NCBI RefSeq assembly: GCF_001428125.1
Contig: NZ_LMSM01000001.1
Span: 249,306-313,305, forward strand
DNA: 64,000 bases
Direction: 5' to 3'
From: Nocardioides sp. Soil774
GTDB taxonomy: Bacteria; Actinomycetota; Actinomycetes; Propionibacteriales; Nocardioidaceae
Below are positions 1 to 64,000 of the stretch, one piece after another; position 1 is the first letter of the stretch; each line of letters begins with the position of its first letter. The notes under the pieces are model-generated. The model was not told the origin of the DNA, ran no database searches, and was given only the letters and a program-made list of their open reading frames with translations. The translations under genes and the position numbers were made by a program.

Positions 1-386
1 CGCCCTACTTCGCCACCATCCGGCCGCGGTTCACCGTGATCGAGCCCGACCACGCCGAGCTGGTGATCCCCGAGCGCCGCCGCGTGCACAACCACATCGG
101 CACGGTGCACGCGATCGCGCTGTGCAACGGCCTCGAGGCGGCGATGGGCGCGCTCGCCGAGGCGACGATCCCGCGCGACCGTCGCTGGATCCCCAAGGGC
201 ATGGAGGTCGCCTACACCGCCAAGGCGTCCTCCGACATCACCTGCATCGCCGAGACCGACCCGGAGCAGTGGACCGCCGAGCTCGGCGAGGGCTACGACC
301 TGCCCGTGCGGGTGCGCGGGGTGCGCACCGACGGCACGGTCGTGGTCGAGGGTGAGATCAGGTTGTGGGTCTCAGCCAAGCGCTGA
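1..386 (+). CDS. DUF4442-type hotdog-fold protein (5' end cut by window)
   Basis: The reading frame is open from the window edge to a TGA ending at 386; a GTG at 36 is probably internal because the frame continues upstream with PYFATIRPRF. The segment HNHIGTVHAIALCNGLEAA and a following basic, beta-rich half match the DUF4442/YiiD-like hotdog fold, related to acyl-CoA thioesterases. Substrate unknown. The stop abuts the stop of the convergent gluD. Confident about the fold family, not about function. Confidence 0.7.
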   Translation, partial: PYFATIRPRFTVIEPDHAELVIPERRRVHNHIGTVHAIALCNGLEAAMGALAEATIPRDRRWIPKGMEVAYTAKASSDITCIAETDPEQWTAELGEGYDLPVRVRGVRTDGTVVVEGEIRLWVSAKR

Positions 387-1241
387 TCAGGTGTTGCGGC
401 CGCCGTCGAGGTTGCCCACCCGGGTGAGCTCGAGCGGGTTCTTCTCGCCCACCAGCCGCTTCTGCACGCGCGTCGCGATCCAGGTGAGGATCAGGTTCAC
501 GATGACGTAGAGCGCCGTGATCACGATCGCTGTCGGCACCTGGTTGCGGAACTCGAGGTAGATCGGCTTGCCGACGGCGGTGAGGCCGGGCGCGAGGATG
601 TAGTAGCCGAGGCTGGTGTCCTTCAGCGCCACGACCATCTGGCTGATGATCGAGGGCAGCATGATCTTCACGCCCTGCGGCAGCAGCACCGACGTCATCA
701 CCTGCGACTTGCGCATGCCGATGGCGTACGCCGCCTCCGACTGGCCCGTGGGCACGGCGTTGATACCGGCGCGGAACACCTCGGCGAGGACCGAGCCGTT
801 GTAGAGCGTGAGCGCGATGACCACGCACCAGAACGGGCTGAGCGGCCCGTTGCCGATCGCGAGGAGGTAGAACGCGAACACCATCAGCAGCAGGACCGGG
901 GCCGCGCGGAAGAACTCCACGACCAGCCAGGCCGGCCACCGGATCCACGCGCGGTCGGAGAGCTTGCCGATGCCGAGGAACAGCCCGATGACGACGGCGA
1001 AGATGATGGAGAAGAACGCCATCTTGAGCGTCTCGAGCAGGCCGTCGACCAGGACGTACTGGATGTACTTCGGGGTGACGTAGGGCTCCCAGAGGGCGTA
1101 CTCGAGCTGGCTGCGGTCGTAGAGCTTCCAGACCGCGAAGGCGACCAGGGCAGCCAGCGCGACAACGCTGACGACGGTGTAGGCGCGGTGCCGGGCGACG
1201 GTCTTCGGGCCGGGGGCGTCGAACAGGACGGACGTGGTCAT
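387..1241 (-). CDS. gluD: Glutamate ABC transporter permease GluD
   Basis: 284 aa inner-membrane permease of the polar amino-acid (HisM/GluD) family. A cytoplasmic N-terminus is followed by a TM segment near residues 22-40, a periplasmic stretch, then the permease core with the EAA-type loop (GQSEAAYAIGMRKSQ). The start ATG overlaps the stop of gluC by 4 nt (ATGA), so the two permeases are translationally coupled. With GluA, GluB and GluC it should form the glutamate uptake system. The 3' end meets the convergent DUF4442 gene. Confidence 0.9.
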   Translation of the reverse strand: MTTSVLFDAPGPKTVARHRAYTVVSVVALAALVAFAVWKLYDRSQLEYALWEPYVTPKYIQYVLVDGLLETLKMAFFSIIFAVVIGLFLGIGKLSDRAWIRWPAWLVVEFFRAAPVLLLMVFAFYLLAIGNGPLSPFWCVVIALTLYNGSVLAEVFRAGINAVPTGQSEAAYAIGMRKSQVMTSVLLPQGVKIMLPSIISQMVVALKDTSLGYYILAPGLTAVGKPIYLEFRNQVPTAIVITALYVIVNLILTWIATRVQKRLVGEKNPLELTRVGNLDGGRNT

Positions 1242-1927
1242 CGGGCCACCTTCACCTTGCGCTCGGCGGCGTAGGAGGCCAGCGAGACCACCTCGACGAT
1301 GACGATGTAGCCGACGGCGAACGCCAGGAAGATCCCGATGCGCTGGTCGGCGTTGTTGTTGGTGAGCGCCCGCATGGTGGCCACGGCCTCGGCCATGCCG
1401 AAGGCCGCCGCGACGGACGTGTTCTTGATCAGTGCGATGAGCACGCTGGTCATCGGCGGGATGACTGCGCGCGCCGCCTGGGGGAGCACGACGAGCTTCA
1501 TCGACTGGCTGAAGGTGAGCCCGATCGCGCGACCCGCCTCGGCCTGGCCGAGGGGGACGGCGTTGACACCGGAGCGCATCGCCTCGCAGACGAACGCGGA
1601 GGTGTAGAGCGTCAGCGCGATGCACGAGCGGACGAAGAACGCCGAGACGTTCCACCCGCCGATCTCGACGTCCTCGACGAACTTGAAGTTGTAGCCCAGC
1701 ACCGGCATCGCGATGGCCATGAAGATGAAGATCATCAGCAGCGGCGTGTTGCGGAAGAGCGTGACGTAGAGCGCGGCGGCCTTGTTGAGGATCGACACGG
1801 GCCCGACACGCAGGACCGCGAGGATCGTGCCCCAGATGAGGGAGGCGATGCCGGAGACGACGAACAGGCCGATCGTCAGGCCGAATGCCTTCAGGTAGTC
1901 GTCGAAGTTCGAGAACACCGCGTCCAT
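1238..1927 (-). CDS. gluC: Glutamate ABC transporter permease GluC
   Basis: 229 aa permease, starting at MDAVFSNFDDYLKAFGLT; an in-frame start 36 nt upstream is less likely because it lies inside the intercistronic hairpin. Membrane segments begin near residue 14 and the EAA-type loop reads GQAEAGRAIGLTFSQ. Pairs with GluD in the membrane. It is preceded by a very stable hairpin separating it from gluB, so its expression is probably lower than that of the binding protein. Confidence 0.9.
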   Translation of the reverse strand: MDAVFSNFDDYLKAFGLTIGLFVVSGIASLIWGTILAVLRVGPVSILNKAAALYVTLFRNTPLLMIFIFMAIAMPVLGYNFKFVEDVEIGGWNVSAFFVRSCIALTLYTSAFVCEAMRSGVNAVPLGQAEAGRAIGLTFSQSMKLVVLPQAARAVIPPMTSVLIALIKNTSVAAAFGMAEAVATMRALTNNNADQRIGIFLAFAVGYIVIVEVVSLASYAAERKVKVAR

Positions 1928-1947
1928 GCAGTGGGCTCCTCTCTGGT

Positions 1948-1980
1948 GGACGCCGGCGGGCACGAGGCCCGCCGGCGTCC
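1948..1980 (-). terminator. Intercistronic hairpin between gluB and gluC
   Basis: A perfect 14-bp GC stem (1948-1961 with 1967-1980) closes a 5-nt loop in the gap between the gluB stop and the gluC start. There is no T-run. It may act as a partial terminator or 3' stabiliser for the gluB message, as intercistronic stems after binding-protein genes do in other ABC operons. The fold is seen directly; the role is inferred. Confidence 0.65.
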
Positions 1981-2010
1981 GATCAGTGCTGGTTCAGCGG
2001 GGTGGGTGCG

Positions 2011-2901
2011 TCAGGCGGCGGGGCACTCGTCCATGGCCGGCGGCTCGGGCGTGTCGACACCCGACTGGCCGAGCGTGGCCTCGAACGCGGCGTCCCAGTC
2101 GCCGTCGTCCTCGGCCTTCTTGATGGTGTCGACGATCCACTGGCACATCTCCGGCTTGTCCTTGCTGTAGCCCACGCCGTAGCGCTCCTCGGAGAACGGG
2201 TCCACGACGACCTTGAGCTCGTCGGGGTTCTCCGCGGCGTAGCCGAGCAGGATCGCGCCGTCGGTCGTCATCGCGTCCACGGTGCCGCTGAGGACCTGGT
2301 CGACGCACTCGGAGTAGGTGTCGAAGCCGCGCGGCTTCGCGCCCTCGGCCTTGATGTTGTCGAGCGAGGTCGAGCCCGTCACCGAGCAGACCTCCTTGCC
2401 CTTGACGTCGTCGAGCGACGCGATGTCGCTGTCGGAGGCGACGAGCAGCTGCTGGCCGGTGACGTAGTAGGGACCGGCCTGGCCGACGACCTGGCGGCGC
2501 TCGTCGGTGATCGAGTACGACGCGATGACGAGGTCGACCTCGCCCTCCTCGAGGAAGGGCTCGCGGTTGTCGGAGATGGTCTCCTTCCACTCGATGTCCT
2601 CCGGGGCGATGCCCAGCGAGGCGGCGAGGATCTTGCCGATCTCGGGGTCGAAGCCCTTGGGCATGTCGTCGGTGGCGCCCTTGAACCCGATGCCGGGCTG
2701 GTCGAACTTCACGCCGATGGTGATCTTGCCCGCGTCGGCGAGCTCCTTCATCGCGGTGCCGTCGTCGAAGCTGTCGGCCGCGTTCTCGGCGACGTCCACG
2801 TCGGTGGAAGCGGTGTCGTCGCTGCCGGCGTCGCCGCAGGCGGCGAGCGAGAGGGCCAACCCCGCCGTGGCGATGATCGCCTTGGTCCTGATGAGTCTCA
2901 T
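2011..2901 (-). CDS. gluB: Glutamate-binding lipoprotein GluB
   Basis: 296 aa extracytoplasmic solute-binding protein (SBP_bac_3 family). The N-terminus has two basic residues, a hydrophobic core and a lipobox LAAC with the acylated Cys at residue 22. An acidic linker follows, then the binding fold (GKITIGVKFDQPG, FDPEIGKILAASLG, ASYSITDERRQVVGQAGPYY). It should capture glutamate at the outer face and deliver it to GluCD. Confidence 0.92.
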   Translation of the reverse strand: MRLIRTKAIIATAGLALSLAACGDAGSDDTASTDVDVAENAADSFDDGTAMKELADAGKITIGVKFDQPGIGFKGATDDMPKGFDPEIGKILAASLGIAPEDIEWKETISDNREPFLEEGEVDLVIASYSITDERRQVVGQAGPYYVTGQQLLVASDSDIASLDDVKGKEVCSVTGSTSLDNIKAEGAKPRGFDTYSECVDQVLSGTVDAMTTDGAILLGYAAENPDELKVVVDPFSEERYGVGYSKDKPEMCQWIVDTIKKAEDDGDWDAAFEATLGQSGVDTPEPPAMDECPAA

Positions 2902-2992
2902 CCTTGCTCTCCTTCGGTTGGCGGCCCGAGGCCGTCGGTGGGTTCCTGGGGATGGAGTGGTGCTGTCCCGAGTGCGTGGTGTGGCGGGCTGC

Positions 2993-3769
2993 TCAGTGCT
3001 TGAGGATCTTGCCGAGGAAGTCCTTGGCGCGGTCCGAGCGCGGGTGGGTGAAGAACTCCTCGGGGGTGCCCTCCTCGACGATCACGCCGTCGGCCATGAA
3101 GACCACGCGGTCGGCCGCGGTGCGCGCGAAGCCCATCTCGTGGGTGACCACGACCATGGTCATGCCCTGCTGGGCGAGGTCGACCATGACGTCGAGGACC
3201 TCCTTGATCATCTCCGGGTCGAGCGCGGAGGTGGGCTCGTCGAAGAGCATCACCTTCGGCTCCATGGCCAGCGCGCGGGCGATCGCGACGCGCTGCTGCT
3301 GGCCGCCGGAGAGCTGGGCGGGGTACTTCTCGGCCTGGTGGCCGACGCCGACCCGCTCGAGGAGCTCGCGGGCCTTCTTGTCGGCGTCCTCCCTCTTCAT
3401 CCCGCGGACCTTGATCGGGCCGAGGGTGACGTTCTCGAGGATCGTCTTGTGGGCGAAGAGGTTGAAGCTCTGGAAGACCATGCCGACCTCGGCGCGCAGC
3501 GCGGCGAGCGCCTTGCCCTCCTGCGGCAGCGGCTGGCCGTCGAGGGTGATGGTGCCCTCGTCGATGGTCTCGAGGCGGTTGATCGTGCGGCACAGCGTCG
3601 ACTTGCCCGAGCCCGAGGGCCCGATCACCACGACGACCTCGCCGCGGGTGACGGTGAGGTCGATGTCCTTGAGGGCGTGGAGCTGGCCGAAGTGCTTCTG
3701 CACGTCCTTCAGCACGACGAGGGGCTCGCCCCGGCCGGCGCTGACAGGTGCGGTTTCCTGCGCGGTCAT
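2993..3769 (-). CDS. gluA: Glutamate ABC transporter ATPase GluA
   Basis: 258 aa ATPase of the polar amino-acid transporter class. Walker A is GPSGSGKST at residues 50-58, the signature is LSGGQQQR, Walker B is VMLFDEP and the switch His lies in VVVTHEM. First gene of the gluABCD operon. No Shine-Dalgarno sequence is visible; a TAGGTT box (3776-3781) ends 6 nt before the ATG, which suggests a leaderless transcript. Confidence 0.93.
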
Positions 3770-3775
3770 AGGCGC

Positions 3776-3781
3776 AACCTA
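3776..3781 (-). promoter_or_regulatory. Probable -10 box of the gluABCD operon
   Basis: TAGGTT on the minus strand lies 6 nt before the gluA start codon. Same geometry as the other leaderless-type starts listed in the findings. The -35 region is not clear. Confidence 0.45.
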
Positions 3782-3857
3782 TCGGCAGGTAGCCCCTCCG
3801 GGCCATCGGGCATGACCCGAACGGGCTATCTCGATGGGGTGACGGTGCCGCGGACGG

Positions 3858-5147
3858 TCAGGCGACCTTGCGGCCCCGGGTGATGCGCACCGACTCCTTG
3901 GCCGTGGCGTCGAAGACGCGGACCCAGTCGACCTGGGCGGTGTCGGAGAGCTCGTCGGCGCTGAGCTCGCCGAGCTCGTAGTCGGAGGTGAGGTTGGAGA
4001 GCACGAGGTACTGGTCGGCCTGCGAGACCGCGGTGGTCTCGCGGTAGTACTCGCGGCCGTCGACGCGGAAGACGTACTCGGTGGGCGTCCACTCGACCGA
4101 GAACACGTGGAACTCGTCCCACCAGCTGCGGCCCTTGCCGAGGGCCTGGCGGGTGTCCTTGAAGGTGCCGCCGAGGCTGACCTTGTCCCAGTTGGCCTCG
4201 TAGTAGTGCACGTGGGAGCCGATCTCCTCGGTGCCGCGGCCGGTCTCGCCGAAGAACTCCATGACGTCGATCTCGGTGCCGGCCGACGGCACGCCGTCGG
4301 TGTACTTCGTGCCGGCGGGCAGCAGCCACAGGCCCGAGTGCATGCCCTTGGCGCGCTGGGGCTTGATGCGGGCGGCGACGATGCCGTGGCGGAAGAAGCG
4401 GGTGTACTCGGTCGAGACCTGGCTGTTGAGCAGGTAGGGGCTGGTGCCGGCGGTGCCCTTCCAGGTGTAGTCGCACGGCGTGCCGGCCAGGGCCGGGTCG
4501 AGGGCGACGCCGAGGTGCAGCACGCCGTCACCGACGCGGCGCGCGGCCGGGTCGACGCGGGCGCAGGTGCGGGGGGCGTAGACGCTCTCGTGCTCGCGCT
4601 TCTGGTCGTTCCACACCGACGTGTCGAGCGTGGTGCCGGAGAAGGTGTCCTCGAACTGCGGGTCCCAGCGGGTGGGGGTGACGCTGCCGGTGATCCACGT
4701 GCGGCCGTCCGAGGTCGTCCGCGCGCGGTAGGTGCCGGCGGTGGGGGCGAAGGCGGCCGAGCCCCACGCGTCCTCGGTGCTGGTGGCCACGGCCTTCCAG
4801 CCACGCGAGGTCTGGCGCTCGAGGGTCACCTTGCGGCCCGGGTCGGCCGGGGTGAACGTGGCGACCAGGGAGCCCTTGTCCGACGGCGCCGCGGGGGTGG
4901 TGCCGGGCTGCACGATCGGCGGGAGGGAGGCGAGGGTCCCGCGCACGGCCTCGCGTCGCTGGTTCCTGCCGCCCTTCGTGCCGTGCTGGGTGCCGTGCTT
5001 CGCGCCCTGCTTCGCGGTCGCCGCGCCCTCGGCGTACGCCCCCACCTGCTGCACCGAGAGCAACAGGACGGTGACAAGAAGCCCGAGCAGCGCCAGGTGT
5101 GCGGTCCGGGTGCTGGAGGACCGGGTGATGACGCTGGCGAGGCTCAC
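3858..5147 (-). CDS. Secreted glycoside hydrolase family 16 protein
   Basis: 429 aa. An N-terminal hydrophobic segment (residues 16-37) gives export or anchoring and is followed by a basic Gln/Gly/Thr-rich linker. Residues about 75-155 form a small beta domain and residues about 160-425 the GH16 jelly-roll. The catalytic signature is EIDVMEFFG at about residues 292-300, where the two Glu are nucleophile and acid/base and Asp the helper. GH16 enzymes of this type cleave beta-1,3 or beta-1,3-1,4 glucans or galactans; the substrate cannot be read from sequence. Gap of 88 nt to gluA. Confidence 0.85.
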   Translation of the reverse strand: MSLASVITRSSSTRTAHLALLGLLVTVLLLSVQQVGAYAEGAATAKQGAKHGTQHGTKGGRNQRREAVRGTLASLPPIVQPGTTPAAPSDKGSLVATFTPADPGRKVTLERQTSRGWKAVATSTEDAWGSAAFAPTAGTYRARTTSDGRTWITGSVTPTRWDPQFEDTFSGTTLDTSVWNDQKREHESVYAPRTCARVDPAARRVGDGVLHLGVALDPALAGTPCDYTWKGTAGTSPYLLNSQVSTEYTRFFRHGIVAARIKPQRAKGMHSGLWLLPAGTKYTDGVPSAGTEIDVMEFFGETGRGTEEIGSHVHYYEANWDKVSLGGTFKDTRQALGKGRSWWDEFHVFSVEWTPTEYVFRVDGREYYRETTAVSQADQYLVLSNLTSDYELGELSADELSDTAQVDWVRVFDATAKESVRITRGRKVA

Positions 5148-5262
5148 GAGACGCTTCCGTTCGAGTCAGGGGCGGGGCGGATCTCGTGGCAAAACCAGAT
5201 CTGCTGTTACCCAATTGTGGATGACTTGACCTGATCTTGAACAGACATGCGGCAGAACTAGG

Positions 5263-5280
5263 CATTACTGAGGAGTAATG
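5263..5280. promoter_or_regulatory. Inverted repeat in an AT-rich intergenic region
   Basis: CATTACT-GAGG-AGTAATG is a perfect 7-bp inverted repeat in the 231-nt AT-richer gap between the GH16 gene (minus) and miaB (plus). Its position fits an operator for the GH16 gene. The regulator is unknown. Confidence 0.35.
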
Positions 5281-5378
5281 ACCCGTTTGTGCACTCGAAT
5301 GGTCTAGGCGGGTGGCATGCGGCCGGCCAGCCGCGCGATTCTCGGGGCCGGCGGCGTCCGCCGTACGCTGGGAGCGTC

Positions 5379-6887
5379 ATGAACGCACCCCACGCACCGG
5401 CTCGCACCTACGAGGTCAAGACCTACGGCTGCCAGATGAACGTCCACGACTCCGAGCGGCTCGGCGGCCTGCTCGAGGACGCGGGCTACGTCAGGGCCGC
5501 GAGCGGCGACCAGGCCGACGTGGTGGTCTTCAACACCTGCGCGGTGCGCGAGAACGCCGACAACAAGCTCTACGGCAACCTCAGCCACCTCGCGCCGGTC
5601 AAGGCCGAGCGCCCGGGGATGCAGATCGCGGTCGGCGGCTGCCTGGCCCAGAAGGACCGCGACACGATCACCACCCGCGCCCCGTGGGTCGACGTCGTCT
5701 TCGGCACCCACAACATCGGCTCGCTGCCGGTGCTGCTCGAGCGGGCCCGCGTCGCCGAGGAGGCGCAGGTCGAGATCCTCGAGTCGCTGTCGGTCTTCCC
5801 CTCCACGCTGCCCACCAAGCGCGAGTCGGCGTACGCCGCCTGGGTGTCGGTCTCGGTCGGGTGCAACAACACGTGCACGTTCTGCATCGTCCCGGCGCTG
5901 CGCGGCAAGGAGAAGGACCGCCGGCCCGGCGAGATCCTCGCCGAGGTCGAGGCGCTGGTGGCTGAGGGCGTCACCGAGATCACGCTGCTGGGGCAGAACG
6001 TCAACGCCTACGGCGTGGAGTTCGGCGATCGCCAGGCGTTCTCCAAGCTGCTCCGCGCATGCGGCGCGATCGAGGGCCTCGAGCGCGTCCGATTCACCTC
6101 GCCGCACCCGGCCGAGTTCACCGACGACGTCATCGAGGCGATGGCCGAGACGCCCAACGTGATGCCGTCGCTGCACATGCCGCTGCAGTCGGGCTCCGAC
6201 AAGGTCCTGCGCGACATGCGCCGGTCCTACCGCTCCTCGAAGTACCTCGGGATCATCGAGCGGGTCCGCGCCGCGATCCCCGAAGCCGCGATCACGACCG
6301 ACATCATCGTGGGCTTCCCCGGCGAGACCGAGGAGGACTTCCGGGCCACCCTCGACGTGGTGCGCGCTGCGCGCTTCTCCTCGGCGTTCACCTTCCAGTA
6401 CTCCAAGCGCCCCGGCACCCCGGCCGCCGTCCTCGACGACCAGGTCGCCCCCGACGTCGTCAAGGACCGCTACCAGCGGCTCGCCGCGCTCGTCGACGAG
6501 ATCGCCTGGTCGGAGAACAAGGCCCTGGTCGGGCGCACCCTCGAGCTGATGGTCTCCGAGGGCGAGGGCCGCAAGGACGCTGCGACGCGACGCCTGTCCG
6601 GTCGCGCGCCCGACAACCGGCTGGTGCACTTCGCCGCCGACTTCTCAGCCGTCGACGCCTCGTCGGTGCGTCCCGGCGACATGGTCACCGTCGACGTCAC
6701 CTACGCCGCGCCCCACCACCTCGTGGCCGACGGCGCGATCCGGTCCGTACGCCGCACGCGCGCCGGCGACGCGTGGGAGCGGCGTACGTCCGGGTCCTCC
6801 ACGTCGTCCTCGCCCGCCTCGGTCGGGCTCGGCATGCCGGCGGTCGGGGTACCCGCGCCGCTCCCGCCCGCGCCTGCCTGCGGCTGA
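5379..6887 (+). CDS. miaB: tRNA-2-methylthio-N6-dimethylallyladenosine synthase MiaB
   Basis: 502 aa radical-SAM methylthiotransferase that adds the methylthio group to i6A37 of tRNA. The N-terminal UPF0004 domain carries three cluster Cys ([21 protein letters not shown]). The radical-SAM motif is [13 protein letters not shown] domain lies near residues 395-465. The start ATG is preceded by GGGAG and begins [18 protein letters not shown]. miaA lies 2.5 kb downstream. The last ~35 residues are a low-complexity Ser/Pro/Ala tail. Confidence 0.95.
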
Positions 6888-6922
6888 GGGTCGCCCTCTC
6901 GCTCCCTGCCTCGGTCGCTGTC

Positions 6923-6999
6923 GCGATCCCCGGATATCCGGGGATCGCAACCGCATCGTGGAGTCCGTGAGCCCGTATTCGGACCGCGAGCTCCACGAT
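6923..6999. repeat. Palindrome plus stem-loop repeat, copy 1
   Basis: A perfect 26-nt palindrome (6923-6948) centred on GGATATCC is followed by a second stem (6955-6963 with 6991-6999, ATCGTGGAG/CTCCACGAT). Lies between miaB and the next gene, same strand. Member of a five-copy family in this window. Confidence 0.8.
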
Positions 7000-7066
7000 C
7001 CCCGTTGTCCACAGATCCGTCGACGGGACTCCCGCGGCCGAGGGCCGGCGGGGATCGTCGTACGAC

Positions 7067-8065
7067 ATGGAGCCGATCGCGCCGAACCTCGCCCGCCAGT
7101 GCGGGGTGATCTCACGACGTCAGGTGGAGGCTGCCGGGATCGCCCCCCACGACCTGCGTCGACTCCTACGACGCCGGGACCTGACACCGCTCTTCCCCGG
7201 GGTGTACGTCGACCACACCGGCACGCCCACCTGGGTCCAACGGGCCTGGGCGGGCGTGCTGTTCTGCGCCGCGCATGACTCGCGGCGACGCCTGGGCGGC
7301 CCCCGTGACGACGACCTGGGCGCCGCCCTCTGCGGGCCCTCCGCGGTCCGGGCTGCCGATGGCCCCGGCCGCGGCGACGACGCCGGTCCGATCTGGGTCG
7401 CGGTCGCCCGTGACCGGCGCGTGCTCGCCCCGACGGGCATCACCGTGGTGCGCACCTTCGGGATGCAGGACCGCGTCCTGTGGAACCTTGGTCCTCCCCG
7501 GATGCGCTACGAAGAAGCAGCCCTAGACGTCGCGCTGGAGACGGCGGACGAGCTTGATGCCATCGGGGCTGTCGCCCGGGCAGTGCAGAGTCGACACACG
7601 TCGGCCGTCCGCATGCAGGAGGCGCTGGCGCGGCGTGCCCGCGCGCCGCGCCGCGCGTTCCTCCAGGCCGTGCTCGCCGATGTGGCCAGAGGGTCGTGCT
7701 CGGTCCTCGAGCAGGCGTACGTCACTCGCGTCGAGCGGCCGCACGGTCTGCCCGAGGGAGCTCTGCAGGTGCGGGTCGCGAGCGCCAGCGGGGTCATCTA
7801 CCGCGACGTCGCAGTCGGCGAGCAGGCGTTGGTCGAGCTCGACGGGCGCCTGTTCCACGACACGGCCGAGCAGCGCGACCGCGACTTCGAGCGCGACCTC
7901 GACGCGGCGGTGGCCGGGCAGGGAACCGTGCGTCTGACGTGGGGTCAGGTCGTTGACCGACCGTGCAGCACCGCCGCCAAGCTGTCGCTCGTCTTCGAGC
8001 GGGCGGGCCTTCCCGGTGGGCGGCCGTGCGGGAGCAGGTGCGGGTGGCCTGAGGCGGCGGCCTGA
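7067..8065 (+). CDS. AbiEi-type N-terminal domain plus DUF559-like nuclease domain protein
   Basis: 332 aa. Residues 1-50 (RQCGVISRRQVEAAGI ... LRRRDLTPLFPGVYVDH) match the winged-helix N-terminal domain of AbiEi-family antitoxin-like proteins. The C-terminal part resembles DUF559/Vsr-like PD-(D/E)XK endonucleases: a VELDGRLFHD motif near residue 260, then a helix RDRDFERDLDAAVAG and a strand ending TWGQV. This combination is common in actinobacteria, without an AbiEii partner, and none is present here. Flanked on both sides by copies of the palindromic repeat. Function unproven. Confidence 0.7.
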   Translation: MEPIAPNLARQCGVISRRQVEAAGIAPHDLRRLLRRRDLTPLFPGVYVDHTGTPTWVQRAWAGVLFCAAHDSRRRLGGPRDDDLGAALCGPSAVRAADGPGRGDDAGPIWVAVARDRRVLAPTGITVVRTFGMQDRVLWNLGPPRMRYEEAALDVALETADELDAIGAVARAVQSRHTSAVRMQEALARRARAPRRAFLQAVLADVARGSCSVLEQAYVTRVERPHGLPEGALQVRVASASGVIYRDVAVGEQALVELDGRLFHDTAEQRDRDFERDLDAAVAGQGTVRLTWGQVVDRPCSTAAKLSLVFERAGLPGGRPCGSRCGWPEAAA

Positions 8066-8074
8066 TCCGGCTGC

Positions 8075-8153
8075 GGTTGCGATCCGCGGATATCCGGGGA
8101 TCGCAACCAGAGCGTGGAGTCCGTGAGCCGTCAGCCGGAACACGGACTCCACG
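8075..8153. repeat. Palindrome plus stem-loop repeat, copy 2
   Basis: A 34-nt near-perfect palindrome (8075-8108, one mismatched pair) is followed by a perfect 13-bp stem (8113-8125 with 8141-8153). It sits exactly between two convergent stop codons (8065 and 8168), so it probably serves as a bidirectional terminator. Confidence 0.8.
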
Positions 8154-8167
8154 ATCAGCTCATCACC

Positions 8168-8506
8168 TCAGGCCGGCGGCTCCGGCGACCCGTCCTCGGC
8201 CTCCTGGCCCGCGCTCGGGCCGGAGTCGGTCGAGCCCGAGCCCGAGCCCGAGGTCGAGCCCGACGTCGAGCCCGGTGTCGAGCCCGGCTCCTGGTCGGCC
8301 TCGCCCTCGGGGGCCTGCGGCTTGTCGTCGGGCTCGGCGATCTCGTCGGGGAGCACGTCGTCCACCGCGGGGTTGTCGTCGGGGTCGAGGTCGCGGCCCA
8401 GACCGTTGTCGGCCGGGTCCTCGGGCAGCGCGTCGATGCCGCCGGGGACCAGCTCGGGCTCCTCGGTGACGGGGGTCGGCATCGGGCTCAGGTCGTCGTT
8501 GCTCAT
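8168..8506 (-). CDS. Acidic, disordered hypothetical protein
   Basis: 112 aa, starting MSNDDLSPMP behind a good ribosome site (GGGAGGG, 6 nt spacing). Very rich in Asp, Glu and Pro, with a C-terminal Gly/Ser/Thr run of GSTxGST-type repeats. No signal peptide or membrane segment. Soluble and disordered; no family recognised. Confidence 0.6.
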   Translation of the reverse strand: MSNDDLSPMPTPVTEEPELVPGGIDALPEDPADNGLGRDLDPDDNPAVDDVLPDEIAEPDDKPQAPEGEADQEPGSTPGSTSGSTSGSGSGSTDSGPSAGQEAEDGSPEPPA

Positions 8507-8588
8507 CGGGTTCCCTCCCATGGGTCGATCGTTCGATCCTGCCTCGGGCACGGAGCCCCGACCACCCCCCAGGGGTGGGTCCGCCCGT

Positions 8589-9047
8589 TCACCGCGACCA
8601 GCCGAAGGTGAGGTAGGCGGCGCCGGACGACAGGTGCGCCAGCGCGTGCGCCTCGTGCGGCACCATCGGCGTCGGCAGCGCGTCGAGCGGGCACCACCGG
8701 ATCTCGGCGGCCTTCTCCGGCTCCACCACGCGCGGTTCGCCGCTCCACGAGCGGGCGGTGAAGAACCAGTCGATCCGCTCGTCGATCGCGTCGGCGTGCT
8801 GGGTGCGCTGCATGGTGAAGGCGAACTCGAGCTCGACGTCGGTGACGCCGAGCTCCTCGAGCGCCTCGCGCCGCGCGGCGTCGTACGCCGTCTCGCCCCG
8901 CTCGACGTGGCCGGCGGCGGCCGCGGCCCAGTGACCGTCCATGTAGGGCGTGCCCTGCCGCAGCTGCAGCAGCACCTCGGTGCCGGTGGCGCCCTCGCGC
9001 AGCAGGTAGACGTAGGACGCGGGGACGAGCACGAAGCGGTCGGTCAC
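8589..9047 (-). CDS. Nudix hydrolase
   Basis: 152 aa, GTG start. The Nudix box is complete at residues 46-68: Gly46, Glu52, Arg60-Glu61, Glu64-Glu65, Gly67. These residues bind Mg2+ and hydrolyse nucleoside-diphosphate-linked substrates. The fold resembles ADP-ribose/dinucleotide pyrophosphatases, but the substrate is not predictable. A TAGGTT box (9055-9060) lies 7 nt before the start and no Shine-Dalgarno is seen, suggesting a leaderless mRNA. Confidence 0.88.
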   Translation of the reverse strand: MTDRFVLVPASYVYLLREGATGTEVLLQLRQGTPYMDGHWAAAAAGHVERGETAYDAARREALEELGVTDVELEFAFTMQRTQHADAIDERIDWFFTARSWSGEPRVVEPEKAAEIRWCPLDALPTPMVPHEAHALAHLSSGAAYLTFGWSR

Positions 9048-9069
9048 GCCGCCCAACCTAGGGGCTGCG

Positions 9070-9288
9070 TCAGCGGGCAGTGCCGGGCGGGATGTCGTCG
9101 TTCTTGCCGTCGAGGGAGTCGAGCGCGTCGCGGGCCTTGCCGGTGGCCTTGCCGATCTTGTCGGCGTGCTTGCCGCCGGTCTTCTCGTTGACCACGGCGC
9201 CGGCCTTGTCGATGCCCTGGGCGATCTTGTCGCCGTGGTCGTCGACCGCCTTGGTGAGCTTGTCCTTGGCCTTGTCCAGGAAACCCAT
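9070..9288 (-). CDS. MT0933-like antitoxin family protein
   Basis: 72 aa (MGFLDKAKDKLTKAVDDHGD ... NEKTGGKHADKIGKATGKA). Matches the small Lys/Asp-rich helical family annotated from Mycobacterium MT0933/Rv0909 as antitoxin-like. No toxin candidate lies beside it: its neighbours are a Nudix gene and miaA. It may therefore have a general stress role rather than belong to a toxin-antitoxin pair. Confidence 0.7.
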   Translation of the reverse strand: MGFLDKAKDKLTKAVDDHGDKIAQGIDKAGAVVNEKTGGKHADKIGKATGKARDALDSLDGKNDDIPPGTAR

Positions 9289-9362
9289 GTGCGCCTCGCT
9301 CGTCCGTGCCCACCCCGGCGGGTGGGCTGATCCGAGCCTAGCCGGGCTGGGAGAATGGCCCC

Positions 9363-10277
9363 ATGACCTCGCCGATCGTCGCCCTCGTCGGCGCGACGGC
9401 GTCGGGCAAGACAGGTCTGAGCCTGGAGGTGGCCGAGCGGCTGGGCGGCGAGGTGGTCAACACCGACGCCATGCAGGTCTACCGCGGCATGGACGTCGGC
9501 ACCGCCAAGCTCCCTGCCACCGAGCGCCGCGGGATCCCGCACCACCTGCTCGACCTGCTCGAGGTGACCGAGCCCGCCACGGTCGCGCTGTTCCAGGAGT
9601 GGGCGCGCGAGGCGATCGCCGACATCCGCGGGCGCGGCGCCGTGCCGGTGCTGGTCGGCGGCTCGGCCCTCTACACCCGCGCGATCGTGGACCGCTTCGA
9701 GTTCCCCGGCACCGACGAGTCGCTGCGTCGCGAGCTCGAGGTCGAGCTCGAGCGCCTCGGCAGCACTGCGCTGCACGCCCGGCTGGCGGGGGTCGACCCC
9801 GACGCCGCCGCGCGGATCGAGCCCGACAACGGCCGCCGCGTCGTGCGCGCGCTCGAGGTGGTCGCGCTCACCGGGCGTCCCTTCAGCGCCTCGCTCCCGC
9901 GCCTGGAGTACGTCGACCCGCTGACCGTCCAGGTCGGCGTCGACATCGACCGGCCGACGCTCGACGAGCGCATCGGCCGCCGGGTCGACGAGATGTTCGC
10001 GGGCGGCCTCGTCGAGGAGGTGGAGGCCCTGCTCGCCCGCGGCCTGGCCGAGGGGCGTACGGCCAACCGGGCGATCGGCTACCGCGAGGTGATGGGCCAC
10101 CTGGCCGGCGACCGCACGCTCGCCGAGGCGATCGAGCAGACGAAGACCGCCACCCGGCGCTTCGCCCGACGGCAGGACTCGTGGTTCCGCAAGGACCCGC
10201 GCGTCGTGTGGGTCGCCCACGACGACCCCGACCGCCTCGGGCAGGCGTTGCGCGCGATCGAGGGCGTCACCGCCTGA
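9363..10277 (+). CDS. miaA: tRNA dimethylallyltransferase MiaA
   Basis: 304 aa. Transfers a dimethylallyl group to N6 of A37 in UNN-reading tRNAs, making the substrate for MiaB. P-loop GATASGKT at residues 10-17, the conserved NTDAMQVYRGMDVGTAK segment, and the C-terminal RRFARRQDSWFRKD motif. Normal family length. Confidence 0.95.
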   Translation: MTSPIVALVGATASGKTGLSLEVAERLGGEVVNTDAMQVYRGMDVGTAKLPATERRGIPHHLLDLLEVTEPATVALFQEWAREAIADIRGRGAVPVLVGGSALYTRAIVDRFEFPGTDESLRRELEVELERLGSTALHARLAGVDPDAAARIEPDNGRRVVRALEVVALTGRPFSASLPRLEYVDPLTVQVGVDIDRPTLDERIGRRVDEMFAGGLVEEVEALLARGLAEGRTANRAIGYREVMGHLAGDRTLAEAIEQTKTATRRFARRQDSWFRKDPRVVWVAHDDPDRLGQALRAIEGVTA

Positions 10278-10345
10278 GCCCGATATCCCCGACGAGCGCA
10301 AGCACGATCAAGATCGGTGTCGGTGGTCGGTGGCACGGTGGGCCG

Positions 10346-10861
10346 ATGGCGACCATCTACTACACCGGCTGCACGCTCGACGGCTTCATCGCGACCGACG
10401 ACCACTCTCTCGACTGGCTGACCTCGCGCGACATCGACGAGGACGGCCCGATGGCCTATCCCGCGTTCAGCGAGCGCACCGGCGCGTGCGTGATGGGCGC
10501 CAACACGTGGCAGTGGATCCTCGACCACGACGAGGACCCGTGGGGTCCGAAGCCGACGTGGGTCGTGACGCACCGCGAGTTCGCCCCCACCCAGCAGGTG
10601 CGCTTCACCGACGACGACGTGCGCGAGGTCCACGCGCAGATGAGCGAGGTCGCGGACGGCAAGGACCTCTGGATCGTGGGCGGTGGCGAGCTGGTCGGCC
10701 AGTTCCACGACGCCGGCCTGCTCGACGAGGTGTGGCTGCAGTACGCGCCCGTCACCCTCGGCAGCGGCGCCCGGGTGCTGCCGCGCCACGTCGAGCTGCG
10801 ACTCGAGGAGGTGGCCCGCAACCGCGACTTCCTGTGCGGTCGGTACTCCGTCGTGCGCTGA
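10346..10861 (+). CDS. Dihydrofolate reductase family protein (RibD C-terminal-like)
   Basis: 171 aa, MATIYYTGCTLDGFIATDDH. The opening strand with SLDGFIA-type motif, the WVVTHR segment, IVGGGELVGQFHDAGLLDE and the C-terminal GSGARVLP are typical of the RibD_C/DHFR-like family of NADPH-dependent reductases. These are distinct from true folate-pathway DHFR, and the natural substrate is unknown. Start chosen at the first residue aligning with the family. Confidence 0.85.
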   Translation: MATIYYTGCTLDGFIATDDHSLDWLTSRDIDEDGPMAYPAFSERTGACVMGANTWQWILDHDEDPWGPKPTWVVTHREFAPTQQVRFTDDDVREVHAQMSEVADGKDLWIVGGGELVGQFHDAGLLDEVWLQYAPVTLGSGARVLPRHVELRLEEVARNRDFLCGRYSVVR

Positions 10862-10943
10862 TGCGCGTCCCCTCCCCGGGGGCGTGGACACGGCCCGTCG
10901 GCTGGGGGCAGGGTGGAGGTCCGTCTCTCGGAAGGCCCCTCCC

Positions 10944-12809
10944 ATGCCCCACCTCACCTCCCGGCGGCTCGCATCCGTCGTCCCGGCCACGTGCGGCCTC
11001 GCCCTCGCCGCCGGACTCCTCGTCGCGCCCTCGACCGCCCAGGCCGAGGCCCCCTCGGCCGCCGCCGAGCGCGGGCGTCCGACCGCGAAGATCCCCACGG
11101 CCGTGGGCAAGGGCGGGGCGATCAGCACCGTCGACCCGGAGGCCAGCGCCGCCGGGCTCAAGGTCCTGCGCCACGGCGGCAACGCCGTCGACGCCGCGGT
11201 CGCCGCCGCGGCCACGCTCGGCGTGACCGAGCCCTACAGCGCCGGCATCGGCGGCGGCGGCTACTTCGTCTACTACGACGCCAGGACCGGAAAGGTGCGC
11301 ACCATCGACGGCCGCGAGACCGCTCCCCGCACGATGCCCCAGGACGCGTTCATCGACCCGGCCACCGGCAAGCCCTACCCCTTCACCCCGGACCTCGTCA
11401 CGAGCGGCGTCTCGGTCGGCACGCCCGGCACCGCGGCGACGTGGGACCGCGCGCTCGCCAAGTGGGGCACGCTCTCGCTCGGCGAGGCCCTCCAGCCCGC
11501 CATCGACGTGGCGACCCGCGGCTTCGTCGTCGACGAGACCTTCCGCCAGCAGACCCTCGACAACGAGGTGCGGTTCCGCGCGTTCAAGGCCACCCGCAAG
11601 CTGTTCCTGCGCGGCGGTGACGCCCCGGCGGTCGGAAGCGTGTTCCGCAACCCCCAGCTGGCCCGGACCTACACCCGGTTGGGCAGCAGGGGCCTCCCGT
11701 ACTTCTACCGCGGCAAGCTCGCCGCCCTCATCGCCGACGTGGTGCGCCACCCGCGCACGACCAGCACCACTACGCTCCCCGTGCCGCCCGGCCACCTGAC
11801 CCGCAAGGACCTGCGCACCTACTCCGTGCGCGACCAGAGGGCCACGAAGATCCACTACCGCGGCTACACCGTCCACGGCATGGCGCCGTCGTCGTCCGGC
11901 GGCACCACGGTGGGCGAGGCGCTCAACATCCTCGAGCGCTACCCGCTCGGCACGGTCGGCACGACAGCAGCGCTCCACCACTACCTCGAGGCCAGCGCGC
12001 TGGCCTTCGCCGACCGCGGCACGTACGTCGGCGACCCCGCCTACGTCGACGTGCCGACGCGCGACCTGCTCAGCGACACCTTCGCCGCGGAGCGCGCCTG
12101 CCGGATCGACCCGACCAAGGCGATGCCGAAGCCGACCGCGGCCGGCGACGTCACGTCGTACGACGGTGTGTGCTCGACCGCGACCGCGACCGCGAAGGCC
12201 GACGCCGACGCGGACACCGAGAACATCTCCACCACCAACCTGACGGTCGCCGACAAGTGGGGCAACGTCGTGGAGTACACCCTCACCATCGAGCAGACCG
12301 GCGGATCCGGCCAGGTCGTGCCGCGCCACGGCTTCCTGCTCAACAACGAGCTCACCGACTTCTCCACCACCTACGTCGAGACCGACCCCAACCGGATCCA
12401 GCCGGGCAAGCGTCCGCGCAGCTCGATGTCGCCGACGATCGTGCTCAAGCACGGCAAGCCGTTCCTGGCGCTCGGCTCCCCGGGAGGCTCGACCATCATC
12501 ACGACCGTGCTGCAGATGATCGTCAACCGCATCGACCTCGGGATGGACGTCGAGCAGGCGATCGCCGCACCTCGTGCCACCCAGCGCAACACGGCCAGCA
12601 CGACCGCCGAGCCGGAGTTCATCACGGCCTACGGCCCGGCCCTCACGGCGCTCGGCCACAAGCTCGTCCCCGCCGGGGACGCGTTCACCAGCGCGGCCGA
12701 GATCGGTGCCGCGACCGCCATCGAGTTCGGCCGAGGCGGCCTGCTCACCGCCGTGTCGGAGCCCACGCGACGTGGTGGGGGCGCGGCCCGCGTCGTCGAC
12801 AAGCGGTAG
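10944..12809 (+). CDS. ggt: Gamma-glutamyltransferase (exported)
   Basis: 621 aa. A signal peptide (residues 1-32, ending AQAEA) exports the proenzyme. The N-terminal GGNAVDAAVAAAATLGV and the C-terminal GSPGGSTIITTVLQM are family hallmarks. Autocatalytic cleavage should occur before Thr430 in the TTNLTVAD segment; many family members have TTH here. The enzyme hydrolyses or transfers the gamma-glutamyl group of glutathione-like peptides or poly-gamma-glutamate. Start preceded by GGAAGG. Confidence 0.92.
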   Translation: MPHLTSRRLASVVPATCGLALAAGLLVAPSTAQAEAPSAAAERGRPTAKIPTAVGKGGAISTVDPEASAAGLKVLRHGGNAVDAAVAAAATLGVTEPYSAGIGGGGYFVYYDARTGKVRTIDGRETAPRTMPQDAFIDPATGKPYPFTPDLVTSGVSVGTPGTAATWDRALAKWGTLSLGEALQPAIDVATRGFVVDETFRQQTLDNEVRFRAFKATRKLFLRGGDAPAVGSVFRNPQLARTYTRLGSRGLPYFYRGKLAALIADVVRHPRTTSTTTLPVPPGHLTRKDLRTYSVRDQRATKIHYRGYTVHGMAPSSSGGTTVGEALNILERYPLGTVGTTAALHHYLEASALAFADRGTYVGDPAYVDVPTRDLLSDTFAAERACRIDPTKAMPKPTAAGDVTSYDGVCSTATATAKADADADTENISTTNLTVADKWGNVVEYTLTIEQTGGSGQVVPRHGFLLNNELTDFSTTYVETDPNRIQPGKRPRSSMSPTIVLKHGKPFLALGSPGGSTIITTVLQMIVNRIDLGMDVEQAIAAPRATQRNTASTTAEPEFITAYGPALTALGHKLVPAGDAFTSAAEIGAATAIEFGRGGLLTAVSEPTRRGGGAARVVDKR

Positions 12810-12836
12810 CCCGGGAGTCCCTGCCACACTGGAGCC

Positions 12837-13622
12837 GTGAGCTACCCCTTCCTCAAGGGCCACGGCACCGAGAACGACTTCGTCGTCCTGCCCGACCCGG
12901 ACGGCACGGTCCACGGCGACCTCACCCCCGAGCGGGTGCAGGCGCTGTGCGACCGCCGTTCGGGCATCGGCGCCGACGGCGTGCTGCGCGCCGTGCGGGA
13001 GGACGACGGCTGGTTCATGGACTACCGCAACTCCGACGGGTCGGTCAGCGAGATGTGCGGCAACGGCGTCCGCGTCTTCGCCCGCTACCTCCACCACCGC
13101 GAGGGCGAGTCGTTCCCGATGCGCATCCGCACGCGCGACGGGGTCAAGACGGTGGAGCAGTCCGGCGCCGAGCTGACCGTCGACATGGGTGCCCCGCAGG
13201 TGCTCGAGGAGACGTCGGTGTCGATCGGCGGGCGCACCTGGCCGGCACGTCACGTGTCGATGGGCAACCCCCACGCGGTCGCGTTCGTCGACAACCTCGC
13301 CGAGCCCGGCGCGCTGCTCGAGGAGCCTGAGCACGACGACGCGATCTACCCCGACGGGGTCAACGTCGAGTTCGTCGTACGCCGCGGCGAGCACCACGTC
13401 GCGATGCGCGTGCACGAGCGCGGGGCCGGCGAGACCCGCTCCTGCGGCACCGGCGCGTGCGCGGCGGCGGTGGTCACGGCGCTCGGCGACGACGCCCCCC
13501 GCGGGACGGCGTACCGCGTCGACGTGCCCGGCGGGACGCTCACCGTCGTGTGGACCGAGGACGACCGCGTGCTGATGACCGGGCCGGCCGTGCTGGTCGC
13601 GGAGGGCACGACCGACCTCTGA
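12837..13622 (+). CDS. dapF: Diaminopimelate epimerase DapF
   Basis: 261 aa, GTG start. Converts LL- to meso-diaminopimelate for peptidoglycan and lysine. The two catalytic Cys are Cys74 (MCGNGVRVF) and Cys203 (SCGTGACA), in the two mirror-image halves. Lies downstream of miaA with two genes intervening; miaA-dapF-hflX proximity is common in actinobacteria. Confidence 0.95.
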   Translation: MSYPFLKGHGTENDFVVLPDPDGTVHGDLTPERVQALCDRRSGIGADGVLRAVREDDGWFMDYRNSDGSVSEMCGNGVRVFARYLHHREGESFPMRIRTRDGVKTVEQSGAELTVDMGAPQVLEETSVSIGGRTWPARHVSMGNPHAVAFVDNLAEPGALLEEPEHDDAIYPDGVNVEFVVRRGEHHVAMRVHERGAGETRSCGTGACAAAVVTALGDDAPRGTAYRVDVPGGTLTVVWTEDDRVLMTGPAVLVAEGTTDL

Positions 13623-13646
13623 GCGCGACGTCCTAGGATCCGGGCC

Positions 13647-14423
13647 ATGGACATCACCGGATCCTCTGCCATCGTCACCGGGGGCGCCAGCGGCATCGGC
13701 GCCGCGGTCGCCCGCGCCCTCGCAGCGAAGGGTGCGATCGTCGTCGTCGCCGACATCGACGCCGAGAAGGGCGAGGCGCTGGCCGCCGAGATCGGCGGCG
13801 TCTTCGCCTCCGTCGACGTGACGAGGACCGAGCAGGTCGCCGCGGCCGTCGAGGCCGCCGCCGAGATCGCGCCGCTGCGTGCCTGCGTAAACTCCGCCGG
13901 CATCGGCTGGGCCCAGCGCACCATCGGGCGCGACGGGCTGCTGGAGTCGGCCCACGACCTCGGCGCGTTCCGCAAGGTCGTCGAGATCAACCTCATCGGC
14001 ACCTTCGACATGACCCGCCAGGCCGCCACCGTGATGAGCCGCAACGAGCCCGACGCCGACGGCCAGCGCGGCGCGATCGTCAACCTCGCCTCCGTCGCCG
14101 CCTTCGACGGCCAGATCGGCCAGGCGTCCTACTCCGCCTCCAAGGGCGGTGTGGTCGGCATGACCCTGCCCGTCGCGCGCGACCTGTCCGCGGCCGGCAT
14201 CCGGCTCAACACCGTCGCGCCGGGCCTCATCGACACCCCGATCTACGACGCCTTCCCGAACCCCGAGGAGTTCAAGGCCAACCTCGGCCAGAACGTGCTG
14301 TTCCCCAAGCGCCTCGGCCGCGCCGACGAGCTGGCGAGCATGGTCGTGGAGTGCCTCACCAACTCCTACATGAACGGCGAGACGATCCGCGTCGACGGCG
14401 GCATCCGGATGCCTCCCAAGTGA
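13647..14423 (+). CDS. Short-chain dehydrogenase (3-hydroxyacyl-CoA dehydrogenase-like)
   Basis: 258 aa classical SDR. The cofactor motif is TGGASGIG and the Asp in VVADID favours NAD+. Active site Ser in LASVAAFDG and YSASKGG (Tyr-x3-Lys). The C-terminus NGETIRVDGGIRM is complete. Closest in pattern to the HSD17B10/type II 3-hydroxyacyl-CoA dehydrogenase group, so a role in fatty-acid or branched-chain catabolism is plausible. TAGGAT at 13634-13639 lies 7 nt before the ATG, suggesting a leaderless mRNA. Confidence 0.85.
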   Translation: MDITGSSAIVTGGASGIGAAVARALAAKGAIVVVADIDAEKGEALAAEIGGVFASVDVTRTEQVAAAVEAAAEIAPLRACVNSAGIGWAQRTIGRDGLLESAHDLGAFRKVVEINLIGTFDMTRQAATVMSRNEPDADGQRGAIVNLASVAAFDGQIGQASYSASKGGVVGMTLPVARDLSAAGIRLNTVAPGLIDTPIYDAFPNPEEFKANLGQNVLFPKRLGRADELASMVVECLTNSYMNGETIRVDGGIRMPPK

Positions 14424-14459
14424 CGTTTGGCAGCGCCGCAGCCGGGTAGGACCCGGCGC

Positions 14460-15539
14460 ATGGGGGACACACGGGGGATCGGTTCGTACGTCGTCGCGCT
14501 GCTGGCGCTCGCGTCCGGGGTGGTGGCCGTCGTGGCGACCGGAGGACCGGCTGCGGCCGCGTCCGTGCCGTGTGTCCAGACCTTCAGCCAGGACTGGACG
14601 AGGGGCATGATGCCCCCCGGCAGCGGCGCCTCGTTCGACGTCCAGGTGCCCGTCGGCGCCTCCACGCCCGACTGGGCGCGGGTCGCTGACGTGAACGTGT
14701 TCATCGAGCTCGGGTCCGCGCCGCAGATGCTCGAGCTCGACGTGCACCATGGCGTCACCGGAACCACACGCATGGCGATCTTCGACGAGCGGGTCTTCGG
14801 ACGCGTCGCCCTCGAGTTCGACGACTCGGCCGGCCCGCGTGACCCGTTCCAGCTGCAAGGTCCGGTCCGTCCCGAGGAGCCGCTGTCGCGCTACGTCGGC
14901 GACGTCCTCAACACGACCGGCAGGGCGTCGTGGCAGGTCGTCGTGCTCAACCCGCCGGGCTCGTCGGGGGCGGTGACACCGCAGCGGGCGACGTTCACCT
15001 TCACCCTCGCCGACTGCGACTCCGACGGCGACGGGGTGCTGGAGAGCGTCGACAACTGCCCCTCCGTCGCCAACGCCGACCAGACCGACTGGGACGGCGA
15101 CCGGGTCGGCAACGCGTGCGACACCACCCCGGGGACGGCGCCGGTGACGCCCACGCCCACGCCCGCCCCCACGCCCGCCCCCACCCCCACGCCGACCCCG
15201 ACCCCGACCGGCACACAACCTCCCACCACCCCATCCGGCTGCACCGGATCCTGCGCCTACCCGCGCAGCGTCGAGCTGCGCCACCGCGCCGCGCGCCACC
15301 GCCTCACGGGCTCGGTCACCTCGGTCGCCGACGGGTGCCGGCGCACGGTCCCGGTGACGATCTGGCGCCAGCGCAAGGGCAACGACCACAAGATCCTCGT
15401 GCTCACCACCAAGGCCTCCGGCGCGTTCGCGACGAAGGCCCCGCGGCGGCCCGGGCGCTACTACGCGACGGTCGGCTCGGTCGCCGAGCCCCTCTGTGGC
15501 ACCGACCGCTCCCGCGCCGTGCGCATCCGGCGCCGCTGA
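14460..15539 (+). CDS. Secreted protein with thrombospondin type 3-like calcium-binding repeat
   Basis: 359 aa. Signal peptide (residues 1-36, ending AAAAS). Residues about 40-185 form a beta-rich domain reminiscent of the proprotein-convertase P-domain. Then comes a thrombospondin type 3-like unit with DSDGDGVLESVDNCP and a second Asp-rich loop ending ACD, which bind Ca2+. A Pro/Thr linker (PTPAPTPAPTPTPT) leads to a C-terminal beta domain with two Cys pairs. No catalytic residues seen. A start 33 nt upstream is possible but would precede the signal peptide. Confidence 0.7.
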   Translation: MGDTRGIGSYVVALLALASGVVAVVATGGPAAAASVPCVQTFSQDWTRGMMPPGSGASFDVQVPVGASTPDWARVADVNVFIELGSAPQMLELDVHHGVTGTTRMAIFDERVFGRVALEFDDSAGPRDPFQLQGPVRPEEPLSRYVGDVLNTTGRASWQVVVLNPPGSSGAVTPQRATFTFTLADCDSDGDGVLESVDNCPSVANADQTDWDGDRVGNACDTTPGTAPVTPTPTPAPTPAPTPTPTPTPTGTQPPTTPSGCTGSCAYPRSVELRHRAARHRLTGSVTSVADGCRRTVPVTIWRQRKGNDHKILVLTTKASGAFATKAPRRPGRYYATVGSVAEPLCGTDRSRAVRIRRR

Positions 15540-15602
15540 GCGGGGAGCATCCGGGCAAAGTGGTTCGCGCAGGGTGGCGCGGCGACCTACCCTTGACGGC
15601 AT

Positions 15603-17171
15603 ATGACGAACGCACCTGACTACCCGACCTCCGACTTCACCCTCCGCGACGCGCTCGACGCGACCCGCGGGTGGGACGACGAGGTCATCGAGCTCGACGG
15701 CGACCTCGACACCGACGACTCCGCGACCGACGCGGACGACGGCTTCGAGTCCGGCTACGCCGACGACGAGTCGTACGACGACTGGGACGACGCCGACCCC
15801 GAGGAGCTCACCGTCGGCGCCCAGGAGCTGGCCGAGCGCCACGCCCTGCGCCGCGTGGCGAGCCTGCGCACCGAGCTCGAGGACATCACCGAGGTCGAGT
15901 ACCGCCAGCTCCGGCTGGAGAAGGTGGTGCTGGTCGGCGTGTGGACCGGCGGCACCGTCACCGACGCCGAGAACTCGATGGCCGAGCTCGCCGCGCTCGC
16001 CGAGACCGCCGGCTCCGAGGTGCTCGAAGCCGTCTTCCAGCGCCGCCAGTCACCCGACCCGGCGACCTTCATCGGTCGCGGCAAGGTCGAGGCGATCCGC
16101 GAGATCGTGCAGGCGACCGGCGCCGACACCGTCATCTGCGACGGCGAGCTGGCGCCCAGCCAGCTGCGCAACCTCGAGGACAAGATCAAGGTCAAGGTCG
16201 TCGACCGCACCGCGCTGATCCTCGACATCTTCGCCCAGCACGCGAAGTCCAAGGAGGGCCAGGCCCAGGTCGAGCTCGCCCAGCTGCAGTACATGAAGCA
16301 GCGCCTGCGCGGATGGGGCGGCAACCTGTCGCGCCAGGCCGGTGGACGCGCCGCCGGCGGTGACGGCATCGGTGGCCGCGGCCCCGGTGAGACCAAGATC
16401 GAGACCGACCGGCGCCGCATCAACACCAAGATCGCCAAGCTGCGCCGCGAGCTCAAGGAGATGCGCGGCACCCGCGAGGTCAAGCGCCAGTCGCGCCGCC
16501 GCAACCACATCCCGAGCGTCGCGATCGCCGGCTACACCAACGCCGGCAAGTCCTCGCTCCTCAACCGGCTCACCGACGCCGGCGTGCTCGTCGAGGACGC
16601 GCTCTTCGCGACCCTCGACCCCACCACGCGGCGTACGACGACCAGTGACGGCCGCGTCTACACGATGTCCGACACCGTCGGCTTCGTCCGCCACCTGCCC
16701 CATGGCCTGGTGGAGGCGTTCCGCTCGACGCTGGAGGAGGTCGCCGACTCCGACCTGCTGCTGCACGTCGTGGACGGCTCGCACCCCGACCCCGAGGGCC
16801 AGATCGCCGCGGTCCGCGAGGTGCTGGCCGAGATCGGCGCGACCAAGGTCCCCGAGGTCATCGTCATCAACAAGGCCGACGCCGCCGACCCGCTGGTGAT
16901 CAGCCGGCTGCGCGCGCGTGAGCCGCACAGCGTCGTGGTCAGCGCGAAGACCGGCGAAGGCATCTCCGAGGCGCTCGCGACCATCGAGTCGGAGCTGCCG
17001 CGGCCGCAGGTGGAGTTCGACGTGCTGCTGCCCTACGAGCGCGGCGACCTGGTCAACCGGATCCACCAGGAGGCCGAGATCGGCTCGATGGAGCACACCG
17101 GCGACGGCACGCTGGTGGTCGGTCGGGCCAATGCCGACCTGGCCGGCGAGCTGGCGGCGTACAGTCGCTGA
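15603..17171 (+). CDS. hflX: GTPase HflX (ribosome-splitting factor)
   Basis: 522 aa. An unusually acidic N-terminal extension (first ~80 residues, with DDDSATDADD-type runs) precedes the HflX N-terminal domain. The GTPase domain has G1 GYTNAGKSS, G3 DTVGF and G4 NKAD, with a Gly-rich linker (GGDGIGGRGPGETKIETDRR) before it. HflX rescues or recycles stalled ribosomes under stress. ATG at 15603; a TACCCT box lies just upstream. Confidence 0.95.
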   Translation: MTNAPDYPTSDFTLRDALDATRGWDDEVIELDGDLDTDDSATDADDGFESGYADDESYDDWDDADPEELTVGAQELAERHALRRVASLRTELEDITEVEYRQLRLEKVVLVGVWTGGTVTDAENSMAELAALAETAGSEVLEAVFQRRQSPDPATFIGRGKVEAIREIVQATGADTVICDGELAPSQLRNLEDKIKVKVVDRTALILDIFAQHAKSKEGQAQVELAQLQYMKQRLRGWGGNLSRQAGGRAAGGDGIGGRGPGETKIETDRRRINTKIAKLRRELKEMRGTREVKRQSRRRNHIPSVAIAGYTNAGKSSLLNRLTDAGVLVEDALFATLDPTTRRTTTSDGRVYTMSDTVGFVRHLPHGLVEAFRSTLEEVADSDLLLHVVDGSHPDPEGQIAAVREVLAEIGATKVPEVIVINKADAADPLVISRLRAREPHSVVVSAKTGEGISEALATIESELPRPQVEFDVLLPYERGDLVNRIHQEAEIGSMEHTGDGTLVVGRANADLAGELAAYSR

Positions 17172-17274
17172 CGTTTTGCGTCGCGTGACCGCGGAACCTC
17201 GAGGTCCCGTCGCGCGTTGACGTGTCTTGGGCCCGGATTCGGGCGTCCGGTTCCGGTAAGGGAGTATGTCGCGC

Positions 17275-19560
17275 ATGTCACGTGGTGTCTGGATCCGCTT
17301 CATCCTCGTGCTCGGCCTGCTGGCCGGGTGCGCGGCGCTCGCGATCAACGTCAAGCCCAACCTCGGCCTCGACCTCAAGGGCGGCGCGCAGTTCGTCTTC
17401 CAGGCCGAGGGCACCGACCAGGTCCCGGCCAACGCCGAGAACGTCGACAAGACCCTGCAGGTCCTGCGCGGACGCGTGGACGCGCTCGGTGTCGCGGAGT
17501 CGACCCTGGTCCGCCAGGGCAAGGACCGGATCCTCGTCGAGCTCCCGGGCGTCACCAGCGACAAGCAGGCGCAGGAGGCCGAGGACCGCATCGGCACCAC
17601 CGCCAAGCTGACGATCCACGAGGTGCTCGCCACCGCCGAGGCCGACGCCAAGCCCAGCAAGAAGGGCAACCAGGTCCTCCCCTCCGACCAGGGCGACACC
17701 CTCGAGGTCGGCCCCACCGTCATCCAGGGTGACCAGATCAGCGGCGCCAGCGCCGTGCAGCGCGACCAGAGCGTCGAGTGGGTCGTGGCGATCGACTTCA
17801 GCAGCGAGGGCGGCAAGACGTGGGCCGACATCACCGGCAAGGCCGCCTGCAACCCCACCGGTGACCCCAAGCGCCGCATCGCGATCGTGCTCGACGGCGA
17901 GGTCATCTCCTCGCCCGAGGTCAACCAGGGCATCGGCTGCAACGTCGGCATCCGCGGCGGCGCCACCGACATCACCGGCAACTTCACCGCCACCGACGCC
18001 AAGGACCTCGCCGCGCTCATCGAGGGCGGCGCCCTGCCGCTCGAGCTCAAGGCCATCTCCGACCGCCTCGTCGGCCCCTCGCTGGGTGCCGCGGCGATCA
18101 ACGCCTCCGTCGAGGCCGGCATCATCGGCCTGATCCTCACCGGGCTGTTCATCATCTTCGTCTACCGCCTCGTCGGGCTGATGGCGACCGTCGCGCTGGC
18201 GTCGTACGCCCTGCTGGCGTACGCCCTGCTCGTCGGCCTCGGCTCCACGCTGACGCTGCCCGGTCTCGCCGGCTTCGTGCTCGCCATCGGCATGGCGATC
18301 GACGCCAACGTGCTGGTCTTCGAACGAGCGCGCGAGGAGTACCAGGCCTATCCGTCGGCCGGGCTGCGCCGCGCGCTCGCGGTCGGCTTCAACAAGGCGT
18401 GGAGCGCCATCATCGACTCCAACGTCACCACCCTGCTCGCCGCGGCGCTGCTGTTCTTCCTCGGCTCGGGTCCGATCAAGGGCTTCGGAGTCACCCTGTC
18501 CATCGGTGTCATCGCCTCGATGGTCTCCGCGCTCATCATCGCCCGCGTGCTGTGCGACCTCGCGGTCGCCAACCGGCCGGTCGCCACCCACCCCCGCGTC
18601 AGCGGCCTGAGCCACCTCGGCAAGGTCCGCACCTGGCTGGACCGCAAGAACCCCCAGCTCGTGGCCAAGCGCAAGCTCTGGCTCGGCATCTCGGGCGTGG
18701 CGCTCGTCCTGGCTGCGGCCGGCATCGCGACCCAGGGGCTCCAGCTCGGCGTGGAGTTCACCGGCGGCCGCCAGCTCGACTACTCGGTGAGCAAGACGAT
18801 CAGCGTCGACACCGCGCGCCAGGCCGTCGCGGACGCCGGCTTCCCCGAGGCCGTCGTGCAGACCGCCGACACCGCCGACTTCACCGTGCGCACCGGTTCG
18901 ATCAGCAACGACGAGGAGCAGAAGATCGAGTCGGAGCTGGCCAAGGTCGGCGGCGACGTCACCAAGGTCGACGACCAGACCATCGGCTCCTCGCTCGGCA
19001 AGGAGCTGCGCAACAACGCCCTCATCGCCTTCGGCGTGGCGTTCCTCGCCCAGCTGCTCTACCTCGCGATCCGCTTCAAGTGGACCTTCGGTGTCGCGGC
19101 GGTCCTCGCGATGGCCCACGACGTGATCCTCGTCATCGGTCTCTTCGCGTGGCTCCAGAAGCCCATCGACGGCATCTTCCTGGCCGCGGCGATGACCATC
19201 GTCGGTCTGTCCGTCAACGACACCGTGGTCGTCTTCGACCGCATCCGTGAGCGCTGGTGGGCCTCGAAGCCGACCGACGAGTTCATCGAGGTGGCCAACA
19301 CGGCGGCCGTCGAGACGATCCCGCGCACGGTCAACACCGGCCTCGGCGCGATGTTCATCCTGGCGGCGCTCGCGGTCCTCGGTGGCGACTCGCTGCAGGA
19401 CTTCGCGATCGCGCTGCTCGTCGGCCTCGTCGTCGGCACGTTCTCCTCGGTCTTCGTCGCGACCCCGCTGCTGACCTACATGCAGCCAAGGTTCCCGATG
19501 AGCCGGGCCAAGAAGGAGAGGGTCGTCCGCGCGCCCGAGGACTCCGGCGCGGTCGTCTGA
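17275..19560 (+). CDS. secDF: Fused protein-export membrane protein SecDF
   Basis: 761 aa; an ATG 9 nt upstream is possible but sits 1 nt from the Shine-Dalgarno GGGAG. SecD half: first TM at residues 5-24, LGLDLKGGAQFVF, a periplasmic P1-type head and six TM helices. SecF half begins near residue 460 with GVEFTGGRQLDYSV and ends with VNDTVVVFDRIRERW and more TM helices. SecDF uses the proton gradient to drive late steps of Sec export. Here the two subunits are one polypeptide and lie away from yajC and ruvABC. Confidence 0.9.
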   Translation: MSRGVWIRFILVLGLLAGCAALAINVKPNLGLDLKGGAQFVFQAEGTDQVPANAENVDKTLQVLRGRVDALGVAESTLVRQGKDRILVELPGVTSDKQAQEAEDRIGTTAKLTIHEVLATAEADAKPSKKGNQVLPSDQGDTLEVGPTVIQGDQISGASAVQRDQSVEWVVAIDFSSEGGKTWADITGKAACNPTGDPKRRIAIVLDGEVISSPEVNQGIGCNVGIRGGATDITGNFTATDAKDLAALIEGGALPLELKAISDRLVGPSLGAAAINASVEAGIIGLILTGLFIIFVYRLVGLMATVALASYALLAYALLVGLGSTLTLPGLAGFVLAIGMAIDANVLVFERAREEYQAYPSAGLRRALAVGFNKAWSAIIDSNVTTLLAAALLFFLGSGPIKGFGVTLSIGVIASMVSALIIARVLCDLAVANRPVATHPRVSGLSHLGKVRTWLDRKNPQLVAKRKLWLGISGVALVLAAAGIATQGLQLGVEFTGGRQLDYSVSKTISVDTARQAVADAGFPEAVVQTADTADFTVRTGSISNDEEQKIESELAKVGGDVTKVDDQTIGSSLGKELRNNALIAFGVAFLAQLLYLAIRFKWTFGVAAVLAMAHDVILVIGLFAWLQKPIDGIFLAAAMTIVGLSVNDTVVVFDRIRERWWASKPTDEFIEVANTAAVETIPRTVNTGLGAMFILAALAVLGGDSLQDFAIALLVGLVVGTFSSVFVATPLLTYMQPRFPMSRAKKERVVRAPEDSGAVV

Positions 19561-19586
19561 CCGGTTCGGCCTCTCGTCGCTCTCGC

Positions 19587-19616
19587 GGGAAGTCCCCGGA
19601 TATCCGGGGACTTCCC
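19587..19616. repeat. Palindromic repeat, copy 3
   Basis: A perfect 30-nt palindrome with the CCCCGGATATCCGGGG core, just after secDF. The second stem-loop of the family is weak here. Could terminate secDF transcription. Confidence 0.75.
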
Positions 19617-19728
19617 CGCTTGTCACACCAGATCTCGGCGGACAACCGGGAGACTCGGGTGCGAAGCTCGGCCTCAGCGCACCCGCTGCGTCCCCGGCGC
19701 ACCTTCGCGAGCCGCGTAGGCTGGGCGC

Positions 19729-19860
19729 ATGCTGTGGTTCCTGCTGATCGTCGTCATCGGCGTCGTCGCCTACAAGTACCGCGTCAAGCTCCTGGCCCGG
19801 CTTCTCGGCCAGCCCGAGCGGCGCATCGAGCGCCAGATCGGCCGCAAGAAGAACTACTGA
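19729..19860 (+). CDS. 43-residue single-pass membrane protein
   Basis: Starts MLWFLLIVVIGVVAYKYRV: one hydrophobic helix followed by a highly basic tail ending GRKKNY. TAGGCT at 19717-19722 lies 6 nt before the ATG. The strong membrane/basic pattern, promoter-like box and position between secDF and dinG support a real small gene. Function unknown. Confidence 0.6.
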   Translation: MLWFLLIVVIGVVAYKYRVKLLARLLGQPERRIERQIGRKKNY

Positions 19861-19917
19861 GCAGCGACTGTGGATGGCGTACGACGACGTGTCGGCGCCG
19901 CCCCGTAAGGTTCTCTG

Positions 19918-21918
19918 GTGCCTGAGACCGACCTTGCCCCCGCCCCCGTGATCGCGGCGCTGGAGCAGGCGGTCAGCGCCCTCGGCGGGCAGCAGCGCGA
20001 CGGCCAGGTCCAGATGGCCTCCGAGGTCGCCGAGGCGATGAGCGAGGGCCGCCACCTGCTCGTGCAGGCCGGCACCGGCACCGGCAAGTCGCTGGGATAC
20101 CTCGTGCCCGCGATGCTCCACGACAAGCGCGTCGTCGTCGCCACCGCGACCCTGGCGCTGCAGCACCAGCTCGTCGAGCGCGACCTGCCCCGGCTCGTCG
20201 AGGCGGTCAAGGACGTGCGCGGCATCGACACGTCGTACGCCGTGCTCAAGGGGCGCTCCAACTACGCATGTCTGCACCGCATCCGTGCCGGCGTGCCCGA
20301 CGACCAGGGCGCCCTGGTAGACGTGCCGACCGGGTCGATGGCCGAGAAGGTGCTGGAGCTGCGCACGTGGGCGGAGGAGGAGACCGAGGCCGGCGGTAGC
20401 GGCGAGCGCGACAACGCCCCGCGCCACACCGACCGCGAGTGGCGTCAGGTCTCGGTCAACCACCGCGAGTGCCTCGGTGCCTCGAAGTGCCCGTTCGGCG
20501 CGGAGTGCTTCGCCGAGCTGGCCAAGGAGAAGGCCCAGCGCAGCCACCTCGTGGTCACCAACCACTCCCTCCTCGCGATCGACGCGATCGAGGACGTGCC
20601 GATGATCCCCGACTACGACACGGTCGTGATCGACGAGGCCCACGAGCTCGTCCAGCGCGTCACCCAGGCCGCCACCGACGAGCTCGGGGTCTCCGACATC
20701 GAGCGCGCCGCGCGCCGGGCGGGTCGCTGGACCGACGGTGACAGCGACCCGGCCGGCGACCTCGAGGATGCGGCCGGGCAGCTGGCCGAGGCCATCGAGG
20801 CCACCGCCCCCGGACGCATCGACCAGATGTCGACCCAGCTCTCGGATGCCCTCGTGCTGGTGCGCGACGCGGCCCGCGCCTGCCTGTCGGCCTTCCCGCG
20901 CGAGTCCGGCGGCGAGGGGGAGGGTGACGCCGGGCGCACCCAGGCCAAGGGCATGGTGCAGGAGGTCTTCGTCAACGCCGAGCGGATGGCGGCCGGCTCG
21001 CAGGCAGACGTGCTGTGGCTGGGCGAGGCCCGCGACCGCTTTCCGGCACGGTTGCACGTGGCACCGCTGCAGGTGTGGGGCCCGATGCGCGACAAGCTGC
21101 TCACCGACAAGACGGTGGTCTTCACCAGCGCGACGCTGATGCTGGGCGGCGAGTTCGGCGCGGTCGCCACGTCGCTGGGCCTCAAGCCCACCGAGCGCAT
21201 CGGCTCGCTGGTCGCCCCGTCAGGCGACGACACGGCGCTGCCGTGGAAGGGCCTGGACGTCGGGTCGCCGTTCGACTACGGCCAGCAGTCCATCCTCTAC
21301 GTCGCCCGCCACCTGCCGCAGCCCGGCCGCGACGGCCTCGCACCGGCCCACCTCGACGAGATCTGCGACCTCATCGACGCACTCGACGGCCGCACCCTCG
21401 GCCTCTTCTCCAGCCGCCGCGCGGCGGAGACCGCCGCCGAGGCCGTACGAGCCCGGCTGCCGCACCTGACCACCCTCGCGCAGGGTGACGCGCAGCTGCC
21501 CGAGCTGGCCAAGCAGTTCGTCGAGGACCCGCACACCTGCCTGTTCGGCACGCTCTCGCTGTGGCAGGGCCTCGACGTCCCCGGCGACACCTGCCAGCTG
21601 GTCATCATCGACCGCATCCCCTTCCCGCGCCCCGACGACCCGCTGATGTCGGCGCGCGCGAAGGCCGCCGACGACCGCGGCGGCAACGGCTTCATGGAGG
21701 TCTCGGCGACGCACGCCGCGCTGCTGATGGCGCAGGGCGCGGGCCGCCTGATCCGCACGACCTCCGACCGCGGCATCGTCGCCGTGCTCGACCCACGCCT
21801 GGAGACCGCGCGCTACGGCCGGTTCCTCAAGGCGTCGCTGCCCCCGATGTGGTCGACGACCGACCCGGCGCTCGTGCGCCAGGCGCTGAGCAGGCTGGGT
21901 CAGGCGAAGGTCACGTAG
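19918..21918 (+). CDS. dinG: DinG-like ATP-dependent DNA helicase
   Basis: 666 aa XPD/DinG superfamily 2 helicase, GTG start. Walker A AGTGTGKSLGYLVP, DEAH box VIDEAHEL, and an Fe-S cluster site formed by NYACLHR plus CLGASKCPFGAEC. The C-terminal part has WQGLDVPGDTCQLV and GAGRLIRTTSDRG (motif VI). Likely unwinds damaged DNA, R-loops or other blocked structures. TAAGGT (19906-19911) lies 6 nt before the start. The 3' end overlaps the convergent next gene by 19 nt. Confidence 0.92.
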   Translation: MPETDLAPAPVIAALEQAVSALGGQQRDGQVQMASEVAEAMSEGRHLLVQAGTGTGKSLGYLVPAMLHDKRVVVATATLALQHQLVERDLPRLVEAVKDVRGIDTSYAVLKGRSNYACLHRIRAGVPDDQGALVDVPTGSMAEKVLELRTWAEEETEAGGSGERDNAPRHTDREWRQVSVNHRECLGASKCPFGAECFAELAKEKAQRSHLVVTNHSLLAIDAIEDVPMIPDYDTVVIDEAHELVQRVTQAATDELGVSDIERAARRAGRWTDGDSDPAGDLEDAAGQLAEAIEATAPGRIDQMSTQLSDALVLVRDAARACLSAFPRESGGEGEGDAGRTQAKGMVQEVFVNAERMAAGSQADVLWLGEARDRFPARLHVAPLQVWGPMRDKLLTDKTVVFTSATLMLGGEFGAVATSLGLKPTERIGSLVAPSGDDTALPWKGLDVGSPFDYGQQSILYVARHLPQPGRDGLAPAHLDEICDLIDALDGRTLGLFSSRRAAETAAEAVRARLPHLTTLAQGDAQLPELAKQFVEDPHTCLFGTLSLWQGLDVPGDTCQLVIIDRIPFPRPDDPLMSARAKAADDRGGNGFMEVSATHAALLMAQGAGRLIRTTSDRGIVAVLDPRLETARYGRFLKASLPPMWSTTDPALVRQALSRLGQAKVT

Positions 21919-22319
21919 AACAGCACGGCGAGGACGACCACCAGCGCCACCATCACCACCACCCGCACCCGCTCGCTGTCCCGCTCGGGTGCGGTTGCGT
22001 CGAGGTCGGTGATGACGCCCGGCGCCACCGTCGCGGACGTGGGCTCGCGCCCGGGCGTGGACTCGGCCGCCTCCGGCCGTACGCCGCCCCGCCGGTCCAG
22101 CTCGGCCACCACCTCGTCGAGCCAGTCGTCGACCGCCGTCATGTCGTAGCCGCCGCGGCGCACGGGGGTGAAGCGCAGCGACTCGAGGTCGTGGCGCCCG
22201 ATGCGGGGCTCGGGGAGAGAGAGGTTCTCCATCACCATCTCCACGGCCAGGTCGACCTGCTCGGCGTCGTACGCCTCCCGCCACCGCACCACCGGGAAGG
22301 TCGGCCGCTCGACGCTCAC
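21900..22319 (-). CDS. DivIVA-like domain protein with C-terminal membrane anchor
   Basis: 139 aa, GTG start overlapping the sulfotransferase stop by 4 nt. Residues 1-75 hold two short DivIVA-domain-like motifs (FPVVRWREAYDAEQVDLAV; RFTPVRRGGYDMTAVDDWLDEV). A Pro/Thr-rich acidic linker follows, then one C-terminal TM helix (VVVMVALVVVLAVLFYVTF), so it is a tail-anchored cytoplasmic protein. Related proteins in actinobacteria may mark the pole or septum, but no role is proven here. Confidence 0.7.
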   Translation of the reverse strand: MSVERPTFPVVRWREAYDAEQVDLAVEMVMENLSLPEPRIGRHDLESLRFTPVRRGGYDMTAVDDWLDEVVAELDRRGGVRPEAAESTPGREPTSATVAPGVITDLDATAPERDSERVRVVVMVALVVVLAVLFYVTFA

Positions 22320-23050
22320 CGGGTCGGCACCTCGTAGCCGAAGAGCTGGTAGTCGCGGCGATACATCTGCGCCACCAGCTCGCGCAGCTCGTCGGAGACG
22401 TCGCGGTCGCGCCCACCGGGCGCGGTCTGGTTCTGCGGCCGCGTCGGCACGGCGGGGGCGCCGACGCGCTCGCACACCTCGGCGAAGTCGCGGTCGAAGG
22501 TCTCCAGCCGGCCGACGAAGTCCACCCGGTTGAGGTCGATCATCCGGCTCTGCAGCGTGAGGTGCTGGTCGGTGCCCGGCACCGCCGCGAGGTCGTGGCC
22601 GGCGGTCCAGCGCGCGAACTCCTCGACGCGCTGCATCCGCTCGTGGGTCGCGGGGTCGAAGTCGTAGTAGTTGTGGTCGACGACCTTGTCGTGCCACGCC
22701 GAGACGAACCGGTCGAGCGGGTCGCGCACGAACGCGAAGGTGAAGTAGTCGGCGTACGACGCCAGGGGGTAGCGCACCCGCATGGCGTGGTCGACGTCGA
22801 GGCTCACGCCGTGGCTCTCGCAGTGGTGGCGGATGGTGCGGGTCGCGACCTTGGCCACGCGGTACCAGACGAACCGGTGGCTGTGGCTGATCGTGAGGTT
22901 GTACGCCAACGGGCTGAGCCAGGCGGACTGCTCACCCGCCACGGCCAACCCGTCGAGCACGGCCTGGCCCTCGGGCGTCAGACGACGTCGGTTGCCCGGA
23001 CGTGTGCGGAACACCTCCGGCGAGGGGGCGTCTTGGGCGGTGGATGACAT
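22316..23050 (-). CDS. Sulfotransferase family protein (Sulfotransfer_2 type)
   Basis: 244 aa soluble protein. The 5'-phosphosulfate-binding motif is KVATRTIRHHC and the 3'-phosphate motif is FVRDPLDRFVSAW. These bind PAPS, and the enzyme should transfer sulfate to a carbohydrate or lipid hydroxyl. Family related to HNK-1/chondroitin sulfotransferases. Coupled to the downstream DivIVA-like gene. TAGCCT on the minus strand (23058-23063) lies 7 nt before the ATG. Confidence 0.82.
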   Translation of the reverse strand: MSSTAQDAPSPEVFRTRPGNRRRLTPEGQAVLDGLAVAGEQSAWLSPLAYNLTISHSHRFVWYRVAKVATRTIRHHCESHGVSLDVDHAMRVRYPLASYADYFTFAFVRDPLDRFVSAWHDKVVDHNYYDFDPATHERMQRVEEFARWTAGHDLAAVPGTDQHLTLQSRMIDLNRVDFVGRLETFDRDFAEVCERVGAPAVPTRPQNQTAPGGRDRDVSDELRELVAQMYRRDYQLFGYEVPTR

Positions 23051-23068
23051 CGGCGCGAGGCTACCGCC

Positions 23069-24295
23069 TCAGCCGAGCGGGATGCGGCCCCGCAGCGTCT
23101 CGGGGTCGGCGACCGGCTCCTTCGCGGTCTCGGCGATCAGCTCGCGGGCCGCGTCGACGCTGTCCCACACGTTCCACAGCAGCACGCCGCGGACCTGGCC
23201 GGAGGCGAGGTAGTAGACGACGCCGGTGCCGATCTCGCCGTCCTTCCAGTCCTCGACCATGTCGAGGGAGCTCTTCGTCTCGCCGATCGCCTCGTAGCCG
23301 TGGTCGAGGATGTCGGACCAGAAGAAGGGCGTGTAGTCGTAGGTGTCGTCCGAGCCGGCCATCGCCTTGCCGGCGAGCTCACCGGACTTCTCGGCGTGGT
23401 CGACGTGCTCGACGCGGCGGCGCCCGAGCAGGACGTCGGGGTAGAGCGCGACGTCGCCGGCGGCGTACACGTCCTCGGCGCTGGTGCGCAGGTGCTCGTC
23501 GACCACGATGCCGTTGTCGACCTCGAGGCCCGCGGCCTCCGCGAGTCCGGTGCGCGGCAGCACGCCGACGCCGACCACGGCCGCGTCGGCGACGATGTCG
23601 GTGCCGTCGGCGAGCCTGATCCGTACGCCGTCGCCGGTCTCCTCGCCGCGCTCGACCGAGCCGTGCACGATCGTGACGCCGCGGTCGGCGAAGTCCTTGG
23701 TCAGGGTGGCCGCGAGCGCGCGCGGGAACATCTGCTCCTGCACGTCCTCGAGGTCGAGGACGAGGGTGACCTGCACGTCGTTCTGCACGAGCGCGGAGGT
23801 GATCTCGGAGCCGATGTAGCCGCCACCGACGACGGCCACGTGGCTGCCCGGGGCGGCGACCGCGCGCAGGCGCTGGTAGTCGGCCGCGGTGCGGTAGTAG
23901 ACGACCCGGGCGCTGGGGGCGAGCGAGAGCTGGCGCGGCTCGGCGCCGGTGGCGAGCAGGAGCTTGCCGTAGGAGACGGCGGTGCCGTCCGCGAGGCGTA
24001 CGACGTGCGCGTCGGGGTCGATCGCGGTCACGGTCGTGTCGGTCACCAGGTCGACGGCGTCGTCGTCGTCGAGGTCACCGGCCAGCGAGCTGCCCTCGAG
24101 GGTCGCGTCGTCCTTGAGCCACAGGTCCTTCGACAGCGCCGGACGGTAGACCGGCTTGTCGGGCTCGGACCCCAGCACCGCGACGGTGCCGCTGCTGTCC
24201 TCCGAGCGGATGCCCTTCACGGCGCTGGCGGCCGCGACACCCCCGCCGACGATGACGTAGTCGTAGGACTCTTTGATCTGGCTCATGTCAGTCAT
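23069..24295 (-). CDS. FAD/NAD(P)-dependent oxidoreductase, ferredoxin-reductase type
   Basis: 408 aa. FAD-binding motif VIVGGGVAAASAVKGIR at the N-terminus, NAD(P)-binding GGGYIGSE near residue 160, and the YAAGDVA motif that contacts FAD. The overall pattern resembles rubredoxin/ferredoxin reductases and AIF-like proteins of monooxygenase systems. No ferredoxin or P450 gene is adjacent, so the partner is unknown. The ATG has GGGGGA just upstream, supplied by the repeat that follows. Confidence 0.85.
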   Translation of the reverse strand: MTDMSQIKESYDYVIVGGGVAAASAVKGIRSEDSSGTVAVLGSEPDKPVYRPALSKDLWLKDDATLEGSSLAGDLDDDDAVDLVTDTTVTAIDPDAHVVRLADGTAVSYGKLLLATGAEPRQLSLAPSARVVYYRTAADYQRLRAVAAPGSHVAVVGGGYIGSEITSALVQNDVQVTLVLDLEDVQEQMFPRALAATLTKDFADRGVTIVHGSVERGEETGDGVRIRLADGTDIVADAAVVGVGVLPRTGLAEAAGLEVDNGIVVDEHLRTSAEDVYAAGDVALYPDVLLGRRRVEHVDHAEKSGELAGKAMAGSDDTYDYTPFFWSDILDHGYEAIGETKSSLDMVEDWKDGEIGTGVVYYLASGQVRGVLLWNVWDSVDAARELIAETAKEPVADPETLRGRIPLG

Positions 24296-24381
24296 CGTCC
24301 CCCATCGCTGGTTGAGGAGGGTCGGTCATCGTCCCCCTCGCTGGTTGAGGAGGTCGCGCAGCGACCGTCACGAGACCCCGG
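24296..24381. repeat. CTGGTTGAGGAG repeat, two units
   Basis: Two head-to-tail copies of GTCATCGTCCCCC..CGCTGGTTGAGGAG begin at about 24292 and 24326; the second continues to GTCACGAGACC (24339-24377). The element fills the gap between lexA and the FAD oxidoreductase. The same family occurs inverted at 35094-35189 and inside nrdJ. Confidence 0.7.
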
Positions 24382-25104
24382 TCAGAGGCTGCGCAGCACC
24401 GCCGTCACGACCCCGAGGATCGTGGCGTTGTCGCCCGGGATCGGGTCGTAGGCGTCGTTGTGGGGGAGCAGCCACACGTGGCCGTCCTTGCGCTGGAACG
24501 TCTTGACGGTCGCCTCGCCGTCGATCATCGCGGCCACGATCTGCCCGTTGGTCGCGGTCTGCTCCTGGCGGATCACGACGTAGTCGCCGTTGCAGATGGC
24601 CGCGTCGACCATCGAGTCACCGGAGACCTCGAGCAGGAAGAGGGTGCCCTCGCCCACGAGCTGCTTGGGCAGCGGGAAGACGTCGGTGACCTGCTCCTCG
24701 GCGAGGATCGGGCCACCGGCGGCGATGCGGCCGACGACGGGGATGTTGACCGCGGTGGGGGAGATGTCGCCGATGCCGGTCTCGTCGACGCTCGACTCCT
24801 CGCCGCTGGAGATGGAGCGGCGCGCGGCCATCACCTCGGGCAGGAACACCTCGAGGGCGCGCGGGCGGTTGGGGTCGCGCTTGAGGAACCCCTTGTTCTC
24901 CAGCACCCGCAGCTGGTGGGCCACGCTGGAGGAGGAGGTCAGCCCGACGGCCTGGCCGATCTCGCGCATGCTCGGCGGGTAGCCCTTGGTCTCGATCGAG
25001 TCCTTGATGGTGGCGAGCACCCGCTGCTGGCGCGGCGTCAGGCCGGTGGCGTCCGGGGGCCCGTCGGGCATCTCGATGACGTTCTTGTCCTCTGACCTGG
25101 CCAT
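24382..25104 (-). CDS. lexA: SOS repressor LexA
   Basis: 240 aa. The winged-helix DNA-binding domain covers residues 22-90 ([27 protein letters not shown]). The self-cleavage bond is Ala129-Gly130, with catalytic Ser164 (GDSM) and Lys201 (ATVKTF). RecA filaments trigger cleavage and induce the SOS regulon. A LexA box lies in its own promoter, and further boxes precede the SDR, LysM and HNH genes of this window. Confidence 0.96.
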
Positions 25105-25166
25105 CTCGTGTGAACCTCTCGACGCGGGTGCCCCCTCGGCGGGCGAGCCGGGCGGCTGGTGGGATC

Positions 25167-25196
25167 ACCGTAGCCGTCCCGGGGCCCGTGGATCAA
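25167..25196 (-). promoter_or_regulatory. lexA promoter
   Basis: On the minus strand TTGATC (25191-25196) and TACGGT (25167-25172) are spaced 18 nt apart. The -35 overlaps the LexA box at 25194-25207, as expected for autoregulation. Confidence 0.5.
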
Positions 25197-25207
25197 ACAC
25201 CTGTTCG
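25194..25207. promoter_or_regulatory. LexA (SOS) box shared by lexA and the divergent SDR gene
   Basis: CAAAC-ACCT-GTTCG matches 9 of 10 arm positions of CGAAC-N4-GTTCG. It overlaps the lexA -35 and the expected -35 of the plus-strand gene starting at 25235. Confidence 0.7.
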
Positions 25208-25234
25208 AAGCAGCGTGTCGCTAGCCTGCCGCGC

Positions 25235-26032
25235 ATGACGACTGCCTCGCTGACGACTTCCTGCGTGGTGACGGGCGGCGCGCGCGGCATCGGGCGCGGG
25301 ATCGCCGAGCAGCTGGTCGCGCGCGGGCACAAGGTGGTGGTCGGCGACCTCGACGCCGATGCCGCTGCGGCCACCGCCGCCGAGCTCGGCGCGGCCGCGG
25401 GCCTCGCCATGGACGTACGCGATCCCGACTCCCACCGCGCCGTCGCCGCGGAGGCCGCGCGCCTCGGGCGGCTCGTGGCGTGGTTCAACAACGCCGGCGT
25501 GGGCGACGACGGCACGCTCGCCGCGCTCTCGGACGAGCAGGTGCGCCGGCTGGTGGAGGTCAACCTCCTCGGCGCGATGTGGGGCACCCGCGCCGCGCTC
25601 GACGCCTTCGGCGCGCAGGGCGGCGACGTCGTCAACATCGCCTCGCTCGCAGGCCTCGGGCCGGTGCCGGGCTACAGCGTGTACGCCGCCACCAAGGCCG
25701 GCGTGGTCTCGCTCAGCGCGTCGGTCAACGCCGAGACCCCGCGCCGGGTGCGGGTCCACGCCCTGTGCCCCGACGGCGCCGACACCGCGATGCTCGCCGC
25801 GCAGGACCCCAGCGGCCTCGGCTCGCAGCTGGTGCACTCCGGCGGACCCATCCTCACCGTCGAGCAGGTCGCCACGGCCGCTGTCGACCTCGTCGGCTCA
25901 CGCCGGGTGGTGCGCTCGTTGCCGACCTGGCGCGGGGGAGTCGTGCGTACGTCGGCGCTGGCCCCGGGCGTCATGCAGCACGCCGCAGGGCTCTTCGCTG
26001 CCCAGGGCCGGCGGGCGCTGCGCAAGCGCTGA
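25235..26032 (+). CDS. Short-chain dehydrogenase/reductase
   Basis: 265 aa classical SDR: TGGARGIG cofactor motif, NNAG, active-site Ser in IASLAG and YAATK (Tyr-x3-Lys). The C-terminal ~60 residues are basic and hydrophobic (PTWRGGVVRTSALAPG, GRRALRKR), as in membrane-associated SDRs; the substrate is unknown. TAGCCT (25222-25227) lies 7 nt before the ATG, and the LexA box covers its -35 region, so SOS control is likely. It separates lexA from the LysM gene, which are adjacent in Mycobacterium. Confidence 0.85.
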   Translation: MTTASLTTSCVVTGGARGIGRGIAEQLVARGHKVVVGDLDADAAAATAAELGAAAGLAMDVRDPDSHRAVAAEAARLGRLVAWFNNAGVGDDGTLAALSDEQVRRLVEVNLLGAMWGTRAALDAFGAQGGDVVNIASLAGLGPVPGYSVYAATKAGVVSLSASVNAETPRRVRVHALCPDGADTAMLAAQDPSGLGSQLVHSGGPILTVEQVATAAVDLVGSRRVVRSLPTWRGGVVRTSALAPGVMQHAAGLFAAQGRRALRKR

Positions 26033-26072
26033 GCCTCTCGTGGGGACGGGCGCTGGGGCGCCCAATCGCGGT

Positions 26073-26154
26073 CGAACATTTGTTCGTGCCGGTGCTTGAC
26101 GCCTTCGAACACGTGCTCTAACGTCGTACACCTGTTCGATCGAACGTCTGATCG
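26073..26154 (+). promoter_or_regulatory. Promoter with a cluster of four LexA-like boxes
   Basis: Box 1 (26073-26086) is a perfect CGAAC-N4-GTTCG. Boxes at 26106-26119, 26125-26138 and 26141-26154 match 8, 9 and 9 of 10 arm positions. A promoter TTGACG (26096-26101) with TAACGT (26119-26124), spacer 17 nt, is embedded so that box 2 fills the spacer. It drives the LysM gene at 26249 through a ~118-nt leader. Confidence 0.75.
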
Positions 26155-26248
26155 ACCCCGATGGTCCTCCCGAGGCCACTGTCGGTGGCTCCGACTAGAC
26201 AGACGCTCGACAGAAACCACCGGCTGATCTTCCCCAGGAGGCCACACC

Positions 26249-26599
26249 ATGAGCACGCTCAGCCTTGCCCCCGCTTTCATCTCCGCCCCCCGCGCCCGCT
26301 CGACCGTCCGCCTGACGCGTCGCGGCCGCCTCGTGGTCTTCGTGACCTCGCTCCTCCTCGTGCTCGGCGTGGCGATCATGCTCGCCGGAGGTGCCGTGGG
26401 CACCGGCTCGGCCGGCGAACCCGCCCCCACCGAGATCGTCCAGGTCGCCCCCGGCGACACCCTGTGGGACATCGCCAGCGACCTCGCCACCGACGGCGAC
26501 GTCCGCTCGGTCATGACCGAGATCGAGCGCCTCAACGCGCTCGAGTCCGCCAGCCTCGCGGCTGGCCAGAAGCTCCGCGTCCCGGTCGTCTCCGACTGA
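26249..26599 (+). CDS. LysM-domain membrane protein, likely SOS-induced division inhibitor (ChiZ/DivS-like)
   Basis: 116 aa. A basic N-terminus precedes one TM segment (residues 27-50, LVVFVTSLLLVLGVAIMLAGG). The extracytoplasmic part is a single LysM domain (VAPGDTLWDIASDLA ... LAAGQKLRVPV) that binds peptidoglycan. In M. tuberculosis the LexA-controlled LysM protein Rv2719c (ChiZ) lies between lexA and nrdR, and C. glutamicum DivS is similar. The same gene order plus the box cluster support this role. The hydrolase-like part of ChiZ is absent or very short. Confidence 0.82.
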   Translation: MSTLSLAPAFISAPRARSTVRLTRRGRLVVFVTSLLLVLGVAIMLAGGAVGTGSAGEPAPTEIVQVAPGDTLWDIASDLATDGDVRSVMTEIERLNALESASLAAGQKLRVPVVSD

Positions 26600-26654
26600 C
26601 GCGTGAGGCCTCCATCAGCCGCTTCGACCCCGGCTGGTGGAACCAAGGGGAAGA

Positions 26655-26686
26655 CCGAGGGGCGGGCCTGGTGGCCCGCCCCTCGG
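26655..26686 (+). terminator. Strong hairpin after the LysM gene
   Basis: A perfect 14-bp GC stem (26655-26668 with 26673-26686) with a TGGT loop, 56 nt after the stop. T-rich sequence follows only loosely (CGTATTTGG). Likely the transcription end of the LysM gene. Confidence 0.7.
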
Positions 26687-26739
26687 CGTATTTGGTGGGT
26701 CGTTCGATGGGCTTCTTCTGCTGTCGCCGCCCGTCGCGT

Positions 26740-26812
26740 TCCCCGGATATCCGGGGATCCCGACACCATCGTGGAGTCCGTGAGCCGGATGGTGGGTCGC
26801 GGACTCCACGAT
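26740..26812. repeat. Palindrome plus stem-loop repeat, copy 4
   Basis: An 18-nt palindrome (26740-26757) and a perfect 13-bp stem (26768-26780 with 26800-26812, ATCGTGGAGTCCG). In the 415-nt gene-free stretch 26600-27014, which otherwise holds a terminator and copy 5. Confidence 0.78.
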
Positions 26813-26844
26813 CCCTCTGGACTTCTCCGCGCTTGCTGCGTGGC

Positions 26845-26920
26845 GATCCCCGGATATCCGGGGATCCCGACCGTTGTGCGGTGATCTTGGTGTGGCTGCC
26901 GCACCACAGTGACCGCACAA
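26845..26920. repeat. Palindrome plus stem-loop repeat, copy 5 (variant stem)
   Basis: A 22-nt palindrome (26845-26866) followed by a stem of different sequence (TTGTGCGGT at 26874-26882 with ACCGCACAA at 26912-26920). The architecture is kept although the stem bases differ from copies 1, 2 and 4. Confidence 0.72.
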
Positions 26921-27014
26921 GCGGTTCTCCACAGATCTTCGTCGGAGGGTGGTTCGAGAGGCGTCGAACTGGGTAGTTTCCGAGGTGCTGACGTTGTTCT
27001 CGGGAAGGCACTTC

Positions 27015-27536
27015 ATGCACGTACGCCGCGCACTTGCGCTCACCCTGACGGTTCCGTTGCTCCTGGCCGGTTGCTCCGACGACCCCGCGCCCGAGCCGAA
27101 GATGCCTGACCCGACGCCGAGCTCGTCGGCGCCCAGTCCGACCGAGTCGGAGACGGCGGAGGCTGAGAGTCCGGAGGAGTTCGTACGCCGCTGGGTGGAG
27201 GTCAGCAACGAGATGCAGCGAACCGGTGACGTAGATGCGTATCTCAAAATCTCGGGTGAGTGCCGGCCATGCAAGCAGGTGGCACGACAGGTAGCGAGCG
27301 CGTTTGAGGCCGGGGGGTACGTCAAAACGAAGGGATGGACAGTTCGGTCCATCACCGACAGGTCCGGTGGCGGTAAGCCCATCTATGACGTTCGTGTCGA
27401 CTCTGCGCCGACTGAGTTGAAGGCGAGCAAGTCGGGCAAGCCGTCTCGCCTGCCGGGCGGTGACCTCACCTATCGGTTCCGGCTCAACCGCGAAGCCCCG
27501 TGGCAGTTGATGCAATTGACGCAGGTGCCATCGTGA
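27015..27536 (+). CDS. DUF6318-type lipoprotein
   Basis: 173 aa. Lipoprotein signal with lipobox LLAGC (Cys near residue 18), an acidic Pro/Ser/Glu linker, and a domain beginning SPEEFVRRWVEVSNEMQRTGDVDAYL with a CRPC pair; this matches the actinobacterial DUF6318 family. Function unknown. The second half is less GC-rich than the window average. Its stop overlaps the next start (GTGA). Confidence 0.7.
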   Translation: MHVRRALALTLTVPLLLAGCSDDPAPEPKMPDPTPSSSAPSPTESETAEAESPEEFVRRWVEVSNEMQRTGDVDAYLKISGECRPCKQVARQVASAFEAGGYVKTKGWTVRSITDRSGGGKPIYDVRVDSAPTELKASKSGKPSRLPGGDLTYRFRLNREAPWQLMQLTQVPS

Positions 27537-28342
27537 GAGTCGCCAGCACCCTCCTGACGATGCTGGCGTTGCTGCTGCTCGCTCCGGGCTCCTCCGGAGC
27601 GGACGACGGCGACGACGACGAGCCTGTCTGTTACGAGGTTGCAGACCTCTACTCAGTCAAGGTCGTGTGCGACTACAGCGGCGATAGTTTGGCGGAGGCT
27701 CAAGCAGCTGAGCCTTTAGCGGATTGGCAGATCTATCAGTTGTGCAAAGACGGGACGTCTGGTCAGCCTGAAGCCTGCGCTAACCCGAGGGTCTGCACAA
27801 TCGACGGCAAGACGGGAACCCTCTACGCAGTGTTCCGGGACGGAGTTCGCAGGGGCACGGCATGTCTTACAGCTGGCGAAGCCGGAGCGCTGAAGCCCTC
27901 AATCCGGAGCGTAGTGATTGCCACCTTTCAGCAGCTCAAGTGGTCCCCATCTGACCTCACCGTCCAACCGCCCGGCGGCAAGACGTTGGTCAATCTCGAC
28001 ACCAACTTCTTCACGACCAACACGGATGCCAAGTCGATACCCGTGAAGCTTCAGGGTCAGAGCGTCGTGGTCACAGCCCGCCCCATCGCCTACCGCTGGA
28101 ACTTCGGCGACGACATCTCGATCACCACGACGAGCCCGGGATCGCCGTACCCCGACCTCGACGTCGCCCACACCTACGAGCAGACGGGCGAGGTCGCCGT
28201 CAGCGTGGACACGCAGTACGGCGACGCGAGCTTCACGGTCAACGGTGGCCCGCCTGAGCCGATCCCGTCGACCATCTGGGTCGCAGGCGCGAGCCAGGAC
28301 CTCGAGATCGTCGAGGCGCTGCCGCAGCTCGTCATTCGCTGA
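27533..28342 (+). CDS. Exported protein with C-terminal PKD-like domain
   Basis: 269 aa, GTG start overlapping the previous stop by 4 nt. Signal peptide (residues 1-22), an acidic DDGDDDE segment, a middle part of unknown type with Cys residues, and a C-terminal PKD-like domain (YRWNFGDD ... YPDLDVAHTYEQTGEVAVSV). PKD domains mediate surface or carbohydrate contacts. The middle (about 27640-28060) is clearly poorer in G+C than the PKD part. Confidence 0.68.
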   Translation: MRVASTLLTMLALLLLAPGSSGADDGDDDEPVCYEVADLYSVKVVCDYSGDSLAEAQAAEPLADWQIYQLCKDGTSGQPEACANPRVCTIDGKTGTLYAVFRDGVRRGTACLTAGEAGALKPSIRSVVIATFQQLKWSPSDLTVQPPGGKTLVNLDTNFFTTNTDAKSIPVKLQGQSVVVTARPIAYRWNFGDDISITTTSPGSPYPDLDVAHTYEQTGEVAVSVDTQYGDASFTVNGGPPEPIPSTIWVAGASQDLEIVEALPQLVIR

Positions 28343-28373
28343 TCGACGTCATTCATCAACTCTCGGGGGACAC

Positions 28374-29888
28374 ATGCTTGGTTCTGCACGCCCGCAGCAC
28401 GCGAAGACCGCGCTCGTCGTCGCTGCACTTCTGACCGTCATCTGCAGCTCGGGCTGCGACGACGCGAAGCAGGAGGGCACCGGTGACGGGAAGGACGCCG
28501 CGACGGCAGCGGTGGCGGAGCCGTCGCTCGCCCAGGCCGCGCCCGCGGAGGTCGCCTGGACGGCAAGGCTCGACGTCATCGGCCAGCCGGTGGAGGCCGG
28601 GCCGGCACTCCTGGTGCTGTCGAAGACCCCGCGTGGCACCGTCGAGCTGGTCAGCCTGGACGCGAAGACCGGCCGAGCGAACTTCCGGATGCCGTACCAC
28701 CCCGGCGGCACGCCCACAGGCATGGCGATGGTGCCGCGGGCCACCGAGACCGACGCCGGTCGGCACCTCGCGGTGCTTCGACAGAACGATCTCGATGCCG
28801 CGGGACCTGCGCTCGTCGCGGTCGACGTCCGGACCGGTGCCGTTGTCTCGAGCACGCCGACGGCCGTGGACGACTACGACGCGTGCTCGGACGGTCACGA
28901 CGTGTGCTGGTCTGGATTCGAGAGCAGGCCCGGATCGATGGTCGACGGTCCGTTCGGCACCTTCCGCGACATCATTCCCGGCAGCGCGCCGAGGCGCTGG
29001 GACCTCGAGTCCGGCCGCGTGACCGAGAAGACCCTCCAGGAGGGGGCGCTGCGAGTGGGCGACCCCGACCTCTACGTCCGCGGCGAAGGGCGCCTGGCGA
29101 CGCTGGTGCGAATCCCCGGCACGTGGCGGACGGCATGGACGCAGTCGGTCTCGGTGCTGGTCGCCGACGGCGTGGCGTCGAAGTACGGGTGGAGCTTCGC
29201 GCACGACGAGGAGACGAACGTGTACGTCGGTTCGCTTGGCAAGCCGTTCCCGGCGACGGTGGTGCGCCGATACGAGCAAGGCAAGCGCGTGAGCACCGAC
29301 TACGCGTCCCGCTATGTCACGGCTGGCATCGACGGCCGGGAGGGCAAGCGCCTCTGGACGCGCCGAGGAGCCGACCCCTGGTGCTCACTCATCCGGCCGG
29401 TCCCGGAGAGCGAGGCCCGCACGCTCTGCGTGGTGCGAGGGTCTCGTGTCGACCGCAAGGGCAAGAAGACGGCGTACGAAGACCTGGTCGTCGAGGTCCA
29501 GGGGGTGGACCCGCGCACGGGGAAGGTTGGGTGGACCTACACGCTCGCCGGCAAGGATGCGGAGCAGGCGTACGTCGACGACCGTGCCCCGCTCGCGTCG
29601 TACGGCGTGGTGCTCCCGGGCGACGACGGCCCGGTCGCCCTCGACCAGCGGTCCGGTGCCCTCGAGCGTGTTGCGGCGGGCACCGTCCTCCTGTGCTCTG
29701 TGGACGCCGACATGGTGAAGGTGTACGGCGAGAAGCGGGTGTCGGACACCCTCTACGTCACCTGTGACCCGGCCGGGAAGGCGACCACGGGCGACCTGTC
29801 CGTGTTCGGTGCAGCCGCGCTCGACGGGGCCGGGCAGACGCGGTACGTCTCGATGCCCGGCAGGGTGGTGGCGTACCGCCTAAGTTGA
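28374..29888 (+). CDS. Lipoprotein with PQQ-like beta-propeller repeats
   Basis: 504 aa, ATG behind GGGGGA. Lipobox near residues 22-25 (SSGC). The rest is made of repeated strands with VSLDAKTGRANF, VAVDVRTGAVV and VQGVDPRTGKVGW, typical of PQQ-like/quinoprotein beta-propellers. No catalytic motif seen; probably a surface scaffold or sensor. Third of three co-directional exported proteins inserted between the LysM gene and nrdR. Confidence 0.65.
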   Translation: MLGSARPQHAKTALVVAALLTVICSSGCDDAKQEGTGDGKDAATAAVAEPSLAQAAPAEVAWTARLDVIGQPVEAGPALLVLSKTPRGTVELVSLDAKTGRANFRMPYHPGGTPTGMAMVPRATETDAGRHLAVLRQNDLDAAGPALVAVDVRTGAVVSSTPTAVDDYDACSDGHDVCWSGFESRPGSMVDGPFGTFRDIIPGSAPRRWDLESGRVTEKTLQEGALRVGDPDLYVRGEGRLATLVRIPGTWRTAWTQSVSVLVADGVASKYGWSFAHDEETNVYVGSLGKPFPATVVRRYEQGKRVSTDYASRYVTAGIDGREGKRLWTRRGADPWCSLIRPVPESEARTLCVVRGSRVDRKGKKTAYEDLVVEVQGVDPRTGKVGWTYTLAGKDAEQAYVDDRAPLASYGVVLPGDDGPVALDQRSGALERVAAGTVLLCSVDADMVKVYGEKRVSDTLYVTCDPAGKATTGDLSVFGAAALDGAGQTRYVSMPGRVVAYRLS

Positions 29889-29896
29889 CGCAGACC

Positions 29897-30241
29897 TCAG
29901 CGCGCCGCGCGCTTCCCGCCCACCGGCCGGGGAGGCGCATCGGCAGAGGGGGGAGGCGACGTGACACCTAGCGCCCGCATCAGTCTCGCGACGAGCAGCA
30001 GCCCCACGAAGAGGCAGGCGATCGCGCCGAGGCAGGCCAGGCCCATGAAGGCCCAAGCGGTCGAGCCGGAGCCCCCGCGCGCGGCCGTACCGAAGTCGAT
30101 GGCGGCATAGACGAGGTAGCCCCAGGCGACCACGCAGAGCGTGATCGCGACGCCGATGACGAGCGCGGCCTTGTTCAGCGGACGGGGCTGCTGGGCACTC
30201 TTGCGCGATCCCGCCCGCTTCCCCGTAGCCACAGGCGCCAT
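29897..30241 (-). CDS. Two-TM hypothetical membrane protein
   Basis: 114 aa, starting MAPVATGKRAGSRKS. A basic cytoplasmic head is followed by TM helices near residues 26-48 and 64-88 and a Pro-rich basic tail. The start was chosen downstream of other in-frame starts because GAGGAGG lies 13 nt upstream. No family recognised. Convergent with the propeller gene, 8 nt apart. Confidence 0.55.
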   Translation of the reverse strand: MAPVATGKRAGSRKSAQQPRPLNKAALVIGVAITLCVVAWGYLVYAAIDFGTAARGGSGSTAWAFMGLACLGAIACLFVGLLLVARLMRALGVTSPPPSADAPPRPVGGKRAAR

Positions 30242-30381
30242 TGTGTCCGACGCGGCCTCCTCGGCGCACCGGAACGCCCGCACGGGTGGGGCTCGACGCG
30301 CCGGTCCAGAGCACTCCGCGAAGCCAAAACCGCAGGTCAGCGGCGTCCGCAGAAATTGATCCGAGCAGTTCACGCGTTCAC

Positions 30382-30410
30382 TTGCCAGCGTCGGGGTCGG
30401 GGCGTACGGT
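30382..30410 (+). promoter_or_regulatory. nrdR-nrdJ promoter
   Basis: TTGCCA (30382-30387) and TACGGT (30405-30410) with a 17-nt spacer. The predicted start site, near 30417, lies inside the first NrdR box. The leader to nrdR is about 160 nt; it contains a short stem (ACACCC/GGGTGT near 30520-30540) and no recognised riboswitch. Confidence 0.6.
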
Positions 30411-30412
30411 TA

Positions 30413-30460
30413 CCACTACATCTAGTAGTTACACCGCTGTAGTTATCCACATCTGGTGCA
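30413..30460 (+). promoter_or_regulatory. Tandem NrdR boxes
   Basis: Two half-palindromic sites share the core ACATCT: ACTACATCTAGT (30415-30426) and CCACATCTGGTG (30447-30458). Their centres are 32 bp apart, about three helical turns, which is the spacing known for NrdR box pairs. Lies at the start of the nrdR-nrdJ transcript and implies autorepression. Confidence 0.6.
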
Positions 30461-30578
30461 CAGGCCAAAGGGAGAAGCGCACAGCCTGAGGCTAGTTGTC
30501 CACAGGAACATCCCCAGGCGACACCCCGTTATGAGGGTGTACGAGCCGCGCCCGAACACGACCGAGAGGAGGGCCATC

Positions 30579-31055
30579 ATGCACTGTCCTTTCTGCAAGA
30601 ACGAGGACACCAAGGTCCTCGACTCCCGTGTCGCCGACGACGGTGGCTCGATCCGCCGCCGCCGCAGCTGCTCGGCCTGCGACCGCCGGTTCTCGACGGT
30701 CGAGAAGATGCAGCTGACGGTCCTCAAGCGCTCGGGTGCGACCGAGCCCTTCAATCGCGACAAGGCGATCGCCGGCGTCCGCAAGGCCTGCAAGGGCCGC
30801 CCGGTCACCGAAGCCCAGCTCGCCTGCCTCGGCCAGGAGGTCGAGGACGCCCTGCGCCTGAGCGGTCAGGCCGAGTTCGACGCCAACGACGTCGGCCTCG
30901 CGATCCTGGCTCCGCTGCGCGCCCTCGACGAGGTGGCGTACCTCCGGTTCGCCTCCGTCTACCGCGCGTTCGAGTCGGCCGACGACTTCGACGCCGAGAT
31001 CAAGATGCTGCGGCTCGAGCGAGCCGCCGACGATCAGCCCGCCCACTCGGGCTGA
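30579..31055 (+). CDS. nrdR: Transcriptional repressor NrdR
   Basis: 158 aa. N-terminal zinc ribbon with Cys3, Cys6, Cys31 and Cys34, then an ATP-cone ([20 protein letters not shown] ...) that senses ATP/dATP. Represses ribonucleotide reductase genes when dATP is high. ATG preceded by GAGAGGAGGG. Directly upstream of nrdJ. Confidence 0.95.
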
Positions 31056-31064
31056 CCCCAGAAC

Positions 31065-31098
31065 GGCCCGGCAGGTAGTGGGGAAGCTGCCTGCCGGG
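31065..31098 (+). terminator. Hairpin between nrdR and nrdJ
   Basis: A 10-bp stem GCCCGGCAGG/CCTGCCGGGC (31065-31074 with 31089-31098) with a 14-nt loop, followed by TTACC. Could attenuate read-through from nrdR into nrdJ. Confidence 0.5.
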
Positions 31099-31163
31099 CT
31101 TACCAACCCCCGCGAGACGACTCGCGAAGCAACCACCCATCCAACGAGGGATAGAGGAACTCC

Positions 31164-34061
31164 ATGACCGAGACGGTGAGCAGCCGCGCCAAGGGTGCAG
31201 CGAAGGGCAAGGGCCTGACGCTGGAGCGTGTCTTCAGCACGGAGGGCACCCACCCCTACGACGCCATCACCTGGGAGCGTCGCGACGTCGTCCAGCAGAA
31301 CTGGAAGACCGGCGAGACCGTCTTCGAGCAGCGCGGCGTGGAGTTCCCCGACTTCTGGTCGGTCAACGCCTCGACGATCGTCACCACCAAGTACTTCCGC
31401 GGCGCCGTCGGCACCGACGCCCGCGAGTGGAGCCTCAAGCAGCTCATCGACCGGGTCGTGAAGACCTACACCAAGGCCGGCATCGACCATGGCTACTTCA
31501 AGACCGACGGCGACGCCGAGGTCTTCGAGCACGAGCTCACCTGGCTGCTGGTCAACCAGTACTTCTCCTTCAACAGCCCCGTGTGGTTCAACGTCGGCAC
31601 GCCCTCGCCGCAGCAGGTCTCGGCCTGCTTCATCCTCTCGGTGGACGACTCGATGGACTCGATCCTCAACTGGTACAAGGAGGAGGGCTTCATCTTCAAG
31701 GGCGGCTCCGGTGCCGGCCTCAACCTCTCGCGCATCCGCTCGTCGAAGGAGCTGCTCTCCAGCGGCGGTACGGCGTCGGGTCCGGTCTCCTTCATGCGCG
31801 GCGCGGACGCCTCCGCGGGCACCATCAAGTCGGGCGGCGCGACGCGTCGTGCGGCCAAGATGGTCGTCCTCGACGTCGACCACCCCGACATCGAGGAGTT
31901 CGTGATGACGAAGGCGAAGGAGGAGGACAAGATCCGCGCCCTCCGCGACGCCGGGTTCGACATGGACCTCGGCGGCGCCGACATCACGTCGGTCCAGTAC
32001 CAGAACGCCAACAACTCGGTCCGCGTCAGCGACGAGTTCATGCGCGCGGTCGAGGACGGCACCGAGTTCGGCCTGCGCGCCCGCGGCACCGGCGAGGTCA
32101 TCGAGACCGTCGACGCCCGCGACCTGTTCCGCAAGATCAGCGAGGCCGCCTGGGCCTGCGCCGACCCGGGCCTGCAGTACGACGACACGATCAACGACTG
32201 GCACACCAACCCCGAGACCGGCCGCATCACCGCGTCCAACCCGTGCTCGGAGTACATGTCGCTCGACAACTCCTCGTGCAACCTGGCGTCGCTCAACCTG
32301 CTGAAGTTCCTCAAGGACGACGACACCTTCGACGCCGCCCTGTTCGCGAAGGCCGTCGAGTTCATCATCACCGCGATGGACATCTCGATCTGCTTCGCCG
32401 ACTTCCCGACCGAGCCGATCGGCGACACCACCCGCGACTACCGCCAGCTCGGCATCGGCTACGCCAACCTCGGCGCGCTGCTGATGGCGATGGGCTTGGG
32501 CTACGACTCCGAGGGTGGCCGCTCGATGGCTGCCGCGATCACGTCGCTCATGACCGGTACGTCGTACAAGCGCTCCGCCGAGCTCGCCGGCATCGTCGGC
32601 CCGTACGCCGGCTACGCCCGCAACGCCGACGCCCACAAGCGCGTGATGCGCAAGCACCAGGCGGCCAACGACGTCGTCCGCGTGCTGCACACCGAGGACG
32701 GCCGCGTGCACAAGCTCGCCACCAAGGCGTGGGCCGACGTCATCGCCGTGGGTGAGAAGAACGGCTTCCGCAACGCGCAGGCCTCGGTGCTCGCGCCGAC
32801 CGGCACCATCGGCTTCATGATGGACTGCGACACCACCGGCATCGAGCCCGACTTCTCCCTGGTGAAGTTCAAGAAGCTCGTCGGCGGCGGCTCGATGCAG
32901 ATCGTCAACCAGACGATCCCGCGGGCGCTGCGCAAGCTCGGCTACCAGCCCGAGCAGGTCGAGGCGATCGTCGCCTACATCGGCGAGCACGGCCACGTGA
33001 TCGACGCCCCCGGCCTCAAGACCGAGCACTACGAGATCTTCGACACCGCGATGGGCGCCCGCTCGCTCAAGCCGATGGGCCACGTGCGGATGATGGCTGC
33101 CGCGCAGCCGTTCCTCTCCGGTGCGATCTCCAAGACGGTGAACCTGCCGGAGTCGGCCTCGGTCGAGGAGATCGAGGACGTCTACATGCAGTCCTGGAAG
33201 CTCGGCCTCAAGGCCACCGCGGTCTACCGCGACAACTGCAAGGTCGGCCAGCCCCTGTCCGACGGCGGCGGCAAGGCCAAGAAGGACGAGGCCGACAAGG
33301 CCGCGGCCGACGCGGCCGTCGAGACCAAGGTCGTGGAGAAGGTCGTCTACGCCCCGGTCCGCAAGCGCCTGCCGAAGTCGCGCGTCTCGCGCACCACGTC
33401 GTTCACCGTCGGCGGTGCCGAGGGCTACATGACCTCCGGCGCCCACGACGACGGCCAGCTCGGCGAGGTCTTCCTCAAGCTCGGCAAGCAGGGCTCGACC
33501 CTGGCCGGCGTGATGGACGCCTTCTCGATCGCGGTGTCGATCGGCCTGCAGTACGGCGTCCCGCTGGAGACCTACGTCTCGAAGTTCACCAACCTGCGCT
33601 TCGAGCCCGCCGGCCTCACCGACGACCCCGACGTCCGCATGGCGCAGTCGCTCATGGACTACGTCTGGCGCCGCCTCGCCCTGGACTACCTGTCCTTCGA
33701 GGAGCGCTCGGCCCTGGGGATCTACTCCGCCGAGGAGCGCCAGCGCCACCTCGAGACCGGCTCCTACGAGCCGATCGTGGAAGAGACCGGCTCCGCCGCC
33801 GAGCTCGTCGAGGCGCCCAGCTCGTTGGTCGAGGAGAGCGCCCCGCGCTCGTCACGAGACCAGGACGTCGCCGAGGCCGACATCGTGGAGGCCAGCGTCA
33901 AGCCGGCCCCCGTCGAGGCCAAGACCACCGCCGAGCTCTTCGAGAAGCTCACCGGCACCGCCGTCGACTCGCCGCTCTGCATGACCTGCGGCACGAAGAT
34001 GCGCCCGGCTGGCTCGTGCTACGTGTGCGAGGGCTGCGGGAGCACCAGCGGCTGCAGCTGA
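31164..34061 (+). CDS. nrdJ: Adenosylcobalamin-dependent ribonucleotide reductase NrdJ (class II)
   Basis: 965 aa. Reduces ribonucleotides to deoxyribonucleotides with a B12-derived radical, independent of oxygen. First active-site Cys155 (SACFILS) and the NPCSEY motif at residues 359-364. A Lys/Ala-rich linker (about residues 705-730) leads to a second domain. The C-terminal zinc-finger-like tail CMTCGTK ... CYVCEGCGSTSGCS carries the redox Cys. Residues about 885-900 (SSLVEESAPRSSRDQD) are the translation of an interspersed repeat inserted in frame in the flexible linker. Confidence 0.96.
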   Translation: MTETVSSRAKGAAKGKGLTLERVFSTEGTHPYDAITWERRDVVQQNWKTGETVFEQRGVEFPDFWSVNASTIVTTKYFRGAVGTDAREWSLKQLIDRVVKTYTKAGIDHGYFKTDGDAEVFEHELTWLLVNQYFSFNSPVWFNVGTPSPQQVSACFILSVDDSMDSILNWYKEEGFIFKGGSGAGLNLSRIRSSKELLSSGGTASGPVSFMRGADASAGTIKSGGATRRAAKMVVLDVDHPDIEEFVMTKAKEEDKIRALRDAGFDMDLGGADITSVQYQNANNSVRVSDEFMRAVEDGTEFGLRARGTGEVIETVDARDLFRKISEAAWACADPGLQYDDTINDWHTNPETGRITASNPCSEYMSLDNSSCNLASLNLLKFLKDDDTFDAALFAKAVEFIITAMDISICFADFPTEPIGDTTRDYRQLGIGYANLGALLMAMGLGYDSEGGRSMAAAITSLMTGTSYKRSAELAGIVGPYAGYARNADAHKRVMRKHQAANDVVRVLHTEDGRVHKLATKAWADVIAVGEKNGFRNAQASVLAPTGTIGFMMDCDTTGIEPDFSLVKFKKLVGGGSMQIVNQTIPRALRKLGYQPEQVEAIVAYIGEHGHVIDAPGLKTEHYEIFDTAMGARSLKPMGHVRMMAAAQPFLSGAISKTVNLPESASVEEIEDVYMQSWKLGLKATAVYRDNCKVGQPLSDGGGKAKKDEADKAAADAAVETKVVEKVVYAPVRKRLPKSRVSRTTSFTVGGAEGYMTSGAHDDGQLGEVFLKLGKQGSTLAGVMDAFSIAVSIGLQYGVPLETYVSKFTNLRFEPAGLTDDPDVRMAQSLMDYVWRRLALDYLSFEERSALGIYSAEERQRHLETGSYEPIVEETGSAAELVEAPSSLVEESAPRSSRDQDVAEADIVEASVKPAPVEAKTTAELFEKLTGTAVDSPLCMTCGTKMRPAGSCYVCEGCGSTSGCS
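33819..33862. repeat. Interspersed repeat copy inside nrdJ
   Basis: The segment from CTCGTTGGTCGAGGAG to GTCACGAGACCA has the same ends as the repeat at 24339-24377 and the inverse of 35094-35131. It keeps the nrdJ frame and lies in a non-catalytic linker. Confidence 0.65.
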
Positions 34062-34075
34062 TCTGAGTGACATGT

Positions 34076-34108
34076 CGAGGGCGGGCCGCGCAACGCGGTC
34101 CGCCCTCG
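34076..34108 (+). terminator. Terminator after nrdJ
   Basis: A hairpin of CGAGGGCG...CGCCCTCG with an inner GCCGCG/CGCGGT part and a CAAC loop, starting 15 nt after the stop and followed by TTCGTTCGGTT. Confidence 0.7.
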
Positions 34109-34181
34109 TTCGTTCGGTTGGCGTTGGTCGAACTTCACTGCATGGGCACGGCTTTGTGATGAGTTCCGAACGTGTTCACCC

Positions 34182-34676
34182 GAGCAAGACCTCCGCAACA
34201 CCCGCCAGATCCACGAGTCCTTCGGCCCGCTGGCGCCGAGTCGGATGTACTCCCGCGGCGGCGACGGCCCGACCGTTCGTTTCGTCGCGACGACGCAGGA
34301 CGACGCGCTCGAGGCCGCGGACGACGCAGTCGACGCGCTGCTGGAGTCGGGCTGGGAGCCACGCAACGTGGCGCTGCTGACCACCGGGCACCGCCACCCC
34401 GTGCAGGTCGAGCGCACCGACTTCCACGACCAGGAGGGCTACTGGCGCACCTACTGGGACGACGACGTCTTCTACGGCCACGTCCTCGGCTGCAAGGGGC
34501 TCGAGCGACGGGCGGTCGTGCTCTGCCTCAACGAGGACGGCTCGCGCGATCGCGCTCGCGAGCGGCTCTATGTCGGCATGTCCCGCGCGACCGACGAGCT
34601 CGTCGTCGTGGGAGATCCCGAGACCGTACGCCGCGTGGCGGGCGACGACGTGGCACGGCGGCTCGGCGTCAGCTGA
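34182..34676 (+). pseudogene. C-terminal remnant of a UvrD-like helicase
   Basis: The frame begins abruptly with homology at DLRNTRQIHESFGPLAPSRM (34188 on) without a start codon and continues to the UvrD_C_2-type end GCKGLERRAVVLCLNED ... RERLYVGMSRATDELVVVGD. The ATP-binding N-terminal two thirds (Walker A and B) are absent. A start at 34245 would give at most 143 aa. Probably a truncated, non-functional gene left by a deletion just downstream of the nrdJ terminator. Confidence 0.7.
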
Positions 34677-34683
34677 CCGCGCG

Positions 34684-35073
34684 TCAGTCCAGCGCGCTGA
34701 CGTCCGGAGGCACGTCGACCGAGTGCGCCCTCAGGGCCTCGAGGGGTACGACGTCCAGCGCCCGCTCCGAGGTGGCCGACAGCACCACGGGAGCGGCCAC
34801 GCCGGCGTCGTACGCCTGGAGCCAGCGGACGGCGACCACGCACCACCGGTCACCCGGGACGAGGCCGGGGAAGTGCCACTCCGGTCGGGGGGTGGAGAGG
34901 TCGTTGCCGACCGAGGCCTGGTGGGCGAGGAACTCCTCGGTCATCACCGCGCAGATGGCGTGCAGCCCGACGTCCTGCGGCCCGACCGTGCACGTGCCGT
35001 CGCGGTGGAACCCGGTGACCGGGTCGGTGCCGCACGGGTCCAGCTCGCCGCCGAGGACGTTGCGCTCCGTCAT
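34684..35073 (-). CDS. DUF2237 family protein
   Basis: 129 aa. The family signature is complete: NVLGGELDPCGTDPVTGFHRDG, TVGPQDVGLHAICAVMTEEFL, GNDLSTPRPEWHFPGLVPGDRWC and a C-terminal VPLEALRAHSVD. Conserved soluble protein of unknown function with invariant Cys and Asp residues. Normal length. Confidence 0.85.
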   Translation of the reverse strand: MTERNVLGGELDPCGTDPVTGFHRDGTCTVGPQDVGLHAICAVMTEEFLAHQASVGNDLSTPRPEWHFPGLVPGDRWCVVAVRWLQAYDAGVAAPVVLSATSERALDVVPLEALRAHSVDVPPDVSALD

Positions 35074-35093
35074 GGGTCGATCATGACTGGTCT

Positions 35094-35189
35094 GGTCTCG
35101 TGACGGGACTTCGTCCCTCTTCGACCAGCGGAGCGGGCGGCCTTCGTCCCTCCTCGACCAGCGAGCAAGTGTCCCTCCTCAGCCAGCGG
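35094..35189. repeat. Inverted copies of the GAGGAG/GTCACGAGACC repeat, three units
   Basis: On the plus strand GGTCTCGTGACGGGACTTCG...CGACCAGCGG (35094-35131) is followed by two shorter units ending CTCGACCAGCG and CTCAGCCAGCGG. It fills the gap between DUF2237 and the desaturase and supplies the last codons of the desaturase gene (stop at 35179). Confidence 0.7.
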
Positions 35190-36114
35190 AGCGCGCTGCC
35201 TTCTTGGCTGCCGCCTCGTCCCGCCGCTCGACGAACCGCGTCGCCTCGCCGTCGAGAGCCTCCACCGCGGCCGCCAGCTCGTCGCGGGCCGCCTCGCCGT
35301 CGGCGTCCAGATCGGTCAGCTCCCACACGCCCCACTGCCGGAGCAGCGGCGTGACGATGTCGTCGTGGTGGATGCGGAGGTCGTAGATGCCGGCCTTGGC
35401 CATCTGCACGGCCTTGCGCGAGAAGCCGGGGATGACGCTGCCGGGCATCTCGAAGCCAACGACCTCCTCGGTGATCGCGCGCATCGTCTGGCTGGGGGTG
35501 AGCTCGAGGGCAGCGGCGACGATGTTGCGGTAGAAGATCATGTGGAGGTTCTCGTCCTTGGCCACCCGGGCGAGCAGCTTGTCGGCGATCGGCTCCTCGG
35601 TGTAGCGGCCGGTGTTGCGGTGCGAGACCCGGGTGGCGAGCTCCTGGAACGAGACGTAGGCACACACGTTGAGCAGCGACTTGTCGAGGGCCTCGTAACC
35701 GGTCTCCATCGTCTCCATCCGCGCGCGCTCGAGCTCGACGGGGTCGACGCCGCGGGTGACGAGGAGGTAGTCGCGGATGCAGAAGGCGTGGCGGCCCTCC
35801 TCGGCGGTCCACCGGTTCACCCAGGTGCCCCACGCGCTGTCGCGACCGAAGGCACGGTCGATCTCGCGGTGATAGCTCGGCAGGTTGTCCTCGGTGAGGA
35901 GGTTGACCTCGAGCGCCGTGCGGGCGACGGGGGAGAGCTGTGACTGCGCGACCTCCCACGGATCGCCGCCGAGGTCGGCGAAGTCGCGACCCAGGCTCCA
36001 CGGCACGTACTCGTGCGGCATCCACTCGTCGGCGATCGCCAGGTGGCGGTTGAGGTTGTCCTCCACCACCGGCTCGAGCTCGGTCAGCAGCTGGGTGCTC
36101 TCGAGTGCGGCCAC
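35179..36114 (-). CDS. Acyl-ACP desaturase (diiron, DesA-type)
   Basis: 311 aa, GTG start behind GAGGAG. Ferritin-like four-helix protein with iron ligands in TAEEGRH (EExxH-type) and DENLH, plus an upstream Glu in EDNLPSYH. Introduces a double bond in acyl-ACP using O2, like mycobacterial DesA1/DesA2, and so affects membrane lipids. The C-terminal end lies within the interspersed repeat. Confidence 0.85.
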   Translation of the reverse strand: MAALESTQLLTELEPVVEDNLNRHLAIADEWMPHEYVPWSLGRDFADLGGDPWEVAQSQLSPVARTALEVNLLTEDNLPSYHREIDRAFGRDSAWGTWVNRWTAEEGRHAFCIRDYLLVTRGVDPVELERARMETMETGYEALDKSLLNVCAYVSFQELATRVSHRNTGRYTEEPIADKLLARVAKDENLHMIFYRNIVAAALELTPSQTMRAITEEVVGFEMPGSVIPGFSRKAVQMAKAGIYDLRIHHDDIVTPLLRQWGVWELTDLDADGEAARDELAAAVEALDGEATRFVERRDEAAAKKAARSAG

Positions 36115-36163
36115 GGCAACTCCTCGTCCGACGGAGCGAGGGGGACGACCTCGCCCTCCCTCC

Positions 36164-36832
36164 CTACACCTCCGGAGGGCCCGGTGGATAGGCCTCGACG
36201 ACGTACGCGTCGTGGTCCGACAGCCGCTTGCCGTCGTGCTCAGCCACGATCCGCGAGGCGACGGCGTGGGTGCCCTTCGGCACCGCGATGTGGTCGATGC
36301 TCAGCAGGCCGTCGATGGGGTGCGGCAGGTCGGCGGTCGGGACTACGAGGCCCAGCTCGTCGACGGCGTCGAGGATCACCTTCCTGCCGCCCAGCGAGCC
36401 GGCATACTCCTTGCCGGACAGTGCGTGGTTCCAGTCGCCGCCCCACACGAGGTCCCCGGCTGCTCGGAGGCGTAGGAGCAGGTCGTCCACGGTGTTGTGC
36501 GTCTTGTCGGCGTGGCGGGCCCCGACCCACGGGTGGCGTGAGCCGCACGACTTCCACGGCAGCACGGAGCTGACGTACGTCGTCGCACCGACCTGCGCCA
36601 TCGCGCTTGCGGGGTGCGGGTCGGGGCACGACGCCATCCTCACGCGGCTGGCGATCCCGGCCCAGCGACGCCGCTGCTCCATCTGCTCCTGCGACAGGTG
36701 GAGCGCGTAGCCCGGCAGCGCGGTCCGTTCGCTGACCTCGGTCAGGAGCCAGACGTCGCAGTCGGCCTCGAGCATGAGGGTGAGGTGGTCGTCGGCCCAA
36801 CGGCCGGCGAGGTTCCAGGTCCCGATGCGCAC
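36164..36832 (-). CDS. Endonuclease/exonuclease/phosphatase family protein
   Basis: 222 aa, GTG start. Begins MRIGTWNLAGRW, the EEP-family strand with the metal-binding Asn. GGDWNHALSG carries the catalytic Asp/Asn, and LSIDHIAVPKG with a late SDHDAYVVE gives the final Asp-His pair. All key residues are present, so it is probably an active Mg2+-dependent phosphodiesterase or nuclease; substrate unknown. Confidence 0.78.
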   Translation of the reverse strand: MRIGTWNLAGRWADDHLTLMLEADCDVWLLTEVSERTALPGYALHLSQEQMEQRRRWAGIASRVRMASCPDPHPASAMAQVGATTYVSSVLPWKSCGSRHPWVGARHADKTHNTVDDLLLRLRAAGDLVWGGDWNHALSGKEYAGSLGGRKVILDAVDELGLVVPTADLPHPIDGLLSIDHIAVPKGTHAVASRIVAEHDGKRLSDHDAYVVEAYPPGPPEV

Positions 36833-36852
36833 GGGCGCATCCTTGCGGATGG

Positions 36853-37176
36853 CTACCCGGGCTGGGTCAACAGGAGCTGCGCCTCGTCCTTCATCTGGCG
36901 CAGCCAGTCGCGCGGGTCCAAGCCGGCGCGTGAAGGGATGAAGAAGCTGCCCAGATCGACCAAGAGCTCCTCGAGGGAGACATCGTCTGTCGCTGACGCA
37001 AGAACGTCGTCGATCTCCGGTGGCAGATTGACAGCGAGCACGCGGCTTCCAGTCACGAAGTCCTGCACCGCGTCGCTGGTCGACTCGTACTCCTCGCGCC
37101 AGTCCTGGTGCAGATAGGCGCCGAGGAACTGCCAGAGCGCGGGGTATTGCTGTTCCAACACGTCTTTGCTCCTCAT
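36853..37176 (-). CDS. CdiI-type immunity protein for the adjacent toxin
   Basis: 107 aa, starting MRSKDVLEQQYPALWQFLGAYLHQDW. The motif of an N-terminal aromatic helix plus YPALWQFLGAYLHQDW and a following acidic region matches the contact-dependent-growth-inhibition immunity family (CdiI_2-like). Its ATG overlaps the stop of the toxin gene (ATGA), so the two are made together. It should bind and block the toxin's C-terminal RNase domain. Less GC-rich than the toxin's N-terminal half. Confidence 0.8.
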   Translation of the reverse strand: MRSKDVLEQQYPALWQFLGAYLHQDWREEYESTSDAVQDFVTGSRVLAVNLPPEIDDVLASATDDVSLEELLVDLGSFFIPSRAGLDPRDWLRQMKDEAQLLLTQPG

Positions 37177-38534
37177 GGTTGGGGGAACGCCGTCAGGATG
37201 CGGTACCCGGAAGGGGTGTCGGCGCGCACCAGGATGAGCCTGACACCTCTCACCTGGCGTGCGCTTCCCGCGGCGTCGACCGACGTTCCGGTGACGTGGT
37301 CCAGGACCACGTTCAGCCGCTTCTTCCTCACGTCCCCTGCCAGCCAAGTGCTCAGCTCGTCCGCCTTGAGACGCAGGGCATTCTCGATTGCCTTCTCGGC
37401 GTCGTCAGTGTTCGCAAAGGATGAGGCGTACGGAATGCCGTCGCTCCGTGCGCGGTCAGCTAGTTCGTCCAAGCTCTTCCCCACATGCCTGCTCGCAATG
37501 TGGCCTCCGAGCTCATCCTGTCCTCTGAGGTTGGTGCGCCACCCTCCGGGGAACAGCATCTCCCCGCGCTCGTTGCGAGCCGGAACGCGCACGAACCGCT
37601 CGAAGCCCGCACGCGCCCGCCGGAGCTGCTCCTCCGCAACGCGCAGTCGTGAAGCGGACGCCGTAGCGACCGCCCGCAGCGCGGTGAGGAGCGCGTGGAA
37701 GCGCGGCGACTGGGCGCGGATGCGGGCGAGTGCCGCGGCTGCCTTGACGCCCCCGCCGAGCCCGCCGGTGATGCCGGCGACGATCGCGGTGATCGCGACC
37801 TCCTCGACGATCATCTGCCCGATCTCGACGAGCAGGGACCGGGTGCGCGCCCGCGCCTCCTCGACCGCGGTGGCGTAGTCGTCGCACGCGTCGGCGAGCG
37901 CGACGAGCTGGTCGCTGGCGTCCTCGACGTGCCGCCGCAGGTCGGCGATGGCGGCCATCGCGAGGGGGATCTCGGGCGAGCGCTGGCGGTCGAGGAGCCG
38001 GGTCACCGCGTCCAGGTGGGCGGTGAGGTCGGCGACCGACCCGCTCGTACGACGCCAGGTGGCGGCCGCGTCGCGGAGCAGGTCGACGTCGGCACCAGGC
38101 CACACGAAGCCCTCGACCTGGTCGAGGATCCAGCCGTAGCCATCGCCCAGCTCCGAGGCGACCGAGCCGCCGAGGCACGAGGGCGGAGGGGCGGGGGCGA
38201 CGCGGACGAACGCGTCGTCGTCGATACCCCGGCCGGAGTAAACGGTGGTCGCGGCACCGGCGTCGGCCTCACCGTGCGCCCGCCCGCTGGCATCGACGAG
38301 CCGGCCGAGGCCGATGAGCGCGTGGGTGAGGTCGGCCAGGGTGGCCACGGCCTCGCGGGCGGCGGGGTCGTACGACCCGGCGAAGTAGATGCTGGTGGCG
38401 TCGTCGCCCGCCATGGCGGCGTAGGCACCCAGCTTGCCGGCGAGCGACTCGGTGACGAGCGCTGAGACGTGGTTGGCGGTCCGGCACACGCTCGCTGCTT
38501 CGGCGTAGCCCCCGCACTCGACACTGATCCGCAC
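37173..38534 (-). CDS. Polymorphic toxin: WXG100/CpnT-like N-terminus with RNase A-type C-terminal domain
   Basis: 453 aa, GTG start with AAGGTGG 5 nt upstream. Residues 1-215 are helical and contain GFVWPGADVDLLRDAAATWR, typical of the WXG100-like N-terminus of ESX-linked exotoxins such as CpnT. A helical, Gly-rich region follows (about 245-275, AIVAGITGGLGGGV). Residues 342-453 form the toxin: GGHIASRHVGKS, DDAEKAIENAL and a final GYRILTAFP, as in the CdiA-CT RNase A-like family. His350, Arg361 and Thr448 fall where I recall the catalytic His, Arg and Thr; the family Tyr is Phe450 here. Probably exported by a type VII system and cleaves RNA in competitors. Confidence 0.8.
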   Translation of the reverse strand: MRISVECGGYAEAASVCRTANHVSALVTESLAGKLGAYAAMAGDDATSIYFAGSYDPAAREAVATLADLTHALIGLGRLVDASGRAHGEADAGAATTVYSGRGIDDDAFVRVAPAPPPSCLGGSVASELGDGYGWILDQVEGFVWPGADVDLLRDAAATWRRTSGSVADLTAHLDAVTRLLDRQRSPEIPLAMAAIADLRRHVEDASDQLVALADACDDYATAVEEARARTRSLLVEIGQMIVEEVAITAIVAGITGGLGGGVKAAAALARIRAQSPRFHALLTALRAVATASASRLRVAEEQLRRARAGFERFVRVPARNERGEMLFPGGWRTNLRGQDELGGHIASRHVGKSLDELADRARSDGIPYASSFANTDDAEKAIENALRLKADELSTWLAGDVRKKRLNVVLDHVTGTSVDAAGSARQVRGVRLILVRADTPSGYRILTAFPQP

Positions 38535-38702
38535 GCGTCCACCTTGGAAGGTCCGGCCCGACCACGACACCCCGGAAGACGGATCTGTGGACAGACAACT
38601 CAACGCGCAGCCCACCCCCAGGGGTGAGTCAGGTCCAAGAGAGCTCCAACCGTGTGTCCGTTTCTCGTCAAGACCGCCTGTACGACGAGAGACGCGACCA
38701 CC

Positions 38703-40139
38703 ATGGATCGCATGCTCGTGGGGGGCACACTGACCAGCGGCCAGGCGCGGCGGAGCGCGCCGGCGCTGACGGCTGCCGGTTGGGTGGTGGGGGCGGCCTG
38801 CACCGCGCTCATCCTGGGGACGCCCTACCTCCGTTTCGGCTATCACAACCCGGAGCTGCACGTCGTGCTCGACTCCGTCGACGCGTGCATCGCGCTGCTC
38901 CTCGCCTACCTCCTCGTGGGACGGCTCCGTCGCACCCGGCGCCTGCAGGACCTGCTGCTCGTGACGGGCCTGGTGCTGCTCGCGCTCGTCGGGCTGGGCG
39001 CGGCCCTGGCGGTCCGTGGCCTGCCCGTGGGCACGGGCCAGACGCTCGCCGTCTGGGTGTCGGTGACCCTCAGAACTGCCGCGGCACTCGTGGTCGTCGC
39101 GGCAGCCCTCGCCCCGGCGGCGCGGCTGACCCGCCGGGAGGCAGCGCGCGGCGCACAGGTCGCGGCGCTCCTCGTGCTGGCGCTCGTCGCAGCGCTCTGG
39201 ACCGTCCGCGGCGTACTCCCCGTCGCCGTCACCGCCAGTGCCCCGACATCGGCGCAGCACCTCGTCATCGAGGGGCACCCGGTGTTCCTCGCCGCCCAGG
39301 CACTCAGCGCCGTGGCGCTCCTCTTCGCGTCCCTGCACTTCACCCGGCAGGCACGCGTGCGGGGTGGCGACGAGGTGCTCCGCTGGGTCGGCCCGGGATG
39401 CGCGCTCCTCGGCTTCGCCCGGGTCAACTACCTGCTCTTCCCCTCCCTCTACTCCGGCTGGTTCTACACCGGCGACGTGCTGCGCACGGCCGGCTACGTG
39501 TGCCTCCTGGTCGGCGCCACCCGCGAGATCGGCGGCTACTGGGCCGCGCGGGCCGACGTGGCCGTCGCCGAGGACCGCCGCCGGCTCGCCCGCGAGCTGC
39601 ACGACGGCGTGGTGCAGGAGCTCAGCTGGATCAGGTCGGAGGCGCGCACGCTGTCCCTCGACGCCGGGAGCGCACGGCCCGCCCAGTCGATCCTCGACGC
39701 CAGCGACCGTGCCCTCGACGAGGCCCGCGCTGCCGTCGACGCGCTCGGACGCAACCCCGACGAGCCGCTCGGCTACGCCCTGCACCGCTCGGCGCGCGAC
39801 GTCGCCGAGCGCCACGGCGCCCGTGTCGTGGTCGAGCTGGACGACTCGGTGCGAGCCGACCAGCACCAGCGGCACGCCCTGGCGCGCATCGTGCGCGAGG
39901 CGGTCGGCAACGCGCTGCGGCACGGTGGCGCCGGCTGCGTGCGCGTGACCCTCGAGGCGACGCCCGCCGGGGGCCGGCTGGTCGTCGAGGACGACGGTCG
40001 CGGGTTCGACGTGCATGCCACGGCGTACGACGACGGCTACGGGCTGACGAGCATGCGCGAGCGCGCCCAGGAGCTGCCCGGCGCCTGCGTGGTGACGTCC
40101 GCGCCCGGCCGCGGCACGAGCATCGAGGTGACCTGGTGA
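38703..40139 (+). CDS. NarL-type sensor histidine kinase
   Basis: 478 aa; upstream in-frame GTG at 38652 and downstream ATG at 38712 are alternatives. About seven hydrophobic segments (residues 20-285) form the sensor. The HisKA_3 box RRLARELHDGVVQELSWI has the phospho-acceptor His at about residue 300. The ATPase part has REAVGNALRHG, VEDDGRGFD and GLTSMRERA. Its stop overlaps the start of the response regulator, so they form one system. Signal unknown. Confidence 0.88.
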   Translation: MDRMLVGGTLTSGQARRSAPALTAAGWVVGAACTALILGTPYLRFGYHNPELHVVLDSVDACIALLLAYLLVGRLRRTRRLQDLLLVTGLVLLALVGLGAALAVRGLPVGTGQTLAVWVSVTLRTAAALVVVAAALAPAARLTRREAARGAQVAALLVLALVAALWTVRGVLPVAVTASAPTSAQHLVIEGHPVFLAAQALSAVALLFASLHFTRQARVRGGDEVLRWVGPGCALLGFARVNYLLFPSLYSGWFYTGDVLRTAGYVCLLVGATREIGGYWAARADVAVAEDRRRLARELHDGVVQELSWIRSEARTLSLDAGSARPAQSILDASDRALDEARAAVDALGRNPDEPLGYALHRSARDVAERHGARVVVELDDSVRADQHQRHALARIVREAVGNALRHGGAGCVRVTLEATPAGGRLVVEDDGRGFDVHATAYDDGYGLTSMRERAQELPGACVVTSAPGRGTSIEVTW

Positions 40140-40777
40140 GCGAGCCGATCCGCGTGGTGATGGCCGACGACCACGCCCGCATGCGAGCCCGGATCCGGGA
40201 CGCGCTCGAGGCAGGCGGCTGCGTCGTCGTCGGCGAGTGCGCGTCGGCGCAGGAGGCCGTCGAGCTCGCCCGGCAGCACCGGCCCGACGTCGCGCTGCTT
40301 GACATCCACATGCCCGGCAACGGCATCACGGCGGCACGTGAGATCGGCCGCAGCCTGCCCGCCACCGCCGTGGTCATGCTGACGGCGTCCGCCGAGGACG
40401 ACGACCTCTTCGACTCCCTGCGCGCAGGCGCCTCGGGCTACCTGCTCAAGGACACCGACCCCCACGTCCTCGTCGACGAGCTGCGCCACGCCCTCGACGG
40501 CGAGCCGGCGATGTCGCGGCGGCTGGTCAGTCGGATCATGGAGGAGTTCCGCTCGCCGGCCACGCCGCGCTTCGCGCGCCGGTCCGGTGCCTCGTCGCGA
40601 CTGAGCGCCCGCGAGTGGGAGGTGATGGAGCTCCTCGGTCAGGGCCTCTCCACCGACGACGTGGCGAAGCGGCTCTTCCTCTCGCCGACGACCGTGCGGG
40701 TCCACGTGTCGAGCGTCCTGCGCAAGCTGCGGGTCAAGGACCGCGCCGGCGCCTTCAGGATCCTGCGCGAGGGCTGA
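40136..40777 (+). CDS. NarL/FixJ-type response regulator
   Basis: 213 aa, GTG start overlapping the kinase stop by 4 nt. Receiver domain with ADDH at the N-terminus, phospho-acceptor Asp56 (LLDIHMPG), a Thr in MLTAS and Lys in YLLKDTD. The C-terminal LuxR helix-turn-helix is LSAREWEVMELLGQGLSTDDVAKRLFLSPTTVRVHVSSVLRKLRV. Targets unknown; the giant Ig-repeat gene lies 0.4 kb further on the opposite strand. Confidence 0.92.
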   Translation: MSEPIRVVMADDHARMRARIRDALEAGGCVVVGECASAQEAVELARQHRPDVALLDIHMPGNGITAAREIGRSLPATAVVMLTASAEDDDLFDSLRAGASGYLLKDTDPHVLVDELRHALDGEPAMSRRLVSRIMEEFRSPATPRFARRSGASSRLSAREWEVMELLGQGLSTDDVAKRLFLSPTTVRVHVSSVLRKLRVKDRAGAFRILREG

Positions 40778-41060
40778 CCCCGGGACCCGGGACGGCGGCC
40801 CGGTCGACCAGCTCGGTCAGCGCGTCGATGAGCGCGTCGGCCTCGTGCAGCGCGTACTCCTCGCCGCCGAGCAGCACGTAGGGCCCCTCCTGCTCCCCGG
40901 TGCTCGGGTCGGTGCTCATGCAGAGCCGCAGGACCGTACGCCGCACCATCAGCGCGCCGCTGACGTGCACGGTGTCGTCCTCGCCGGCGTGGAGCCCGTG
41001 GCCGAGCGTGCACCAGGAGGGACAGGTCGCGGGCCGACGTTGGGGCTGCACCACGCTCAT
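40755..41060 (-). CDS. DUF6907-type protein
   Basis: 101 aa, ATG behind GGAGGAGG. N-terminal CPSWCTLGHG (CxxxC plus His) and the later GEEYALHEADALIDALTELVD fit the small actinobacterial DUF6907 family. Possibly metal-binding; function unknown. Overlaps the convergent response regulator by 23 nt at the 3' end. Confidence 0.65.
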   Translation of the reverse strand: MSVVQPQRRPATCPSWCTLGHGLHAGEDDTVHVSGALMVRRTVLRLCMSTDPSTGEQEGPYVLLGGEEYALHEADALIDALTELVDRAAVPGPGVSPRAGS

Positions 41061-41179
41061 CCCGGTCCTCCTCCGTCGGGCGGGGCGCCTGTCACGGTGC
41101 GCTCCTTCTTGGCCGGGCTGGTGTGCACGCAGGTCCCGCACCGAGGCTCCGGTGCGGGACCTGCGTGGATCCACATCGC

Positions 41180-44100
41180 TCAGCGGAGGCCGATGGTGAC
41201 GTAATACGTCTGGCCGTCGTCGAGCCTGACGCCGATCTGGTAGTAGCTCCCACCAGTGCTCGGGGTCTTCCAGTTGTAGATGTACTGGCCGGTGTCGTAC
41301 TTGAACGTCGAGCCGCTGTCCGCGGTGACGGTCTGCACCGTCTCGTCGACCGGGAGGCTCATCGCGCCGCCCTTGACCGGGGTCAGCCATGCGGGCGCCG
41401 CCGCCGACTGGACGGCCGTGCCGGCCGCGTTCTTCAGCTGGAACTTGACCGGGATGGTGCTGCCGGCCTTGAAGACGCTGGTCGCGGTGCCGACCTGGTG
41501 CGCCGTGTCGTTGATCGGCTGGAGGAACCCGTCGAACCTGTAGCGCACCTTGTAGGTGCCCGTCTGGGTGACGGAGTTCCCTGCCTTGTCGGTCGCCGTC
41601 GCGGTCCAGGCGAACGTCCCCGCGCCGTTGGCGGTGCCACCAGTGACCGTCACCTTGCAGGTGTCCAACCCGGAGAAGCTGTCGGTCGCGTCGCAGGTCG
41701 CGGTGGGAACCGCGCCCAGCGTGTAGAACCCGTTCGCGACGTTCACCTTGGTGATCGTCGGGTTCTCGTTGTCGATGCTGATGCCGGAGACCGAGCCGCT
41801 GCCGACGTTGTCCGCGATGTCCTTCGCCGATCCGGTGACGGCCTGAGCCGCGCCGTTGTTCGACAGCGTCACGTCGTCCTGGCAGGAGGCCAGCCCGGAG
41901 AGGGCGTCGGTGCAGGTGAAGTGGACCTTCACCGGGGTGACGTACCAGCCGTTGCTGCCGAGGGTGCCGCTCGCGACGGCTCCACTGATGGCGGGCTTGG
42001 TCTTGTCCAGCTTGATGGTGGCCGAGTCGGTGCCGGTGTTGCCGGCGGTGTCCTTCGCCGAGCCGTTCACCACGAGACCGGAGGCGCTGGTCTCGGTGCT
42101 GATCAGCTGGTCCGGAGTGACGCTGCCGGCTGCGACGCCCGAGCCGGGGTCGGTGTCGGTGGCGTCGAAGTGCACGGTGACGTTGCTGTTGTTCCAGTCC
42201 GACGCGTTCGCCTTCGGGTTCACCGTGTGGGTGACGGTCGGGGCGATGTTGTCGTAGCTCAGCGCCGCCGTGTTGGTCGGCTCCACGTTGCCTGCCATGT
42301 CGACCGCGTAGTACTTCACGGTCGCCGCTCCGGTGCCGCTCAGCGGGACGCTGAGCGAGGCGCTCGCGCCCGCCGCGACCTGGTCGCTGCCACCGTTGAC
42401 GGTGTAGTGGATCTCCTTGACGCCGGACGGGCCGGCGTCGGTGGCGGTCAGGACGACCGTCGCGGTGGAGCCGGTGCAGTAGCCGTTGGTGGCGGTGCAC
42501 TGGTTGTCGGCCTTGGTCTGCGGCTCGTGGCCGTCGATCTTGATGCCGGTCACTGTCGTGGTGCTGGTGTTGCCGGCGACGTCCTTCCCCTCGGCGCTGG
42601 TGACGCCCAGGTCGGCGCCGTCACCGGGGACCACGGCGTCGGAGGGGCAGGTGCCCACGCCGGAACCGGCGCTGCCGTCGGTCAGGGCCGGGTCGGCACA
42701 GGCGAAGCCGACCGTCACGTCGCCGCGGTACCAGCCGGCGGTGTTCTTGCCGGCGGGGAGCTGAGCGGTGATGACGAGCGGGGTCCGGTCGATCTTGATG
42801 CCGGTGATCGAGCCGGTGCCCTCGTTGCCCGCCTTGTCGCTGATCGTCGCCGAGGCGCCGAGGTTGCGGCCCTCGCCCTTGATCGAGCTGATGGCCGGCT
42901 GGGTGGCCGGGTCGATGCCCGACAGCCCGTCGGTCCCGGCCCAGGCGATGGAGACGTCGCCGCGATACCACTCGCCACCGTTGGAGTCGCCTGTGGGGGC
43001 GCCCGTCAGCGAGGGGGCGGTCTTGTCGATGTTGATCTTGTCGACCGTCACCGAGCTCGCGTTCCCAGCCACGTCCTGGGCGTCGCCCTGGACGGACTGG
43101 TCAGCCATCTCAGCGCTCACCGTCTGGTCGGGGCCGCAGCCCGCGATCCCGTCGGTGACGTCGCTCGGGATGCCGGAGTCGGCGTCGGTGCAGGTGAAGC
43201 TCACCTTGACGTCGGTCTTGTTCCAGCCGAAGCCGTTCGCCGGCGTCCGGGTTGCCTTGATCACCGGAGCGATCGTGTCGACCTTGACCTCGGCGGTCTT
43301 GACGCTGTCCTTGGCCTCGTCGTTGCCAGCGACGTCCACGCTCCAGTAGGTGATGGTGTGGACGCCGGTCGACAGGTCGGCGGTGAAGGGCAGGCCGTAG
43401 GTCTGCGTCGCCCCATCGTCGATCGTGTAGTAGGTCGCCCCGATGCCGGACAAGGTGTCGGTGGCTTGGAACGCGACCGGGATGCCGCTGGTCACGTACC
43501 AGCCGCTGTCCGTCGACGGCACGACCACGGTCGTGGTCGGCGCCGTCCTGTCGATGCGCAGCGTGATGGGAGCACCGGCGGTCTCGACGTTGCCGGCGTT
43601 GTCCTTGCTCCAGAAGGCGATCGCGTGGGTGCCCTCGGTGCCGTAGGAGAACGCCTCGCTGTAGTTCTGAGGGGCACCCCCGTCGACCGTGTAGTAGGTG
43701 GCGTCGACGTCGGACAGGTTGTCGTGGCCGGTCAGGGTGACCTGCACGGCGGCGCCGTACCAGCCGCTGGCCGGGACCTGCGGCACGCTAGCCGTGGTGG
43801 TCGGCGCGGTGACGTCGATCTTGATGCCGTCCACGGTGGTGTGGGTGGTGTTGCCGGCCAGGTCGCTGACCGAGGCGCTGGCGCCCAGGTTGTCGCCCTC
43901 ACCCCCGACGAGGCTGTCGGCCGGGCAGGTGCCGTCGAGGCCGGAGCCGGTGTCGGAACACGTCCACGCGACCTTGACGTCGTCGTCGTACCAGCCGTTG
44001 GCGTTCGGCGGGGTCGTGGCCTGACCGGTCAGCGTCGGCGGGGTCTTGTCGAGCTTCAGCGTGATGGTGTTCCCCGCCTTGCCCTCGACGTTGCCGGCCC

Positions 44101-46864
44101 TGTCCGTGCTCCACCAGGTGACGGTGTGCGTGCCGTTGCTGCCGATGGAGACCGCGCCGCTGTAGGGCTGCGCCGTGCCGCCGTCGACGGAGTAGAAGGT
44201 GTCGGTCACCCCGGAGAGGTTGTCGCTCGGGTGCAGCGTGAAGCTGACGTCCGCGTTGTACCAACCGTTGGTGAGGACGCCCGATACCGATGCACCGGTT
44301 GCGGGTGCGGTCCGGTCGATCTGGATGCCACTGACGGTCGTGGTGGTGCTGTTGCCGGCCTTGTCGGTGCAGGTGGCGGTCGCAGAGAGGTTCCCGCCCT
44401 CCCCGGTGACCTTGGAGTCGGCCGGCTGGCCGGCGGGGCCGGACAGCGGGTCGGTGCAGGTCCAGCTGACCGTCACGTCGCCGGTGTGCCAGCCGTTCGA
44501 GAACGCGCCGGACAGCACCGGGGCGGTCTTGTCGACGTTGATCCCGGTGACAGTGACGCTGGCGGGGTTGCCCGCGGCGTCGGTGGCGGTGCCGGTGACC
44601 GACTGGTTCGCACCCTGGGCGAGGACCTTGTCGGACGTCTTCGAGGCGACGCCCGACCGGTCGTCGGTCGCGGTGAAGCTCACCGTCACGTCGTCGTCGT
44701 ACCAGCCGTTGTCGTTGGCCGTGCGGTCCTTGCCACCGGTGATGACCGGTGCGGTCTTGTCGATGCTCACCAGCGCGGTGTCGGACGCGGAGTTGCCCGC
44801 GCCGTCGGTGGCCGTGCCGACGACCTCCTGGCCCGTGCCCTCGGTCGTCACGATCGCGTCACCGGTGCAGCTGGCGACGCCGGAGCCGCCCTGGTCGGCG
44901 CAGTCGAACTCGACCGACACGTTCTGGTTGGTCCAGGCGCCGTCGAGGTAGCTCGACGGGGTGAAGACGTGGCCGATGGTCGGAGCCGCCTTGTCGATCA
45001 TCACGTGGACGGTCCTCGACGCCTCGACGTTGCCGGCGACGTCGGTGCTGGAGAACGTCACCGTGTGGTCACCGGTGGCGCCGAGCTTGAAGCTGGTGCC
45101 GGTCTGCTGCGCGCCGCCGTCGACCGAGTACTTCGTCGAGGCGACACCGGACCCGTTGTCGGTGGGCGTCAGCGTGACGGTGACGTCGCCGTTGACCCAG
45201 GTGTTCGACGTGCCGCTGATGCCGGTGTTCGGGGCGGTGCGGTCGATCTGGATGCCGGTGACGGTCTTCGTGGTGCTGTTGCCCGCGATGTCGGTGCAGG
45301 TGGCGGTCGAGGAGAGGTTCGCGCCCTCACCCTTCACCACGTCGTTGGCGGGGGCGGTCGCGACCTTCGACAGGGCGTCGGTGCACGTCCAGGTGACGGT
45401 GACGTCGCCGGTCTGCCAGCCGCTCGGGAAGGACCCGGACAGGATCGGGGCGGTCTTGTCGATGTTGATCCCGGTGACCCCGGCGCTGGCCGAGTTGCCG
45501 GCCGCGTCGGTGACGGTGGCGCTGGCGCTCTGGTCGGCCCCCTCGGTGAGGATCCTCGAGGCCGGTGCGCCGCTGATCCCGGAGAGCGCGTCGCTGGCGG
45601 TGTAGCTCACCGTGACGTCGTCCTTGTACCAACCGGCGGCGTTCCTGGTGCCGTTCGCGGTCGCGGTGATGGTGGGGTTCGTCTTGTCGAGCTTGACGGT
45701 CACGGAGTCGGTGGCGGTGTTCCCGGCCTTGTCCTTCGCCGTACCGCCCACGTTGGTGCCGTTGGTCTCGGTGCCGACGGTCCTGGAAGCCGTGGTGCCG
45801 CCGTCAGCGAGGCACGAGGCGAGGCCAGAGCCGCCGGTCTCGTCGGCGCAGGTGAAGGTGACGGTGGCGTCAGCCTTGTTCCATCCGGCCGCGTTCGGGG
45901 CCGGGGTGACGCTGTGGGTGATCGTCGGCGCCGACCTGTCGGTGGGCGCAGCGGTCACGGACGCGGTGGAGGTGTTGCCCGCATTGTCCGTCGCCGTGCC
46001 GGTGACGGTGGTGCCGCCGGCAACTGTCTTCGAGCTCGACGCCGGTGCGGTGCCGTCTGCGACACAGCTTGCGACGCCTGACCCCTCGCCGCCGGAGTTC
46101 GAGTCGTTGCAGGTGAAGGTCACGGTGACCGTGCCGTCGCCGTTGTCCCGCTGGGCTCCGGTGATCGTCGGCCTCGCCTTGTCCACGCGGACGGTGACCG
46201 CGCCGTCGGCACCGGTGTTGCCGAGCCGGTCGGCCTGGGCGGGCGCGGTCCTGGTGACGATGCCGTTCGCGTTGATCGCCGAATCGGTCTGGAACGGCTG
46301 GGCCGCAGCGACACCGGAACCGGCGTCGGTGGCGGTCCACCTGACAGTCACGTCACTGTTGTTCCAGCCGGCCGCGTTGGCGGCGGGAGTCAGAGCGGCC
46401 GTGACGAGCGGGCCGGTGTTGTCGAGCGTGTACGACGCCTGCATCGAGTTGGTCTGGCCGGTGCAGTTGTTGGCGTTGAAGTTCGGTGACGCTGCCACGG
46501 TGAAGGCTCGTGCGCCCTCTCCGGAGGGCGCTGTCGTGGTGAACGTCCAGCTGGTCTTCGGGGTCGACGACGTCTGGCGCGGCAGCGTCGCGGCGCCCGT
46601 CACAGCGACGCACTGGGTGTCGCTCGACGTCAGGACGGTGAGCGTGAGAGCACCGCCCTGCTTGGCGTACAGCGTCCCCCCCACCGACACCGTGCCGGCC
46701 CCACCCGAGAAGACGGCGCTGCCGACGGTCGAGGCCTGGGCCGGGACCACCGCGAGCCCTCCGAGGGCCGCAACCGCGCTCGTCACCACGATGAGCACAC
46801 GACGCGCCCACCCCCCAGGCCCAGCCGTGGTCCTCACCTGCGACACCGCGTCCCCACCGAACAT
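41180..46864 (-). CDS. Giant secreted protein with about 20 Ig-like repeats and a PxKF-type C-terminus
   Basis: 1,894 aa, starting MFGGDAVSQVR behind AAGGGG; an ATG 24 nt upstream lacks a ribosome site. Signal peptide about residues 20-45. About 20 repeat units of 80-95 residues follow, each with an AGWNNSDVTV or NGWYDDDV-like opening, a TDxxSGV centre, a DxAGN turn and a closing xxIDKTAPxx linker. The last ~90 residues (IPVKFQLKNAAGT ... YYVTIGLR) match the PxKF domain. No LPXTG motif or C-terminal membrane helix, so it is released or held non-covalently. Likely a surface adhesin or matrix protein. Confidence 0.82.
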   Translation of the reverse strand: MFGGDAVSQVRTTAGPGGWARRVLIVVTSAVAALGGLAVVPAQASTVGSAVFSGGAGTVSVGGTLYAKQGGALTLTVLTSSDTQCVAVTGAATLPRQTSSTPKTSWTFTTTAPSGEGARAFTVAASPNFNANNCTGQTNSMQASYTLDNTGPLVTAALTPAANAAGWNNSDVTVRWTATDAGSGVAAAQPFQTDSAINANGIVTRTAPAQADRLGNTGADGAVTVRVDKARPTITGAQRDNGDGTVTVTFTCNDSNSGGEGSGVASCVADGTAPASSSKTVAGGTTVTGTATDNAGNTSTASVTAAPTDRSAPTITHSVTPAPNAAGWNKADATVTFTCADETGGSGLASCLADGGTTASRTVGTETNGTNVGGTAKDKAGNTATDSVTVKLDKTNPTITATANGTRNAAGWYKDDVTVSYTASDALSGISGAPASRILTEGADQSASATVTDAAGNSASAGVTGINIDKTAPILSGSFPSGWQTGDVTVTWTCTDALSKVATAPANDVVKGEGANLSSTATCTDIAGNSTTKTVTGIQIDRTAPNTGISGTSNTWVNGDVTVTLTPTDNGSGVASTKYSVDGGAQQTGTSFKLGATGDHTVTFSSTDVAGNVEASRTVHVMIDKAAPTIGHVFTPSSYLDGAWTNQNVSVEFDCADQGGSGVASCTGDAIVTTEGTGQEVVGTATDGAGNSASDTALVSIDKTAPVITGGKDRTANDNGWYDDDVTVSFTATDDRSGVASKTSDKVLAQGANQSVTGTATDAAGNPASVTVTGINVDKTAPVLSGAFSNGWHTGDVTVSWTCTDPLSGPAGQPADSKVTGEGGNLSATATCTDKAGNSTTTTVSGIQIDRTAPATGASVSGVLTNGWYNADVSFTLHPSDNLSGVTDTFYSVDGGTAQPYSGAVSIGSNGTHTVTWWSTDRAGNVEGKAGNTITLKLDKTPPTLTGQATTPPNANGWYDDDVKVAWTCSDTGSGLDGTCPADSLVGGEGDNLGASASVSDLAGNTTHTTVDGIKIDVTAPTTTASVPQVPASGWYGAAVQVTLTGHDNLSDVDATYYTVDGGAPQNYSEAFSYGTEGTHAIAFWSKDNAGNVETAGAPITLRIDRTAPTTTVVVPSTDSGWYVTSGIPVAFQATDTLSGIGATYYTIDDGATQTYGLPFTADLSTGVHTITYWSVDVAGNDEAKDSVKTAEVKVDTIAPVIKATRTPANGFGWNKTDVKVSFTCTDADSGIPSDVTDGIAGCGPDQTVSAEMADQSVQGDAQDVAGNASSVTVDKINIDKTAPSLTGAPTGDSNGGEWYRGDVSIAWAGTDGLSGIDPATQPAISSIKGEGRNLGASATISDKAGNEGTGSITGIKIDRTPLVITAQLPAGKNTAGWYRGDVTVGFACADPALTDGSAGSGVGTCPSDAVVPGDGADLGVTSAEGKDVAGNTSTTTVTGIKIDGHEPQTKADNQCTATNGYCTGSTATVVLTATDAGPSGVKEIHYTVNGGSDQVAAGASASLSVPLSGTGAATVKYYAVDMAGNVEPTNTAALSYDNIAPTVTHTVNPKANASDWNNSNVTVHFDATDTDPGSGVAAGSVTPDQLISTETSASGLVVNGSAKDTAGNTGTDSATIKLDKTKPAISGAVASGTLGSNGWYVTPVKVHFTCTDALSGLASCQDDVTLSNNGAAQAVTGSAKDIADNVGSGSVSGISIDNENPTITKVNVANGFYTLGAVPTATCDATDSFSGLDTCKVTVTGGTANGAGTFAWTATATDKAGNSVTQTGTYKVRYRFDGFLQPINDTAHQVGTATSVFKAGSTIPVKFQLKNAAGTAVQSAAAPAWLTPVKGGAMSLPVDETVQTVTADSGSTFKYDTGQYIYNWKTPSTGGSYYQIGVRLDDGQTYYVTIGLR

Positions 46865-46959
46865 CTGAATCCCCTTCGACGCACCCATGAAGGGCGGCCG
46901 TCGAGGTCGCCCGCCAAGGACGCTAGGAGTGGTCCCCGGGCGGGAACAGGCGGTTCGAC

Positions 46960-47018
46960 GTTCAACGGTCTGAACGCTGCTGCGCGCACGCTCCGGGTGT
47001 GCGTTCAAACAGCTGAAC
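46960..47018 (-). promoter_or_regulatory. Two copies of a GTTCA-N6-TGAAC operator
   Basis: Inverted repeats at 46960-46975 and 47003-47018 share the form GTTCA-N6-TGAAC, extended by GC on both sides in the second. Their centres are 43 bp apart, about four helical turns. They lie 96-154 nt upstream of the giant-gene start in the 228-nt gap. Probably a dimeric-regulator site; the regulator is unknown. Confidence 0.6.
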
Positions 47019-47092
47019 GCTTCAGCCGAGAACCCGCGGCGTACGTCAGTGCGCCGGGGCTCCCGAAGCACCCCGGCGCGATCGACGCTGGA

Positions 47093-47686
47093 TCAGCGCG
47101 ACTCGAACCAGGGGTGGTGCAGGTCGTAGAACTGCGCGCCTGCCATGGCGTACTCCAGCTCGGACCGCACCTCGGGCGGCGGTTCGACGTGCTCGCCGTG
47201 CCGCGCCGCGTCCTCGCTGGTGAAGGCGACGGTCTCGGTGAAGGTGCCGTCGGGCTCGATGGCGAGGGTGCCGCCGATGATCTCGGGCCGCATCCGATGC
47301 AGGGTGTCGGTGTCGGCGGTCATCATCGACCTGATCCGCTCGACGTCGTCGACCTTGCCCCGGATGACCTGGACGAACCCGGCGCTGTCGGACCCGCCGT
47401 CCATCATGAGGGTGACGTCGTCGCAGTCGTGGAACTCGACGGGTCCGTCGAAGAGCTCCATGAGCCGCGAGGCCCAGGCGTCCTGCTCGGGCCTGCCGGA
47501 GTTGGCCATCGCCGACTCCCGCGAGTCGAATCGGACGACGCCCACGAACGTGTCGTCGTCGGTGAACCCGTAGGTCCCTCCGAGCCAGCCCGGCGCGCCG
47601 GACCCGAGCTCGTTGCGCCAGGTGTCCAGGTGCTCGTGGAGCTCCTGCTGGCGCGTGCACTTTCCTTGGATGATCTGGATGAACAC
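47093..47686 (-). CDS. Protein with two dimeric alpha/beta-barrel (ABM-like) domains
   Basis: 197 aa, GTG start behind GAGGAGG (VFIQIIQGKCTRQQELHEHLDTW). Two similar halves begin FIQIIQGK and FVQVIRGKVDDVERIRSMM, the ferredoxin-like strand-helix pattern of antibiotic-biosynthesis-monooxygenase proteins. No cofactor motif visible. May act on a small hydrophobic substrate; uncertain. Confidence 0.6.
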   Translation of the reverse strand: MFIQIIQGKCTRQQELHEHLDTWRNELGSGAPGWLGGTYGFTDDDTFVGVVRFDSRESAMANSGRPEQDAWASRLMELFDGPVEFHDCDDVTLMMDGGSDSAGFVQVIRGKVDDVERIRSMMTADTDTLHRMRPEIIGGTLAIEPDGTFTETVAFTSEDAARHGEHVEPPPEVRSELEYAMAGAQFYDLHHPWFESR

Positions 47687-47752
47687 GCTGCGCCTCCTCG
47701 GTGTGGTCACCCACCTCTCGCTGATCGGGGGGTGGGAGGGCAACGTTCGAAT

Positions 47753-48424
47753 CTACGCTCGTGGGGCGTCCGGTGACAGGGGCGCCGGATCGGTCTGGAC
47801 CGGAGCCGGGACCACCAGGTCGGCCCGGTCCCGGGTCGCCGCGACCAGCCGGGCGTTGGGCTCGTCAACGCGCTCCACCCACGCCCGCGCGGCCTCGGGC
47901 GACTTGCCGAACTCCTCGTGGCGTCGCACCAGACGCTCACGACGTACGTCGTCGGCCACCTCGACGAACCACACCTCCGCCAGCAGGGGGCGTACGCGCT
48001 CCCAGCCGCGGTCGGGCAGCAGCAAGTAGTTGCCTTCCGTGACGATGAGCCGGGCCGAGGGCGGGATCGCGATCGCCGCCGCGATGGGCTGCTCGAGGTC
48101 ACGCTCGAAGCCGGGGGCGTAGAGCGTGCGGTCGGGCTCGTCGCGCAGCCGACTGAGCGTGGCGACGTAGCCGTCGACGTCGAAGGTCTCCGGCGCTCCC
48201 TTGCGGTCGCGGAGGCCGAGCAGGTCGAGCTGGACGTCGGCGAGGTGGAAGCCGTCCATCGGCAGGTGGGCGGCCCGGGGGCCGAGGGCCGAGAGCAACG
48301 CAGAGGCGAGCGTGGACTTGCCCGAGCCCGGTGGGCCGGTGATGCCGAGCACGGCCCGGTCGGCGCGCTCGAGGAGGGACGCCACGTGCTCGACGAGTGA
48401 GGTCAGGGCGTCGGGCGCGGTCAT
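47753..48424 (-). CDS. Nucleoside/nucleotide or sugar kinase family protein (P-loop)
   Basis: 223 aa. Walker A ITGPPGSGKST near residues 28-38, then LPMDGFHLADVQLD and DVDGYVATLSRL, the pattern of the pantothenate kinase/uridine kinase-like family (FrcK-type). IVTEGNYLLL is the second conserved strand. Substrate unknown: pantothenate, uridine or fructose are all possible. TACGCT on the minus strand (48431-48436) lies 6 nt before the ATG. Confidence 0.8.
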   Translation of the reverse strand: MTAPDALTSLVEHVASLLERADRAVLGITGPPGSGKSTLASALLSALGPRAAHLPMDGFHLADVQLDLLGLRDRKGAPETFDVDGYVATLSRLRDEPDRTLYAPGFERDLEQPIAAAIAIPPSARLIVTEGNYLLLPDRGWERVRPLLAEVWFVEVADDVRRERLVRRHEEFGKSPEAARAWVERVDEPNARLVAATRDRADLVVPAPVQTDPAPLSPDAPRA

Positions 48425-48444
48425 GTCGCGAGCGTAGTGACCGC

Positions 48445-48795
48445 CTACCGGATGCCGACGACGTCGGCCGGGACGGGCCGGATGTCGCCTCGGGTGGCGA
48501 GGTGCACCACCTCGCACGGCACGCCGGCGCGGCGGGCCGCGGCATAGAGGCTCTTGGCCCACGCGCGGTCGGTGGCGGTGATGGTGCTCTTGCCGGGCCG
48601 TGACCTGAGGAACGCGACGTGCAGGCCCGGCGCCACCTCGAGGTCGAGCGCATGGAGGTTGCGGGCGAGACCGTCGAGCAGCTCGGCGTCGGGCGGGCCG
48701 GCGGCGTCCGTGATCTCGGTCAGCTGGGGCAGCGGACGGGCGTCGACGATGAACATCATCCAGACGCTCTGCCGACCGAAGCTCCATGGACCCAT
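48445..48795 (-). CDS. Hypothetical protein
   Basis: 116 aa, MGPWSFGRQSVWMMFIVDARP. Alternates beta and helical stretches, with AAGPPDAELLDGLARNLHALDLEV and TATDRAWAKSLYAAARRAGVP. No signal peptide, membrane segment or known motif. Same strand as the kinase, 20 nt upstream of it, so possibly cotranscribed. Confidence 0.5.
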   Translation of the reverse strand: MGPWSFGRQSVWMMFIVDARPLPQLTEITDAAGPPDAELLDGLARNLHALDLEVAPGLHVAFLRSRPGKSTITATDRAWAKSLYAAARRAGVPCEVVHLATRGDIRPVPADVVGIR

Positions 48796-48909
48796 GAGCC
48801 TGCCCTCCGCGGAGGTCCGTGGCGAACGTCTCTCCACAGGTCAGCCGGTCGTCCACAGATCGCGCTGAGCGTCTTGTGACGGCTCCTCGACCAGGCGTTG
48901 GCTGGCGGT

Positions 48910-50079
48910 ATGTCTCGGAACCCCACTCCCGGCTTTCGCCGGCTGCCGCGCGTCGCCGACAGGATGACCGCCGCCCACCTCGACGTCGTCGACCAGTCCC
49001 TCGCTGCCGAGCGGTCGGGCGATGCCGCTCGCGCGCTCGAGCTGCACGCGTCGGTGCCGGCGTTCAAGAAGCGGAGCCGCCACAACCTCATGCTGACGCA
49101 GCTCGCCTCGCTCGACGACGAGCTGCCGGACTGGGTCTGGGCGCGCTGGATCGCCTACCAGACGACTCGCTGCGAGGAGCCCAAGACCGAGACGGGCACG
49201 ATGCAGCGGCTCGCGCTGAAGTACGCCGTCGAGGCCTTCCACGAGGACCAGCTCGCCGACTGCCACGCCGACGGCGGGGACCCGATCAGGGTGTTCGCCG
49301 GGGTGGCCTCGGAGTCGTGGGTCTTCCACCAGCTCTTCGTCCACGAGCTCGGTGGTCTCGAACGGTTCGTGGACGAGCTCGCCACGGGTCGTCTGGCCGA
49401 GCACGCCGCTCTGGCGCGGTCGTGGGTGGGGACGCGCATCGGCGGCTACCAGCTGGCCGAGAGTCGTCCGGGCGGCCGGGTGCGCGTCCGCGACGTCGCT
49501 GCCGACGCCGACGTCGAGGTGCTCGACCTGGGAGCCGCAGCGAGCGCGGGCGTCGGGGCCTGGGTGCTCGGTCGCCTGGTGCCGAGTGGAGTCGACGGCC
49601 TGCTGATGTTCGACACGCCGCCGGTCGTCGTGCCCGAGAGCCTCGCCCGGGACGTGGCCCGCGCGGCGGAACCGTGGAAGCAGGTGAAGGCCGCGCTCGA
49701 CGAGGGCACGATCGCGGAGCGCACCTTCATGCGCGAGGACCACGAGCTGGTCACCGACGTGCTCGCCATCGACCTGCTGCGCCTGGGCACGCGGCCGGCC
49801 GACCTCGACCGCGTCACCGCCCAGCTGCGCACGGGCCGCGACGAGATCTCGAGGGCCGCGTTCCGCATCCTGCGGCGCGCCGCCGACGGCGTGCTGGATG
49901 AGTCCGAGGCCTCCCACCTCGCGGCAGCAGTCCTGCAGCCGGATGCGCGGGCCGATGCGCGACGGATGCTCGTGCGCGAGCGTCAGCATGACATCTGGGC
50001 GCGGTGGGCGGCGCTGGTGCACGACCCAGCGCGTGCGCTGCTCCTCGACTTCGCCGACTGGTCTCGAGCAGCGGCCTGA
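48910..50079 (+). CDS. Hypothetical actinobacterial protein
   Basis: 389 aa soluble protein, MSRNPTPGFRRLPRVADRM. Rich in Ala, Arg and Asp, mostly helical, with charged segments (AERSGDAARALELHASVPAFKKRSRHN) suggestive of a helical-repeat start and a middle beta-rich part. No domain recognised. Stop just before the vapBC module. Confidence 0.55.
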   Translation: MSRNPTPGFRRLPRVADRMTAAHLDVVDQSLAAERSGDAARALELHASVPAFKKRSRHNLMLTQLASLDDELPDWVWARWIAYQTTRCEEPKTETGTMQRLALKYAVEAFHEDQLADCHADGGDPIRVFAGVASESWVFHQLFVHELGGLERFVDELATGRLAEHAALARSWVGTRIGGYQLAESRPGGRVRVRDVAADADVEVLDLGAAASAGVGAWVLGRLVPSGVDGLLMFDTPPVVVPESLARDVARAAEPWKQVKAALDEGTIAERTFMREDHELVTDVLAIDLLRLGTRPADLDRVTAQLRTGRDEISRAAFRILRRAADGVLDESEASHLAAAVLQPDARADARRMLVRERQHDIWARWAALVHDPARALLLDFADWSRAAA

Positions 50080-50092
50080 TGCCGCGAGTGTG

Positions 50093-50104
50093 TACATTGT
50101 GTGT
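50093..50104 (+). promoter_or_regulatory. Probable leaderless promoter of vapBC
   Basis: TACATT (50093-50098) ends 6 nt before the vapB ATG, with no Shine-Dalgarno between. GTGTGTACATTGTGTGT around it contains repeated TGTGT units that may form the autoregulatory operator. Confidence 0.45.
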
Positions 50105-50332
50105 ATGGCGCGGCTCAACGTGTACGTCCCCGACGACCTCGCGGCACGCAGCCGCGAGGCGGGGCTCAACGTGTCGGCCCTGACGCAGCAGGCGCTCGTC
50201 ACCGCCCTGGCGAGCGGGAAGACCGACGGCTGGCTGTCGTCGCTGCCCATCCCGCGCCCGGAGCCGGTGCCGCTCGAGGTCGTCCTGGATGCGCTCGACG
50301 AGGTGCGCGCCGACTTCGGTGCCGATGACTGA
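50105..50332 (+). CDS. vapB: VapB-type antitoxin (ribbon-helix-helix)
   Basis: 75 aa. The N-terminal MARLNVYVPDDLAARSREAG forms the RHH DNA-binding strand and helix, and the C-terminal acidic tail should block the toxin. Overlaps the toxin gene by 8 nt. Leaderless-type start. Confidence 0.78.
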   Translation: MARLNVYVPDDLAARSREAGLNVSALTQQALVTALASGKTDGWLSSLPIPRPEPVPLEVVLDALDEVRADFGADD

Positions 50333-50720
50333 CGGCTGGGTCGTCGACGCCTCGGTGCTCGTCGACCTGGTCATCGGCGGCACCACGGCGGCCGCGAGCG
50401 CTGCCGCTCTCGCCGGGCAGCGGCTGCACGCACCGGCCCACGTCGATGTCGAGGTCGCCTCGGCGCTGGCGCGCCTGCAACGGGCCAGGATCCTCGACGA
50501 GTCGGCGGCGGGCGAGGCGCTGGCCGCCTTCACGCGAGCGCCGCTCGAGCGGCACGACCTGCCGCCCCTCGTCTCCGGTGCGTGGAAGCGGGCGTCGAGC
50601 CTGCGGATGGCTGACGCGTTCTACGTCGAGCTCGCCCACCAGCTCGGCACGCGGGTCCTCACGGTCGACGCGCGTCTGGCCCGCGCGTCGTCGCTCGCCG
50701 TCCTCCCGTCAGAGGAGTGA
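50325..50720 (+). CDS. vapC: VapC-type PIN-domain toxin
   Basis: 131 aa ribonuclease. PIN-domain acidic residues: Asp8 (VVDASVLVDL), Glu43 (DVEVASAL), Asp97 (MADAFY) and Asp115 (TVDARLA). Cleaves RNA, often a tRNA or 23S rRNA, when freed from VapB. Complete module, with all four metal ligands present. Confidence 0.85.
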   Translation: MTDGWVVDASVLVDLVIGGTTAAASAAALAGQRLHAPAHVDVEVASALARLQRARILDESAAGEALAAFTRAPLERHDLPPLVSGAWKRASSLRMADAFYVELAHQLGTRVLTVDARLARASSLAVLPSEE

Positions 50721-50733
50721 GGCGCGACCCCCG

Positions 50734-51561
50734 TCACCGCGTCCCGTAGGTCCGGCTGACCACCTCGTCGAACACCCGGTCCGGCAGCAGGTCGCGTGAC
50801 GTGGTGATCATCCGGGCGCCGCGTCCGACCGGGTAGCGCGCGGCCGGGCGGGAGACGGTGGCGGCCTTGACGATCTTGTCCGCGACCTCCTCGGGCGTGG
50901 AGGCGCGCGAGGGCTCGTCGAAGCGCTCCATGACGCCGTGCGCCTTGCGCGCCCACTCGGCGTACGCGCCGTCGCCGGAGCGCTCGAGCAGCGAGTCGCG
51001 GGCGATCTCGTTCCACTCGGTGCGGATCGGGCCGGGCTCGATCAGCACGACCTTGATCCCGAAGGGCCGCAGCTCCATCCGCAGGCTGTCGCTGAAGCCC
51101 TCCACGGCGAACTTGGTCGCGTGGTACCACGCGCCGAAGGGCTCGTAGAACTTCCCGCCGATGGAGGAGATGTTGATGATCCGGCCCGACTTCTGCGCCC
51201 GCATGTGGGGCGCGACGAGCTGGACGAGGCGGGCCAGGCCGAAGACGTTGACCTCGAACTGACGCCGCGCCTCGTCGATCGGCACGTCCTCGACGGCGCC
51301 GTACGACCCGTAGCCGGCGTTGTTGACCAGGACGTCGATCCGCCCCTGCTCCGAGACGATCCGCCCGACGCCGGCCACCATCGAGGCGTCATCGGTCACG
51401 TCCATCGCGTACGTCGTCACGCCGATGTCGGCCAGTGCGGTCATCTTCTCGACGCGGCGGGCGACGGCGTACACCGTGAAGCCCTTGGCGAGCAGTGCGC
51501 GGGCGGTGGCCTCGCCGATGCCGGAGGAAGCACCGGTGACGAGGGCGACGGGGGAGGTCAT
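50734..51561 (-). CDS. Short-chain dehydrogenase/reductase
   Basis: 275 aa classical SDR: TGASSGIG, NNAG, Ser in ISSIGG and YHATK. C-terminal arm basic, ending SRTYGTR. Oxidoreductase with an NAD(P) site; substrate unknown. TACGCT on the minus strand (51568-51573) lies 6 nt before the ATG. Confidence 0.85.
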   Translation of the reverse strand: MTSPVALVTGASSGIGEATARALLAKGFTVYAVARRVEKMTALADIGVTTYAMDVTDDASMVAGVGRIVSEQGRIDVLVNNAGYGSYGAVEDVPIDEARRQFEVNVFGLARLVQLVAPHMRAQKSGRIINISSIGGKFYEPFGAWYHATKFAVEGFSDSLRMELRPFGIKVVLIEPGPIRTEWNEIARDSLLERSGDGAYAEWARKAHGVMERFDEPSRASTPEEVADKIVKAATVSRPAARYPVGRGARMITTSRDLLPDRVFDEVVSRTYGTR

Positions 51562-51580
51562 GCAGCGAGCGTAGCGACGC

Positions 51581-51949
51581 TCAGTCGCGCTCCCAGGGCG
51601 CCTCGTCGCCCATCTTCTCGTAGTACTTCGCGAGGTGGCTCTTCACGCGGGCGACGTCCTTGTCCGGCAGGTCGACGCCGCCGCGCCCGCCCGACATCAC
51701 GTTGGCGGCCGCCATCACCCCGCGGGGCACCGCGCGCAGCCGGCCGTCGACGACGTCGGCGATGAGCAGCTTGTAGGCGGTGAAGTTGTCCTTCTTCTCC
51801 GCGTCGTACCAGATGTGGGCGTCGCGGTACTTCTCGTTGGGCCCGTCCTCCGCGCCCGCCCACTCACGCACACGCTTCTCGGCGGCGTCGCCGTCCCAGT
51901 CGTGGTCGCGGTCGGCGAGGGGGAGGTCCTGGAAGGTCGTCACTGACAT
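51581..51949 (-). CDS. Conserved hypothetical protein (phage-protease-tail-like)
   Basis: 122 aa (MSVTTFQDLPLADRDHDWDG). The segment AYKLLIADVVDGRLRAVPRGVMAAANVMSGGRGGVDLPDKD is similar in pattern to a module I recall in phage prohead-protease fusions. The catalytic protease part is absent. No phage genes nearby. Function unknown. Confidence 0.5.
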   Translation of the reverse strand: MSVTTFQDLPLADRDHDWDGDAAEKRVREWAGAEDGPNEKYRDAHIWYDAEKKDNFTAYKLLIADVVDGRLRAVPRGVMAAANVMSGGRGGVDLPDKDVARVKSHLAKYYEKMGDEAPWERD

Positions 51950-51974
51950 CGTCGTGCCTCTCTGTGGTCGGGGG

Positions 51975-53162
51975 TCAGGGCTGGAAGACCACCTTCACCA
52001 TGCCCTCCTCCTTCTTCTGGAAGTGCTCGTAGGCGTCGGGCGCCTCGGCGAGCGGGAGGTGGTGGGTGGCGAAGGCGTCGACGCCGAACGGGTCGTCGTC
52101 GAGGAGCAGAGGCAGCAGGTCGTCGGTCCACCTGCGGACGTTGGCCTGGCCCATCCGCAGCTGCACCTGCTTGTCGAAGAGCTGCATCATCGGCATCGGG
52201 TCGGCCGAGCCGCCGTAGACGCCGGCGATCGAGATCGTGCCGCCACGGCGTACGGCGTCGATGGCGGTGTGCAGCGCGGCCAGCCGGTCGAGCCCGGCGT
52301 TCTTCATCATCGGCTCGCTGATCGCGTCGGGGAGCATGCCGGCGAACTTCTGCACGACGGACGCGACGGGGGAGCCGTGGGCCTCCATGCCGACCGCGTC
52401 GATGACTGCGTGCGGACCGCGGCCCTGGGTGGCCTCGCGGACCACGTCGCCCACGCCGCCGACCTCCTCGGCGTCGTCGAGGTTCAACGCCTCGGCGCCG
52501 AACGCCTGGACGCGGGCGAGCCGCTCGGGCACCCGGTCGACCGAGATGACCCGGTGCCCGGCGCGTACGCCCATGCGCGCCGCCATGTCACCGATCGGGC
52601 CGGCACCCAGCACGAGGAGCGTGCCGCCGTCGGGCACGGCGGCGTACTGCAGGGCCTGCCACGCGGTCGGAAGGACGTCGGAGAGGAACAGGAACCGGTC
52701 GTCGGCGTGCTCGTGAGGCACCTTCATCGCCATGAAGTCGGCGAACGGGACGCGGAGGTATTCAGCCTGGCCGCCGGGGACCTGGCCGTAGAGCTTGCTG
52801 TAGCCGAAGAAGCTCGCGCCGGTGCCGTGCTCGTGGTTCTGCGTGGTCTCGCACTGGCTGTGCAGGCCCTCGGAGCACATGAAGCAGGAGCCGCAGCAGA
52901 CGTTGAACGGGATGACGACGCGGTCGCCGACCTCGAGGTTGCTGATGCCCGCGCCGACCTCCTGCACGATGCCCATCGGCTCGTGACCGACGACGTCACC
53001 GGCCTCCATGAACGGCGCGAGCGTCTCGTAGAGGTGGAGGTCGGAGCCGCACAGGCCGGTCGAGGTGACCTTGATGATCGCGTCCGTCGGCTCCTCGATC
53101 CGCGGGTCCGGGACCTCGCTGACCTGCATGTCGTGGACGCCCTGCCAGGTGACTGCCTTCAT
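51975..53162 (-). CDS. Zinc-dependent alcohol dehydrogenase (MDR)
   Basis: 395 aa. Catalytic-zinc motifs GLCGSDLHLYE and GHEPMG; the structural-zinc cluster is CCGSCFMCSEGLHSQC; nucleotide motif LGAGPIGDMAA. The long insertion between them (NHEHGTGASFFGYSKLYGQVPGGQAEYLRVP) is as in glutathione-independent formaldehyde-dehydrogenase-like MDR enzymes. Substrate unknown. Confidence 0.88.
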   Translation of the reverse strand: MKAVTWQGVHDMQVSEVPDPRIEEPTDAIIKVTSTGLCGSDLHLYETLAPFMEAGDVVGHEPMGIVQEVGAGISNLEVGDRVVIPFNVCCGSCFMCSEGLHSQCETTQNHEHGTGASFFGYSKLYGQVPGGQAEYLRVPFADFMAMKVPHEHADDRFLFLSDVLPTAWQALQYAAVPDGGTLLVLGAGPIGDMAARMGVRAGHRVISVDRVPERLARVQAFGAEALNLDDAEEVGGVGDVVREATQGRGPHAVIDAVGMEAHGSPVASVVQKFAGMLPDAISEPMMKNAGLDRLAALHTAIDAVRRGGTISIAGVYGGSADPMPMMQLFDKQVQLRMGQANVRRWTDDLLPLLLDDDPFGVDAFATHHLPLAEAPDAYEHFQKKEEGMVKVVFQP

Positions 53163-53247
53163 CGCTCGTAACCGCCTTCGGTGGAGTGGTCGTTGCCTGG
53201 CTCCCGCCGTACCCCGACACCCCGGCGGCATGCGACCCGTCGAGGAC

Positions 53248-53427
53248 TCAGGCGCCGAGCGCCTGCAGCCCGTGGTAGACCGCGAAGGCCGGCCAGACGA
53301 TCCCCTCGAGGAACGCGAGCACGTGCTGCCAGAAGCCGTCGGCCTGCATCCAGAAGTAGACCCATGCGCCGAACATGCCCACGCCGTAGAGCGCGTTGCC
53401 CGCGGCGCCACCTCCTCGGTCAGCCAT
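53248..53427 (-). CDS. 59-residue small membrane-associated protein
   Basis: Sequence MADRGGGAAGNALYGVGMFG, then a Trp/Phe-rich segment FWMQADGFWQHVLAFLEGIVWPAFAVYHG. Excellent Shine-Dalgarno GGAGAGGAGG 5 nt before the ATG. Overlaps the PAP2 stop by 8 nt. Probably a small membrane protein of unknown role. Confidence 0.65.
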   Translation of the reverse strand: MADRGGGAAGNALYGVGMFGAWVYFWMQADGFWQHVLAFLEGIVWPAFAVYHGLQALGA

Positions 53428-54217
53428 CGTGACCTCCTCTCCACCGTCCGACGCTAGGTCGGTGGGGGAGCGGGTCGTAGGGCCGTACGTCCCGGCTCGC
53501 CGGGAAGGCGGCGACCGGTGACCTGACCCAGCGGGCGACGGCCAGCCCGGTCACGGCGAGCGCGGCGTCGGCGGGCAGGTCCAGCACCCAGTGGTTGCCG
53601 GTCGCGAGCACGACCCAGCACATGACGAGCGGGTGCAGCACGCACCAGGCGCGCACCAGCGGGGACCGGGACAGGCGCCACACCACGGCCGAGACCACCA
53701 CGAGGTAGCCGACGTGGAAGCTCGGCATCGCGCCGATCTCGTTGGCGACGCCGACCGGGCGGGCCAGTCCGTCGACGAGCGTGGCGCCGACGGTGTCGGT
53801 GTAGCCGAGGTCGGTGAGGCGGGGCGGGGCGAGCGGCCACAGGACGTAGACCGGCAGGCCCACGATGCCGCCGACGAGCAGGGCGTTGCGCAGGAACGCG
53901 TAGTCGCCGGGATGCCGGACGAAGAGCCCGACGAGCGCGACGGCGAGGACCGGCAGGTAGCCCCAGACGTAGAACCACGACGCGAACGTGCCCAGCCACG
54001 GCACCCCCTCGATGCCGGCCTGCGCGGCGTGCTCCCAGTCCAGGCCGAGGCGCTGCTGGAGCACGAGCAGGGAGTGGGCGTGGGAGACCGCGACGCCGAG
54101 GTCGTCGAGGGTGAGCCACCGGGCGACGAGGTTCGCGGCCAGCGCGACGCCGACGACGGCGAGCTCGACGGCCGCGCCGCGCAGCCCCGGGGCGCGGCGC
54201 AGGAGCAACGAGGTCAT
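53420..54217 (-). CDS. PAP2-type membrane phosphatase (AUR1-like)
   Basis: 265 aa, about six TM helices. The phosphatase histidines are in MPSFHVGYL and GNHWVLDLPADAAL. The N-terminal half resembles the inositol-phosphorylceramide synthase/AUR1-like subgroup. Should act on a lipid phosphate at the membrane. Start overlaps the acyltransferase-like stop (ATGA). Confidence 0.8.
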   Translation of the reverse strand: MTSLLLRRAPGLRGAAVELAVVGVALAANLVARWLTLDDLGVAVSHAHSLLVLQQRLGLDWEHAAQAGIEGVPWLGTFASWFYVWGYLPVLAVALVGLFVRHPGDYAFLRNALLVGGIVGLPVYVLWPLAPPRLTDLGYTDTVGATLVDGLARPVGVANEIGAMPSFHVGYLVVVSAVVWRLSRSPLVRAWCVLHPLVMCWVVLATGNHWVLDLPADAALAVTGLAVARWVRSPVAAFPASRDVRPYDPLPHRPSVGRWRGGHDG

Positions 54218-55101
54218 GGACGTGGCGGCCAGACCGGGACGACCTGCTCCACGGTGACCGTCGGGTCCGCGAGCAGGTCGGGCTCGGACACCAGGCGGCG
54301 GATGACCTCGGCGGTCTTCGCGAAGTAGAAGCCGTCGGTCGCGCGCTCGTCGAGGGTGTAGGCGACGTCGACGCACCGCCGTGCGACGACCGCGCCGGAC
54401 GCGTCCACCACGGGCCGCGGCGCGACCCGGCCGATCGCGACGAACGCGCTCGCCGTGCCGAGCTCGTAGAGGTGGTGCAGCGGCGGGTCGATCCCGATCG
54501 AGCCCGCGTGCACGACGTAGACGCTGGTGTAGAGCGGGATCGACTCGACGAGCCGACCGGGGAGCAGGTTGTGGTAGTCCAGCCAGCGCACCGAGCGCGC
54601 CACTCCGTTGAGCACCGGGCGCGGCCACGACGCGAAGAAGTGCACCAGCCGGTCGTCGCCGCCCTCCTCCACGCCCGCACGCTCGCGGCGCACGACGACG
54701 TCGACGAGGCGGCGTACGTCGTCCACGGTCTCCGTGCCGGTGAGCACCACCCGCGCCTCGGACTCCTCGGCGTCCTCCGCCATGCCCTGGCGCACGACGA
54801 AGGAGATGCTGATCTCGTCGTGCTCGTAGGTCCGGCGCCCGGCGACGAAGCGGTTGGTCTCCGGTCGCAGCCGGACGGTGCGGGCGATGGCGGTGAGGAA
54901 GACGTGGAACAGGCTGAGCCGCTCGGACCGCGGCCGCCCGGCGTTGGTCGCCTCGAGCCAGGCGAGGAGCTCGTCGACCTCGATGCGCTGCTGGAAGTAG
55001 ACCAGGGACTCGGTGCGGGTGGGCATGACGAAGGGGATGATCCGGCGCAGCGCCGGGACGTCGCCGACGTGGTGCGCGTCCGGCCGCCGCTTGAGGACCA
55101 T
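54214..55101 (-). CDS. Stand-alone E2-like acyltransferase fold protein
   Basis: 295 aa. The chloramphenicol-acetyltransferase-like core is seen in RRIIPFVMPTRTESLVYFQ, SLFHVFLTAIARTVRLRPETNRF and YEHDEISISFVV. In 2-oxoacid dehydrogenase E2 enzymes the active site is HxxxDG; here it is DERATDG, so the His is replaced. No lipoyl domain. Either a different catalytic residue is used or it is a binding protein. Coupled to the PAP2 gene downstream. Confidence 0.65.
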   Translation of the reverse strand: MVLKRRPDAHHVGDVPALRRIIPFVMPTRTESLVYFQQRIEVDELLAWLEATNAGRPRSERLSLFHVFLTAIARTVRLRPETNRFVAGRRTYEHDEISISFVVRQGMAEDAEESEARVVLTGTETVDDVRRLVDVVVRRERAGVEEGGDDRLVHFFASWPRPVLNGVARSVRWLDYHNLLPGRLVESIPLYTSVYVVHAGSIGIDPPLHHLYELGTASAFVAIGRVAPRPVVDASGAVVARRCVDVAYTLDERATDGFYFAKTAEVIRRLVSEPDLLADPTVTVEQVVPVWPPRP

Positions 55102-55199
55102 GCCTCGACGGTAGGACCGGATGCCGGGCCGCGGTCGGGCCGAACGGCCCCACCCCGATGGGCCTTGTGTGCCCGCAGACCCTTGGCAACCGTGGGGGC

Positions 55200-55439
55200 A
55201 TGACTGACGAAGCGCAGCAGGCAGCGACCGAGGCAGCCCAGCGAGTGGTCGAGGACGTGAGCTCCTGGCAGTACAGCGCCGAGGGCGGCACCATCGCCCA
55301 GCAGCTCGACGAGGGCCTGGCCCAGGCGAAGGTGCGGCTCGACGACGACGAGCGCGCCCGGATCCTCGCCGAGATCGACGACATGAAGGACGAGCAGTCG
55401 AGCACGCCGCAGGTCAGGTCCGCGACGCCGGCGGAGTGA
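55200..55439 (+). CDS. Small acidic helical protein
   Basis: 79 aa, MTDEAQQAATEAAQRVVEDVSSW. Two amphipathic helices with Glu/Asp/Ala. Ends 4 nt before the DinB-like gene, so they may be cotranscribed. No family recognised. Confidence 0.5.
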   Translation: MTDEAQQAATEAAQRVVEDVSSWQYSAEGGTIAQQLDEGLAQAKVRLDDDERARILAEIDDMKDEQSSTPQVRSATPAE

Positions 55440-55443
55440 TCCG

Positions 55444-55944
55444 ATGGACGTGCGCGGACTGCTGACCGAGGGCTTCGGCCGCATCACCGAGCTCTACGCC
55501 GACCTCGCGGGCGACCTCGACGACGAGACCCTGCACCACCGGCCGGGCGGCACCGGCAACCCGATCGGGTGGCTGCTCTGGCACCTGGCGCGGGTGCAGG
55601 ACGACCACGTCGCCGACCTCGCCGACCAGCCGCAGGTCTGGGAGACCTTTCAGGAGCGCTTCGGCCTGCCCAACGGCACCGACGACATCGGCTACGGCCA
55701 CACCAGCCAGCAGGTCGACGCGCTGCGCATCGAGGACCCGAGCCTCCTCGGGGAGTACCACCACGAGGTGACGCTCGCGACCGCGCGCTACCTCCTCGGC
55801 GTCGACGAGGCCGAGCTCGAGCGGGAGGTCGACCAGCGGTGGGACCCGCCCGTCACCGCGGGCCAACGGCTCATCAGCATCCAGGGTGACTGCCTGCAGC
55901 ACCTCGGCCAGGCGGCGTACGTCACGGGGCTGCTGCGACACTGA
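55444..55944 (+). CDS. DinB/mycothiol-transferase-like protein
   Basis: 166 aa four-helix protein of the DinB superfamily (mycothiol-dependent maleylpyruvate isomerase/MST class). WLLWHLARVQDDHVADLA and QGDCLQHLGQAAYVTGL supply the three-His metal site. Such proteins add or isomerise with mycothiol. Mycothiol is the actinobacterial thiol, consistent with the host. Confidence 0.72.
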   Translation: MDVRGLLTEGFGRITELYADLAGDLDDETLHHRPGGTGNPIGWLLWHLARVQDDHVADLADQPQVWETFQERFGLPNGTDDIGYGHTSQQVDALRIEDPSLLGEYHHEVTLATARYLLGVDEAELEREVDQRWDPPVTAGQRLISIQGDCLQHLGQAAYVTGLLRH

Positions 55945-55948
55945 GGCC

Positions 55949-56710
55949 GTGCTCGACCTCACCGTCCACAGCGTCGGCTTCTCGCCCGTCAAGGGCACGC
56001 GGCACCTGCCGCTCGAGCGGCTGGAGCTCGACGAGCGGGGCCCGGTCGGCGACCGGTCGTGGTGCTTCGTCGACGTCGCGGCGCGGCGCGTGCTGCGCAC
56101 GGTCCAGCACCCGTCGCTGATCGCCGTCGTCGCCGCCGCGACCGGAGGCGCGCTCGAGCTGACCCTGCCCGACGGCGACCGCGCCGGCGGCGTTCCCGAG
56201 CTGACCGGCGAGACGCTGACCTGCGACTACTGGGGTCGCCCGGTCGGGCTCGCGCTGACCGACGGGCCGCACTCCGCGCTCGCCTCGCGCTTCCTGGGCC
56301 ACGACGTACGCCTGGCTGCCGCGCCGCGCGGCGGGGTGGTGTTCGCCGCGCCGGTCACCGTCGTCGGCACCGCCTCCCTGCGTGACCTGGCCGAGGCGGT
56401 GGGCCGGCCGGTCGAGGCGGCGCGCCTCCGCGCCACGCTCGTGGTCGAGACCGACGAGCCCTACGTCGAGGACACCTGGCTCGGCGCCGAGGTCGCCGTC
56501 GGCGACGCCACGCTGCGGATCGGGGCCACCGTGCCGCGCTGCGCTGTGGTCGACCACCACCCGGAGACGGGCGTGCGCGACCTCCGGCTGCTCCAGGCGT
56601 TGGCACGCTCCCGGCCCACCAACGCGGCCGGCGAGCCCGTGCTCGGGGTGTACGCCGAGGTGGAGCGACCCGGGACGATCGCTGCTGCAATGCCGCGGAA
56701 CCACGCGTAG
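55949..56710 (+). CDS. MOSC-domain protein
   Basis: 253 aa, GTG start 4 nt after the DinB-like stop. N-terminal MOSC_N part with SVGFSPVKGTRHLPLERLELDERGPVGDRSW. The C-terminal MOSC barrel ends GATVPRCAVVDHHPETGVRDLRLL, with the Cys that binds molybdenum cofactor or sulfur. Likely a Moco-dependent reductase; substrate unknown. Confidence 0.78.
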   Translation: MLDLTVHSVGFSPVKGTRHLPLERLELDERGPVGDRSWCFVDVAARRVLRTVQHPSLIAVVAAATGGALELTLPDGDRAGGVPELTGETLTCDYWGRPVGLALTDGPHSALASRFLGHDVRLAAAPRGGVVFAAPVTVVGTASLRDLAEAVGRPVEAARLRATLVVETDEPYVEDTWLGAEVAVGDATLRIGATVPRCAVVDHHPETGVRDLRLLQALARSRPTNAAGEPVLGVYAEVERPGTIAAAMPRNHA

Positions 56711-56729
56711 CGAGGCATACTTGAGTCTT

Positions 56730-56951
56730 ATGACCTCCTCGAGCGGCTCCCGACCCAAGCACCTCGCCAGCAGCCCGTTCAAGCAGGCGCCAGAGGCAGA
56801 GGTCAAGGTCTTCGAGGTCGACGACCGCGTCAGCCACGACGTCTACGGCCTCGGCAAGGTCATCCGGATCGACAGCCACGCCGTGACCGTCGACTTCGGC
56901 TCGCAGGCGATCCGGGTCACCCCGCCGTTCGCCAAGCTGCACCACCTCTGA
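56730..56951 (+). CDS. Small Tudor/CarD-like domain protein
   Basis: 73 aa: a disordered N-terminus with KHLASSPFKQAPEAEVKVFE, then a single SH3/Tudor-like unit (DDRVSHDVYGLGKVIRIDSHAVTVDFG). Similar to the C-terminal Tudor of PcrA/UvrD and to CarD RNA-polymerase-binding modules. CATACT lies 8 nt before the ATG. Confidence 0.6.
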   Translation: MTSSSGSRPKHLASSPFKQAPEAEVKVFEVDDRVSHDVYGLGKVIRIDSHAVTVDFGSQAIRVTPPFAKLHHL

Positions 56952-57063
56952 GCGGCACCCGGCGGGACGGCTGCGCCTGAGCGGGGGACTTTCGGCCCTC
57001 TGCGCAGGCCCGCCACGACGAGCAGGATGACACCAGGTTCACACCCGAGACGGGGAGGACGGC

Positions 57064-58365
57064 GTGTCACGTCGAGCTGTTGGAGTCCTCGCGGGACTGG
57101 TGCTGGTCGTCACGTGGTCCGGTGCTGGCGGCGCGTCAGCCCACGGAGCGACCGGGCCCGGGCAGGCCGCCGGCCCGCGCCCGCAGGCCACGGTGGCAGC
57201 ACAGGCGTTCTCGCCCAACGGCGACGGGGACTCGGACATCGGCGTCATCCGCTTCACCGTTCCCCACTGGTCGGACGGCGTCGACCTGACCATCCGCCGG
57301 CCTGACGACAAGGCGGTGCGGACCGTCCGGCTCGGGCGGGTGTCGAAGGGGAGCCACACGTGGGCCTGGGACGGTCGCGACGACCGCGGCAGGAAGGCCC
57401 CGGACGGCACCTACGACGTACGGGTGCACGCGACCGACAGCCGCTGGCTCGACGGTCGAGACCGGATCGTCGTCGACCTGGGCGTCGACCTCGCGCTGCA
57501 CGCGCCCCTGTTCGGGCTGCCCGAGGGATCCCCTGCCGCCGTCTATCCCCGCACCACGCAGCTGCGTGACGCGGTCCCCCTCACGGTCTCGCACGAGCGC
57601 AACATGCGCCGCGTGGTGCTCACCATCTCCGACCCCAGCGGCCGTGTCGTCCTGCGGCGGGTGGAGCACCCGTCCGAGGCGTCGTTCACCCACGACTGGA
57701 CCGCGCGCAGCCACGGCAAGCCCCTCCCGGCGGGCCGCTACCGCGCTGTCGCCCGAGGTGTCGACCGCGTGGGCAACGCCGGTCGTACGCCTGCGCTGCG
57801 GCTGTGGGTCTCCCGCGAGCGGCTGACCTGGCAGGAGAAGGCGATCGACGTCCTGCCCAGCGTGAGCAATGTCGACCTCTGCCGTTTTGGCGGAGGCAAC
57901 GACTGCGGCGCACCGCAGTATCGCCCGTGCGGCGAGATCGTGCCCAGCGCCATCTTCGACGGTGGCCTCACCTATCGGTCGCGGGAGTGCTCGGCCGACC
58001 CGACCGACAGCCACGCACTGGGCCAGAACCACCTGCCGGTCCCGGAGGCCTCGGCGCGCGGCGTGGCGTCGGCCAAGGTCGCCTTCACCGGCCGGCCGAC
58101 GGTGGCCGGCGGAGACGACCTCGGCACCGTGTCGCTGGCGGAGGACCGCGACGACTACCTCGGCCCGCCGCCCGTGCAGGCGACTGGCTCCACCGGCGCC
58201 GAGACCGCATGGGTGGATGAGCCCTATGGCCACGACGCCTTTGTCACCCAGTTCGAGGAATGGGTGCCTCCGGGCGTCATCTGGTGGTTCGAGACCACGG
58301 GCACCGACTCCATCGATGTGGCTCGGTTCACCGTGACGGTGCGCTACCTCGCCGTGGCCGAGTGA
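57064..58365 (+). CDS. Secreted protein with FlgD-like/Ig-like domains
   Basis: 433 aa, GTG start behind GGGGAGGAC. Signal peptide (to about residue 26). VAAQAFSPNGDGDSD opens a FlgD-like Ig domain whose end has WAWDGRDDRGRKAPDGTYDVRVHA. A second FlgD-like unit reads FTHDWTARSHGKPLPAGRYRAVARGVDRVGN. The C-terminal part has four Cys and no known motif. Probably cell-surface. Confidence 0.65.
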   Translation: MSRRAVGVLAGLVLVVTWSGAGGASAHGATGPGQAAGPRPQATVAAQAFSPNGDGDSDIGVIRFTVPHWSDGVDLTIRRPDDKAVRTVRLGRVSKGSHTWAWDGRDDRGRKAPDGTYDVRVHATDSRWLDGRDRIVVDLGVDLALHAPLFGLPEGSPAAVYPRTTQLRDAVPLTVSHERNMRRVVLTISDPSGRVVLRRVEHPSEASFTHDWTARSHGKPLPAGRYRAVARGVDRVGNAGRTPALRLWVSRERLTWQEKAIDVLPSVSNVDLCRFGGGNDCGAPQYRPCGEIVPSAIFDGGLTYRSRECSADPTDSHALGQNHLPVPEASARGVASAKVAFTGRPTVAGGDDLGTVSLAEDRDDYLGPPPVQATGSTGAETAWVDEPYGHDAFVTQFEEWVPPGVIWWFETTGTDSIDVARFTVTVRYLAVAE

Positions 58366-58393
58366 GCGTGGCGCGGCGCCTCAGTTCGCAGGC

Positions 58394-59131
58394 TCAGCCG
58401 CAGGGCACGGCGCCGAGGCGCGCCAGGCCCTCGCGGTCGCCCGGCCCCAGCTCCACCTGACCGGTGTTGTCGGCGAACATCAGCTCCATCGGCTCCGGCA
58501 CGTGGGCGAGCCCGACCACGTGGGCCAGCTCGTGCACCACGATCGCCTCGACGACCCGCGGCTGCTGCGCGACGGCCGCGTCGGTGAGGGCGGCCGTGTC
58601 GAGCGCGATGCCGCCCGTCACGTAGTAGCGGCGACCCCGCGCACCCTCCTCGGGTGCAGCACCGCCGAGCCCGGCGACCGACCCGGCGAGCTCGGGGAAC
58701 TCCGTCTCGTCGCCCCACCCGATGACCACCGGGCGCCCGCCGCCCAACGGCACGAGGCTGCCGGTGAAGGGGCGACGGTCGGTGTCGCCGTCGTCCTCGA
58801 AGACCAGCCCGGTCGCCGCGGAGATGCGCGCGATCGCGCGGTCGACGAGCGGCCGGGCTCCCGCGGGCATCTCGGCCGGGTTGACGGCGTAGGACACCGG
58901 CGAGCACGGGTCCCACGCGACCGGCTCGTCCGAGCCCGGCTGCGTCGCCGCGAAGGCGTACGCCCCACCGCGCGCCTCGATCGCCGGGGCGGGCAGCAGC
59001 CGCTCGCGCCCGAGGCCGATCAACCCTCGGACGGTCTCCATCTGCGCCGACGGGTGCAGCAGCACGACCGCTGCCAGCAGCGCAGCGGTGACGACGACCG
59101 AGAAGGTGGTCGAGGTCCGGCGGCGGGGCAC
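58394..59131 (-). CDS. Matrixin-type zinc metalloprotease
   Basis: 245 aa. N-terminal signal anchor (residues 10-27). The zinc site HELAHVVGLAH is complete (His200, Glu201, His204, His210) and a Met-turn MELM follows. The segment RPLVDRAIARISAATGLVFED is the helix before the active site in M10-type peptidases. Secreted or membrane-tethered protease. Confidence 0.82.
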   Translation of the reverse strand: MPRRRTSTTFSVVVTAALLAAVVLLHPSAQMETVRGLIGLGRERLLPAPAIEARGGAYAFAATQPGSDEPVAWDPCSPVSYAVNPAEMPAGARPLVDRAIARISAATGLVFEDDGDTDRRPFTGSLVPLGGGRPVVIGWGDETEFPELAGSVAGLGGAAPEEGARGRRYYVTGGIALDTAALTDAAVAQQPRVVEAIVVHELAHVVGLAHVPEPMELMFADNTGQVELGPGDREGLARLGAVPCG

Positions 59132-59191
59132 GGGACGAGTATCGCCGGGTGGTGGTGGCGCTCGGGTCGGATCAGGTGAGATCCGCCGGGA

Positions 59192-59476
59192 TCAGGCGGG
59201 CGTGCGCGGGCGGACCAGCCGCGGCCCGTGGTGGAGCCGCCCGATCGCTGCCCCGACCTCCGACAGCGCGTCGATCGCGTCGCGCACGCCCTCGTCCCAC
59301 AGGTACGCCGACGCGGCCGCGGTGCGCTGCTCGCGCTGCCACCGCGCCAGCAGGCGCTCGAGGACGACCTCGGCCTCACGTCGTGACGCTTCGACGTCGC
59401 TCATGCGCGCGTCACGGTGGGCCGAGGCCGCGGCATGCGCGACCCGGTCGTGGTCGAAGCTGCCGATGGGGATCAC
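59192..59476 (-). CDS. Hypothetical helical protein
   Basis: 94 aa from a GTG start with AGGGGA 6 nt upstream; MSDVEASRREAEV (start 59403) is an alternative. Charged helices with RREAEVVLERLLARWQREQRT. No family recognised. Confidence 0.4.
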   Translation of the reverse strand: MIPIGSFDHDRVAHAAASAHRDARMSDVEASRREAEVVLERLLARWQREQRTAAASAYLWDEGVRDAIDALSEVGAAIGRLHHGPRLVRPRTPA

Positions 59477-59866
59477 TCATGTCCCCTGCCCGCGCGTCGG
59501 GCGTGCCATGCGCCGATTGAGGAGGTCTAGAGACAACCGGGACGAGTCCTTTACTTCACCTAGACAGTCAGGGCCTCGTGGGTGGCGAGGTCGCGAGGAG
59601 CGTGGAACCCGTCCTCACGCTTCTTGTCAACGTATCCGAACACGTGTACGATGGCGTGAGCACGCTGATCCGGAACGGGTCCCACGTCTGAGGTGACGGG
59701 GATCCCGGGGTCAGGACAGTCACCCATAGAACCCGTCGTGGTGCTGGCGGGATGCCTTGCGGCTCACCGGTGACGACCCGGCAATGGGTGCCATCAGTCA
59801 TGCCTCACCGTTCTCGCCCCGGATCCTGGGCGGTGTCCAGTGAGCGCGTGCGAGGAGGTGGCCCCC
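59477..59866 (+). other. 390-nt regulatory leader region upstream of the HNH gene
   Basis: No gene is seen. It holds the promoter and LexA box described separately and an imperfect inverted repeat CGTGGAACCCGT/ACGGGTCCCACG (59601-59612, 59677-59688) around the promoter. Near 59510 GATTGAGGAGGTCTAGAGAC resembles a degenerate interspersed repeat. Confidence 0.5.
59624..59652 (+). promoter_or_regulatory. Promoter with LexA box for the HNH gene
   Basis: TTGTCA (59624-59629) and TACGAT (59647-59652), spacer 17 nt. CGAAC-ACGT-GTACG at 59637-59650 matches 9 of 10 LexA-arm bases and overlaps the -10. Confidence 0.7.
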
Positions 59867-61099
59867 GTGGATCGAGTGCATCCGATCGTCGAGTGTGCGG
59901 CCGACGTCCGTGCCGCGCTGAAGGGTGCCGCGTCGGTGGAGCCGGCGTTCATGACGCTCGCGGAGAAGCGGTCCGCGCTGGTCGCGTTGAACGAGGCGCG
60001 TTCGCAGCTCGACGCGCTGAGTGTGCGGCTGCTGGCCGCCTCTGACGAGGTGGGGGAGGTGCAGGGTCTGCGGGACGCGGCGGCGTGGCTGGCGGTCGAG
60101 ACCCGCACGACCCGCGCGGCGGCGCGGCGTGACCTGGCGCTGGGGCGGGCGCTGGAGCAGCGCCCGGGCGTCGCGCACGCACTCACCTCCGGCGGGCTGC
60201 GCACCGAGCAGGCCCGCGTGATCGTGGAGGCGGTCGACGCGCTCCCGGCGCGAGTGGACGCCCAGACGCGGGAGCGGGCGGAGTCGGTGCTGGTCGGGCT
60301 CGCCGCGCAGCACGACGCGCGGGAGCTGCGGCAGATCGGGAAGCGGATCCTGGACACGGTTGCTCCGGAGGTGGGGGAGTGCCACGAGGAGTCGGTGCTG
60401 CGGGAGGAGGAGTCGCGGGCCGACGCGGGCGTGGACTTCGCGATGTCCGACGACGGCGAGGGCCGCTGCCATGGCACGTTCACGGTGCCGTCCCACGTCG
60501 GGAAGATGCTGAAACGGCACCTCCAAGCGCTGGCGAACCCGGCGCGGCACACCGAGGCCGAGCTGCGTGACGAGGCTGGCGGGTGGACGCCGTTGCGGCG
60601 TCGGATGGGGGAGGCGCTGGTGGAGTACGTCGAGCGCTACCCGGTGACGGCGTCCCCGCAGACCGCGGGGGTGAACGCCACGATCGTGGTCACCATGACG
60701 TTGGAGCAGTTGTTGGGTGAGCACGCGACCGCGCTGCTGGACGACGGCACCCGGATGACCGCGGGCCAGGCCCGCCGGCTGGCGTGCGAGGCAGCCATCA
60801 TCCCGGTCGTGCTGGACTCGAAGTCGCAGCCCATCGACCTCGGCCGGGCAGCGCGGTTGTTCACCCGCGCGCAGCGCATCGCCCTCGGTCTGCGTGACGG
60901 CGGCTGCACCGCCCGCGGCTGCGAGACCTCCGCGTCTGGCTGTCATGCCCACCACGACGACCCGTGGTCCCGCGGCGGGTTCACCGACCTGGCCAACGGC
61001 CGGCTCCTCTGCCCTCGTCACCACCGCTTGGCCCACGACTCCCGCTACGCCATGACCGTCCACGCCGACAACAAGGTCGAGTTCGCCAGGCGGACGTAG
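59867..61099 (+). CDS. DUF222/13E12-family HNH endonuclease-like protein
   Basis: 410 aa, GTG start with GAGGAGG 8 nt upstream; a GTG 27 nt earlier has no ribosome site. DUF222 helical domain (residues 1-300, REARSQLDALSVRLLAASDE type) and a C-terminal HNH site CTARGCETSASGCHAHHDDPWSRGGFTDLANGRLLCPRHHRL with the zinc Cys and catalytic His. The 13E12 family occurs in many copies in Mycobacterium, some with SOS boxes. The LexA box upstream here fits damage induction. The substrate is not established. Confidence 0.85.
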   Translation: MDRVHPIVECAADVRAALKGAASVEPAFMTLAEKRSALVALNEARSQLDALSVRLLAASDEVGEVQGLRDAAAWLAVETRTTRAAARRDLALGRALEQRPGVAHALTSGGLRTEQARVIVEAVDALPARVDAQTRERAESVLVGLAAQHDARELRQIGKRILDTVAPEVGECHEESVLREEESRADAGVDFAMSDDGEGRCHGTFTVPSHVGKMLKRHLQALANPARHTEAELRDEAGGWTPLRRRMGEALVEYVERYPVTASPQTAGVNATIVVTMTLEQLLGEHATALLDDGTRMTAGQARRLACEAAIIPVVLDSKSQPIDLGRAARLFTRAQRIALGLRDGGCTARGCETSASGCHAHHDDPWSRGGFTDLANGRLLCPRHHRLAHDSRYAMTVHADNKVEFARRT

Positions 61100-61197
61100 A
61101 ACGACCGTCATCCACAGCCGCAGCCGACGGTCGTTTCGGGACGTCGGGGGCGGGGAGGTGATCCCACGTCCCACGATGCCCACACGCGGAGGTCCCC

Positions 61198-61716
61198 GTG
61201 CACCACGATCCCGACTTCATCGGCTGCCTGCAGGTGCATCCGCCGCTCAACGAGGACGAGCTCGACTTCCTCGCCGAGCTCGTGGATTCGGGGCGGACCC
61301 TGAGGGGCACGCCGACGGGTCGCGGGCGCGCGGAGGTGCCGTTCGCCCGCTCGGCCTGGGACGCCTGCGAGGACGGGTGCTGCCTGTGGTGGGACCCGGA
61401 GATCGGCGAGGAACGATGGTTGGTGGAGACGCTCGAGTTCATCGTCGACCACCTGCTGCGACCCGGGGCGGTCGGCGCAGGACACCCGCGGCTCGACGGC
61501 TTCACCTTCGACCACGTGCTGAGCGGCGTGGTCGTGGTCCGGCTCCACGCGGGGGCGATCCTGGTGGAGGTGACCGACAACCTGGTGTCCTCGCGATCGG
61601 TGCTGAGCCCGTGCGGCACCACGCCCGCGACGAGCGAGGCGTGCCTCCTTCCGAGCCAGGCGCGCAGGAGTCCGCTGCCGCCCAACGTCGTCGAGCTCAG
61701 GCCGCGCCACGCATGA
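61198..61716 (+). CDS. Hypothetical protein
   Basis: 172 aa, GTG start behind GCGGAGG. Segments CLQVHPPLNEDELDFLAELV and CLWWDPEIGEERWLVETLEFIVDHLL alternate with beta strands. Cys-containing, soluble. No family recognised. Confidence 0.5.
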   Translation: MHHDPDFIGCLQVHPPLNEDELDFLAELVDSGRTLRGTPTGRGRAEVPFARSAWDACEDGCCLWWDPEIGEERWLVETLEFIVDHLLRPGAVGAGHPRLDGFTFDHVLSGVVVVRLHAGAILVEVTDNLVSSRSVLSPCGTTPATSEACLLPSQARRSPLPPNVVELRPRHA

Positions 61717-61752
61717 GGGCGACCCGCCCGTGGGCCCCGCGCGGCAGGGTTC

Positions 61753-62052
61753 TCAGCCGCTGACGGACTTCCACCGCTCGACATTGGCCCCGGCGGCGCG
61801 CGAGTAGTGCTCGTCCGCGGTCGCGGCGACGGCGCGCAGCGCCGCCAGGGCGGTGACCATCTCGGCGCAGCCGGTGCGCCAGACGTCGTACGCACTGGCC
61901 TCGCCAGTGGCTGCGAGCCCGCGCCAGTCAGCCCCGAGCCGCGCCTGCGCCGCGTCGATGTCGGCGGCCAACGCGATCAGGCCGCGCTGGCACGAGGCGA
62001 GCTCCTGCACTGCGGCGCGCAGCTCGTCGAGGTCGACGTCGAAGGCCGTCAT
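61753..62052 (-). CDS. WXG100-like protein B
   Basis: 99 aa helical hairpin with DWRGLAATGEASAYDVWRTG (W-x-G turn). MTAFDVDLDELRAAVQEL opens the first helix. Its start overlaps the stop of the next upstream gene (ATGA). Resembles EsxB/EsxA-type secreted partners of type VII secretion, although no Ecc genes are in the window. Confidence 0.7.
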   Translation of the reverse strand: MTAFDVDLDELRAAVQELASCQRGLIALAADIDAAQARLGADWRGLAATGEASAYDVWRTGCAEMVTALAALRAVAATADEHYSRAAGANVERWKSVSG

Positions 62053-62366
62053 CCGAGCCGGCCCGCCAGGTCGGCGGAGTGCACCTCGGCCGTCGCATCG
62101 GTGTCGAGGAGGTCGCGACGAGCGAGGTCCACCGCGCCGAGCAGCGCCGACAGGGCGTCGACGACGTCGCACGCCGCACCGTCCCACTCCGCCCAGCGCG
62201 ACGCGAAGTGGGTGGCGGCGTCGCCGCGCCACGACGAGAGCAGCGCGTCGACGCAGGCCTCGGCGGTGCGCCGGCGCTCGTCGAGCTCGGCCAGCCGGGC
62301 GGACAGGGTGGACGACGCGGCCTGGTGTGCGGCGCGGTCGAGGGCGAGGTCTCCCGAGATGATCAT
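62049..62366 (-). CDS. WXG100-like protein A
   Basis: 105 aa helical hairpin with SWRGDAATHFASRWAEWDG (W-x-G turn). Coupled to the following WXG100-like gene. The pair suggests a heterodimer as in EsxA/EsxB. Could serve as chaperone or substrate for a type VII system elsewhere in the genome. Confidence 0.72.
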   Translation of the reverse strand: MIISGDLALDRAAHQAASSTLSARLAELDERRRTAEACVDALLSSWRGDAATHFASRWAEWDGAACDVVDALSALLGAVDLARRDLLDTDATAEVHSADLAGRLG

Positions 62367-62430
62367 GGGCTCGATCGTCGCGACCCCGACGCCGCGGCGA
62401 CAGCCCCGCGCAGACATCTGTGGACAGCGC

Positions 62431-62919
62431 TCAGTTGAGCACGACGATCCCTGCGTTGAGCGCCGTGGCGAAGCACGTCCACGCCAGGTAGGGCACGAGC
62501 AGCCAGGCCGCGGTGCGGGACGTGCGCCACGCGAGGACGACGAGCGCGGCGACGAGCACGTCGAGGGCGACGATGTCGACGAGCGCCAGGACGTAACGGT
62601 CGGCGGAGAAGAACAGCGGCGTCCACGCGAGGTTGAGCACGAGCTGCGCGGCCCACAGCCACAGCACGCCGTCCCAGCCACGGGCGCGCCACAGCAGCCA
62701 CCCGGCGACCGCGATGAAGAGGTAGAGCACCGACCAGACCGGGCCGAAGAGCCACGGCGGCGGGGCGAAAGCCGGCAGCTCGAGGGCGCGATAGGTCGCC
62801 TGGGCCGACGACGCCGCGAGCCCGCCGACACCCGCGACGACGGTGACCGCCACCAGGAACGGGAGCACCGTCCACCACTGGCGGGCGGGCCGCGCGAGGG
62901 GCAGGTCCCGGGAGCTCAT
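62431..62919 (-). CDS. tspO: TspO/MBR family membrane protein
   Basis: 162 aa, five TM helices. Family residues in LPAFAPPPWLFGPVWSVLYL, AQLVLNLAWTPLFF and WLLVPYLAWTCFATALNAGIVVLN, including the Trp-rich porphyrin-binding loop. Binds tetrapyrroles and is linked to stress and light responses. Confidence 0.92.
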   Translation of the reverse strand: MSSRDLPLARPARQWWTVLPFLVAVTVVAGVGGLAASSAQATYRALELPAFAPPPWLFGPVWSVLYLFIAVAGWLLWRARGWDGVLWLWAAQLVLNLAWTPLFFSADRYVLALVDIVALDVLVAALVVLAWRTSRTAAWLLVPYLAWTCFATALNAGIVVLN

Positions 62920-63072
62920 GCGCCCATCATGCCCACCCGGCCCACGCAGGAGGCCGCGCTCAGGCGCGTCGTCGGGCCTTCAGCACGGTGACCCGCGGAT
63001 CCGCTCCAAGCGGATGCACGTCCGCTCCTGAAGGCCGGCCGATCCCTTGGCCCGCGGTGGCACGGTGGGTCC

Positions 63073-63285
63073 ATGGCGATCCGCACCGGCACCGACGTGA
63101 AGTGGAAGTGGGGCTCCTCGTGGGCCGAGGGCACGGTCAAGGAGGTGCACCACGAGGAGGTCTCCCGCACGACCAAGGGAGAGAAGGTGACCCGCAAGGG
63201 CTCCGACGACGACCCGGCCTACGTCATCGAGCAGGAGGACGGCACCACGGTCCTCAAGCTCCAGAGCGAGGTCGAGCGGGCCTGA
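63073..63285 (+). CDS. HVA1-type Tudor domain protein (DUF2945)
   Basis: 70 aa. The complete pattern DVKWKWGSSWAEGTVKEV ... DPAYVIEQEDGTTVLKLQSEV matches the short hypervirulence-associated Tudor family. Basic, possibly nucleic-acid binding. Confidence 0.82.
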   Translation: MAIRTGTDVKWKWGSSWAEGTVKEVHHEEVSRTTKGEKVTRKGSDDDPAYVIEQEDGTTVLKLQSEVERA

Positions 63286-63297
63286 GGCCCGCCTGCC

Positions 63298-63303
63298 TAG
63301 GCT
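63298..63303 (+). promoter_or_regulatory. Probable -10 box of the photolyase-related gene
   Basis: TAGGCT lies 7 nt before the ATG at 63311; no ribosome site is seen. Confidence 0.45.
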
Positions 63304-63310
63304 GGCCGGC

Positions 63311-64000
63311 ATGACCACCCGCTGGCTCTTCGGCGACCAGCTGGGCCCGCACTTCGTCGACGACCACCGCGGCCCGCTGCTGATGGTCGAGTCCCTCGGC
63401 GTCTTCCGCCGCCGCCGGTTCCACCGCGCCAAGGCGCACCTCGTGCTGAGCGCGATGCGGCACCGTGCGGCCGAGCTCGAGCGGCTCACCTACGTCCGCG
63501 CCGAGACCTACGCCGAGGTCGTGGGCGAGGTCGACGACGTCGAGGTGCTGCACCCCACGTCGTACGCCGCCCTCGGGCTGGTCGAGCGCCTCGGCGCCAC
63601 CGTGCTCCCGGCGCGGGGGTTCGCCACGGCCCGCGACGACTTCGAGCGCTGGGCCGAGGGCCGCGGCCCCAAGCGCCTGCTCATGGAGGACTTCTACCGC
63701 CGCGCGCGGCTGGCCCACGGCGTGCTGCTCGACGGCGGCGAGCCCGCCGGCGGGAGGTGGAACTTCGACCACGACAACCGCGAGCCACCCCCGAAGGGCG
63801 CGACGTCGCTCGGCGTCACCGACCCGTGGTGGCCCACCGAGGACGACATCGACGCCGAGGTGCGCGACGACCTCGACCGCTGGGAGCGTGAGGAGGGCAT
63901 CGAGACGATCGGGCGCGACGGCCCGCGCCGCTTCGCCGCGACCCGGCGCGAGGCGCTGGCCGCCCTCGAGGTCTTCGTCGAGCACCGGCTGCCGGAGTTC
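63311..64000 (+). CDS. Cryptochrome/deoxyribodipyrimidine photolyase-related protein (3' end cut)
   Basis: First 230 codons. MTTRWLFGDQLGPHFVDDHRG opens an N-terminal nucleotide-binding domain of the DPRP/FeS-BCP (PhrB-like) class. RLLMEDFYRRARLAHGVLL and GRWNFDHDNREPPPK continue the family pattern. Expected to bind FAD and an iron-sulfur cluster in the missing C-terminal part and to repair (6-4) photoproducts. The cut end prevents a check of the cluster Cys. Confidence 0.82.
   Translation, partial: MTTRWLFGDQLGPHFVDDHRGPLLMVESLGVFRRRRFHRAKAHLVLSAMRHRAAELERLTYVRAETYAEVVGEVDDVEVLHPTSYAALGLVERLGATVLPARGFATARDDFERWAEGRGPKRLLMEDFYRRARLAHGVLLDGGEPAGGRWNFDHDNREPPPKGATSLGVTDPWWPTEDDIDAEVRDDLDRWEREEGIETIGRDGPRRFAATRREALAALEVFVEHRLPEF

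Follow-up and report, generated by a model that had tools for sequence, protein, structure and literature searches.

It is very probable that the DUF222-HNH (13E12 family) gene found in the window, i.e., the whole 64,000-nucleotide stretch of Nocardioides sp. Soil774 DNA that was analysed, is a LexA-repressed, DNA-damage-inducible member of its nuclease family, and that the family as a whole is part of the actinobacterial DNA-damage response, with LexA, PafBC, or the two together controlling most of the sampled genes. The observations that carry this explanation were made on the DNA itself: a LexA box, a promoter and their conservation, the enrichment of two damage motifs, a covarying leader that is linked to the gene, and dispersed copies. 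In actinobacterial genomes, DUF222-HNH genes are a multi-copy family of obscure role, commonly put down as repeats or mobile debris.

The window gene, its promoter and its LexA box

The features of the window that concern the gene and its presumed repressor are the following:

24382-25104, minus strand: lexA, the presumed repressor gene (open reading frame with LexA-type sequence)
25194-25207, minus strand: one-mismatch LexA box CGAACAGGTGTTTG, about 90 bp upstream of lexA
59624-59652, plus strand: promoter TTGTCA-N17-TACGAT, the sole promoter-like site in 59100-60000
59637-59650, plus strand: LexA (SOS) box CGAACACGTGTACG in direct reading, overlapping the -10
59853-59858, plus strand: Shine-Dalgarno AGGAGG of the window gene, ahead of the GTG at 59867
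59867-61099, plus strand: DUF222-HNH (13E12 family) protein gene, the window gene (L001); PF02720 E 2.1e-31, PF01844 E 1.5e-4
59978-60898, plus strand: DUF222 domain of the window gene (residues 47-353, open reading frame numbered from 59840)
60935-61039, plus strand: HNH nuclease motif of the window gene (residues 366-400, same numbering)

The preliminary description had placed a LexA box over the -10 of the only clear promoter of a DUF222-HNH gene, and this is what is seen. Scanning both strands of 59100-60000 gave one promoter-like site (mean of 0.0 in shuffles), with the -10 hexamer TACGAT at 59647-59652. The box is one base off the palindrome CGAAC-N4-GTTCG, and the odd base lies inside the -10 hexamer. 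The GTG at 59867 is favoured as the start over the alternative GTG at 59840 because the Shine-Dalgarno sequence precedes the former.

A single one-mismatch box is weak evidence by itself. Allowing up to one mismatch, CGAAC-N4-GTWCG has 18 matches in the window versus 11.9 expected, a number reached by 9 of 100 shuffles and not significant inside the window alone, and CGAAC-N4-GTTCG has 156 matches per strand in the whole genome versus 113 for the reversed control. The frequency of one-mismatch boxes by chance, together with the CACGTG included in the window copy, would suit a chance site or an E-box-like palindrome for another factor. That reading is hardly credible given that 22 of the 25 Nocardioides leaders in the alignment keep the half-sites but have AGGT or AGGC in place of the central ACGT, and given that exact boxes stand at the same kind of gene throughout the phylum.

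In the same 25 leaders, the half-site CGAAC and the GTAC of the second half are present in all and the last G in 23; the TTG of the -35 and the TAC..T of the -10 are likewise unchanged in 25 of 25. The upstream flank of the box, the -35 apart, is little conserved, with most adjoining positions varying. The alignment comprises 25 of 26 distinct leaders; L063, L064, and L084 are outside it, and all three carry the box, as do all collected leaders. Because the Nocardioides leaders share descent, 25 conserved boxes do not represent 25 independent events. Both features that mark a LexA-regulon member, a box overlapping the promoter and its retention in relatives, are found at the window gene. The comparative evidence is decisive: the box is convincing because of the leader conservation, because two close paralogues of the window gene in its own genome carry the same kind of LexA box, and because of the phylum-wide enrichment described below.

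The open reading frame at 24382-25104, which we take to be lexA, has its own box about 90 bp upstream, as expected for autoregulation. Near it, at 26073-26154 of the window, a cluster of LexA boxes (CGAACATTTGTTCG, CGTACACCTGTTCG, and CGAACGTCTGATCG) was observed upstream of a gene for a small protein starting at about 26250 on the plus strand. This protein is presumably LysM-like, and the gene is possibly of the SOS division-inhibitor type.

The protein encoded by the window gene belongs to the 13E12 (DUF222-HNH) family, with 109.9 bits for DUF222 (PF02720) against a gathering score of 24.4, and 22.3 bits against 21.4 for the C-terminal HNH (PF01844). Both histidine pairs of the HNH motif are unchanged across 17 aligned sequences (L049, which has a stop, and L039 and L051-L054, which have frame breaks, were left out of this alignment). 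Among the named relatives in the contig search of genomes, at up to 80% identity, all 22 loci were from Nocardioides. Searches of the protein with PADLOC, PHROGs, and NCBIfam returned nothing informative beyond HNH. An AlphaFold2 model of the protein had a mean pLDDT of 65.8, with only a helical N-terminal portion being reliable, and Foldseek found no match to this model in the PDB at E<=0.001; because of the low pLDDT and the lack of a significant match, no function was derived from the model. We infer the nuclease activity of the protein and its role.

The arrangement of box and promoter suggests how the gene would be controlled. LexA bound to CGAACACGTGTACG would cover the -10 and keep the gene repressed; upon DNA damage, RecA would trigger the self-cleavage of LexA, transcription would begin a few bases 3' of the box, and the transcript would pass through a structured leader of about 210 nt into the nuclease frame. 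The other family members would be controlled by one of the two regulators, LexA or PafBC, or by the pair; in the latter case the LexA box adjoins the PafBC-type promoter on its downstream side or falls within it. The binding of LexA and PafBC, the induction, the transcription start, and the function of the RNA are all what we infer from sequence.

Two damage motifs in the genome and across the phylum

Exact CGAAC-N4-GTWCG gives 27 oriented hits, corresponding to 17 places in the 3.85 Mb of the genome, while the reversed control gives 0. Three Pfam-detected DUF222 genes have such a box upstream (the window gene, C5:444149, and C8:230032). Other exact boxes adjoin genes that we take from their sequences to be recA, uvrA, and ruvC, one is found about 0.5 kb ahead of a frame for a dnaE2-type polymerase with a PHP domain (PF02811, E 1e-21), and one precedes a 481-residue protein at C6:573785 (L026), which was missed by Pfam and has 29% identity (E 3e-25) to the group-B DUF222 protein L089. 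Some of the 17 places may be chance hits, at the least L025 and L027, each of which is internal to a long reading frame. Two further observations concern this set. The boxes L023 and L024 (G000 C5:445484 and C5:445582), 98 bp apart, both lie in the interval that separates a group-A DUF222 gene from a divergent frame (beginning MSSARSITALDPGRSVVEQLR), and this is perhaps a shared SOS promoter region. At L021 (G000 C5:199467), the exact box TCGAACATGTGTTCGA lies just 5' of a 138-residue open reading frame on the minus strand, which has no Pfam match at E<=0.01 and is a candidate SOS gene.

The genome has 15 PF02720 matches, 13 of them above the cut-off, which makes the family multi-copy here. 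A lack of boxes at the other copies, along with no induction by damage, had been named beforehand as evidence against SOS membership, and the part on the boxes is half borne out: the LexA box is found at 3 of the 15 copies, but 10 of the remaining 12 carry the motif of a second damage regulon, that of PafBC, exactly in six and with one mismatch in four (L005, L009, L010, and L012). One copy, L006, has neither motif, and L014 is counted among the 15 despite having no upstream sequence. Two-mismatch "boxes" at group-B copies (CGATCATGCGTTTG and others) were rejected: these sites were left uncounted because they coincide with the start codons of leaderless genes (TAGAAT...ATGATCG).

The motif tTGTCRgtg-N8-TannnT has been described for RecA-independent (PafBC) damage promoters (PMC5656591), and related forms have also been reported (PMC8151990). 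The form TGTCRGTG-N8-TAnnnT has 21 exact sites in the genome, versus 0 for the reversed control, and seven of these are at DUF222-type genes, namely 6 of the 15 Pfam copies and L103. The other exact sites precede, among others, genes that we presume from their sequences to be sbcD, polA, recA, dnaB, uvrB, and uvrA. None of the 21 exact sites belongs to the window gene, which is labelled LexA alone even when one mismatch is allowed. L103 (C12:112) is 45% identical to the protein at C6:573785 (L026), and the two form a third group of DUF222-like HNH proteins in which L026 has a LexA box and L103 a PafBC motif; this would be another switch of regulator inside one subgroup. Two adjoining WYL-domain genes of the genome are candidates for pafB and pafC.

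Beyond this genome, DUF222 was found in 40 of 99 phylum genomes, the own one included, with 1-21 matches per genome. The sample studied comprised 95 DUF222 genes from 34 non-own genomes: 29 are the best match of their genome, and 66 were picked in addition among the matches listed (profile start at 31 or below, at most five per genome). The stretch searched for each gene consisted of 30 nt of the domain match and at most 500 nt of the DNA preceding it; L113, L117, and L122 were kept with shorter upstream stretches (143, 59, and 354 nt). An exact CGAAC-N4-GTTCG lies upstream of 40 of the 95 genes (mean of 0.10 in shuffled sequences, 0 in in-gene stretches of the same length, 0-1 for five control palindromes), and a box with up to one mismatch upstream of 69 (2.85 shuffled, 6 in-gene, 0-4 for the control palindromes), so that 29 of the 34 genomes have at least one gene boxed at this level. 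Given that the sample includes paralogues of the same genome, a count of 29 with one gene per genome was also made; it gives 11 exact boxes (0.00 shuffled, 0 in-gene) and 21 with up to one mismatch (0.85 shuffled, 2 in-gene). These numbers strongly support the earlier suggestion that the family is a long-standing SOS member.

The PafBC motif is exact in 15 of the 95 genes (0.00 shuffled, 0 in-gene) and present with up to one mismatch in 23 (0.35 shuffled, 0 in-gene). With up to one mismatch, either motif is found at 76 genes, which are spread over 30 of the 34 genomes, and neither at 19 genes, four genomes having none; this makes the role of 13E12 a testable question of DNA-damage physiology. 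Both motifs occur together at 16 genes from seven genomes, where the offset of the LexA box from the beginning of the PafBC motif is either 22-24 nt, which puts the box just behind the -10, or 10-11 nt, which puts it inside the motif. In the latter arrangement the two counts are partly dependent because the motifs share bases. Such adjoining or overlapping promoters are natural two-input switches on which the interplay of the two regulons could be studied.

On a tree of 125 proteins, made with FastTree and having several long branches, the four motif labels need 32 changes, versus 57.4 in shuffles. Control by one particular regulator is therefore not stable; it appears to be partly inherited and repeatedly switched, which such a tree allows to be said only coarsely.

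The leader RNA

The DNA of about 210 nt between the LexA box and the gene is conserved over part of Nocardioides, and its two parts are:

59659-59802, plus strand: structured core of the 5' leader RNA (7 helices and 35 pairs modelled; 27 distinct homologues)
59803-59866, plus strand: remaining leader, with the hairpin CGCCC..GGGCG and the Shine-Dalgarno AGGAGG (alignment A2, consensus fold)

A DNA search of 215 genomes of the genus gave matches to the leader in 25, those in G088, G123, and G206 being only of chance length (27-48 nt). From 40 listed places, 30 became loci, and the three chance matches (L077-L079) were excluded. A DUF222-HNH gene lies directly downstream of all 27 true leaders, split over two frames in L059 and L076.

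In the 27-row alignment of the core (A3), the seven-helix model pairs 96.6% of 938 cells, and 12 pairs are changed on both sides, in 26 such cells. None of 500 shuffles, which ignore relatedness, equals the model on any one of the five measures used, and a shift of the helix partners by 1-3 columns lowers the pairing to 29-53%, a control that is biased toward the model because the structure was taken from the RNAalifold consensus of 16 of the same sequences. The count of doubly changed pairs is thus stronger evidence for the fold than the slid control or the shuffles. The window leader alone is not more stable than shuffled sequence (minimum free energy, z 0.30), and for this reason the case for the structure is one of covariation only. 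Rfam covariance models gave no match at E<=0.1 in L001-L006, and in 59600-59900 of the window two matches at chance level (E 3.9 and 9.1). The covarying leader is a concrete candidate RNA family.

A consensus fold predicts pairing of the Shine-Dalgarno sequence with an upstream CCUC. These pairs hardly vary and show no covariation, and because of this the predicted sequestration proves nothing. Most likely the leader adds post-transcriptional (translational) control to that of the promoter.

A second, shorter type of conserved leader (CGAGCGAGCGAGCTCGGGCCC...) was observed upstream of the gene in L003, L037, L038, and L040. In L037 and L040 it comes with a LexA box of its own (CGAACACATATTCG and CGAACATAGTTTCG); in L003, half of the LexA box is lost and a PafBC motif is present. 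This type may be structured too.

IscB is an HNH nuclease whose gene is preceded by a structured RNA of about 200 nt, the omega RNA (HEARO). By this analogy, the leader would be the partner of the nuclease in an RNA-protein complex and not a translational regulator. The constant association of leader and gene in the 27 loci agrees with it, as do strongly conserved unpaired stretches of the leader (e.g., CAUAGAACCCG) and the HNH part, which weakly resembles IscB (phmmer E 0.038; top Foldseek rank with E 0.069 and probability 0.30). This structural match is not significant, however, and Pfam finds only DUF222 and HNH in the protein at E<=0.001, without the RuvC domain of IscB. Moreover, the group-B and L005 copies of the same genome have no such leader, and matches to the RNA model came from Nocardioides only: R1 matched 3 of 296 class genomes, the own one included, all at already-known DUF222 leaders. 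Absence outside the genus is weak evidence, because 10 candidates per genome and stricter filters were used and the sensitivity is limited. A partnership of leader and nuclease is therefore considered highly unlikely. The same low standing is given to its wider form, in which the LexA-controlled transcript would carry an undescribed RNA family acting with the nuclease as a damage-switched RNA-protein system, with promoter, RNA, and nuclease forming one heritable, copyable unit that resembles IscB in layout and not by descent.

Tight LexA control and a structured leader would also suit a harmful product, i.e., a nuclease for damage-triggered self-harm or programmed death that LexA and the leader RNA keep locked. 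The HNH nuclease MSMEG_1275 of M. smegmatis cuts the chromosome and is lethal on induction (PMC9416677). Nonetheless, the term DUF222 does not appear in the main text of that paper, over-expression was non-lethal for 4 of 5 HNH genes there (PMC9416677), and no antidote gene was recognised on inspection of the neighbours of the window gene. Such a self-harm role is unlikely; damage-inducible expression with a translational role for the leader remains the preferred reading.

Copying, long residence and comparison with known systems

SOS control is common in mobile elements too. It cannot choose between service to the host and selfishness, and the conclusion of the preliminary description that SOS membership speaks against a selfish element does not follow: the copies are dispersed as promoter-plus-gene units, and traits of mobile elements have been ascribed to the family (PMC5005354, citing Davis 2002), which also turns up among repeats returned by a mobile-element finder (PMC10589994). 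These descriptions would fit a selfish single-gene element, similar to a homing endonuclease, that uses damage promoters to copy itself during repair, its SOS wiring being self-serving.

The copies of the genome itself point the same way. The three group-A copies have 90-97% DNA identity in matched pieces; the similarity sets in 4-18 bp ahead of the LexA box, ends near the stop codon, and was not seen in the flanks. Among group-B paralogues, homology mostly begins no more than about 20 bp from the PafBC motif (47-90 bp before it in five pairs) and is lost no more than about 60 bp from the stop. L003 is chimaeric, its 3' 900 bp being group A at 90% and its 5' part and promoter unlike group A, and the copy number varies among genomes (1-21 in the 40 of 99 that have the family). 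These boundaries suggest that promoter and gene were copied as a unit, or else that the duplications are older and selection has kept just this unit alike; the first is preferred because the closest pairs favour it. The genes would then have been copied within genomes together with their damage promoters. In Nocardioides, the LexA-type genes are arranged as units of promoter, leader RNA, and nuclease. In two own-genome copies, L002 and L004, a single N is flanked on both sides by a repeat of about 57-113 nt; the structure of these copies is unreliable there because the N and repeats look like scars of repeat assembly.

Against selfishness, neither terminal repeats nor target duplications were noticed by eye, and gene conversion, reported for REP13E12 of M. 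tuberculosis (PMC13061034), is an alternative to mobility. Among 50,697 phage records, only 1 partial hit to a similar protein was obtained, and 72,556 plasmid records gave no more than 6, all distant. The neighbourhood argues for long residence: the order p58394-DUF222-p61198-p61753 recurs in another species (L237), where DUF222 is 71% and its neighbours 50-64% identical, and in a second species (L238) DUF222 lies beside p61198. At six loci (L239-L242, L246, and L247), p58394 and p61198 are 1.9-2.8 kb apart with no DUF222 match between them, and in two of the genomes concerned a DUF222 gene with the leader is located at another site (L249 and L250). Given that synteny coexists with dispersed copies, both long residence and local spread apply. 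A mainly self-serving element is somewhat improbable.

REP13E12 of M. tuberculosis harbours the attachment site of the prophage phiRv1. In PMC13061034, a "putative prophage attachment site" is mentioned for REP13E12, and gene conversion hotspots are described in it. The statement of the preliminary description that some mycobacterial 13E12 genes carry LexA boxes is correct for M. tuberculosis, where such genes belong to the LexA regulon (PMC4181829, PMC5005354), and where a repair system including some of the 10 HNH genes of the 13E12 family was proposed within that regulon (PMC4181829). SOS control of 13E12 genes in M. tuberculosis is thus already known. In open-licence PMC papers, no paper was found on DUF222 genes under LexA or PafBC control outside mycobacteria; as far as searched there, neither the leader RNA nor the phylum-wide pattern of dual LexA/PafBC wiring has been reported before. 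The second damage regulon and the structured leader RNA are also additions to the preliminary description.

With the IscB/omega RNA system, the window system shares the layout of an HNH nuclease gene after a structured leader RNA, and it differs in having no RuvC domain, no Rfam match for the RNA, and no significant similarity outside the HNH motif. With the PafBC regulon, seven other DUF222-type genes of this genome share the exact motif, which also precedes the genes taken to be recA, uvrA, uvrB, polA, dnaB, and sbcD; a term search finds neither HNH nor DUF222 in the main texts of PMC5656591 and PMC11804915, while five putative HNH endonucleases are given among the genes turned on in a RecA-dependent manner in PMC8151990. 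The actinobacterial LexA box is TCGAAC-N4-GTTCGA (PMC4181829); the half-sites, the position over the promoter, and the co-occurring boxes at recA, uvrA, ruvC, and dnaE2-type genes are common to that regulon, whereas here one base of the palindrome is ceded to the -10 hexamer TAC(G/A)(A/G)T. The closest counterparts are REP13E12 and the other 13E12 genes (Rv0515, Rv1702c, Rv3074, Rv3776, and others), which are likewise multi-copy 13E12/HNH genes and members of the LexA regulon, with gene conversion reported among them. The present copies differ in belonging to Nocardioides; those of the LexA type bear a structured leader RNA, and most other copies of this genome carry a PafBC-type motif instead.
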